The position numbers and the translations under genes were made by a program. Below, in pieces: positions 1-38,672 of a stretch of DNA of 38,672 bases. This DNA comes from Leptolyngbyaceae cyanobacterium M33_DOE_097. Lineage in GTDB: Bacteria; Cyanobacteriota; Cyanobacteriia; Leptolyngbyales; Leptolyngbyaceae. The DNA lies in the NCBI GenBank assembly GCA_015296075.1, contig DVDV01000195.1, positions 1 to 38,672 on the forward strand, given 5' to 3'. Under the pieces are notes generated by a model. That model searched no databases, was not told the DNA's origin, and worked only from the letters and a program-made list of their open reading frames with translations. Every line of letters begins with the position of its first letter. Within the stretch, counting starts at the first letter, position 1.

Positions 1-24
1 GTTATGTGATTTGCTATACAAAAA

Positions 25-147
25 AATCACCTGGTCAGGTGAGAGGAGTGGATGAAGCCCTGTACCCCTTATCAGTCGTACTCTAGAGCATGTGTAGAGC
101 ATAAGCTGATCGGGGAGATGAATGGGGGCATTCACTCCCTTTTTTTT
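25..147 (+). ncRNA. Putative small RNA, tandem copy 1
   Basis: Seen: a -10-like TATACA (15-20) lies 4-5 nt upstream of the conserved block, which opens with a perfect inverted repeat (27-42, 7-bp arms, 2-nt loop). An A/G-rich single-stranded stretch follows (43-55), then a variable middle (63-80). The end is a textbook Rho-independent terminator: arms 113-117/135-139 and 119-124/129-134 with one bulged A, a GGGG loop and a T-run at 140-147. No open reading frame of note lies inside. The block recurs 144 bp downstream. I infer an independently transcribed RNA of about 120 nt. I do not recognise it as a named cyanobacterial sRNA (NsiR1, PsrR1 and Yfr2 were considered from memory only). A -35 box cannot be judged because the window begins here. 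Confidence 0.6.
113..147 (+). terminator. Rho-independent terminator of sRNA copy 1
   Basis: GC-rich stem of 11 bp with one bulge (113-124 with 129-139), GGGG loop and eight T residues directly after. The same hairpin, base for base, ends copy 2. Confidence 0.85.
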
Positions 148-168
148 GCGAAATTTACAATCCCAAAG

Positions 169-294
169 AATCACCTGGTCAGGTGAGAGGAGTGGATGAA
201 GCCCTGCATCCTGCTTCAGACGTATTCTAAAGCATGTGTAGAGCATAAGCTGATCGGGGAGATGAATGGGGGCATTCACTCCCTATTTTTTTTT
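169..294 (+). ncRNA. Putative small RNA, tandem copy 2
   Basis: Second copy of the unit at 25-147, offset by exactly 144 bp. It has its own -10-like TACAAT (156-161), the same 5' inverted repeat (171-186), the same A/G-rich stretch and the same terminator hairpin (257-283, T-run 284-294). Both ends are nearly identical to copy 1 while the middle (207-224) carries most of the differences, a pattern typical of duplicated sRNA genes whose ends are under selection. Its terminator T-run reaches the stop codon of the convergent yebC gene, so the two transcription units meet tail to tail. Function unknown. Confidence 0.6.
257..294 (+). terminator. Rho-independent terminator of sRNA copy 2
   Basis: Same 11-bp bulged stem as at 113-139, followed by a T-rich run (284-294) that overlaps the last codon of yebC on the other strand. 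Confidence 0.85.
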
Positions 295-1102
295 AGGCAA
301 CGCTAGCCGACATTAGTTCATCACTCATTTCAAAATTAGCAGTGACAGTCTGCACATCATCTAAGTCTTCGAGGGCGTCCATTAGCTTGAGCAGCGATCG
401 CGCCTGGTCGCTATCACTCACTTCTACCGTATTGTTGGGGATCCACCGAAGCTCCATTTGAGAAATTGGGTAACCGCGCTCTTTCAACGTGTTACTGAGG
501 GTTTCAAGGTTAGTTGGTTCTGTAAACGCTTCTGCAACAGGCCCCATTTCCGTTTCGTTTAATTCGTAAGTATCGGCACCACCCTCTAAAAAGGCTTCTA
601 GCAGCTCGTCCTCGTCAATTGTGGTCGATGCTTCGGTTCTGCGCTTGCGCCCGGTATCGGGGATCGTTAGCAGCACCTCAACAAACCCCTTTTGATCAAA
701 CATCCAGCCTACGCAACCCGTTTCACCCAGGTTGCCGCCGTTTTTGCTGAATGCCACGCGTAAGTCAGCCGCGGTACGGTTACGGTTGTCGGTGAGGGCT
801 TCGATCAACACAGCCACTCCACCCGGGCCATACCCCTCATAACGAATCGCTTCAAGACTATTTTCGTTGCCAAGCGTTCCTGCCCCTTTGGCGATCGCGC
901 GTTCTATATTCTCGTTGGGAATCCCAGCGGCTTTAGCCTTTTCGACTGCCGTTCTGAGTTGAAAGTTACTCTCTGGATCCGGCAAACCACTTCGAGCAGC
1001 CACAATAATCTCTCGCGAGATTTTAGTAAAAATTGCTCCTTTTTTGGCATCCACTCGCGCTTTTTGGCGCTTAATATTCGCCCATTTACTATGTCCAGCC
1101 AT
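293..1102 (-). CDS. yebC: YebC/PmpR family regulatory protein
   Basis: Full-length YebC-family protein (269 aa; family members are about 240-280). The N-terminus MAGHSKWANIKRQK is the family signature; the K/R-rich first domain (about 1-75) is followed by the two alpha/beta domains, with the conserved block RYEGYGPGGVAVL near residues 86-98 and TDNRNRTAADLR after it. Family members have been described as DNA-binding regulators, and more recently some have been linked to translation of stall-prone sequences; which applies here is not shown by the sequence. An acidic, lineage-specific insertion (around residues 150-170, RKRRTEASTTIDEDE) lies in the middle. The ATG is the natural start. The gene is transcribed toward the tandem small RNAs and diverges from the adhesin gene across a 235-bp gap. 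Confidence 0.93.
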   Translation of the reverse strand: MAGHSKWANIKRQKARVDAKKGAIFTKISREIIVAARSGLPDPESNFQLRTAVEKAKAAGIPNENIERAIAKGAGTLGNENSLEAIRYEGYGPGGVAVLIEALTDNRNRTAADLRVAFSKNGGNLGETGCVGWMFDQKGFVEVLLTIPDTGRKRRTEASTTIDEDELLEAFLEGGADTYELNETEMGPVAEAFTEPTNLETLSNTLKERGYPISQMELRWIPNNTVEVSDSDQARSLLKLMDALEDLDDVQTVTANFEMSDELMSASVA

Positions 1103-1337
1103 ACCTCAAATGCAAATCAAACTCGCATGTAACTACCTCAACCAATAGGATAGACAAAACTGGCAAACACGACGACAACCATTACATTGAGTCAATCAAA
1201 GTCCACGAGAAATAAGATCTGGCCCAAGAAAATCTAACGATTTATAAAAGGTTTGCGTATTTGAATTGTTTTTGCTTCCATCTAAGTAAATTTACGAGTA
1301 AGTTTGAATCACCGTTTCCTGTCAGCGTGATTCTGCT

Positions 1338-4300
1338 ATGAAATTTTCCCATTCTCGTTGGTTTGCATCAGAAGGTGCGTTAATCGTTACCGTTCTCTCG
1401 TTTACCAGCCCTGTGAGTGGGCAAATTGTGCCCGACCAGACCTTGCCAACCAATTCCCAGGTCAACGCCCCTGGTTGCACCAACTGCGTCATTGAGGGTG
1501 GCACGCTACGCGGCAATAACCTGTTCCATAGCTTTCAGCAGTTCTCGATTCCCACGGGGGGCAGCGCCTTCTTCAACAACCCGGCAGCGATCGAGAATAT
1601 TTTGACGCGCGTGACTGGTTCCTCGATCTCAAACATTGATGGGTTACTCAAAGCCAATGGAACCGCCAACTTTTTCTTGCTCAATCCTAACGGTGTGGTG
1701 TTTGGCCCCAATGCCCGTTTAGAACTGGGGGGTTCGTTCTTTGCCAGCACCGCCAATAGCTTTAAGTTCTCCGATGGCAGCGAATTTAGCGCGACCAATC
1801 CCCAAGCGCCCCCCCTGCTGAGCGTCAACATTACCCCTGGCTTGCAATACGGCAAACCCGTTGGCGATGTGCAAAATCAAGGCAATCTGCAAGTAAAAGC
1901 GGGGTCAAATTTGACCCTGTTTGGCAGCACCGTTCTCAACCAGGGTGGGCTGGTCGCTCCGGGTGGACGGGTGGAAGTGTTGGGCGATCGCGTGGCGTTG
2001 CTCGATACCGCTCGTGTGGATGTGTCGAGTCCATTTGGGGGCGGCACAGTCTTGATTGGGGGCGATTATCAAGGTAAAGGGGTTGTACCGAACGCGCAGC
2101 AAACGTTTGTAAGTCCAGGGGTGGCGATCGCGGCGGATGCAACCCAACAGGGCAAAGGCGGCACGATCATCGTCTGGGCCGACCAGACGACTCGGTTTTA
2201 TGGCAGTGCCTCAGCGAAAGGGAGTGGCATCGGCGGCGATGGTGGCTTAGTAGAAGTCAGCGGTAAGCAAAACCTCGCGTTTCAGGGACAGGTAGACACG
2301 TCTGCTGTGTTTGGCAAAACCGGGACGCTGCTACTCGACCCGACGAACATTACAATTACCAACGCGGCTCCCGCAGCTCCTCCTCCCGCCGCAGGCGATA
2401 GTTTCTGGTTAGCTGGAGAAGATGTAGGGGATCAAGTCATCTCACCCGCTGCAATTTCGACTTTACTGACATCCAACTTCTTGTACTTAGAAGCCGAGAA
2501 CGCAATTACGATCGCCTCTGATGTTGCTCTGAATAGCCCAAATAATTTCATCCTGCGTGCAGGCAATTCCATCACCAACACAAACAATGCCACCATTACG
2601 CAAACAGGTAGTGGCGGTATTTTCTTGCAAACAGCCGGAAGCCTCCTATCTGGAGGATCGTTTAATCCTGCTGGCGTGATTACGTTTACCGGGGGTGGGA
2701 TCACCAGTAACTCTGCAGGCGGTCAAGGGGGACTAATTTCGATCTCGACTGGCACTCTGACGCTACAAGGGGGCGCGAGGCTCTCGGTTGATAGTGGCGG
2801 TACTGGAAACCCTGGTTCGATTGAAGTATTTGCAGCCAATGCGGTGAATTTAATTGGGCCTGGCTCTGGCATCTTTGCCAATGTGCAAAATGCGAATACA
2901 ACACCGATCGCGATTACTGAAATCGGTGAAGCCGGACAAACGCTGGGTGATGCACAAAATGCAGCAGGGCAGACGATTACCACCATTTCAGGGAATGTTT
3001 CCAATACAAACGATGTAGACGTTTTTCAAATTACGTTATCGGGTAACCAGACGTTTTCGGCAACAACAGTTGGGGGAACAGCCTTTGATACTCAATTGTT
3101 CTTATTTGACAGTAGCGGCAGAGGTATCTATGCCGATGACCAAAGCGGCGGAGCCAATCAGGCGACCCTGCCCAGCAATAATCCGTTAACTCCCACTACA
3201 GCCGGAACCTACTACCTGGCAATTTCTGCCTGGGATAATGACCCTCAAAGTGTAGCAGGTCGAATCTTTGGAGCGGGTGATTTTTTAGTTGGGGCAACCG
3301 GAGAAGGTGCGAGTGCCCCACTCAATAGTTGGAATAATTCGGGCTTAGGGAGCAACGGAAATTACACCATTACCCTGACAGGGACAGGCGCAACAGCAAC
3401 GGCCCAGGCGGGCAATATTTTAGTTCAAACACCTTACCTGCAAGTCGCAAATGGCGCAAGAATTTCATCGAGCACTTTGGGAAGTGCGACAGGCGGGAAT
3501 GTCAGCATTCAGGCAGACCGAGTTGATCTGATCGGGGCTCAAAGTGGCATTTTGGCTGAAACGCAAGCCGCAGGCACCGCAGGCAACTTGACTTTCAACC
3601 CCTTTAACACACCGAATTTAGCTGTCAATTTTGCAAGTGGCGCAAGAATTTCTGCTGAAACATCGAACACTGGGCAGGGTGGCAATATTGCGATCGCGAC
3701 GCCTCAAGGTGGTTCTGTAACTCTCAGCGGCCAAGGAAACCTATCGGTGGATACAACGGGTGAAGGAAACGGTGGACTACTCAGCATCAGCACTGCCCAA
3801 CTGCGGGTTCAAGCGGGCACTCAAATTACAGCGAATACGCGAGGGGCTGGAGATGCGGGCATGATTGACATCACCGCTCAGAACGTCATTTTGACAGGGG
3901 CAAATACTCGCATCTCGGCTGACACGACCGATACGTTTTTGAATGGCAACCTCGCAGAAAATGGGGATGCGGGGCAATTGCTGGGTAATGCTCAAAGCTT
4001 CACGGGTCAAGTCGTCACGAGCATTTCAGGAGTTACTGATGGCACTAATGACGTTGATCTTTATCAAATCACCCTTGATGGGAGCCAACCTTTTTCGGCC
4101 AGCACCGTTGGCATTGTAGATACCCAACTTTTCTTGTTCAATTCGACAGGACAAGGAATCTACGCCGATGACCAGAGCGGTGCTAATAACCAAGCCGCTC
4201 TACCCGCCAACAACCTGGCACCCGGAAACTACTACCTGGCAGTGTCAGCCTGGAATAATGACCCTCAAAGTGCTGGAGGTAATATTTTTGCCCCCGGTGA

Positions 4301-7300
4301 TTTAGTTGTTGAACCTACAGGTCCGGGTGGCGCTTCTCCCCTAACTGGGTGGAACAACTCTGGTCTTGGTAGCAGTGGCAGCTACACAATCAACTTGACA
4401 GGCGTTGGTGATCCGCAGGGAAATACGGTCATCCCAGGCGGTAACGGTGGAACAATCAACTTGCGGACGGATACATTGGCGATCGCTGATGGCGCAAAAA
4501 TTTCATCTAACACAACGGGCAGTGGTCTCGGTGGTAGCGTCAATATTGAGGCCAATACCGTTAATCTTACGGGCAGCGACAGCCAAATTCTGGCTCAAAC
4601 CTCCTCGACAGGCGACGCAGGTTTTCTTACGTTACAGGCACAACGCGGTAGCACCAACTTAAACGTGACGCTTGGCAGTGGTACCGAAATTTCAGCCTCA
4701 ACTTCGGGTGCGGGGGCAGGAGGCGGTCTGCTCATCACAGCTCCAAACGAAGTCACCCTTCAAGGTCCAGGTTCCATTTCAGCCGATACAAGCTCATCAG
4801 GTATTGGTGGTTTTCTTTCCATTGATACCAGTATTTTGAATATTGCCAACGGTACTAAGATTTCAGCCGCCACTTCTGGTGCTGGACTGGGTGGGGACTT
4901 AGAAATCATTGCGCCAGAGGCTGTATCGATTAGTGGTCAGGCAATTCTCTCGGTTGAGACAACCAATGCTGGCGAGGGAGGTGATCTCCTCATCGCAACG
5001 GGTAACTTTCTTTTGCAACAAGGCTCTAGAATCTCGGCAGATACGCGTGGCAGTGGAGATGCAGGGTTTTTAACAATTGATGCAACTGGCTCTGCAGTCG
5101 TGAAAGGCAATTCTCAAATTAGTGGATCTGTTGGCAAAGGAGCAGCGGGAAATGGCAACTTAATTCAACTCACTGCCCAAAACTTAGAACTCAGTGATGG
5201 CGGACAGGTTCGAGCAGAGACAGAAGGATCTGGCAATGCTGGCACGATTGATGTGATTGTAGACAACGCAATCAGCATCATCGGAACCAACAGTGGCTTT
5301 TTTGCGACCACGCAAGACTATACGATTGACCCCAGCGGAGTGCCTGTGGCTGAGATAGGAGATGCCGGGCAATTGGCCGATGGAACAGCCCAAAACACAA
5401 CGAATTTAGGAGCGGGGCAATTTGTCACCCAAATTACGGGAAATCTCAGCGATGGCAATGATGTGGACGTTTATCAGATTGCCTTAACTGGAAATCAGGC
5501 TTTTTCAGCCATCACGAGCAGCAGCACAGGGCTTGATTCACAACTCTTTCTATTTAATGCCAATGGCACAGGAGTTTATGGAGATGACCAGAGCGGCGGC
5601 GGCGGTAACCAAGCGGCTCTCCCGGCTGGTAACCCGCTCACCCCAACGGCTGCTGGAACTTATTATCTGGCCATCTCTGGCTGGAATGTTGACCCTTCCA
5701 GTGCAGGTGGTGCCATCTTTGAACCGGGTGATTATTTAGTTGGGCCAAATGGGCCAGGAGGGGGCACTCAACCCTTAAGCCGCTGGGAAGGCCCGGTCAA
5801 CACTTCAGGTGGCAGCTATACCATTGACCTAACGGGTATTTTAGGTGCGCCTGCTCCCCAAAGAGGTGGTGAAGGCGGAGGTATTCAGATCCAAGCTAAA
5901 TCTGTGACTGTTAATCAGGGAAGCATCTCCGCAACTACTTCTGGGCAAGGGAATGCTGGGGATGTCACCTTGAACGTGAATGCCTTGACCCTAACTGGAA
6001 GCAATGACTCAGGTGCCCGTGTTTTAACCAGTTCAACTGGTTCTGGAAACGCAGGAGATATTACTGTTAAGGCTACCCAAGCAGTTACGCTGGACAACCT
6101 ATCCGGGCTGCGGGCGCAAGCAACCGGAACGGGTAATGCAGGCGACATTTCCATTACCACGCCTCTCCTGACATTGGACAACTCTGATATCACCGTTAGC
6201 AGTGTCGGGGTGCGCGCAGCCGGGAAACTTGATATTCAAGCAGGGCAGGTTGAGTTAAACAACCAATCGAAGCTCACCGCTACAACAGTCGGTGGTATTG
6301 GTCAGGGCATTAATTTGACGGGTTTAAACTCGCTTAATGTCAACAATAGCCTCATTTCAGCTTCAACGGTGAACGGTCAAGCAGGTGGGGTCGTGGTTGA
6401 AGCGACAGGAGGTTCGGTAACATTGAGTGGTTTACTCAGTGATGGTAGCCCTGGGGGAATTGCGATCGCGGCAACGGGGTCGGGTGATGCTGGCGAACTC
6501 ACCATTACCACCAGTCAACTCACCTTTGAAGATGGTGCGGGTGTGTCAGCAAACAACCAATCCAGCCTGGTTAGTAGTCAAATTAACCTCAACAGCTTGG
6601 ATACCTTCATTATTCGCAACACCCGCCTGACTGCCTCTACGCAAGATGGCGAAGCCGGAAACTTTCAAGTTAATGCCAAAAATTCAGTCTTTATCTCAGG
6701 CACTGCACCGAATGGTCAACCTGCCGGTATTTTTGTCGAAGCAACGGGCGCTGGCGAAGCGGGTTCACTTGCAATCAACACAAGCCAACTCACAGTGCAA
6801 CAAGGGGGGCAAGTTTCAGTCAGCAATACAGGCACAGGCATTGGTGGCGACCTAACCATAGATGCCAATGCGATTACGCTTAACAACGGTAAACTCACCG
6901 CTCAAACAATATCTGGTACGGGAGGCGACATCACACTCGGCTCAGCACAAAAGCCCCTGCAAACCCTGCAACTGTCAAATGGTAGTCAGGTTTCCGCTTC
7001 AACCGCCACTGGCACCCAGGGTGGTAGCGTTTCCGTGTTTGCGGCAAACTTTGTGTCGTTGAGTGGTAACAGCGCGATCGCGGCTGCAGCGACAGCAGGC
7101 GGTAATGCCGGAGATCTATTTATCCAAGCTCCTCAACTCAACTTAAACAACTCCAGGGCTTCGGTTAGCAGTACTGGTAATGGGCAAGCAGGTGAAATTG
7201 ATGTGAAGGCCCAAAGTATCAACCTAGAAAATGGTAGTCGCTTAGCAGCAACTACCGAAAATGGCTTGGGTGGCAACATTACCTTCGATGGTTTAGTGAA

Positions 7301-8321
7301 TCTACAGTTAGATAATGGAACAATCACCGCTTCAACTGAAAGTGGTAAGGCAGGAAATGTCACTATTGCTGCGGCCAATGAAGTTCGGTTAGAAAACGGG
7401 TCAGCAATTTCAGTTGCGGCGACTGAGGGCGGCACTGCTGGCACCCTCGGTATTATCACCCAACGATTCCGCGTTGAAGATTCACAAGTCAGCGTCAGTA
7501 GCCGCACCGGAATCGCGGGGGACTTAAACGTCGAAGCCGGGACGGTTTATCTCTATCAAGGACAATTAACAGCCCTCAACGGTCAAGGCAGTGGCGGCAA
7601 CATTAATCTCGATGTCGATGGGTTAGCTATCCAATTGAGAGCCGAAAGCTTGATTTCAGCCGAAGCGTTTGGCACTGCGAATGGTAGCAATATCAGTGTT
7701 CTAGTGCCAAACGGTTATCTCATTGCCTTTCCCTTTGAAAACAGCGATATTACGGCGGATGCTCAGGCAGGCAGTGGGGGCACGGTGCGAGTTGATGCAT
7801 TAGCGTTATTTGGCATCGAGTTTCGTCCCGCCCGCACACCCCTAAGCGACATCACCGCAAACTCTCAAACAGGGGCAGACGGCTCAGTTGAGGTGAACAC
7901 ATTGGGCATTGACCCGACCCGTGGCTTAGTCCCTCTCGCTACCGACCTATCAGACCCAACAAACCAGGTATCACAGGCATGTTCGGCCCAGCGGCAGACT
8001 GATAATCGCTTTGTTGTGACGGGTCGGGGAGGTCTGCCAGCCAGCCCTGAAGATGGTTTGACTGGGTTACAACCCCAAGTTGAGCTTTTAGCTCCTCTGC
8101 AAGGTGGCACCAACCAGACAGCTAGCCCTCAAAGTAATCAAAAGCCCCAGGCTGAGACCCAAATTGTCGAAGCTCAGGGCTGGGTACGCAACGCTGACGG
8201 TTCGATCGCCCTAATTGCACAATCTGCTAACACCTCACAGGGGCAGTGGCAACCAAACGCGGAATGCCAAATTCCAATCGGTGATCAGGGTCTAGATCAA
8301 CAAAACCACGCTGGACGTTAA
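1338..8321 (+). CDS. Two-partner-secretion exoprotein, filamentous haemagglutinin/S-layer type
   Basis: Very large exported protein (2327 aa). Seen: a signal peptide (about 1-28, ending SPVSG before QIVPD), then the TPS/haemagglutinin N-terminal domain (about 30-260) with the hallmark block [16 protein letters not shown] and a CxxC at 47-50. The body is a long Gly/Ser/Thr/Asn-rich beta-helix repeat (motifs such as GNAGDI and ISATT). Three pre-peptidase-C/DVUA0089-like modules of about 150 residues interrupt it near 530-685, 875-1025 and 1340-1500, each with NDVDVYQI, a DTQLFLFN-like strand, ADDQSG and YYLAIS. The C-terminal tail ([10 protein letters not shown], then AQGWV) is the cyanobacterial type. 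TpsA proteins are moved across the outer membrane by a TpsB (Omp85-like) partner, and none is present here. Likely role: surface adhesion or S-layer/sheath material (inference). A stable hairpin follows at 8429-8458. Confidence 0.92.
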
Positions 8322-8428
8322 GGCTTTTATGCAGTTATTTAATGGTGGAATTAAGTACTCATAAATAGTAGGAAATAAAGGTAATTCGACTTAGTTAATT
8401 AACTGTAATAAGCCTAATAAAAGATAAG

Positions 8429-8462
8429 AGGATTCAATTAATTTCTAAATTGAATCCTTTAT
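8429..8462 (+). terminator. Hairpin terminator after the adhesin gene
   Basis: Perfect 11-bp inverted repeat (8429-8439 with 8448-8458), an 8-nt loop, then TTATTTGT. It is AT-rich and has an imperfect T-run, so moderate strength. Confidence 0.55.
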
Positions 8463-8626
8463 TTGTCTCTAAACATATTCATCCACCAAAAACAAACTGA
8501 AGTCCTTTCTGCGGGGTGTACACAGGAGTAATTCAGCCTTGTATCAACATGCCAGATTTAGTCAAATAAGTACATTCAATAAGCGTTTAGTTCCATCTAT
8601 ATCAGGCGTTCAAATATTAATAAACT

Positions 8627-8669
8627 GATCGAATTGCTACATTTCTGGCCTTATTCTTCTGTGTAATTT
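8627..8669 (+). promoter_or_regulatory. Possible NtcA-type promoter of amt
   Basis: GAT-N8-TAC at 8627-8640 resembles the NtcA operator GTA-N8-TAC with a degenerate left half. A -10-like TAATTT starts 23 nt later (8664-8669), the spacing typical of NtcA-activated promoters. Cyanobacterial ammonium transporters are commonly NtcA targets (known). The weak left half-site makes this tentative. Confidence 0.25.
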
Positions 8670-8740
8670 TGGTAGGCATCAGTTGAGCATTCAATTTACT
8701 GAGCTTAGAAAGATGTCTTAATTCCGGAGAGTGGAAAGAC

Positions 8741-10171
8741 GTGAGTATTCGGATTCTTGCAGCGCTGGTCGCTGCTTTTGGTTTATCAATGGGTCTCTTT
8801 GTTGGAGAAGCGATCGCTCAGACCCCCGATCCCATGGCGGCTGCCGCTGCCGCGCAGACATCTGCTGACACGGCATTTATGCTGATTTGTTCTGCCTTTG
8901 TCTTATTAATGACGCCTGGTTTGGCGTTTTTCTACGGCGGTTTTGTGCGATCGCTCAACGTTCTTAATACGCTGATGATGAGCTTTGTTCTCATGCTTGT
9001 TGTCGGCGTCACCTGGATTCTGTGGGGATACAGCCTGGCCTTTGCACCTGGCAACTCATTTATTGGTGGGTTGCAGTGGCTCTTTCTCAACGGGGTTGGG
9101 CTAGAAACCACTGACTATCTCAAAGGCTCGCTGCCTGAAGCGATTGTTTCTTATGCGCCAACGATTCCCCACCAGGCTTTCATGGTTTACCAGGGGATGT
9201 TTGCAGTCATCACCCCGGCTTTAATCTCAGGGGCCATTGTGGCGCGGATGAAGTTCAAGGCTTACTTTTGGTTCATCTTGCTGTGGTCTACCTTTATTTA
9301 TACTCCACTGGCTCACATGGTGTGGGCCAAGGGCGGTTTGATGGGGCTTTACGGTGGTTTTGGGGCACTCGACTTTGCAGGTGGTACGGTCGTCCACATT
9401 AGCTCTGGGGTTTCGGCTCTGGTGGCGGCGATCATGCTGGGCAATCGCAAAAGTTATCCCAGTCATTTAACCGCGCCTCACAACGTCCCCTTCATCATGT
9501 TGGGGGCTGGTTTACTTTGGTTTGGTTGGTTTGGGTTTAATGCTGGCAGTGCCCTGGGTTCAGGTGGGTTAGCTACCGTTGCGTTTGTCGCGACCAATGC
9601 TGGCGCGGCGGGTGCTGGTCTTGTTTGGATTTTGATGGAATGGGTCTTGATGGGCAAGCCGACAGCAGTTGGCTTAGCAACAGGTGCGGTTGCAGGCTTA
9701 GTTGGTGTCACACCCGGTGCAGGTTTCGTGACGCCGATCGGTGCTCTCTTGATTGGTGGCATTACAGCCTTTTGTTGTTACTACGCGATTCGGATCAAAA
9801 ACAAGCTGGGCATCGATGACGCACTCGATACCTTCCCTGTTCACGGAGTTGGTGGAACAGTGGGGGCGATTTTAACGGGTCTTTTTGCTACTACTGAAGT
9901 GAACTCTGCAGGTGCAAATGGGCTGCTGTTCGGCAATCCCAGCCAGCTATTGAAACAGTTGGCCGCCGTGGCGATCGCCTATGTGATTGCTGGCGTTGGC
10001 ACTTTTGTATTGCTCAAAATTCTGCAAGCTGTGGTCGGGTTGCGCGTCTCACCAGATATTGAAGTTCAAGGGTTAGACCCAGCCGAGCATGATGAAATCG
10101 GCTACGGTGAACAGGGTTTATCAGAGTTAGCCCCCTCAGAATCAGATGTTGTTGTGTTAAGGGCGGAGTAA
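8741..10171 (+). CDS. amt: Ammonium transporter, Amt/Rh family
   Basis: 476-aa ammonium channel of the inner membrane. Seen: an N-terminal signal-like segment (1-26, ending AIAQ), then an Amt core with about 11 membrane helices. The signature around the first helix is TPGLAFFYGGFVR; the pore twin histidines are H219 (VVHISSG) and H368 (FPVHGVGG), the pair that conducts the deprotonated substrate in the family. The short cytosolic C-terminal tail contains DPAEHDEIGYGE, the region that in homologues contacts PII proteins. Start: GTG at 8741 with a GGAGA-type ribosome site about 10 nt upstream. No glnB lies in the window. The histidine kinase/response regulator pair follows on the same strand after a 133-bp gap containing an inverted repeat. 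Complete and intact. Confidence 0.95.
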   Translation: MSIRILAALVAAFGLSMGLFVGEAIAQTPDPMAAAAAAQTSADTAFMLICSAFVLLMTPGLAFFYGGFVRSLNVLNTLMMSFVLMLVVGVTWILWGYSLAFAPGNSFIGGLQWLFLNGVGLETTDYLKGSLPEAIVSYAPTIPHQAFMVYQGMFAVITPALISGAIVARMKFKAYFWFILLWSTFIYTPLAHMVWAKGGLMGLYGGFGALDFAGGTVVHISSGVSALVAAIMLGNRKSYPSHLTAPHNVPFIMLGAGLLWFGWFGFNAGSALGSGGLATVAFVATNAGAAGAGLVWILMEWVLMGKPTAVGLATGAVAGLVGVTPGAGFVTPIGALLIGGITAFCCYYAIRIKNKLGIDDALDTFPVHGVGGTVGAILTGLFATTEVNSAGANGLLFGNPSQLLKQLAAVAIAYVIAGVGTFVLLKILQAVVGLRVSPDIEVQGLDPAEHDEIGYGEQGLSELAPSESDVVVLRAE

Positions 10172-10229
10172 AAGTTGCTCGTGCAATAGGTTTTTGGAGA
10201 CATTTGTTACACACAACATGCCCCAAAAG

Positions 10230-10270
10230 TAGGAGTTAGAATAACAAATTAACCCGTCTTCTGACTCCTA
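10230..10270 (+). repeat. Inverted repeat between amt and the histidine kinase gene
   Basis: Arms 10230-10241 and 10259-10270 pair over 12 bp (one G-U) around a 17-nt loop. No T-run follows, so it may be an attenuator, operator or mRNA-stabilising hairpin rather than a simple terminator. It separates amt from the two-component genes. Confidence 0.6.
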
Positions 10271-10304
10271 TACCTATGGGCATCAGAAGCTCCTCAACAT
10301 TTCT

Positions 10305-11411
10305 ATGGTCTTTTCACTGTTGCACCAAAACTACATGCGATTTGATCGCAATTCTCTATCGCGTGATCTCTGGGTAATTATTGGGTTAGTTTCAACAATT
10401 ATTGTGCTGGAGCTTGTCACGTCGGCTGACTACGTTTTTAGCTATCTCTACATTGGCCCTGTTCTACTTGCCAGTCTGCGTTTTGATCAACGCTTCTCCA
10501 TTCGTCTAACGCTTCTTGTATCAGGTTTAACCCTCTTCAATCTGTGGATCCCGGGTAGCCACATCATCACACCACCGACGATCGCCAATCGCTTTATTGC
10601 TGTTTTCGCGTTGTTTGTCACGGCTCTTCTTGCCAACCGCAATCGTTTTTATGAAGGGGCACTTGCCCAACAACGAGCTAAATTGCAATTTCAAGAAAAG
10701 TTGGCAAGTTTGCAAGAAGATTTTGTTTCGACTCTGACACATGATTTGAAGACGCCGCTACTCGGTGCGATTGAAACACTTAAAGCATTTCAACAAGGAC
10801 AGTTTGGTGATGTAACGACACTTCAGCAAAAGGTGCTAGCCACGATGTTGCGTAGCCATCAGTCAAGCCTGAAGCTGATCGCCACGATCCTAGACGTTTA
10901 CCGCAACGATTCAGAAGGGATGCAGCTGGTGCGATCGCCAATTAACCTGATCGAGCTGACCGAGCAAGTCATTCAAACGCTCAATGATTTAGTCTCTAGT
11001 TATCAAGTGTCTGTGCAGCTCAACACGACTGCACTAAACACTCAGCAAGCCTGTGTAAATGGAGACGAGCTGCAGTTGCAACGGGTTTTGTCAAATCTTT
11101 TAATTAATGCCATTTATCACTCGCCTCTGCACGGAACGATTGAGGTGATTTTAAAATCTCAGTCCCATTCTCACCCCCCTGAAGTCGTGATTCAATTGCT
11201 GGATGAAGGGCCAGGTATTCACTCAGAGGAGCTGCCGCAACTGTTTGAGCGCTTTTTTCAGGGGCATAGCGATCGCCAAGCGAAAGGATCAGGATTAGGA
11301 CTATACTTGTCTCGACAGATTGTTGAAGCCCACGGCGGCAAAATTTGGGCCGAGAATCGAGAGATTCGGGGAGCCGTCTTTGGCTTCTGCCTGCCAGCTC
11401 TCACGTTATAG
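10305..11411 (+). CDS. Membrane sensor histidine kinase
   Basis: 368-aa kinase of the inner membrane. Seen: about four hydrophobic helices (22-38, 44-60, 64-82, 92-110) with no large periplasmic domain, a short coiled linker, then HisKA with the phosphoacceptor H146 in the H-box THDLKTPLLG. The HATPase domain has an N-box (NLLINAIYHS), G1 (DEGPGIH), F-box (LFERFF) and G2 (GSGLGLYLS), so all catalytic boxes are intact. The compact helical N-terminus suggests sensing in or at the membrane. The response regulator gene starts 13 nt after its stop, so the two are almost surely co-transcribed and cognate. The signal is unknown; the upstream ammonium transporter makes nitrogen a candidate (inference). 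An alternative start exists at 10335. Confidence 0.9.
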   Translation: MVFSLLHQNYMRFDRNSLSRDLWVIIGLVSTIIVLELVTSADYVFSYLYIGPVLLASLRFDQRFSIRLTLLVSGLTLFNLWIPGSHIITPPTIANRFIAVFALFVTALLANRNRFYEGALAQQRAKLQFQEKLASLQEDFVSTLTHDLKTPLLGAIETLKAFQQGQFGDVTTLQQKVLATMLRSHQSSLKLIATILDVYRNDSEGMQLVRSPINLIELTEQVIQTLNDLVSSYQVSVQLNTTALNTQQACVNGDELQLQRVLSNLLINAIYHSPLHGTIEVILKSQSHSHPPEVVIQLLDEGPGIHSEELPQLFERFFQGHSDRQAKGSGLGLYLSRQIVEAHGGKIWAENREIRGAVFGFCLPALTL

Positions 11412-11424
11412 TCTCTGTTTATTT

Positions 11425-12078
11425 ATGAATTCTCCTTCGCTCCGCATTTTGCTCGTCGAAGATGACGAACTCTTTCGGCTTGGGCTGCAAATGAAGTTGC
11501 AGCAAGAACCTGGCCTTGAAATTATCGCAGAAGCGGGAGATGGTGAAGCCGCAATTAGCCTGGTCAGTCAACACGAGTTAGATGTGGTGTTGCTCGATGT
11601 GGGGCTGCCTAGAATTGGCGGTGTAGAAGCCTGCCGTCAAATTAAGCAAAAGTGCCCTGAGCTGCCGATCTTGGTGCTTACTTCCCGCTCTGACCGAGCT
11701 TTAATTAACCAACTTATCGAAATCGGTGTTCAAGGTTATTGCCTCAAGGGTGTGGCCGCCGAGACGCTGGTTTTAGCGCTCCGTTCTGTCTCCGCTGGTG
11801 CATCCTGGTGGGATCAAACAGCCACAGCAGAAATTCAAGCCTTAGCTCATTCAAAAAGCAGCAACGAAAGTCCTTTAACGCCGCGTGAGCAAGAAATTTT
11901 GCGGCTGATTACGGCTGGCAAAACCACGCAAGAAATTGCCGAGACGTTTTATATCGCCCCTGGCACAGTCAGAGTCCACATTCATGCAATTTTACAAAAG
12001 CTAGACGTGCGCGATCGCACCCAAGCTGCCGTTTTAGCTTTGCAAAAAGGGCTGATTAGCTCCAAGCCACGGAACTAG
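11425..12078 (+). CDS. NarL/FixJ-type response regulator
   Basis: 217-aa two-component response regulator. The receiver domain (about 7-120) carries the acidic pair in LLVEDDE, the phospho-acceptor D58 in LLDVGLP, and the conserved Thr/Lys region LTSRS and CLKG. A LuxR-type helix-turn-helix follows (about 150-215; LTPREQEILRLI then GTVRVHIHAILQKL). I place the start at ATG 11425, giving the usual MNSPSLRILLVEDD opening; the longer reading frame from 11320 lies inside the kinase gene and has no family counterpart. Almost certainly the partner of the kinase ending 13 nt upstream. It should bind DNA as a phosphorylated dimer; targets cannot be read from the sequence, but the adjacent amt is an obvious candidate. 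Confidence 0.92.
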   Translation: MNSPSLRILLVEDDELFRLGLQMKLQQEPGLEIIAEAGDGEAAISLVSQHELDVVLLDVGLPRIGGVEACRQIKQKCPELPILVLTSRSDRALINQLIEIGVQGYCLKGVAAETLVLALRSVSAGASWWDQTATAEIQALAHSKSSNESPLTPREQEILRLITAGKTTQEIAETFYIAPGTVRVHIHAILQKLDVRDRTQAAVLALQKGLISSKPRN

Positions 12079-12100
12079 CCTTGAGTGTGTTGACGCAGGT

Positions 12101-12514
12101 TTAAGCGTCGCTCAGCAAGCGAGACACTTTGATATGCATAAATGCCACTTCGGGGTCACGCTGCACGGCCTGGTAGTAGCGGGTTTCTTCTAGCTCTTGT
12201 TCGCCCTTGAGGTAAACCAGTTCCTTGGCTTGCTCTAGCAATTCTTTCGCCTGATCGAGGGTGACTGGCTCATCCTTTGAAGCAAGGCGATCGTCAACGT
12301 GAGCAATAAACTTTGACATGGGGCGCAACCAATCAAACCACTCATGCCCGATCACGAGCTGAAAGAACTCTCCCCGTGACTGAATCCGCCCGTGCGTGTA
12401 TTCGTAAGACTGACGTTCGGCTTCTAGCAAAGCTTTGTGGAGCTGTAAAAAAGTGCCGCGCACTTCTTTAAGACGTTGTAACGTTGGCTGTAGCGAGCCA
12501 TCAGGCGAAGACAT
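12101..12514 (-). CDS. Conserved hypothetical protein, 137 aa
   Basis: Small soluble, mostly helical protein with no signal peptide or membrane segment. Distinctive elements: a heptad-like N-terminal half (LQRLKEVRGTFLQLHKALLEAERQSYE), the aromatic block FFQLVIGHEWFDWLRPMSKFIAHVDD, and a Glu/Lys-rich helix (LEQAKELVYLKGEQELEE). I have seen similar proteins annotated only as hypothetical, and do not assign a function. It lies convergent to the response regulator (22-bp gap) and downstream of asnS on the same strand. The ATG start lacks a clear Shine-Dalgarno. Confidence 0.8.
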   Translation of the reverse strand: MSSPDGSLQPTLQRLKEVRGTFLQLHKALLEAERQSYEYTHGRIQSRGEFFQLVIGHEWFDWLRPMSKFIAHVDDRLASKDEPVTLDQAKELLEQAKELVYLKGEQELEETRYYQAVQRDPEVAFMHIKVSRLLSDA

Positions 12515-12658
12515 GAGACACTATCCCAAAATTCACTTTTTTCATCTTGGCATACAGGCGAGCATTTCTGGGAAGGGGGCGATCGCTTCCTGCTTGGGTG
12601 GGCTTACCCTATCGCGCTCTATCTCAGGAGACGGAGTAAGCCTCTACTTCAACAGATA

Positions 12659-14056
12659 CTAGAACTCGACCTCCTGCGGCGCACGCGGGAACGGAATCAC
12701 ATCACGGATATTTCCCATCCCGGTCATAAACTGCACCAATCGCTCAAACCCCAGACCAAAGCCCGCGTGGGGCACAGTACCATAACGACGCAGATCCAGA
12801 TACCACCAGTAAGGCGCAGGATCGAGGCCCACTTCTTGGATGCGGCGCTCTAGCACATCGAGCCGTTCTTCCCGCTGGGAACCGCCAATGATCTCGCCAA
12901 TCTTGGGAGCCAAAATATCCATCGCGGACACTGTCTTCTCATCGTCATTGAGTCGCATGTAGAAGGCTTTGATCTTGGCGGGGTAATCGGTCACGATAGT
13001 GGGCTTCTTAAACAATTCCTCCGCCAGATAGCGCTCGTGTTCTGACTGCAAATCTAACCCCCACTCAACCGGATACTCAAAGGTTCTGGTGGCTTTTTCT
13101 AAGAGGGCGATCGCCTCGGTGTAAGTGACGCGCGCAAACTCGTTGTTGATGATGTTGTCAGCCGTTGCCAGCACTGAGTCATCAATGCGCTGGTTAAAGA
13201 ACTCCATGTCTTCGGGGCACTGCTCCAGCACAAACCGAAACACGTACTTAAGAAACGCCTCCGCGAGTTCCATATCGCCCAACAAGTCGCAAAAGGCCAT
13301 CTCTGGCTCCACCATCCAAAACTCGGCCAGGTGGCGGGAAGTGTTTGAGTTTTCGGCTCGAAATGTCGGCCCAAAGGTGTAGACGTTGCTAAACGCCATC
13401 GCCATAATTTCGGCTTCAAGTTGCCCACTCACGGTCAGAAAAGCTTGCTTACCAAAAAAATCCTTGCCAAAATCGACGGCTTGCTTGTCCTCCGTCAGAG
13501 GTATTTTCTTGAGGTCAAACCCCGTCACCGTGAACATTTCACCTGCACCTTCGCAATCGCTGGCCCCAATAATCGGCGTGTGTACCCAGAGAAAGCCGCG
13601 CTCTTGAAAGAATTGGTGAATGGCGGTAGAGGCGGCATTGCGAACGCGAAACACGGCACCCAGCGTATTGGTGCGGGCGCGCAGGTGGGCGATGTCGCGC
13701 AAAAACTCGAAGGAGTGCCGTTTTTTCTGCAAAGGATAGGTTTCTGGGTCGGCTTCCCCAAACACTTCCAGGCTCTCGGCCTTTAGCTCGATCCGTTGCC
13801 CTTTTGCGGGTGACTCAACCAATGTTCCAGAGATGGCTACCGATGCGCCTGTGCTCAAGCGTTTAATGGTGTCTGCATAGCCCGGCACATCTTGATTAAC
13901 GACAACTTGCAACCCAGCCATTGAGGAGCCATCGTTGACTTCAATAAAAGAAAACTCTTTTTGCTCACGTTTCGTGCGAACCCAGCCTTTAACCGTGATG
14001 GTTTCGTCGGGTTGCCCATGTCGGAGCACATCAAGAATGCGGCGAGTACTTGCCAT
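12659..14056 (-). CDS. asnS: Asparaginyl-tRNA synthetase
   Basis: 465-aa class II aminoacyl-tRNA synthetase that charges tRNA-Asn. Seen: an N-terminal OB-fold anticodon-binding domain (about 12-100; [20 protein letters not shown]), class II motif 2 ([21 protein letters not shown]) and motif 3 ([15 protein letters not shown] near the C-terminus). The length matches bacterial AsnRS. I start it at ATG 14056 ([11 protein letters not shown]), the usual family N-terminus; reading back to 14113 would need a TTG and adds 19 residues without family support. The gene encodes AsnRS rather than AspRS, as shown by the short form without a GAD insertion. It is divergent from gdhA. Confidence 0.95.
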
Positions 14057-14523
14057 AGGAATATCAGTATCTAGCGTCGTGAAGGTCAATAATGCTGAAT
14101 TTGAGTTTAGCAAGGACTTTGCTGCTCAGGGATCGATTTCAGAAACAACTTGGCGGAATTTACACCCTCTACCCCCACTCAAATTGTGTGTAAAACAATA
14201 AGATTCTTAGCACTTTGCAACACTTTTTCTCAAGAATCAAACATCATTGATTCAAAGTAATCTTTTATTTGGGCAAAATAAGAAAAGAGGCAGATGTAAT
14301 TTATCAGGAGTTCTGAGAAAGTCCCTTGGCTTTACTTCGCAATGCTTTTTAAGTAGCAAATTCGCACCCTAAAATCTACACTTCTGGTGCGATCGCAAGC
14401 GGTTCTCCTGACGCTTCTCTGCCCAACTTCACTGACAGGTTAACGCCCTATTTCTGAGAGTTTGTTGTTGATTGTTAACCGAGTTCTTCTCGTCGCTTCG
14501 TTACTGAGAAAAAGGAATTGATT
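14057..14523. other. Divergent intergenic region asnS/gdhA
   Basis: 467 bp without a gene. It must hold promoters for both genes. A perfect dyad GAATCA-N8-TGATTC lies at 14234-14253, operator-like. No clear GTA-N8-TAC NtcA box is visible. The gdhA ribosome site is an AGGA at 14512-14515. Confidence 0.6.
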
Positions 14524-15819
14524 ATGAGCCATTCACTTCTGGCCGATGCCAGTCAGCGCCTCGAATGGGCGTTGAAATACACCACCATTTCTGAAGATGC
14601 TGTCGAGTCGCTGAAATACCCCCAGACAAGCCTGACGGTGTCAATTCCAGTGCGAATGGATGACGGCTCACTGCGGGTCTTTCAAGGCTATCGGGTACGT
14701 TATGACGACACGCGTGGCCCTGGTAAAGGCGGCGTGCGCTATCACCCCAACGTTTCGCTGGACGAGGTGCAATCGCTCGCCTTTTGGATGACATTTAAGT
14801 GCGCGGCTCTCAATCTACCCTACGGTGGTGCAAAAGGGGGCATTACCGTTAATCCGAAAGAGCTGTCTCGCATGGAGTTAGAACGCCTCAGTCGGGGCTA
14901 TATCGACGCGATCGCCGATTTTATTGGCCCTGATGTCGATATTCTCGCGCCAGATGTTTACACCAACGCGATGGTGATGGGCTGGATGATGGATCAGTAC
15001 AGCATCATCAAACGCCAGTTTTCACCTGCGGTTGTGACGGGCAAACCCGTGACGATGGGGGGCAGCCTGGGGCGTGAAACGGCAACTGCAATGGGCGCAT
15101 TTTATGTGATTGAGGCGATGATGCCGAAGTTCGATCGCGCCCCCTCTGAAACACGGGTAGCAATTCAGGGTTTTGGCAATGCAGGCGGCTTTTTGGCTGA
15201 GATGCTTTACCAGGCAGGTTACAAAATCGTTGCTGTCAGCGATTCACAAGGGGGCATTTATGCCCAAAATGGCCTGAATATTCCCGCAATCAGCCAGTTT
15301 AAAAAGGCCAGCCGTCGCCTGCAAGCGATGTACTGTGATGACACCGTATGCCACACAACGGCCGAAGCCGTTCTAACCAACGAAGAACTACTGGAATTGG
15401 ACGTAGATATTTTGATTCCAGCCGCGTTGGAAAATCAGATCACCGAGGCAAATGCTAACAACATCAAAGCAAAATACATTTTTGAAGTAGCCAACGGGCC
15501 GATCACCTCAGCCGCCGATACTATCCTGAACGATCGCGGCATTTACGTTTTCCCAGATATTTTGGTGAATGCGGGTGGTGTCACGGTCAGCTACTTTGAG
15601 TGGGTGCAAAACCGGAGTGGTTTGTATTGGTCACTGGATGAGATTCACCACCGCTTAAAGCCGCGTATGGTGGAAGAAGCTGCCAATATTTGGGCGATCG
15701 CCCAAGATTTGAGCATTGACCTCCGCACAGCTGGATACGTCCACGCTTTGAGCCGTTTAGGTGATGCGATTAGTGCCAAAGGCACCCGCGACTACTACGT
15801 CAATCATGTGAAGAGTTAG
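14524..15819 (+). CDS. gdhA: Glutamate dehydrogenase (Glu/Leu/Phe/Val family)
   Basis: 431-aa hexameric-type dehydrogenase interconverting 2-oxoglutarate plus ammonium and glutamate. Seen: the N-terminal substrate domain with YDDTRGPGKGGVRYHP and the catalytic lysine region LPYGGAKGGI, then the Rossmann domain with the fingerprint GFGNAGG (after VAIQ) and the C-terminal ANGPITSAAD. The cyanobacterial enzymes of this length that I know of are NADP-linked, but cofactor choice is not decided here. Start: ATG at 14524, preceded by an AGGA about 8 nt upstream; an in-frame TTG two codons earlier is less likely. It would act as an ammonium-assimilating side route beside glutamine synthetase. A long perfect hairpin follows the stop. 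Confidence 0.93.
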   Translation: MSHSLLADASQRLEWALKYTTISEDAVESLKYPQTSLTVSIPVRMDDGSLRVFQGYRVRYDDTRGPGKGGVRYHPNVSLDEVQSLAFWMTFKCAALNLPYGGAKGGITVNPKELSRMELERLSRGYIDAIADFIGPDVDILAPDVYTNAMVMGWMMDQYSIIKRQFSPAVVTGKPVTMGGSLGRETATAMGAFYVIEAMMPKFDRAPSETRVAIQGFGNAGGFLAEMLYQAGYKIVAVSDSQGGIYAQNGLNIPAISQFKKASRRLQAMYCDDTVCHTTAEAVLTNEELLELDVDILIPAALENQITEANANNIKAKYIFEVANGPITSAADTILNDRGIYVFPDILVNAGGVTVSYFEWVQNRSGLYWSLDEIHHRLKPRMVEEAANIWAIAQDLSIDLRTAGYVHALSRLGDAISAKGTRDYYVNHVKS

Positions 15820-15870
15820 ATCAGTTTATTGATGTAATTGGCTTAACCCCGATCACACCTCTCTATCACG

Positions 15871-15915
15871 CATACAGAGAAGGCATCCTAAATCGCAGGA
15901 TGCCTTCTCTGTATG
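15871..15915 (+). terminator. Long perfect hairpin after gdhA
   Basis: A perfect 19-bp inverted repeat (15871-15889 with 15897-15915) around a 7-nt loop, starting 51 nt after the gdhA stop. No poly-T follows on either side, so it may be a 3'-end stabiliser or Rho-linked stop rather than a classical intrinsic terminator. Confidence 0.6.
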
Positions 15916-16062
15916 GCTTACTTGAATCTTTGCATCTAAACAGCCCTAGCTTGGCAATTTAACAGCTAGATTCAATCGCCTTATCAAATTTTTCAGATAA
16001 GTACCAATCGCTATTCCACATCAACAAAGCTATTTACTAGACATCTAGTGATTAAACTGATT

Positions 16063-16695
16063 TTACTCCCGTATGTTTTGCTCTTTCGAACAAACGTTTG
16101 CGGCCCAGTCACCAAGCTTTTCGGTTGCAAATTTTCCCGCTTCATAGGTTCCAAAAACAGCGGCACCTGTTCCACCAGCAAGAAGTGCTCCCATGACAAT
16201 TGGTCCTCCAACTGCTGAGGTCACAACAGCAGTTGCTGCGGCACCTGTAGCACTACTACCCATCATTCCTGCAAGTGCTGTTGTTAAACCTCCTAAACCC
16301 ATTTGAGAAACAGCCGAGGAAATTCCAGCGTAACCAGCTAGTGAACCCGCTCCCGCACTAGACGCAGAGGTAATTGCTTGAGTAATTGTAAAAGCTGAGG
16401 TTGCACCCTTTTCAAGGGCTTTCCACTCTGAGCCATCAATACCGTCTAAGTGATTAAAATAAGCTGTACAAACTGCTTCTGGTGTAGCGTCTAAAATTTT
16501 TCTTGCCTCAGCTACAAGCCGTTTGTTAGACAGAATTTTATGAAGTTGACTTGGTAGTGCAAAATCAAAATGAACAGACGCAAAAGCTGGTGGTGATAAA
16601 GTGAAACTTAGAAATACCGAAACTACGAGAACCATGAGAAATGCAGAGAAAATTCTCCTAATCTGCTTCAGCATGAATTTGATTTCTAGAAACAT
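16063..16695 (-). CDS. Exported glycine-zipper-rich protein of unknown function
   Basis: 210 aa. Seen: a strong signal peptide (about 1-39, core FLMVLVVSVFLSFTL, ending PPAFAS), a short mature polar region (40-95), then a long Ala/Gly/Ser-rich hydrophobic stretch (about 97-185) with repeated GxxxG-like spacing that could form packed membrane helices. It has two mature cysteines (C76, C202) that could form a disulfide. Near the end is FGTYEAGKFATEKLGDW; a similar FGTYxxGR element occurs in the neighbouring GTPase. No known domain recognised. The gene and its flanks are AT-richer than the neighbourhood, compatible with acquisition. It is the last of the minus-strand group 16063-20227 but is separated from the GTPases by 477 bp, so it is probably transcribed separately. 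The start may be residue 1 or M8. Confidence 0.7.
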   Translation of the reverse strand: MFLEIKFMLKQIRRIFSAFLMVLVVSVFLSFTLSPPAFASVHFDFALPSQLHKILSNKRLVAEARKILDATPEAVCTAYFNHLDGIDGSEWKALEKGATSAFTITQAITSASSAGAGSLAGYAGISSAVSQMGLGGLTTALAGMMGSSATGAAATAVVTSAVGGPIVMGALLAGGTGAAVFGTYEAGKFATEKLGDWAANVCSKEQNIRE

Positions 16696-17172
16696 AAACT
16701 ACGCTATTCGTAGAATGCCCAAGAGATAAGCCTGTTTAACATAAAAATAGAATAAGCTCTTACTTCAACCTAGAGACAAAGTAAATAACTTACTGATTTA
16801 CCTTCAACTTAAATTTAGTTGAGTAAGTGAACTCCACTATTTGAATAAACCAGATGACTAAGTAAATTACACATAGCAGTAATAATAACGAGAAGATAAA
16901 TAGCTTTTAGTAAAGCTAGAAAATACTTGCTGAAGCTGTTTTTAGTAAACAAGTTAGCAGGTTTAGTACTGTTAATTACGTAGCAATACAGAGTAGTAAA
17001 TGCTGATCACAAACAAATTGAGATCAGTAATTCCGTCAGTACTAAATCCTTCCCAAGTTTCATAGGGCAGGCGTCATTGTTACTCTAGAAAGCTAGGAAA
17101 TTAACTCGAAAGTAGTTCTTTTTTAGCGTTAGTGCATTGATGCATACATTCCTTAATCACTTTCAGCTGCTA
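16696..17172. other. AT-rich intergenic region
   Basis: 477 bp of distinctly AT-rich sequence with no convincing gene, RNA or hairpin. It should include the promoter of the exported protein ending at 16063 and the 3' end of the GTPase transcript. Confidence 0.55.
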
Positions 17173-18567
17173 CTAAAGCCCAGAGTTCCCCAATTCCTGA
17201 CTGAGTTCTTGTCGGAGGCGGTAAATGATAGTTTGCGAGTCGAGTTGGTTGAGAATGTCTTGAATTACGGTGCTGGCTCCTTGCGGTCCCCAGGTGCAGC
17301 CATTTTCAAGATAAGTCTGGATGGCGCGTCCCACAGAGTAGGTGCCAAACCCCGCGATCGCCCCTTGCAGACCTGCCGTTGCAAAGTAAGCTGGCAAAGC
17401 CACTGACGTTACCCCTGAGACAGCCGCCGCACCACTTTTACCGATGCCTAAAATTAAGCCACTGCCAAACTCCGTCGCGAGTAGACCACCCGAACTCATC
17501 AAAATAGTGCGCCAGAGTTTTTGCGCTTCGTGACGGGTAACAGGCAAGCCATACAGTTCAGACAACGCGCGGATCATGGCCAGGTCAGAAACGGCTCCAC
17601 CTACTACATCCAACACCGCAACGGGATTCAGAGCAATGGCGATCGCCTTATACCGCACAAACTTCCAGATCAGGGCATCCGCTTCAGCATTCCGCAGTTC
17701 CAGCACCTTACTGGCAAGACTTACTTCGGCATCCCGCGCTTGAAATAACGCATTCAACGCCAGTAACGTCGAACCTTCGCGACTAATCACCTCAAGGATT
17801 TTTTGTTTAAGTGGCTCAATTTCAACAACGGGTGTCTCCCATTGATAGTGAACCGAACCATCTGGATTTTCTACTCGCACCTGTAACGGGGCTGGGTCAG
17901 CCGCAACGAGGACAATTTCATTAGTCGATAATAAGCTTTGCAGATCATCGGGCGCTGAGCTGTTTGAGAGCCGTTGCAAATTCTGATAGATCTCTTGGCG
18001 GGTGTGGTCAGGATAGAGATCAATTTTATTGAACACCAGCAAGAGCGGCTTTTGAGCCTGACGCAGCTCACAAAGTGCCTCATACTCAGTGCGCGTAATA
18101 TCGCCCGCTACCACAAAAAGAATTAAATCTGCCTGTTGCGCAACTTCTTTTGCCATCCGGGCGCGGGTTTGACCATCGATTTCATCCAGTCCGGGGGTAT
18201 CGATCAACTCGATTTGAAGTTGGTCAGGAAGATCCTCAGAAGGTGATTCAGGAGTCCAAAAAACAGATTGCGGCGTGAGCGTCACACCATTGAGCGGTCC
18301 CGTTGGCAGCACCTTGCGACCTAACAGCGCATTCAGCACTGCCGATTTGCCGCGACTCACCAAACCAAACACCGCAACGCGCACAACCGTATTCTCAATT
18401 TTGTTGAGCGTCACGTTGAGCCGTTGCATATCTTGCCGCAACGCTTCTTGAATCGTGCCAGTCGGTCGCGTCCGCGCCGATCGCAAGTAGGTGTTGTACC
18501 TGCCAATCGTCTGGCGCAGGCTGGCCCGGGCACGGGTAAGTTGTGTTTCTTGAGACGTAGTAGCCAA
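17173..18567 (-). CDS. Era/dynamin-like GTPase with membrane-associated C-terminus
   Basis: 464-aa P-loop GTPase. Seen: an N-terminal helical segment, Walker A GLVSRGKS (68-75), a G3 DTPGLDE starting at residue 123 and a G4 NKID (180-183), so nucleotide binding and hydrolysis look intact. The C-terminal half (about 280-430) contains hydrophobic helices of the DUF697 type (VAVLDVVGGAVSDLAMIRAL; then a Gly/Ala-rich stretch and FGTYSVGR near 407). Start: I choose the TTG at 18567, because GAGGAG sits 9 nt upstream and directly abuts the TGA of the upstream gene. Reading further upstream would overlap that gene by 137 bp and adds a compositionally odd Lys/Arg-rich head. Translational coupling to the upstream paralogue is implied. 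Likely an envelope- or membrane-remodelling GTPase, partner unknown. Confidence 0.85.
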   Translation of the reverse strand: MATTSQETQLTRARASLRQTIGRYNTYLRSARTRPTGTIQEALRQDMQRLNVTLNKIENTVVRVAVFGLVSRGKSAVLNALLGRKVLPTGPLNGVTLTPQSVFWTPESPSEDLPDQLQIELIDTPGLDEIDGQTRARMAKEVAQQADLILFVVAGDITRTEYEALCELRQAQKPLLLVFNKIDLYPDHTRQEIYQNLQRLSNSSAPDDLQSLLSTNEIVLVAADPAPLQVRVENPDGSVHYQWETPVVEIEPLKQKILEVISREGSTLLALNALFQARDAEVSLASKVLELRNAEADALIWKFVRYKAIAIALNPVAVLDVVGGAVSDLAMIRALSELYGLPVTRHEAQKLWRTILMSSGGLLATEFGSGLILGIGKSGAAAVSGVTSVALPAYFATAGLQGAIAGFGTYSVGRAIQTYLENGCTWGPQGASTVIQDILNQLDSQTIIYRLRQELSQELGNSGL

Positions 18568-18580
18568 CGGATCGTACTCC

Positions 18581-20227
18581 TCAGTTGATGGTGAGTCGAG
18601 AAGACTCAAGCTCGGGGGATGCAAGCGGAATTCGGATTTCTTCTTTTTCGACGAGTTTTGCCTCTGGCAAAGGAATCTGGAGCGGCTCAGCCGTTGAGAC
18701 AGGTAGCTGATTCTCAACCGGAATCGGCTCTAATGGTTGCAACGATGGCTCAGTTGGTGGGGCTTGGGCTGGTTTAGTCAAAATCTGACCGATCGCCTGC
18801 CGCACAAACTCCTTCAGCATATTTTGGCGCTGATTATTTTGAAACACCGATCGCAAAATCTGGCTCACTCGGTCGATCGCTAAAGGGCTAGCATCAGTCA
18901 TCGCCAGCGTGGGTTCTTGCGTGTTGAAATACTCAATCAAGCTCAGCCCAGCCAGGCGGGTGAGATAAGCTGCGCTGACACCTTGTACGGCACCACCAGC
19001 CACGTAGGTCACCGCATTGGTCTTGAAGAGAGTCGCGATCGCCTGAGTCGAAAGCTCAACCACGCCAAACTTCAGCATCAGGCTACCAATTTCTACCGCA
19101 ACCTTTTGGGCTTGTTGCAGCGAAAACTGCTGCTTGTAAACTTTGCCCAGCTCGACCACCATTTGCGCGTTAATTGCCGCCGTTGCCACCATATCTAAGG
19201 TTGGTAAAGGACTGGCAAAGGCCGATGCTGCTGCAATCCACTGATATTTCTCAAGAATGGGCGTTGCCCGATTACGCCGAATACCATTCAAGGTCTGCTG
19301 GGCCTTGCTCTTGAGATTACGGGCATCTCCAAAAGAGCTGGTTAGTACCAGGCGATCGCTCTCTTGCTCCAAAATTTCATCCAACCGCTCGATCAGGGGT
19401 GCGATCTGGGCAGGCTGGTCTTCCAACCATTCTTTAGCAGAGCCATCTCTCTGGAGTTGCCGCACTTTAATAGGATTGGGGACTGCCGCGATCGCCACCA
19501 CATCTGCGGGGGCTAAAAACTCAGACACCCGCGATCGCAACGAATTTAGTAGAATCTGCCGTTCATCGGGCAGCACTTGGTCTTGCTTATTAAACAGCAA
19601 CAGCGCGCGCTTACGTTTTGCCAGTTGCTTCAGTAAAGCCAATTCTGAGTCGGTAATATCGCCAGTCACCAAAAACAAGACTAGATCAGCCGTGTTCGCC
19701 CGCTCTAAAGCCTGAGCTTCGGCAGCTAAACCCACTTCGCTCGTCCCAGCAAAACTTGGTGTCTCTGTAATAAGCACCATGCGAGGCGTGTTCCAGCCCG
19801 TCTGTAATTTTTGAATCAGGGATGTTTTGCCGCTGCCCTTCCCCCCCACAACCGCCAGACGAATCTGCTCTCGTTGCATGCCAGCCATAATCTGAGCAAT
19901 TTGAGCATGCAAATCAGAAACTTCCGGCAAAACAGCCTCTCCATCTTTGGTTTCTGGCTCAGTAGCTTCCGTTCTCAGCTGCGTAATGACTTGCTCTGCC
20001 TCGCTTAAAGCCTTTTGCACCACACTTGTGTCAATTGGCAGTCGCTCCAGTGATTCAGCCGGGGGAGCAGGTTTTTGCAACCACCAACCGAGCGCACCAA
20101 CCGACCCGGCAATCAATGCGTAGAACAGCCCATCTCCCGTAGCATGATGAACAACATCTAACAGCAAGATACCGATTGAAAGACCGGCTCCACCGATCAA
20201 CAGCGATTGCGGCAACTTAGGGGTCAT
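18581..20227 (-). CDS. Membrane-anchored GTPase-like protein (degenerate G3), DUF697 type
   Basis: 548 aa. Seen: two N-terminal membrane helices (about 8-28 and 33-50), then a GTPase-like domain with an intact Walker A GGKGSGKTS (128-136), but ETPSFAG (155-161) where DxxG is expected, and NKQD (213-216) for G4. The C-terminal part (about 325-440) is DUF697-like, with WIAAASAFASPLPTLDMVATAAINAQ-type helices. It ends in a Pro/Glu-rich tail. The altered G3 suggests it binds but may hydrolyse GTP poorly (inference). It is paralogous to the downstream GTPase and almost certainly in one operon with it: the downstream ribosome site overlaps its stop codon. It may be the regulatory half of a heteromeric pair. 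Confidence 0.85.
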   Translation of the reverse strand: MTPKLPQSLLIGGAGLSIGILLLDVVHHATGDGLFYALIAGSVGALGWWLQKPAPPAESLERLPIDTSVVQKALSEAEQVITQLRTEATEPETKDGEAVLPEVSDLHAQIAQIMAGMQREQIRLAVVGGKGSGKTSLIQKLQTGWNTPRMVLITETPSFAGTSEVGLAAEAQALERANTADLVLFLVTGDITDSELALLKQLAKRKRALLLFNKQDQVLPDERQILLNSLRSRVSEFLAPADVVAIAAVPNPIKVRQLQRDGSAKEWLEDQPAQIAPLIERLDEILEQESDRLVLTSSFGDARNLKSKAQQTLNGIRRNRATPILEKYQWIAAASAFASPLPTLDMVATAAINAQMVVELGKVYKQQFSLQQAQKVAVEIGSLMLKFGVVELSTQAIATLFKTNAVTYVAGGAVQGVSAAYLTRLAGLSLIEYFNTQEPTLAMTDASPLAIDRVSQILRSVFQNNQRQNMLKEFVRQAIGQILTKPAQAPPTEPSLQPLEPIPVENQLPVSTAEPLQIPLPEAKLVEKEEIRIPLASPELESSRLTIN

Positions 20228-20298
20228 TTTTCATTTTTTCTCAGAGGCATCCCTATTCTATCGAGCCGAGGTGAGTCATAGAAGGGCTGCAACAAAGG

Positions 20299-20327
20299 TA
20301 AAAACCCTGCCATCACTGACAGGGTTT
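20299..20327 (-). terminator. Terminator downstream of the initiator tRNA
   Basis: 8-bp inverted repeat (20302-20309 with 20320-20327) around a 10-nt loop; on the minus strand the stem is followed by a T-run. It fits the end of the tRNA transcript. Confidence 0.7.
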
Positions 20328-20344
20328 CCGTAATTTGATGTATT

Positions 20345-20421
<77 letters not shown>

Positions 20422-20562
20422 GCGCGCTTATCTAATATAACGAAGAAACGTGAAAAAGAACAACTTTTTTCTGGAATTTTCTACAAAATCTTTTGGTGGG
20501 CTGGTCTAGGCAGCTACAATGAGGACGCTGATTCGTATCTGGCGATCGCTGAAACTGCTGCT

Positions 20563-21516
20563 ATGCGTTCTTTTTGGTCTGACCCCTATCTTTGGCTTCA
20601 TCTGGCAGGGCTAGCAACCGTGCCCCTTTTTGTAGATCTTTGTTTAACCGGGTTCGCGATGGGTTACCCCATTTTTCCGGGTTGGTTAGAGGTCTTGCTG
20701 GTTGCCGTCGTGGGGATAGCTCCCATTATTTGGATGCAGTGGCAACGCCCTTTCTATATTTTTAGTGTGCCGGGGTTCGCGCTCAAGCCCGAAATCCTAA
20801 CTGACAGCCAACGCCAAATGCTGACGTTGTTCAAATCGCAGCGCAACCAAATTTTGTCGGTGGTGCTTGCTGTTCTTCTTTTCTTCGGCTTGCAATGGTT
20901 GTACCGTGCCTCGACGATCGCGGCTGAGGTGATTTCACCTGATTATCAAAATCACTTGTTGGGGCTAGGGCTAGCTGCAATTAGTTTCTTAGCAATTAAC
21001 CTGTTTACCCAGGTGCCGCTGAGCGTGATCAATGTTTTGCTTCACAGTGAAAGCGAGTTTGCTCAAGTTCCTGCTTATCCGGTTGAGCAGGTGCGTCAAA
21101 CATTTAGTCTATTGGGCTTGCGGGTGCGTCAAATTCTCCCAGCGATCGCCCCACCAGAGCCAGTTCCCACTAAAGTACAACCAACATCAGCACGTCAGAC
21201 CTCACTCACAGCCCCGGCAGACCTTCCCGAAGCCATGGCTGCTGAAGATCCTAATGAGCTAGAAGAGGCACTTGCGGAGGCAGCAGCAGATGCACCTGTT
21301 TCTGAGGCTGAGGCTGAAACATCGGCAGCGCCCACTGTTCTCTCAGAGGAAATGGAGGACATTTGGGATGTTGTTGAAACAGAAACAGAAATAAAAACCG
21401 AAGATATTTTGATAAGTGATACTTTTTCCCAAGTTGCCGATGACATCCCCCCTGCGGATGATTTAGGCGTGGAAACTAACACGGTATCTAGTGAAAGCGA
21501 TGAAATAGATAAGTAA
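20563..21516 (+). CDS. Membrane protein with low-complexity acidic tail
   Basis: 317 aa in two very different halves. Residues 1-150 hold four hydrophobic helices (about 12-30, 41-60, 97-115, 130-147) with short loops. From about 195 on, the sequence is a disordered Glu/Asp/Ala/Thr-rich tail (EEALAEAAADAPVSEAEAE and similar) with strong negative charge. This layout matches what I remember as the cyanobacterial 'low-complexity tail membrane protein' family, whose function is unknown. The C-terminus is probably cytoplasmic given the even helix number (inference). ATG start; no clear Shine-Dalgarno. It is transcribed divergently from the tRNA. Confidence 0.8.
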   Translation: MRSFWSDPYLWLHLAGLATVPLFVDLCLTGFAMGYPIFPGWLEVLLVAVVGIAPIIWMQWQRPFYIFSVPGFALKPEILTDSQRQMLTLFKSQRNQILSVVLAVLLFFGLQWLYRASTIAAEVISPDYQNHLLGLGLAAISFLAINLFTQVPLSVINVLLHSESEFAQVPAYPVEQVRQTFSLLGLRVRQILPAIAPPEPVPTKVQPTSARQTSLTAPADLPEAMAAEDPNELEEALAEAAADAPVSEAEAETSAAPTVLSEEMEDIWDVVETETEIKTEDILISDTFSQVADDIPPADDLGVETNTVSSESDEIDK

Positions 21517-21647
21517 CTCGATTGGTTGAAGTGTCATTCACAACACATTCTAAATTGAAGATTAAGCTATGGTTGTGATACAACGCTTTCAGAAAAGCAA
21601 CCTGATTTCGTGTATAAGGTATAAAGTTCGCTGGTACTCTCATACTC

Positions 21648-21893
21648 ATGCTTATGAATGGTTTTTCTTCCGAATCAAACGCGGGTGGCGGTGCTAAGTC
21701 ACAGCAAGGCGAGTCTAGCCCGTTTGCAGACGACGTTACAATTTGGGAAAATTTGAAGTCGGCGATCGCGAATAGCTCTGGTTTTCAGCGTTGGCAACTA
21801 GAGCGTTCGAATGAGAATGCGATCGATCACCTGACTTTAGAGTTGCGAGTTCGCCGTTATCTTCGTGAAACCCTTGAAACTCTTGCTTATTAA
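21648..21893 (+). CDS. Small conserved hypothetical protein, 81 aa
   Basis: A short acidic/polar N-terminus (ending SSPFADD) is followed by a helical core: WENLKSAIANSSGFQRWQLER and then LELRVRRYLRETLETLAY at the C-terminus. No membrane segment or cysteine. The regular helix-forming C-terminal half and clean coding composition suggest a real gene; I do not recognise a function. An alternative start two codons downstream (21654) is possible. A hairpin terminator at 21965-21992 lies downstream. Confidence 0.7.
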   Translation: MLMNGFSSESNAGGGAKSQQGESSPFADDVTIWENLKSAIANSSGFQRWQLERSNENAIDHLTLELRVRRYLRETLETLAY

Positions 21894-22409
21894 TTTCTCT
21901 AGTTGTTGGTTTGAGTTTGCTTAACTCAATCAAGCCAGCCTAAAGGAATTTTTTATACAAAACGCCTGAAGCAATAAGTAAATTGTTTCAGGTATGTTTT
22001 TTGCTTCATCTCGTTTTGTATAGCGTTTCTCTGCGGGCGAAATATCAGAGAGCAAGCGCTACGCATCATGTTTGGTGCCAGCGGAGGTAGGAACTACGCT
22101 CCCAGACAGGTGATTCCACACCCGCGACCCATCCTCACTTTTTCCAGTACTGCTATCAATTTTGGACTCTAAACCAAACGCAATTGCCCACCATATATCA
22201 GGGCAAACAGCCGTTCGCCGCTCCTAACGTGGTGTATTTTTTGAATTAGTCCACACTCCAGATCAATTGCTAGAAACGCTGCCCTTAGAAGGTGAAATTA
22301 TATGGGTTAGGCGCGATTTTTTTCCAAATCGGCAGCAAAATCTTTCCAGCCCACGCGCTCTAAATCCTGGCGTCTGTTCGGAAAAATCCAGAAGCTTTAG
22401 CTGACTCTC
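21894..22409. other. Intergenic region with nested inverted repeats
   Basis: 516 bp without a convincing gene. It contains the nested hairpins at 21954-22022 and, right after, an imperfect dyad (about 22023-22068) with TAGCG at one end and CGCTA at the other, of the sort found in dispersed cyanobacterial repeats. The rest is featureless to my eye. Confidence 0.5.
21965..22002 (+). terminator. Hairpin terminator after the 81-aa gene
   Basis: 11-bp stem (21965-21975 with 21982-21992, one G-U), 6-nt loop, then TATGTTTTTT. It sits inside a larger 11-bp inverted repeat (21954-21964 with 22012-22022). Confidence 0.65.
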
Positions 22410-22955
22410 CTAAAACAAAATTTCGAGTACATCTGTAATTTTTCGGGCTTGCTTTCCAACTCGGCTAATCGCTTGATAAGCAGACAAAAGCTTCGGCCCA
22501 TCTACATAGACTTCTGAAGTGGGGTATTTTCGGATGGTTTCCAGCAAAGAGAGTTTGCCATCGTCACTAGCAGCTAGTACCAGAGCCGCTCGCAAAGCCT
22601 GACGGTTAGCACCTCCAGCCGGAGTTTGAATTACATCCCCAATTTGATCAAGAGCAATCTCACCAATTGGGTTATTGAGAACTTGGTCAAGCGTGACGTG
22701 GTTAACTTCAACTTCGCGGGTCAGGACTCGTTGAACTGAAGCAGGCTCTTGGTTTGCCTGACGGAGATAGGTCGCTAGCCCTGGAGGCGCTTCTCCTGTT
22801 GCACCGAGGGCTTCGAGATCTGCTACTGAAATTCGCCCTTCAATGGGGCCATAGCGCAAAACGACTTGTTCAGCGGCTTTTGCGGGTGCCGGAAAAAGAA
22901 TCGGTAGGCTTAGAATTAAAGCGACGAGCGATCGCTGTATCTCTTGAATTTTCAT
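22410..22955 (-). CDS. Exported stand-alone DUF1400 protein
   Basis: 181 aa with a signal peptide (1-27, ending PAKA before AEQ). The mature part matches the DUF1400 domain (VVLRYGPIEGRISVADLEALGATGEAPPGLATYLRQA, then VTREVEVNHVTLDQVLN-like and IRKYPTSEVYVDG). In cyanobacteria this domain usually precedes a secreted alpha/beta hydrolase; here the protein ends after the domain and no hydrolase follows. The start is secure: AGGAGG lies 5 nt before the ATG. Function unknown; a periplasmic role is inferred from the signal peptide. Confidence 0.88.
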   Translation of the reverse strand: MKIQEIQRSLVALILSLPILFPAPAKAAEQVVLRYGPIEGRISVADLEALGATGEAPPGLATYLRQANQEPASVQRVLTREVEVNHVTLDQVLNNPIGEIALDQIGDVIQTPAGGANRQALRAALVLAASDDGKLSLLETIRKYPTSEVYVDGPKLLSAYQAISRVGKQARKITDVLEILF

Positions 22956-23116
22956 AGCAACCTCCTGACTTCACCTCGATCTTGACGCGATCGCGGCTGA
23001 TAAGTTGCTCAAAAAGTAGATTTGACGAAAATTTCTTTCTTTTGAGGTAGCAGGCGAGGAGGCATCACTTTCCAATGATTAGCTTCACTCTGTTAATCAT
23101 TCAACATCCCCCCGCT

Positions 23117-23161
23117 CCCCCGATCTTGCGGCTCCGCCGCCCCCAAATCTCCGCTTTACTC
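23117..23161 (+). repeat. Dispersed repeat block, copy 1
   Basis: 45-bp block with the internal palindromic core GCGGCTCCGCCGC, matching 43 of 45 bases with 23542-23586. Confidence 0.8.
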
Positions 23162-23303
23162 TAATAAAAAAGGCTTACTCTTCGAGCAATCTATTTTGAG
23201 CCAGCAACCCTTGGGGGCATGCCCCCAACCCCCCGCGAGAGGCCGAACCGCCTCCCCTCGCCTCCCCGGCGGAAAGTGTTGCGAATTCCAGTGTTGGATT
23301 AAA

Positions 23304-23329
23304 GGGGTTTTAGGGTGGGGTGGGGTGGG
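23304..23329 (+). other. G-quadruplex motif
   Basis: Five runs of 3-4 G. The last four (23313-23329) are joined by single T loops, the arrangement that forms very stable parallel quadruplexes. It lies on the plus strand in the repeat field between two minus-strand genes. Confidence 0.7.
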
Positions 23330-23541
23330 AACCCTGCTGCGCAGGCTTAAACCACATCTTGCACGCTTGGCAGAAAGCAATTCATAAAGTCCAGATTGCT
23401 GTTGTCAGGGCGATCGCGCTTGTAACCTCCGCCTCACGTCACCCGTCCCCTCTATCAACGAGCAGAGCGTTGATCTTTTCCCCTCAACATTTGGCTAGCT
23501 AACCATTCAACACCCACACGCACCACCTTGCGGGGGGAAGT

Positions 23542-23586
23542 CCCCCGATCTGGCGGCTCCGCCGCCCCCAAATCTCCGCTTAACTC
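23542..23586 (+). repeat. Dispersed repeat block, copy 2
   Basis: Second copy of the block at 23117-23161, 425 bp away, same orientation, two mismatches. Confidence 0.8.
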
Positions 23587-23648
23587 ACCCAAAAGGCTTT
23601 TTTATAGCTGTCGCCAGTTGGTTTAGGACATTGAAAATAAAGGGGGTG

Positions 23649-23683
23649 TGGGGGCTGCGCCCCCAGCCAGGGGTTCCACCCCT
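23649..23683. repeat. Pair of GC-rich hairpins
   Basis: Two adjacent perfect hairpins: 23649-23665 (7-bp arms) and 23669-23683 (6-bp arms, 3-nt loop). They lie just downstream of the protease gene on its strand (stop at 23774), so one may end that transcript, although neither has a T-run. Confidence 0.55.
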
Positions 23684-23773
23684 GCACCCCGTCTTAATCT
23701 AGATGACTATTGCTATAGAAAAGTTTTAAGAACTTGAGAGCAACTATTCAGCCTTTAAGCGTTACTTCCATCT

Positions 23774-24715
23774 CTACTTAGCATTCGCCTCAATCCACTC
23801 TTCAATGCGAGCAATTTCAACGGCATAGTTCAAGATCTTCTGGGGAGCGACTCTGCGCCAACCTGCATGGATGGCAACAATATAATATTGATCGCCAAAC
23901 TTACTGAGAATTGGGCCACCCGATGCACCTCCGGTCGTATCGCAGTCATGCAGCAGTAAACCCTCCTGCTTTTTCAAGACACTGCAACCTCGATGCACCC
24001 CTGCTGTCATCCCCGGCCCGGCCTTAAGTACCAACCCAGGGATACTCTTTGGACTCTTGGGGAAATCCGCGGAATAACCAATCAGCGCCATTTGCTTAGG
24101 CTTCTTAATCAGTTGGGTTGAAGGCAAGTTCTTCCAGCCCAGATAGCCATATTTTTTGCCCAGAGGTTTATCTATTTTGAGCAGTGCCCAATCACTATTC
24201 TCTTTGCCATCCCGAAAGTTTGTGCCTGCGTGGTAAGTCTCAACCTGAGCAATATCAGCTGTGTCAGGGATACTGCCATCCACCATATTCGGCTGAAACG
24301 AAATTTTGCGGCTCGGTTTGCCCGTTTCAGGATTGATCACACAGTGGGCATTCGTTAGCACGATCGCCTCTGCAATCAAAGTACCCGTACAGCTATAGCC
24401 CTCGTTGTCAAAGTTGATGCCGTCAAGCCGACCGATCGCCGCCCAGGGAAATTCGCGGCTCATCATTGGTACGCGATCGTCCCCTCGAATCACCGCCCGA
24501 TAGGGAAAGGGGTTATCGTTTTGCCGTAAAGCGGCAGGCACAAATGGTTGTCGATCTTTAGGCAAGTTAAACGCGGAAGACGTTGACACAGGTGCCAGAT
24601 CTTTAGCGGGTGCAGGGGTTGCCGTCACTGAGTGTATAAAGGATTGCCGCCCGACCGCGATCGCGCTAACTAACCCTAAACAAAGCCAAAGTAACCGTTG
24701 TGAATCCACTTTCAT
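23774..24715 (-). CDS. Exported trypsin-like serine protease (S1)
   Basis: 313 aa. Seen: an N-terminal signal/anchor segment (about 8-22), a Pro/Ala/Ser linker, then a chymotrypsin-fold domain (about 85-313) with the full triad: H124 in TNAHC, D175 in NSDWALLK and S265 in TGGASGGP. It has several cysteines (SCTGT, AHC, GCS, HDCD) that could form disulfides, as in glutamyl-endopeptidase-like enzymes. Function: extracytoplasmic proteolysis; the substrate is unknown. No PDZ domain, so not DegP/HtrA. It is divergent from mltG across 267 bp. Confidence 0.9.
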   Translation of the reverse strand: MKVDSQRLLWLCLGLVSAIAVGRQSFIHSVTATPAPAKDLAPVSTSSAFNLPKDRQPFVPAALRQNDNPFPYRAVIRGDDRVPMMSREFPWAAIGRLDGINFDNEGYSCTGTLIAEAIVLTNAHCVINPETGKPSRKISFQPNMVDGSIPDTADIAQVETYHAGTNFRDGKENSDWALLKIDKPLGKKYGYLGWKNLPSTQLIKKPKQMALIGYSADFPKSPKSIPGLVLKAGPGMTAGVHRGCSVLKKQEGLLLHDCDTTGGASGGPILSKFGDQYYIVAIHAGWRRVAPQKILNYAVEIARIEEWIEANAK

Positions 24716-24982
24716 AGAATTAAGACGCAGGCAAACAATAATAGACCGATTGTTGACGAATACAGCCGCTATGACAACGATTCCGCCTCTTCAAAGCAGA
24801 AAATTCATAGGTATTTACACATTCAGTAAGGTAATGAGCTAAAATTGCCGCTTGGGAGCTGATCCCCGGCAGATGCCGTCGAAGTTGCACTATTAGAGTT
24901 CCCAGTTTTGACCCAGTAAACACTGTCTGTGGTTGCTTTTGGGAGATCGCGTCTGTTGCTAAACGTTTTTCCGCAAAGAACA

Positions 24983-26077
24983 ATGAAACTTCCTGTCACG
25001 AAATGGATTCTTCTTTTTCTAGCGGTACCAATTGCTGCTGTTAGTATTGGCTCCTGGCAACTGATGAATTGGTGGAGCAAGGTTAGTGCCGCACCTGTCA
25101 CGCCTGAAACGACCGCCAAAGTCATTAAGTACCAAATCAAAGAAGGCAGCACTGCTCAGCAGATTGGGCGAGAGCTAGAATCTTTGGGGGTGATTCGCTC
25201 AAGTCAAGCCTGGGATCTGTGGTCACGCTGGATCGCTATGCAAGAACCCGATGGCAGCTATCAGGCTGGCACGTACGAGTTATCGACAGCCGATTCACTA
25301 GAAAAAAACGCCCGCAAGATTTGGGAAGGCGAAGTCGCTCAACTATCTTTTACCATCCCTGAAGGGTGGAACATACGGCAGATGGCAGCCTACTTTGAAG
25401 ACCAGGGTTTCTTTACAGCGAAAGAATTTTTGGCAGCGGCAGAACGCTTCGATACAAAGGATTTTCCCTGGTTGCCAAAAATCACAAAAGGTTATCCGCG
25501 CTTAGAGGGTTACCTCTATCCCGACACTTATCAGGTTGCCGCTGGGACGCTCAAACCCGAAGATGTGATTCGTCAAATGTTGACCCAGTTTGAGCAAGTA
25601 GCCCTGCCTGTCTATCAAAAAGAAAAGGGCAAAACTAACTTGAGTCTGGCAGAATGGGTCACGCTAGGCAGCATTGTTGAGCGAGAAGCCGTCGTCGCCT
25701 CAGAACGCAACTTAATTGCTGGGGTTTTTACCAATCGGTTGAAGCAGTCAATTCCTTTAGCCTCCGATCCAACTGTTGAGTACGCCTTTGGCATTACCCA
25801 GACCCCCGATCGCCCGTTAACGTTTCAGCAGGTGCAAACACCACACCCATACAACACCTATGTAAACGCGGGTTTACCACCCACACCTATTGCTAGCCCT
25901 GGGGTTGAGAGTCTGAAGGCAACACTGAATCCGCAAAAAACAGACTATCTCTACTTTGTTGCCAAGTACGATGGTACTCACGTCTTTAGCCGCACCATGG
26001 AGGAACATCTTGCAGCTCAAGATGCCATTCACGATAAGCGAGAAGCCGAGAAAAAGCCGGAATCAGTAGCAAATTGA
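24983..26077 (+). CDS. mltG: Endolytic murein transglycosylase MltG
   Basis: 364-aa inner-membrane enzyme that cleaves nascent glycan strands and so limits their length. Seen: one N-terminal membrane helix (about 8-28; WILLFLAVPIAAVSIGSW), a LysM-like region (about 50-110; YQIKEGSTAQQIGRELES), and the YceG catalytic domain with GYLYPDTYQV, SIVEREA (E233 and E235, the acidic pair including the catalytic Glu), ASDPTVEYA and the C-terminal YLYFVAKYDGTHVFS. I use ATG 24983 (MKLPVTKW); an upstream GTG at 24929 would add 18 residues before the helix and lacks a ribosome site. yqeG follows 131 bp downstream on the same strand. Confidence 0.93.
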   Translation: MKLPVTKWILLFLAVPIAAVSIGSWQLMNWWSKVSAAPVTPETTAKVIKYQIKEGSTAQQIGRELESLGVIRSSQAWDLWSRWIAMQEPDGSYQAGTYELSTADSLEKNARKIWEGEVAQLSFTIPEGWNIRQMAAYFEDQGFFTAKEFLAAAERFDTKDFPWLPKITKGYPRLEGYLYPDTYQVAAGTLKPEDVIRQMLTQFEQVALPVYQKEKGKTNLSLAEWVTLGSIVEREAVVASERNLIAGVFTNRLKQSIPLASDPTVEYAFGITQTPDRPLTFQQVQTPHPYNTYVNAGLPPTPIASPGVESLKATLNPQKTDYLYFVAKYDGTHVFSRTMEEHLAAQDAIHDKREAEKKPESVAN

Positions 26078-26208
26078 AATCGAATGCTGGGAGTACATCT
26101 AAAGTCTGTAAACTTAAAGTCTGAAGTTTAACAATTAGAGGGACGATTCTCCCTGGCCTGATTGTTATGATTTCTCGAACCTTCGTTCTTTAAGTTCCTC
26201 AAAATCCT

Positions 26209-26748
26209 ATGTCCTGGGGTAAACTCTTACAACCTGATCTGGTTCTGCACGGCCCTGTCTTGCAAATCACACCCGAAACGTTGCAGCAGCATCAACTCAA
26301 AGGGTTAGTACTCGATGTGGATGAAACTTTGGTGCCAATGCGGGCGAGCCAAGCATCTGAAGAGTTGTTGCCCTGGGTTCAGGAGATTCGTCAGGTTGCA
26401 AATATCTGGCTCGTCAGCAACAACATTAGCGAAGGGCGCATTGGGCGCATTGCAAAAGCCCTAGAAGTTCCCTATCTGTTGGGTGCTGGCAAACCGTCAC
26501 GCCGAAAATTGAGACGCGCCGTTGAAGCGATGCAACTCCCGGTCGAGCAGGTGGCAATGGTGGGCGATCGCCTATTCACTGATGTGTTAGCGGGCAACCG
26601 CTTAGGCATGTTCACAATTTTAGTTGAGCCAATGGTCTTTGAGGATGTGGTCAAGCGATCGCGCACCTTTGCCTTTGAAGTGTGGTTATCACGCTTATTG
26701 GGTGCGACCCTTACAACCCCCAATAGCGCAGATGCCAGCCAAGAGTAA
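26209..26748 (+). CDS. yqeG: YqeG-family HAD phosphatase
   Basis: 179-aa cytosolic HAD-superfamily (IIIA type) hydrolase. Motif I is LDVDETLVPM (D36 nucleophile, D38 general acid); motif II is in WLVSNN; motif III is the Lys in GAGKPSRRKL; motif IV is MVGDRLFTDVLAGNRLGM. The length fits the family. Phosphatase substrates are not established; plant and algal relatives include phosphatidylglycerophosphate phosphatase, so a lipid role is possible (family knowledge, not shown here). It is co-oriented with mltG. Confidence 0.92.
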   Translation: MSWGKLLQPDLVLHGPVLQITPETLQQHQLKGLVLDVDETLVPMRASQASEELLPWVQEIRQVANIWLVSNNISEGRIGRIAKALEVPYLLGAGKPSRRKLRRAVEAMQLPVEQVAMVGDRLFTDVLAGNRLGMFTILVEPMVFEDVVKRSRTFAFEVWLSRLLGATLTTPNSADASQE

Positions 26749-27117
26749 CTCATTGCAAATGCTGGAGTCGCAAGCTCTAGCTGGCCGAAATTCCAGACAT
26801 TTAACGCTCACAGAGTAAAAGATGGTCAGGCATTTCGTCCAAATTTTCGCTACGCTCGATCACGTGTGTGGAGAATCAGACTTGAGAGCGATGCGAATCT
26901 TCCTCTTCATAGAGATTCAAAAAAACTATTAGGGGATCACTCGACTTTTCTAAAGTTCGCTATTCTGGGTTATGCTTTTCCTTCAGGCTAAATGTTGCTG
27001 GGCAGGTTCTTTCACAAAACCTTCAGCTTGAACGCTATTGCAGAGCAACATCAACGATAGTCTGAAATTCTTTTTGTGGCAGACAAGCCAACTTTCTTTC
27101 TTGCGTGGGGCATGGCA
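26749..27117. other. Intergenic region, yqeG to aminotransferase
   Basis: 369 bp. No gene, hairpin or repeat of note. An in-frame GTG at 27076 could extend the downstream protein, but it has no ribosome site. Confidence 0.5.
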
Positions 27118-28272
27118 ATGGATAACAAGATGATGCTGATGATTCCGGGACCAACTCCTGTGCCAGAGCAGGTTCTACTGGCAATGGCAAAGCACCCAAT
27201 TGGTCACCGCAGCGGCGATTTTTCCAAAATCATGGAAGAGGTGACAAATAACCTCAAATGGTTGCATCAGACTCAAAACGACGTACTGATTTTGACAGCG
27301 AGCGGTACGGGTGCGATGGAAGCAGGCATTATCAACTTTTTGAGTGCGGGCGATCGCGTGCTGGTTGGCGACAACGGCAAGTTTGGTGAGCGTTGGGCCT
27401 TGGTCGCTAAAGCGTATGGGTTACAAGTGGATGTCATTTCGGCTGAGTGGGGCAAACCCCTTGATCCCGAAGAGTTTCGGGCGAAGTTAGAGGCAGATAC
27501 TGAGAAGGCCATTAAAGCGGTCATCATTACTCACAGCGAAACCTCAACCGGGGTGTTGAATGACCTGGAAACTATCAATAAATACGTTAAAGCGCACGGT
27601 GAAGCGTTAATCATCGTTGACACGGTGACGAGTTTGGGCGCTTCTAATGTGCCAGTTGATGAGTGGGGCTTAGACGTTGTGGCGTCAGGTTCTCAAAAGG
27701 GCTACATGATCCCCCCTGGGCTTGGTTTTGTAGCAGTTAGCCCCAAAGCCTGGAAAGCTTACGAGACTGCAACCTTACCCAAGTTTTATTTGGATCTAGG
27801 TAAGTACAAAAAAGATGCAGCCAAGAACAGCAACCCCTTCACGCCTCCGGTGAACTTGTTCTACGCACTGCAAGCCGCGTTGAATATGATGAAAGCCGAA
27901 GGCCTAGAAAATATCTTTGCGCGTCATCAGCGTTTGACCCAAGCAACCCGCGCGGCAGTGAAAGCAATGGGCTTGCCTCTATTTGCGCCTGATGATGCAG
28001 CCAGCCCAGCGATTACGGCGGTGATTCCCGATCGCGTTGATGCTGAGCAAGTTCGCTCGGTGATGAAGAAGCGCTACGACGTGCTACTCGCAGGCGGACA
28101 AGATCACCTCAAGGGCAAGATTTTCCGAATTGGGCACCTTGGCTTTGTCTGCGATCGCGATATCCTCTCAGCGATCGGTGCGTTAGAAGGAACGTTGCAA
28201 GAACTGGGTTATGAAGGCGCCGTTCCTGGTGCGGGTGTTGCAGCCGCTGCGAAAGTGTTTGCAAATTCCTAA
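27118..28272 (+). CDS. Class V aminotransferase, alanine-glyoxylate/serine-glyoxylate type
   Basis: 384-aa PLP enzyme. Seen: IPGPTPVPE at the N-terminus (family signature), GTGAMEAGI, GDNGKFGERW, VDTVTSLGA, and the PLP lysine K194 in ASGSQKGYM; the C-terminal FRIGHLGF is present. Relatives transaminate glyoxylate with alanine or serine, a photorespiratory step in cyanobacteria. Proteins of this group are often labelled 'soluble hydrogenase 42 kDa subunit', a historical misannotation: nothing here resembles a hydrogenase. Start: ATG 27118 (MDNKMM) with GGGG 7 nt upstream gives the usual length; ATG 27112 and GTG 27076 are alternatives. A strong HIP1-centred terminator follows. Confidence 0.9.
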   Translation: MDNKMMLMIPGPTPVPEQVLLAMAKHPIGHRSGDFSKIMEEVTNNLKWLHQTQNDVLILTASGTGAMEAGIINFLSAGDRVLVGDNGKFGERWALVAKAYGLQVDVISAEWGKPLDPEEFRAKLEADTEKAIKAVIITHSETSTGVLNDLETINKYVKAHGEALIIVDTVTSLGASNVPVDEWGLDVVASGSQKGYMIPPGLGFVAVSPKAWKAYETATLPKFYLDLGKYKKDAAKNSNPFTPPVNLFYALQAALNMMKAEGLENIFARHQRLTQATRAAVKAMGLPLFAPDDAASPAITAVIPDRVDAEQVRSVMKKRYDVLLAGGQDHLKGKIFRIGHLGFVCDRDILSAIGALEGTLQELGYEGAVPGAGVAAAAKVFANS

Positions 28273-28305
28273 ACCTGCAAAGCCGAGTAAATGGCTTAGT
28301 CATAG

Positions 28306-28334
28306 AAAACAGGGGCGATCGCCCCTGTTTTTTT
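28306..28334 (+). terminator. HIP1-centred Rho-independent terminator
   Basis: A 26-bp perfect palindrome (28306-28331) whose centre is GGCGATCGCC, with T residues through 28334. It ends the aminotransferase transcript. Confidence 0.85.
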
Positions 28335-28434
28335 ACTGGGCTTAAAACTGGGCAACAATCTCATCAGGAATGAATGGCCAGTTTTATTTTTTGGGGGCTA
28401 ATACCAATTCTCTCAAGCTCATTCACAGATCCTC

Positions 28435-28486
28435 GTAGGGGCGGTTCGCGTTCGTGTAGCGTTTCCGAAGGAAATACCGCCCTTAC
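28435..28486. repeat. Dispersed inverted-repeat element
   Basis: Arms GTAGGGGCGGT (28435-28445) and ACCGCCCTTAC (28476-28486), one mismatch, enclosing the motif GTAGCGTTTCCGAAGGA. Similar GTAGCG...GAAGGA palindromes are common dispersed elements in cyanobacterial genomes (from memory). Confidence 0.6.
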
Positions 28487-28519
28487 AGATTATCTCAACC
28501 ACCCTCCAAAAATTTTCGG

Positions 28520-28608
28520 CGTTGCTGATCAGGTGTAGTGAGCACATTTTGCAAAACGCCCCTAGCGTAGGGGTACTTATCCAAAAAAGATATCTACACT
28601 CAGCAACG
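28520..28608. mobile_element. MITE-like element
   Basis: 89 bp bounded by a perfect 9-bp terminal inverted repeat (CGTTGCTGA at 28520 and TCAGCAACG ending at 28608), with an internal hairpin CCCCTA-GCG-TAGGGG (28559-28573). Its right 47 bp match 38406-38452 in 39 of 47 positions. No coding capacity, so it would depend on a transposase elsewhere. Confidence 0.55.
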
Positions 28609-28616
28609 TCAAACTT

Positions 28617-29294
28617 TCATCCGACTGACACAGCTTGGTTGGTCGCTTCAGTGGCAACCTGCTCTTGAATCGGTGGACGGAGGGCGATGTAGGCAGCGGC
28701 ACCCAGTAAAGGCACCAACGCCACCAGCCAAAAAACGCCGCGATTTTTTAGCCCCCGGCGAGCCATATCGTCGCCCAACAAAATCGGGAAAAGGGCACAC
28801 AACATACAAAAATCGAGACTCATCACGTGGATGAAGCGGTTCGTTTGCCACTGCTGCACAAAGTCTGCCCAATTGCCCTGAGTCAAACCATAGGCAAGTA
28901 AGCCAGCCGCTGCTACAAACGCCAAGAGGCCAAAAATGCGGGAATCAAACACCTTAATCACCCAGTTTTTCTTTCCCGTAAAAGCGGGATTAGGCTGTCG
29001 TAGTGCTAAGTAAGGCATTAACCCAAACGCCCCCACAAAGAAGGAGAGAAACGCGAAGGGAAACGCCCGCACCTTCTGCCCCCGACCATCGGCATAAAGC
29101 ACCGCACTGTAGATCAAGGGAATGACCCCCATGATGTTAAACAGAGCCACAATCAACGGATTGATCCCTGCGATTTGTCCGGTAGAAAGATTCTTGATCA
29201 AATCAAAGGTGTCTGGTTGATCGGGTGGAGCAAGCAGAAATGCATACCCAGTGAAACCTAACCAGAGAAGCCAAATTGCAAGATTTTTAGGCAT
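28617..29294 (-). CDS. Multi-pass membrane protein of unknown function
   Basis: 225 aa with about six hydrophobic helices (near 6-22, 45-65, 75-95, 118-137, 152-172, 185-205). Recognisable segments: an N-terminal helix AIWLLWLGFTGYAFLL, FPFAFLSFFVGAFGLMPYLALR, RFIHVMSLDFCMLCALFPILL, and a conserved-looking loop DDMARRGLKN before the last helix. The charge pattern suggests an integral inner- or thylakoid-membrane protein. I do not recognise the family by name and give no function. The gene is divergent from cutA (119-bp gap), and its 3' end abuts the MITE-like element. Confidence 0.78.
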   Translation of the reverse strand: MPKNLAIWLLWLGFTGYAFLLAPPDQPDTFDLIKNLSTGQIAGINPLIVALFNIMGVIPLIYSAVLYADGRGQKVRAFPFAFLSFFVGAFGLMPYLALRQPNPAFTGKKNWVIKVFDSRIFGLLAFVAAAGLLAYGLTQGNWADFVQQWQTNRFIHVMSLDFCMLCALFPILLGDDMARRGLKNRGVFWLVALVPLLGAAAYIALRPPIQEQVATEATNQAVSVG

Positions 29295-29413
29295 GGGGCG
29301 ATCGGCTAAACGCGATGAAACTCTGTCTGTAGTTACTAAAGTTTACAATTTTTCTGGTGGGCGGTTAAGGCAACTCCGCCAAACTAAAGAGGAATCATAG
29401 AGCGTAGAAAGCA

Positions 29414-29731
29414 ATGGAATATGGTGTGGTGCTGGTGACAGCCAGTTCAGAAGCAGAGGCAAACGCGATCGCCCAATCTCTTGTGGAGTCTCACCTGGCC
29501 GCCTGTGTGAGTCTGTTCCCAATTCAGTCTATTTACACCTGGCAAGGGAAGGTTGAGCAAGCACAGGAATGGCAACTGCTGATCAAAACCGACCTGACAC
29601 GCTTTGCCGAGTTGGAAGCCGCTGTGCGATCGCTCCATTCTTACGAAGTGCCCGAAATTATTGCTCTGCCGATTAGCCACGGCTCAACTGATTACCTGCA
29701 ATGGATTGGCGCACAAGTCAAACCGCAGTAA
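29414..29731 (+). CDS. cutA: Divalent-cation tolerance protein CutA
   Basis: 105-aa CutA1 family protein, typical length. Seen: VVLVTASSEAEANAIAQSLVESHLAACVSLFP, IYTWQGKVEQAQEWQLLIKT and the C-terminal YEVPEIIALPI(S)HGSTDYLQWI, all family hallmarks. These proteins form PII-like trimers; a copper-tolerance role in E. coli gave the name, but the function in cyanobacteria is unclear (known). Intact. It is followed on the same strand by glutaredoxin and photolyase genes. Confidence 0.95.
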   Translation: MEYGVVLVTASSEAEANAIAQSLVESHLAACVSLFPIQSIYTWQGKVEQAQEWQLLIKTDLTRFAELEAAVRSLHSYEVPEIIALPISHGSTDYLQWIGAQVKPQ

Positions 29732-29861
29732 GACAAAAAAGCAGCCCCTTGTTTAAGGACTGCGTGTATGCAAGAGGAATAACAGGTAATCAAGACTATG
29801 CTGCAATCAAAACAAGGATTAAGGTAAAAGAGTTCACCCAAACGCTGTATTCCTGGAAAAT

Positions 29862-30176
29862 ATGCAAAACTTCTTTAATTTCCTGTTGGGAAAACCATCT
29901 GATCAAGTCAAAGCCAAGGTTGAGATCTACACCTGGCAAACCTGCCCCTTCTGCATTCGAGCGAAGCTGTTGTTACGCTGGAAAGGTGTCAATTACACCG
30001 AGTACAAAATTGATGGTGATGAAGCAGCGCGGGCTCAAATGGCAGAACGAGCCAACGGACGCCGTAGCGTGCCTCAAATTTTTATCAACAATGAGCATGT
30101 TGGGGGCTGTGACGACCTCTACGCCCGCGATCGCCAGGGTCAACTTGACCCCCTCTTAGCCCAGCCAGCCGCATGA
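29862..30176 (+). CDS. grxC: Glutaredoxin 3 (dithiol)
   Basis: 104-aa thioredoxin-fold redox protein. The active site is CPFC (C28-C31) in TWQTCPFCIRAK, followed by the cis-proline motif SVPQIF and GGCDDL, the glutathione-binding GG-C-D-D block. It reduces disulfides and glutathione adducts in the cytosol. It has a short N-terminal extension before the usual start of the fold. Co-oriented with cutA and the photolyase gene, but separated from each by more than 100 bp, so an operon is not proven. Confidence 0.94.
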   Translation: MQNFFNFLLGKPSDQVKAKVEIYTWQTCPFCIRAKLLLRWKGVNYTEYKIDGDEAARAQMAERANGRRSVPQIFINNEHVGGCDDLYARDRQGQLDPLLAQPAA

Positions 30177-30314
30177 CCTGCGACCAATAGCGGATTCACC
30201 CACCTACCAGAAGCTTTATATTTGTTTACAGGGTTTTCATCAGAGGATGAAACAGAAGCGTCATCCACAGCCCTTGCTGAGTTTGTTGTCTAGTTTTTGA
30301 GAATGGGCTGTTCT

Positions 30315-31838
30315 ATGACCATTGGTGTTTGGGTTTTAGGCGATCAGCTTTGGGAAGGTCAAGCCGCACTCCAGACCTGTGCTGACCAAAAAGAAAAGGT
30401 CTCTGTCTTAATGGTGGAGTCGCTGCAACACTGCCTGGAGCTTCCCTATCATTTGCAAAAGTTGGTGCTTGTCTGGTCAGCCATGCGCCATTTTGCCGAA
30501 GAGTTACGCCAAAACGGGTGGCAGGTCACTTACTACCAATTGGCCGACAACTTTGAGCAACCGCTGCAAGAATGGATTCAACAGCAGCAGATTGATGAGT
30601 TGCGGGTGATGCGCCCGACCGATCGCCCCTTTGCGAGATCGCTGCAATCGATGCAATTGCCTTGCCCGATCGAAATTGTGCCGAATAATCGCTTTCTCTG
30701 GGAAGAGGGCGAATTTCAACGCTGGGCAAAACCCCGCAAACGCCTGTTAATGGAGGACTTTTACCGTGAAGGTCGGCGTCGCTTCAACATTTTGATGGAA
30801 GGTGAACACCCCGTCGGCGGTAAATGGAATTTTGACAAAGAGAACCGTAAACCGCCCAAAGGCAAGATTGAGACGCCAAAACCAATTCATTTTGAGCCAG
30901 ACGCGATCACGCAAGAAATCATCGATTGGCTCAAAACCGCTCCTCAATTTGAGCAACACCGTCAGTATTGGAAGCTCGAACCCTTTCATTGGGGCGTTAC
31001 CCATCACCAGGCCAAACAGGTGCTCGACAACTTCATTCAAGCCCAATTGTCGGGGTTTGGCCCTTATCAGGATGCCATGCTGACCGGCGAACATACGATG
31101 TGGCATGCCCTGCTTTCTCCCTATCTCAATTTGGGTTTGCTGCATCCCCTCGAAGTCGTGCAAGCTGCTGAGCAAGCCTACTACGAGAATCAAGCTGAGT
31201 GGGAGTTGAGCAGTGTCGAAGGTTTTGTTCGGCAAGTGATGGGTTGGCGTGAGTACATGCACGGGGTTTATGCGCTCGTCAGCAATGACTACCCCGAAAA
31301 GAATTGGTTTAACCACACACAACCGTTGCCAGAGTTCTTTTGGACGGGTGAAACCAAAATGAACTGCCTGCACCAGATTATCAGCCAAACCCGTGAAATC
31401 GGCTATGCACACCACATTCAGCGATTAATGGTGCTGGCTAATTTTGCTTTGATCGCGGGTTTGTCACCCCAAGAGACCGAGCAGTGGTTTCATGCTGCTT
31501 TTATTGATGCCTATGACTGGGTAATGCAAACCAATGTGATTGGCATGGGAATGTTTGCCGATGGCGGCGTACTTGCTTCCAAACCCTACGCGGCTTCTGC
31601 TAACTACATCAACCGCATGAGCGACTATTGCAAAAGTTGTCACTACTCTGCCAGCGATCGCACCGGCGAAAAAGCGTGTCCCTTCAACTTCTTCTACTGG
31701 GACTTCCTGGCTCGTCACCGCGAAAAACTAAAAGGTCAGGGACGTATGAGCTTCATTCTCAACAACCTTGACAAAATGAAAGACGGAGAACTGGCAGAGA
31801 TTCAGGCGCAAGCAACTGACTGGCGGCGATCGCACTAG
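30315..31838 (+). CDS. Fe-S bacterial photolyase/cryptochrome (FeS-BCP, PhrB type)
   Basis: 507 aa. Seen: an N-terminal antenna/Rossmann domain starting TIGVWVLGDQLW, the FeS-BCP block NRFLWEEGEFQRWAKPRKRLLMEDFYR, and an FAD-binding helical domain. The four cluster cysteines are C351 (KMNCLHQI), C439 and C442 (DYCKSCHYS), and C455 (KACPF). Their spacing equals that of the four [4Fe-4S] ligands I recall for Agrobacterium PhrB, so the cluster is expected. Relatives repair (6-4) photoproducts with blue light. The usual MTIGVWVLGDQL start is ATG 30315; in-frame ATG 30303 and TTG 30297 are weaker choices. The stop codon overlaps the convergent glycosyltransferase stop by 4 bp. Confidence 0.92.
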   Translation: MTIGVWVLGDQLWEGQAALQTCADQKEKVSVLMVESLQHCLELPYHLQKLVLVWSAMRHFAEELRQNGWQVTYYQLADNFEQPLQEWIQQQQIDELRVMRPTDRPFARSLQSMQLPCPIEIVPNNRFLWEEGEFQRWAKPRKRLLMEDFYREGRRRFNILMEGEHPVGGKWNFDKENRKPPKGKIETPKPIHFEPDAITQEIIDWLKTAPQFEQHRQYWKLEPFHWGVTHHQAKQVLDNFIQAQLSGFGPYQDAMLTGEHTMWHALLSPYLNLGLLHPLEVVQAAEQAYYENQAEWELSSVEGFVRQVMGWREYMHGVYALVSNDYPEKNWFNHTQPLPEFFWTGETKMNCLHQIISQTREIGYAHHIQRLMVLANFALIAGLSPQETEQWFHAAFIDAYDWVMQTNVIGMGMFADGGVLASKPYAASANYINRMSDYCKSCHYSASDRTGEKACPFNFFYWDFLARHREKLKGQGRMSFILNNLDKMKDGELAEIQAQATDWRRSH

Positions 31839-33529
31839 CCCTGTGGTTCAGTTAACAACGGTGTTGGAGCCACACTGGTGACAGTGCTAGGCAGCTTCTC
31901 TAGTTGCTGAGGTGCGCCTTGTCGCTCAATCAAAAACCAACCCTCTGCTACAGCCAACCGACGATAATTAGACAGGTTCAGCGATCGCACCGCCGTATCG
32001 TCTACTAACAGGTAAACCGATTTGTCCTGCTGCCAGCGCTCCAGGATAATTTCAGCATTCGCCGGAAGAACGGTGCGATCGCTGTAGAAATTGAGCGAGG
32101 GACGGTGCCATTGGTAGGAAGTCCAAACCGTTTGTCCTTTTGGAACGTACTGCTGCACCATGCTGGCAACAGGCTTGACTGGATACCGTTCGTTTAACTC
32201 CCAGAGCCAGTGGGGTGACATCATCAACAAAAACAGCGACACATAACATCCCCAAACCAGCACCAGAATAAATTGAGCATTTTGACGAATGATCAATCCA
32301 GCCGTACCAATTAAGGTTAAAGAGATCGCCAGTAAGACAATGAGTAGATCATATTGAGGACTTGCGCTGATAACGCTTAGATAAATGCCGTAGCCTGTTG
32401 TAGCGATCGCCAAGACTGCACAACCAATTGCCCACGCCCGCGGATACGGCTGCTGGGATGATTTCAGCCCACCTAACCAATCCTCAACTCGCCAAAACTC
32501 AGCCAGTTTGTTACCTACCACTAAAGCAAACGCCGGATAAATTGGAAAAAGATACCAGGGTAACTTGGTACTCATAATTGAAATCACAAGCAGATAGCCC
32601 CCCAGCCAAACCAACAAAAGCTTTGCCCAGCTGAGGTTTCGATTTTCCCATGCCTGTCGTAACCCTTGTGGCAAAAATAGAAGCCAGGGAGCCGTGTATT
32701 TAACTAGCTCCAGCAAGTAGTACCAAAATGGCCCCCGATTTGCCTCAACCGTGCGCCAAACGCGGCTCAACGATTGGTTCATCACATTTTCGATGATAAA
32801 GGTTTGACCATAGTGGAGTACCTGTGCCAGATACCAACCCAGAGCTGGTACAACCCCCAGTAAGGTGCCACTCCAAAAAAAGGTGCTGGTCAACAGGCGT
32901 GGCGTATCCCAAACTAGAAACCCCAACCCGATCGCCCCCAGCAAGAGAGCCGCCGCCCCTTTGGTCATTGCGATCGCCCCCAGAGATAGACCAACCCCCA
33001 GACTCCACCGCAGATCTCGCCGCGATCGCAACAAACAAATCACCATCAACAGAAAAAAGCAAACCAGCCCCCCATCTAGCATGGCTAATCGCCCATGTCG
33101 CACCACTGGCAACAGCGTCAGGTAAACCAGCATTGCAAAGATCGCGGCAGTCCGGCGAGGAAATAATTCTCGCCCCAGAATATAAACCAATGGCACAGAT
33201 AGCGCTGTCAGCGTCGCCCCTGGTAAGCGTGCCATCCACTCATTCACTCCCCCCCACCGAAACGCGAGAGCCACCAGCCAGTGAATCAAAGGCGGCTTAT
33301 TTAGATAAGGTGTGCCATCGGGTGTAACTGGGTAAAGCCAAACACTAGAACCAATCGGCGATCGCGCCATTTCTCGGCTAATTTGCGCCACAATGCCCTC
33401 ATCCCAATCTCGCAGGGCAACGCTCCCCAAGTTCACAAAAAAGAGGGGAATTGCCAGCAAGAAAAGTACCAGCCACCCGATTTGCAGGGGTCGCTGGCTT
33501 TGACGAAGTTGTTGAGTTAACCGAGGCAC
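31835..33529 (-). CDS. GT39 (ArnT/PMT-like) membrane glycosyltransferase
   Basis: 564-aa polytopic inner-membrane protein with about 11-12 hydrophobic helices. Seen: the first loop LRDWDEGIVAQISREM (residues 40-54) with the acidic catalytic-type residues D43 and E44, then TPYLNKPPLIHWLVAL and the LPGATLTALSVPLVY block, typical of GT39/ArnT-like transferases that use polyprenyl-phosphate sugars in the periplasm. The C-terminal part (about 460-564) is a soluble periplasmic-type domain. The acceptor (lipid, glycan or protein) is unknown. Convergent with the photolyase gene, the two stop codons sharing a CTAG. Confidence 0.88.
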   Translation of the reverse strand: MPRLTQQLRQSQRPLQIGWLVLFLLAIPLFFVNLGSVALRDWDEGIVAQISREMARSPIGSSVWLYPVTPDGTPYLNKPPLIHWLVALAFRWGGVNEWMARLPGATLTALSVPLVYILGRELFPRRTAAIFAMLVYLTLLPVVRHGRLAMLDGGLVCFFLLMVICLLRSRRDLRWSLGVGLSLGAIAMTKGAAALLLGAIGLGFLVWDTPRLLTSTFFWSGTLLGVVPALGWYLAQVLHYGQTFIIENVMNQSLSRVWRTVEANRGPFWYYLLELVKYTAPWLLFLPQGLRQAWENRNLSWAKLLLVWLGGYLLVISIMSTKLPWYLFPIYPAFALVVGNKLAEFWRVEDWLGGLKSSQQPYPRAWAIGCAVLAIATTGYGIYLSVISASPQYDLLIVLLAISLTLIGTAGLIIRQNAQFILVLVWGCYVSLFLLMMSPHWLWELNERYPVKPVASMVQQYVPKGQTVWTSYQWHRPSLNFYSDRTVLPANAEIILERWQQDKSVYLLVDDTAVRSLNLSNYRRLAVAEGWFLIERQGAPQQLEKLPSTVTSVAPTPLLTEPQG

Positions 33530-33702
33530 AAGCGCTAATCAGAAAACAAAATTGCTAACTGATCATAAACAGTTTTTCCTAACGTCGCCGGAATTTAAAT
33601 GAGTGCTACTCGCATTCAAAAAACCAGGAGCCAATCCAAAAGTGTTCTAACCCTGTGACTCCTGTTTTCTGGCGCATATCTCTAATTTTTTCGCACCACA
33701 GC

Positions 33703-34575
33703 CTACTTTGCACGCTGTCGCAACTTCTTCCCAGCTGTCAGCAAGCTGCCCCCAAGAAGGACACCTGCGATCGTGGTCGGTTCGGGTACTGGATTGGGTG
33801 GCACAGTCGAAATCGAACCACCTTTCAGAAACAGAGCTGAATCATAACGCTTATCTTCCACATCTTTGATGAAAATACTAAGCGTATTTGTCGCATTCTT
33901 ATTCAGTGCCCCTTCAAAATTCAAAACCTTCGAATAGCCATCTAACCGAGTTACACTTGCGGCTGGGCCTGTACCCACCGGGTTATCGATATAGTCAGGG
34001 TTAAAAGGACCAGTAAACGAAGGTGTCAGGCTGTTAATGCTAACAATTTGTCCGTCATTGAGCAGAGCCAAATTCACGCCATTTAACTGCAACTCCATCG
34101 CATCATTGAATGTAGAACCGCCAAACTCAGGAAATTCTTCAGAGGCAAACACATAGCTAAAGAAGACTTTTTCAGCCAGATCATTGGCAAAAAAGGTGAT
34201 GTCAATCTGTGCTAAATCTTCAGAGTTGTTAGACAACGCAGTACTGAGATCATTAAAGCTAGGATCACCAGGTTCGCCTGATGGCGTGGTGGAAATGGTA
34301 TTGACACCAGGAATTTGGCTGACCTGTCCGGTACTTAAGACAATGCCATTGCCCACTCCAAACGGGTCATCTGCAAAAGTGCCAAAGGCCAGGGGATCGC
34401 CCGTAAAAGAAAAAGAAAAATCACTTAGGTTTGGTGTTTCCCCTAGTAAAGCGTTTTTCAGGGTGTTTGTATCTGACGTTTGGGTGACAGTAAAAGCAGC
34501 AGCAGTGGGTTGTAAGACGATCGCGGATGTGGCGGCAAGCAGTGTTGCGATCGCGGTAGGGGCAACGAATTTCAT
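33703..34575 (-). CDS. PEP-CTERM secreted protein with choice-of-anchor L domain
   Basis: 290 aa. Seen: a signal peptide (about 1-27, MKFVAPTAIATLLAATSAIV core), a choice-of-anchor L-type domain (about 45-235; GVGNGIVLSTGQV and FFSYVFASEEFPEFGG, FNDAMELQLNG), and a C-terminal sorting signal VPEPTTIAGVLLGGSLLTAG followed by a basic tail KKLRQRAK (263-290). The signal is processed by an exosortase, none of which is in this window. Likely an exported surface or matrix protein of a biofilm- or sheath-forming cell (inference). Intact. Confidence 0.93.
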   Translation of the reverse strand: MKFVAPTAIATLLAATSAIVLQPTAAAFTVTQTSDTNTLKNALLGETPNLSDFSFSFTGDPLAFGTFADDPFGVGNGIVLSTGQVSQIPGVNTISTTPSGEPGDPSFNDLSTALSNNSEDLAQIDITFFANDLAEKVFFSYVFASEEFPEFGGSTFNDAMELQLNGVNLALLNDGQIVSINSLTPSFTGPFNPDYIDNPVGTGPAASVTRLDGYSKVLNFEGALNKNATNTLSIFIKDVEDKRYDSALFLKGGSISTVPPNPVPEPTTIAGVLLGGSLLTAGKKLRQRAK

Positions 34576-35080
34576 GGGGGACTCCAGTTACAATTATGTG
34601 TTTTGGGGAGCAAATGCTTAAAAGCTAAAACAACAAAGCGCAGATAAAATCCAGAAAGTTAGAGAAAAAACTTTAACGAGGATGCGGTAGCAGATCGCAC
34701 CAGAGTAATTTTTCTCAGTCTACCGACAAAAATTGAAAGCGGAGTTAAGTAACAGCTTCTTAACCTCCGCGATACAGGCATATTTAACTGAATAGAGAAA
34801 TTGAATCCGTAGTTTGAAGCTTCTACTCGGTCTGAGTAGCGCTCTACTAAATTTCACCATTCTCCGCTTAGGCGCACTTTCTCACCCAAAATCTCGCTAC
34901 AACAAAAAGCAGGACGTGAGGCTCGCCTTCCTCAACAGTCCTGCCTAGCATCATTTGGAATGGTTCTTGCTGCCACTCAGCGTGAAGAAATTGAGAACGA
35001 AACAAGGGCGATCGCTCGACTTGCTAGCGTTCAATTAGCATCTAACCAGTAAGCGGCAGACCTGGTAGATGTGTACCTGA
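34576..35080. other. Intergenic region, porin to PEP-CTERM gene
   Basis: 505 bp. It holds the minus-strand terminator of the porin gene (34901-34944) and, closer to 34575, the presumed promoter of the PEP-CTERM gene. No other structure or gene is apparent. Confidence 0.55.
34901..34944 (-). terminator. Rho-independent terminator of the porin gene
   Basis: Hairpin with outer arms GCAGGAC/GTCCTGC (34909-34915 and 34938-34944) and an inner TGAGG/CCTCA stem. On the minus strand it is followed by TTTTTGTT. It lies about 140 nt after the porin stop. Confidence 0.8.
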
Positions 35081-36904
35081 TTAGAAACTAAACTGCGTGC
35101 GGATGTTGCCGACAAATACAGTTGGGTTACTGTCAAAGTTGTTGGCATTGAAAATAGTGTAGAAAGCAGGGGTGATCGAGATGTTTCTAGTCAATGGATA
35201 GTGATAAGAAACTTCTAAATCGTATTGAGTACCGCCATCGCCAGCACCAGATTGTAAGAATCGACTGCCACTGGTGTAGTCATGGGGCATCACGAACGAG
35301 ATCACACCTAAAGCGCCTTTCTTACCCAAATCAGGGAAGCCCAAGCCCACCTGGAAGCTCTGTACTCTGACGTTTCCACCTTCAACATTGGGGTTGATTG
35401 GGTCGATGCCAGTGCGACCATAGCTATAACGCCCAAAAATACCAAAGCCATTTGTAATCAACCAATCAAAGTTAATTCCAAACATATCAGCGTAGGCATC
35501 TTCAACCCTACCACCAAAACCATCATCCGCATAACCGTAGGGCAACGGTTCGCCGACAGCACCACCGATAAAGCCGTTGTAAGCTTTGATATGCGATCGA
35601 ATATAAGTCACACGCACATTAAACTTAGGGCTTGGAGAATAAGTTAATTCACTGGTGATGCTATTTGTTGCATTAAACAAACCATCTGAGGGATCGCTGG
35701 AAGTATTGAATACAGATGGGTTCAAAAACTCTGTATTTTCTGCTAGGTAGGCAACTGCCAATCTAAACTGGGGGCTAATTTTCCAGATGGCAACTGCACC
35801 AGAACCACGGTCAACTGCATTCGACAATGTGCTGCCGTTCGAGTTGTAACTTGTTGCACCCGTTAAGAAGAAGGTGAAACGGTTGGCATCAAAATAACGG
35901 TAGACGTTAATCCGCGGACCGACAACAAACTGCAGGCTATCGCCAACGGGGAAGGTGTACGACAATTCGCGGAGAACAACATCATTCGGTGTAGGGGTAC
36001 CTGATTGGTCGAGGAAGGGGGTACCCCAAGAATTGAAGAAACCGGATGAAACGAGCTGGTTGGCTGGAGAGTTACCATTTCCCACGACCAACTGGGTTGT
36101 CAGAGTATCCTTTCCAGTAAAGGACGTATTGAGGTTTAAGAATGCGTAGTAACTCAGCGTAATTTGGGGTTGGTCTCGCTGAACTCGGCGTGGTTGATTT
36201 GTCACCGGATCTCGACCCGGAGGTGCAAACGCGCTCCCCCCGCCATTCACAAAGGGATTACGCTCAGCGGTAACATCATCAGTTGGAAAAGCACCCGTCA
36301 TATTAAACCAAATCTGACCGCTCAGTTTGGTTGTCGTTGAAAACTGCTGCTTTTCAAGCGTGGTTGTTCTGGCCTCAAGTGCGTCTATACGGCCTCTGAG
36401 GGTGGCTAGCTCAGCCGCAAACTCTTCTTGCAGCTTTTTGAGCGCATCTAAGTCTTCTTGCTTTACAAAGTCAGCGGTATTGGCTGCTATGAGTTCGCTA
36501 ATGCGGTCTAAGCAAGCATTGACACCTGCCGCAAACTCGTAGCGGGTCAATGCCTGATTGCCTCGAAACGTACGATCCGGGTAACCCACAATACAGCCAT
36601 ACCGCTCAACTAATGACTGCAAAGCCTGAAATGCCCAATCAGTAGGTCTTACATCTGTTAGCTGAGAAACAGATGTCACCTGATCCATTCCAGAACTTGC
36701 GGACTGGTCACTGGTCAACTCTGCAATGTTGCTCACTTGCTCCATTGCAGGATCAAGCTCGGTTGCAAATTGTTCAACTTCCTCAATCTGGTTGCTGAGA
36801 GAACCATCTATCTCTTCAGCTTCAACAGGCCGCACATCCAACGGGAGGGCAGCGATCGCCGCCAAAACTCCCAGGCCAATTCCCCATACACCTAGCTTCA
36901 GCAT
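35081..36904 (-). CDS. SLH-domain outer-membrane porin (OprB / iron-uptake porin type, Som-like)
   Basis: 607 aa. Seen: a signal peptide (about 1-29), a Glu/Ser-rich acidic linker, an SLH domain (about 78-140; VTSVSQLTDVRPTDWAFQALQSLVERYGCIVGYPDRTFRGNQALTRYEFAAGVNACL) that binds peptidoglycan-linked polymers, a coiled coil (about 145-190), then an OprB-type beta-barrel (about 195-607) ending in the outer-membrane sorting Phe (RTQFSF). This is the layout of cyanobacterial SomA/SomB and 'iron uptake porin' proteins, which carry small nutrients across the outer membrane. The mRNA leader just upstream of the ATG has GUGUGAGG, perfectly complementary to the core of the Yfr1 small RNA, and the GAGG is only 2 nt from the AUG. 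Confidence 0.93.
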   Translation of the reverse strand: MLKLGVWGIGLGVLAAIAALPLDVRPVEAEEIDGSLSNQIEEVEQFATELDPAMEQVSNIAELTSDQSASSGMDQVTSVSQLTDVRPTDWAFQALQSLVERYGCIVGYPDRTFRGNQALTRYEFAAGVNACLDRISELIAANTADFVKQEDLDALKKLQEEFAAELATLRGRIDALEARTTTLEKQQFSTTTKLSGQIWFNMTGAFPTDDVTAERNPFVNGGGSAFAPPGRDPVTNQPRRVQRDQPQITLSYYAFLNLNTSFTGKDTLTTQLVVGNGNSPANQLVSSGFFNSWGTPFLDQSGTPTPNDVVLRELSYTFPVGDSLQFVVGPRINVYRYFDANRFTFFLTGATSYNSNGSTLSNAVDRGSGAVAIWKISPQFRLAVAYLAENTEFLNPSVFNTSSDPSDGLFNATNSITSELTYSPSPKFNVRVTYIRSHIKAYNGFIGGAVGEPLPYGYADDGFGGRVEDAYADMFGINFDWLITNGFGIFGRYSYGRTGIDPINPNVEGGNVRVQSFQVGLGFPDLGKKGALGVISFVMPHDYTSGSRFLQSGAGDGGTQYDLEVSYHYPLTRNISITPAFYTIFNANNFDSNPTVFVGNIRTQFSF

Positions 36905-36914
36905 AGCCTCACAC
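36905..36914 (-). promoter_or_regulatory. Candidate Yfr1 pairing site in the porin leader
   Basis: GTGTGAGG on the minus strand (36914-36907), 2 nt before the porin ATG, is an 8-nt perfect complement of CCUCACAC from the Yfr1 core. From memory, Yfr1 represses som porin mRNAs by pairing near the start codon. Confidence 0.4.
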
Positions 36915-37143
36915 CAAAACCAAAAAACAACCTGAAGCAGCTACAGCAACAGAGCCTAGAAGTCTCCGCACAAGAAACTTTCAGGCATCTGCATCCTGTA
37001 TACAAAAGCTACTCTCTTGTAGGCATTAAACAAAGAGGTACTGAGATAATTCTGTATTGGGGCATACACTCTGCAGGTGTCTATGTCTACCAGCAAAGGT
37101 ATTAAATTTGAATAGACCGGAGGTATGAATTTTCGAGCAATAC

Positions 37144-37869
37144 TTACAGTGGCTTAGTTTCTTCCAGTTGCTGCTCAAGTTGCTGAATCTCATGAACAAC
37201 ACGCACCTTGCTGGCTTGAAGATGCTCTTGGGTCGCTGCTATAGCCACTTGAGGGGTGCGATCGCAAATCGCTTGAAAGATCTTGCGGTGTTCGTCATAG
37301 ACCTCTAACACCGTTGGGTTATGCTGAATGGTACGCAATCGCAACAACGTCATCTTGTCGAAAACCTGGTCAAGTAGAGTAACCAGCCAGGGATTATTGG
37401 CCATCTCTGCAATCAAACAATGAAACTGGCGATCGAGGTGCAATAGCTGAAACCGAATCAAGTTTCGTTCTGACTGCGCCATCACCTTCTCGGCCTTAAA
37501 CACCATGCGCTCAAGCTGCTCAATTTGGGCGATCGAGGCATTGCTGCAGGCTTCCATCACAGAAAACTGTTCGAGTGCAAGGCGACAGTCGTACAGCTGC
37601 ACCGCATCATCAACCGAGAGCATGGCGACCCGCAAAGCCCCACTCATATCTGCCGTAATTAAATTCTCACGCTGTAACTGGCGAATCGCCTCTCGCACAG
37701 GCGTACGGCTAACTTGTAACTGCTCTGCTAGTTGAGTCTCGACTAACCGACTTCCTGCGACTAAATCCCCCGACAAAATAGCAGAACGAATCGCTTGATA
37801 AGTTTGCTCGTGGAGCGATTGATTACGTTTTATTGTTCGAAGCAAACGCACAGATGATAGCAACTCCAT
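37144..37869 (-). CDS. GntR-family transcriptional regulator, FCD (FadR) subfamily
   Basis: 241-aa DNA-binding regulator. Seen: an N-terminal winged helix-turn-helix (about 18-80; YQAIRSAILSGDLVAGSRLVETQLAEQLQVSRTPVREAIRQL), then an all-helical FCD ligand domain (about 85-225) with the metal/ligand residues D146, H150, H194 and H216 in the usual D-x3-H ... H ... H order. FCD regulators typically sense organic acids or sugars and repress nearby genes; no catabolic gene lies beside it here, and its effector is unknown. A possible autoregulatory region is the 240-bp gap to the porin gene or the AT-rich region upstream of it. Confidence 0.93.
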   Translation of the reverse strand: MELLSSVRLLRTIKRNQSLHEQTYQAIRSAILSGDLVAGSRLVETQLAEQLQVSRTPVREAIRQLQRENLITADMSGALRVAMLSVDDAVQLYDCRLALEQFSVMEACSNASIAQIEQLERMVFKAEKVMAQSERNLIRFQLLHLDRQFHCLIAEMANNPWLVTLLDQVFDKMTLLRLRTIQHNPTVLEVYDEHRKIFQAICDRTPQVAIAATQEHLQASKVRVVHEIQQLEQQLEETKPL

Positions 37870-38607
37870 ATAAGGTAATCCTCACACAGATGAATGTGAA
37901 GAAATATCTCCAGTTTGAGCGAGTAAAGTTTTCTCTCACCAACCAATTAAAAGTTTTTATAGCCTAAGAATTGATTACGTCTAAAGTCCCTATTAACAGA
38001 TGAATTCGTAGTTAAATTAACACCTTAACGTTTGTTCTCTAAATCGACCATCCTTTAAAGTTGTAATTTCGCAGACGACTCTCAGTTTATGCGTTCGTTA
38101 TGCAAACAAGCATCCTTATATACTCTCATAGAAAATAATTTCATGTGCGACTCTAATTTCATAGAAGTATTGCAGTTTGTAAACATAGCAGTTGAACTAA
38201 GGGGACACGGTTGGCTGAATTACCGACGGGGTTGCTGACCAAATATGTGAATTTCATCAGGACGCTGCGCGATCGCGCAGCGTTTCTATTAGAGACAACG
38301 CCCCCAGTGATCTGCCAAGCCAACTTTGCCAGGTATAGAAAGCGAATGACCAATAACCAATGGCTCAGTCACTATATGAACCTGCAAAGTTCTTTTGGTG
38401 AACTACTAGCGTGGGGATGCTAATCCAAAAATCATATCTACGCTCAGTAACGCTGAATTACCGACCATCAGCCGTTGGATTCAACAGCTTTAATAAGCCT
38501 ATCCAAATTGTGAACAGACTACCTAAACACCCTAGGGTAAACGCACATGATTCTTAACAAAAGGTGAAAAGAGAAAAAGAGGTCAGTAGAATTTAGCGGT
38601 CGTGGTG
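37870..38607. other. Intergenic region with MITE-like element
   Basis: 738 bp, AT-rich in its first half (presumed GntR promoter). It contains the MITE-like element at 38214-38465 with its 22-bp palindrome. Short open frames across it are not convincing genes. Confidence 0.55.
38214..38465. mobile_element. MITE-like element flanked by a 14-bp direct repeat
   Basis: GCTGAATTACCGAC is repeated exactly at 38214-38227 and 38452-38465. Between them lie imperfect terminal inverted repeats (GTTGCTGA at 38231; TCAGTAAC ending 38451), a 22-bp perfect palindrome (38262-38283), and a right end that matches 28562-28608 in 39 of 47 positions. No coding capacity. Confidence 0.5.
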
Positions 38608-38672
38608 ATGAGAACTCCAATGAGCCAGCAATCGCCGTTGTCTAGTCTGAAGCAGCACTTCGAGACCATTGA
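38608..38672 (+). CDS. Start of an unidentified gene, cut by the window edge
   Basis: An open frame from ATG 38608 (MRTPMSQQSPLSSLKQHFETI) runs off the end of the window. An in-frame ATG at 38620 (MSQQSPL) is an equally plausible start. No stop appears in the 65 bp present. Too little sequence to name a family. Confidence 0.35.
   Translation, partial: MRTPMSQQSPLSSLKQHFETI

Follow-up and report, generated by a model that had tools for sequence, protein, structure and literature searches.

A tandem array of putative small RNA genes in a Leptolyngbya-type cyanobacterium has in each unit a probable promoter box that also precedes envelope and efflux genes in other cyanobacteria

A contig of Leptolyngbyaceae cyanobacterium M33_DOE_097 (contig C388 of the source genome G000; 38,672 nucleotides, analysed in its entirety and referred to as the window) begins with a repeated unit ahead of a convergent yebC gene, which raises the question of what the repeat encodes and which part of it is transcribed. 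The first-pass annotation had described two head-to-tail RNA genes with a fixed period of 144 bp and had suspected additional copies upstream of position 1. The self-comparison of the window revealed direct copies at 9-147 and 153-291 (139 nt each, 89% identity, offset 144 bp) including a 22-mer present at 28-49 and 172-193 (0.00 expected), in agreement with the head-to-tail arrangement. The suspected upstream copies were also found: C396, another contig of the source genome, ends in a third copy of the unit and the beginning of one more, and its terminal 61 bases, read toward the window, exactly match the initial 61 bases of the window. Given this exact overlap the array comprises at least three copies; three is the probable number, unless collapsed repeats hide further ones. 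A constant period is not seen, since according to coordinate arithmetic the 144 bp occur once and 149 bp separate the copy on C396 from copy 1.

Based on the sequence analysis the repeat is a real tandem array of predicted small RNA genes, in which the RNA appears to be about half as long as originally proposed and the promoter box reaches well beyond it. Each unit very probably consists of a promoter and a small RNA gene of approximately 57 nt, with the following features (window coordinates):

27..42, no strand assigned: palindrome of the copy 1 box, TCACCTGGTCAGGTGA, about -65 to -50 with G92 taken as +1
50..57, plus strand: half-site of the copy 1 box, GGATGAAG, about -42 to -35
79..84, plus strand: -10 element of copy 1, TACTCT, 21 bp past the box
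92..147, plus strand: predicted small RNA of copy 1, 56 nt, conserved 5' end GUGUAGAGCAUA, putative start site
112..140, plus strand: terminator hairpin of copy 1, T-run at 140-147
171..186, no strand assigned: palindrome of the copy 2 box, match from box to -10 element at 171-228
194..201, plus strand: half-site of the copy 2 box, GGATGAAG
223..228, plus strand: -10 element of copy 2, TATTCT, 21 bp past the box
236..294, plus strand: predicted small RNA of copy 2, up to 59 nt, hairpin at 256-284, T-run at 286-294
293..1102, minus strand: yebC, which converges on the array and whose stop codon touches the T-run of copy 2 at its end

Both units are closed by terminator-like sites on the plus strand, as had been annotated; positions 1-1500 hold eight such sites on the two strands against 1.5 expected. 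On the minus strand the palindromes followed by T-rich stretches (42-27, TTTTTTTGTA; 186-171, TTCTTTGGGA) score as terminator-like as well and might end yebC transcripts entering the array. A -10 element of its own is likewise present in each unit, but it is located inside the unit and not ahead of positions 25 and 169, where the RNAs had been thought to begin. Since the -10 elements lie at 79-84 and 223-228, the RNAs presumably start near 92 and 236, whereas positions 25 and 169 would mark the beginning of a promoter box. The predicted length is thus about 56 to 59 nt instead of the 100 to 130 nt proposed before. A scan for consensus sigma-70 promoters detected none in 1-1500 (1.7 expected).

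The conserved 5' end of the unit, 27-57 in copy 1 and 171-201 in copy 2, is composed of the palindrome TCACCY-N4-RGGTGA, seven further bases and the half-site GGATGAAG, and the stretch 27-84 fits the complete arrangement of box, spacer and TANNNT with one mismatch. A search of genome_contigs, with one genome per species (84,980 species), for TCAYCYNNNNRGRTGA-N7-GGATGARG yielded 90 stretches, 69 of them in records labelled as cyanobacteria, including Nostoc, Scytonema, Fischerella, Leptolyngbya and Oculatella, and 21 in other bacteria. Only a few of the 69 represent the RNA of the window. After identical 75-base matches had been entered once and one non-cyanobacterial row had been dropped, 58 of 71 cyanobacterial matches, which contain close relatives and are not independent, had a TANNNT element starting 20 or 21 bp past the box, compared with 2 of 20 others. 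The cyanobacterial distances were 21 bp in 46 and 20 bp in 12 cases, while every other distance between 5 and 39 bp accounted for 0 to 10. A same-strand frame of at least 60 codons, which does not equate to a gene, started within 600 bp downstream in 53 of 62 cyanobacterial matches (L057-L136). The complete arrangement of box, spacer and TANNNT, at three mismatches or fewer, was detected 29 times in ten of ten genomes, eight of these matches being copies of the window's RNA gene; the reversed control gave none in all ten.

The conserved 5' end of the unit is therefore most likely promoter DNA rather than RNA. This bears on the originally annotated unit, a single RNA of 123 to 126 nt from about 25 or 169 in which a 5' hairpin, the middle and the terminator are all transcribed. 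The 5' palindrome can indeed fold as RNA, and the fold of copy 1 (25-147) beats 200 of 200 shuffles with z -3.10, the value for copy 2 being z -1.84. An equally good fold is obtained, however, for the minus strand (z -3.50 and -3.84), a better -10 element is found within the unit, its middle is an unconserved spacer (0.18 bits), and -10-like elements of other cyanobacterial genes follow the 5' block at a constant distance. The long RNA thus appears improbable, and the reading of the block as a 5' RNA hairpin was dropped because the pattern search found the same palindromic block before other genes across the cyanobacteria. This corrects a misreading that is easily repeated, as a palindromic operator that opens a gene resembles a 5' RNA hairpin. 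With G92 as +1 the palindrome and the half-site would occupy the location of a class II activator site.

The regulators of known cyanobacterial promoter sites, namely RpaB (HLR1), Rre1 (GTNCGGK) and RppA (AAMAWCTCYYWCCCC), were considered as candidates for binding the box (PMC13421787). All of these are, like the box, DNA sites in cyanobacterial promoters; none of the motifs, compared by eye, reads TCACCC-N4-GGGTGA-N7-GGATGAAG, and the three regulators were rejected. Furthermore, a second palindrome-like stretch occurs slightly upstream of the box in a copy from the same genus (L005, TCATGCGATCGGGTGA) and in the copy on C396 (L003, TCATGCGAGTGGGTGA). Positions 6-19 of the window (GTGATTTGCTATAC) form an NtcA-like GTN10AC site that lies past the third copy and ahead of copy 1 and has no counterpart before copy 2.

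In the family members that were read, the 5' block and the 3' block are conserved and the middle is variable. The annotated pattern of conserved ends and differing middle therefore holds, except that the 5' end corresponds to the promoter box and the middle to an unconserved spacer. A TANNNT element 20 to 21 bp past the box was found in 24 of 26 family copies, including two of the source genome (G000a and G000c), the exceptions being TTCATT in G032 and a 31-bp spacer in G021; in G008b a long gap precedes the RNA block. Box scores amount to 16-20 of 20 in 20 copies and to 11-14 in six. Across 19 loci the mean information is 0.56 bits in the box region (ungapped), 0.18 in the spacer, 0.88 in the -10 element and 0.58 in the gap behind it, and it reaches 1.71 bits at the 5' end of the RNA (12 positions), a value raised by the anchoring of the loci on TAGAG. 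The G three bases ahead of this anchor is invariant in 19 of 19 loci, lies 7 to 8 nt past the -10 element in most of them and is the likely transcription start.

In the predicted RNA a near-invariant 5' end, GNNURGAGYAY, is joined by a short linker to a terminator hairpin whose loop is G-rich. The folds predicted for the two RNAs of the window (56 nt, -19.0 kcal/mol; 59 nt, -19.2 kcal/mol; z about -2.5) leave the conserved 5' end mostly unpaired. The apical stem of the hairpin is paired in 90.5% of cells compared with 85.6% in shuffles (3 of 500 as high), and nine cells are changed on both sides, a number reached by 4 of 500 shuffles. Neither the two pairs changed on both sides (119 of 500 shuffles) nor the six further pair types (170 of 500) are significant in this stem. 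The outer terminator stems vary between sub-groups and yet pair in the predicted folds, for which several 3' ends were shortened and which were repeated with ends set by hand; in the covariance model of the whole unit (R1) these outer pairs are out of register in some rows.

By DNA similarity the unit was detected in 9 of 58 genomes, the source included, where the matches in G036 and G044 are short and were not counted as members. Model R1 identified 37 of 388 genomes of the class at E <= 0.01, again including the source, and 25 of these belong to the window's family. A model of the RNA only (R2) passes E 0.01 in 128 of the 388 genomes, mostly with less than 27 bits to the terminator part, and membership was thus set at 37 bits or more. 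This level is reached by 28 of 42 genomes of the family, while no other of the 388 genomes exceeds 27 bits. Nine of the 28 are absent from the model. Four of them have box scores of 20, 20, 18 and 13 (of 20), and the other five score 12 (G010), 13 (G015), 11 (G031), 14 (G030) and 12 (G027). Among 5,000 random stretches, whose source loci also hold real boxes, 5.7% reach a score of 12 and 17.5% a score of 11, and the evidence for a box from each of these five genomes is weak. In G005 and G165, at about 26 bits with R2, no box was found (score 9 of 20). Besides the array in the window, a weak second copy (23.6 bits) adjoins the first in G008, and G009 has two strong matches on separate contigs. 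The RNA gene has probably been duplicated more than once.

The genomic context was compared among 28 related loci. A yebC homologue is located downstream and convergent in 16 of them, and some loci end at contig ends. Since yebC runs on the minus strand, the unit is not its leader, and a riboswitch or leader of the next gene, which the first-pass annotation had named as the finding that would speak against its proposal, was rejected. On the upstream side of the array, C396 contains an 82-residue stretch without a Pfam match, for which one further locus, from the same genus, contains a homologue. Divergent from yebC, a plus-strand open frame of 2327 codons (1338-8321) reads like a large secreted repeat protein.

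The neighbourhood of yebC could also indicate a regulated promoter with an immediate terminator and no trans-acting RNA, either a decoy made up of activator sites or an insulator that keeps transcription from entering yebC. The terminator abuts yebC in the window, the convergent order recurs in the 16 loci mentioned above, and surplus boxes could titrate the regulator. However, yebC is not found beside the RNA in the other 12 of the 28 loci, some loci being truncated at contig ends. Conservation in the first dozen RNA bases moreover greatly exceeds that in the spacer, and neither a decoy nor an insulator needs a conserved 5' end. A role of this kind therefore seems unlikely.

The possibility of a tiny coding gene arises from an 11-codon frame (ATGAAGCCC...TAG/TAA) behind GGAGTGG, with ATG and stop codon at matching places in three copies of the source genome. 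Since a copy from the same genus has ACG for ATG, frames and lengths differ in the relatives as judged by eye, and the frame lies upstream of the presumed transcription start, the mini-ORF was rejected as not conserved and is scarcely conceivable.

A small RNA gene might furthermore be a homologue of a known cyanobacterial RNA such as PsrR1/SyR1, NsiR1, Yfr1 or NsrR1. According to an Rfam search, the check suggested with the initial annotation, positions 1-320 are without a match up to E = 1 and the whole window has a single match, a tRNA elsewhere; none was obtained for 16 related loci (eight up to E = 1, eight at the gathering threshold). In size and tandem layout the array resembles NsiR1, whose promoter contains the DIF motif TCCGGA and whose neighbour is hetF, and the sequence of the window likewise presents tandem direct repeats in which each small RNA gene has its own promoter. 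The NtcA-like site at 6-19 would also speak for such a homologue. The DIF motif is absent from both strands of 1-320, and the window RNA, which belongs to a Leptolyngbya-type family, differs in promoter element, neighbour (yebC instead of hetF) and sequence from NsiR1, an RNA of heterocystous cyanobacteria (Ionescu et al. 2010, as cited in PMC4734099). Yfr1 is of similar size, but its core sequence ACTCCTCACAC (5'-ACUCCUCACAC-3' in PMC4734099) is absent from both strands of 1-320. PsrR1/SyR1 of Synechocystis is described in PMC6202907 and PMC2662882 as a free-standing gene with an intrinsic terminator that is conserved in many cyanobacteria. The window RNA shares this organisation, whereas SyR1 has 131 nt and a different sequence. 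The SyR1 sequence, located through the primers printed in PMC2662882, is unlike the window RNA by eye and was not matched by model R1 up to E = 0.1 (L051-L053), and PsrR1 was rejected. On the comparisons with Rfam, the SyR1 sequence and the NsiR1 and Yfr1 motifs, homology to one of the known RNAs is highly improbable. Neither the box nor the RNA is named in the open-licence literature searched, which does not by itself demonstrate their absence from print. Within these searches the RNA family and the box appear to be undescribed.

Many boxes in other cyanobacteria precede protein genes, among them genes for TolC/OEP proteins and HlyD-type adaptors as well as for an M23 peptidase and a peptidoglycan-binding protein. 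Of the 20 matches of box, spacer and TANNNT that are not small RNA copies, 19 were read (L171 was left out). A set of 19 proteins encoded downstream of boxes was picked by eye and subjected to a Pfam scan. The outer membrane efflux protein domain PF02321 was detected in 7 of the 19 (Tildeniella, Stenomitos, Leptolyngbya FACHB-36, Scytolyngbya, G180, G006 and G026), HlyD-type adaptors in two, and PG_binding_1, Peptidase_M23 and ABC_membrane in one each. In this by-eye selection 12 of 19 proteins thus have envelope or export domains compared with 7 that do not: Mo-nitro_C, TPR and Cupin were found once each and four proteins are without a Pfam match, one of them a recurrent exported-looking protein with YLYGQS-like text. 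Some of the matches with three mismatches, for example before dehydrogenase-like or DUF-like proteins, may be due to chance. In the source genome and in G001 of the same genus the strict box marks copies of the small RNA only, and the shared regulon therefore rests on the other genomes. That the RNA and these protein genes share an envelope/efflux regulon is fairly probable, and, given the distribution of the box, the RNA may well form the non-coding arm of a hitherto undescribed regulon of the cell envelope.

Taken as a whole, the array is probably best explained by an activator-dependent, trans-acting small RNA of a cyanobacterial envelope/efflux regulon. The annotation of tandem small RNA genes with their own promoters and terminators is accordingly retained in view of their anatomy and their conservation in relatives, but its division of the unit is not. 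A candidate transcription factor would bind the box, presumably in response to envelope stress, and activate the RNA together with genes for outer-membrane efflux, the cell wall and exported proteins. The polymerase would then produce an RNA of about 57 nt, composed of the mostly unpaired, near-invariant 5' end and the intrinsic terminator. This 5' end would base-pair with mRNAs in trans and thereby provide a repressing arm for the regulon as in RybB and MicA, and the tandem copies would increase the dose of the RNA. The sequence features of a trans-acting small RNA, namely an own promoter, an intrinsic terminator and a conserved region that is mostly unpaired in the predicted folds, are present, and an action in trans through the 5' end is slightly favoured.

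Porins would be the obvious guess for its targets. In eight genomes 117 OprB matches were found and 30 with their locus were examined, calculating the duplex energy of the first 25 nt of the RNA against positions -80 to +40 relative to composition shuffles and without an accessibility term. The start codons were assigned by rule of thumb, and L182, which looks wrong, was kept. These 30 leaders show no excess pairing with the RNA 5' end (mean z 0.00), and porins are not supported as targets. The exact complement of the 5' end, TRTGCTCTACAC, has 18 matches in the eight genomes compared with one for the reversed control; ten are the small RNA genes themselves and none of the eight others is located at a ribosome-binding site. 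Most of the 30 porin leaders (L176-L205) carry a ribosome-binding region similar to GTGTGAGGA, which is complementary to the core of Yfr1. Yfr1 is linked to the envelope through porin leaders. The window itself encodes an OprB-type porin on the minus strand (35084-36457).

A parallel case was observed in Oculatella and relatives (L044, L046 and L048, two of which are repeated as L060 and L062), where a similar box precedes a different short RNA of about GAUAAGUGACGUUCAU, with the core AAGTGACGTTCAT, followed by a terminator with a G-loop. In L048 this RNA is present in two tandem copies at 1381 and 1573, 192 bp apart. Many cyanobacteria might possess an undescribed envelope/efflux regulon, marked by TCACCC-N4-GGGTGA-N7-GGATGAAG-N20/21-TANNNT, that includes TolC and drives often-tandem small RNAs as its repressing arm. 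The Oculatella-type RNA under the same box would then mean that the RNA arm persists although the sequence with which it pairs differs; we put forward this extension tentatively, at a little short of an even chance.

In enterobacteria, RybB and MicA are envelope-stress small RNAs that are transcribed from sigma-E promoters and repress porins. By analogy, the window RNA would resemble them as a short RNA with a pairing region at the 5' end, an intrinsic terminator and a promoter shared with an envelope regulon. In contrast to their use of sigma-E and their repression of porins, the site in the window looks like an activator box and the 30 porin leaders are without excess pairing. In proteobacteria the control of envelope stress is well mapped, whereas the cyanobacterial counterpart is, to our knowledge, poorly charted. 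The recurrence of one fixed box ahead of genes for TolC, for efflux adaptors and for the cell wall across several genera provides a bait for the regulator, and a small RNA with a fixed 5' end under this box offers a test of whether cyanobacteria independently reached the logic of sigma-E and RybB.
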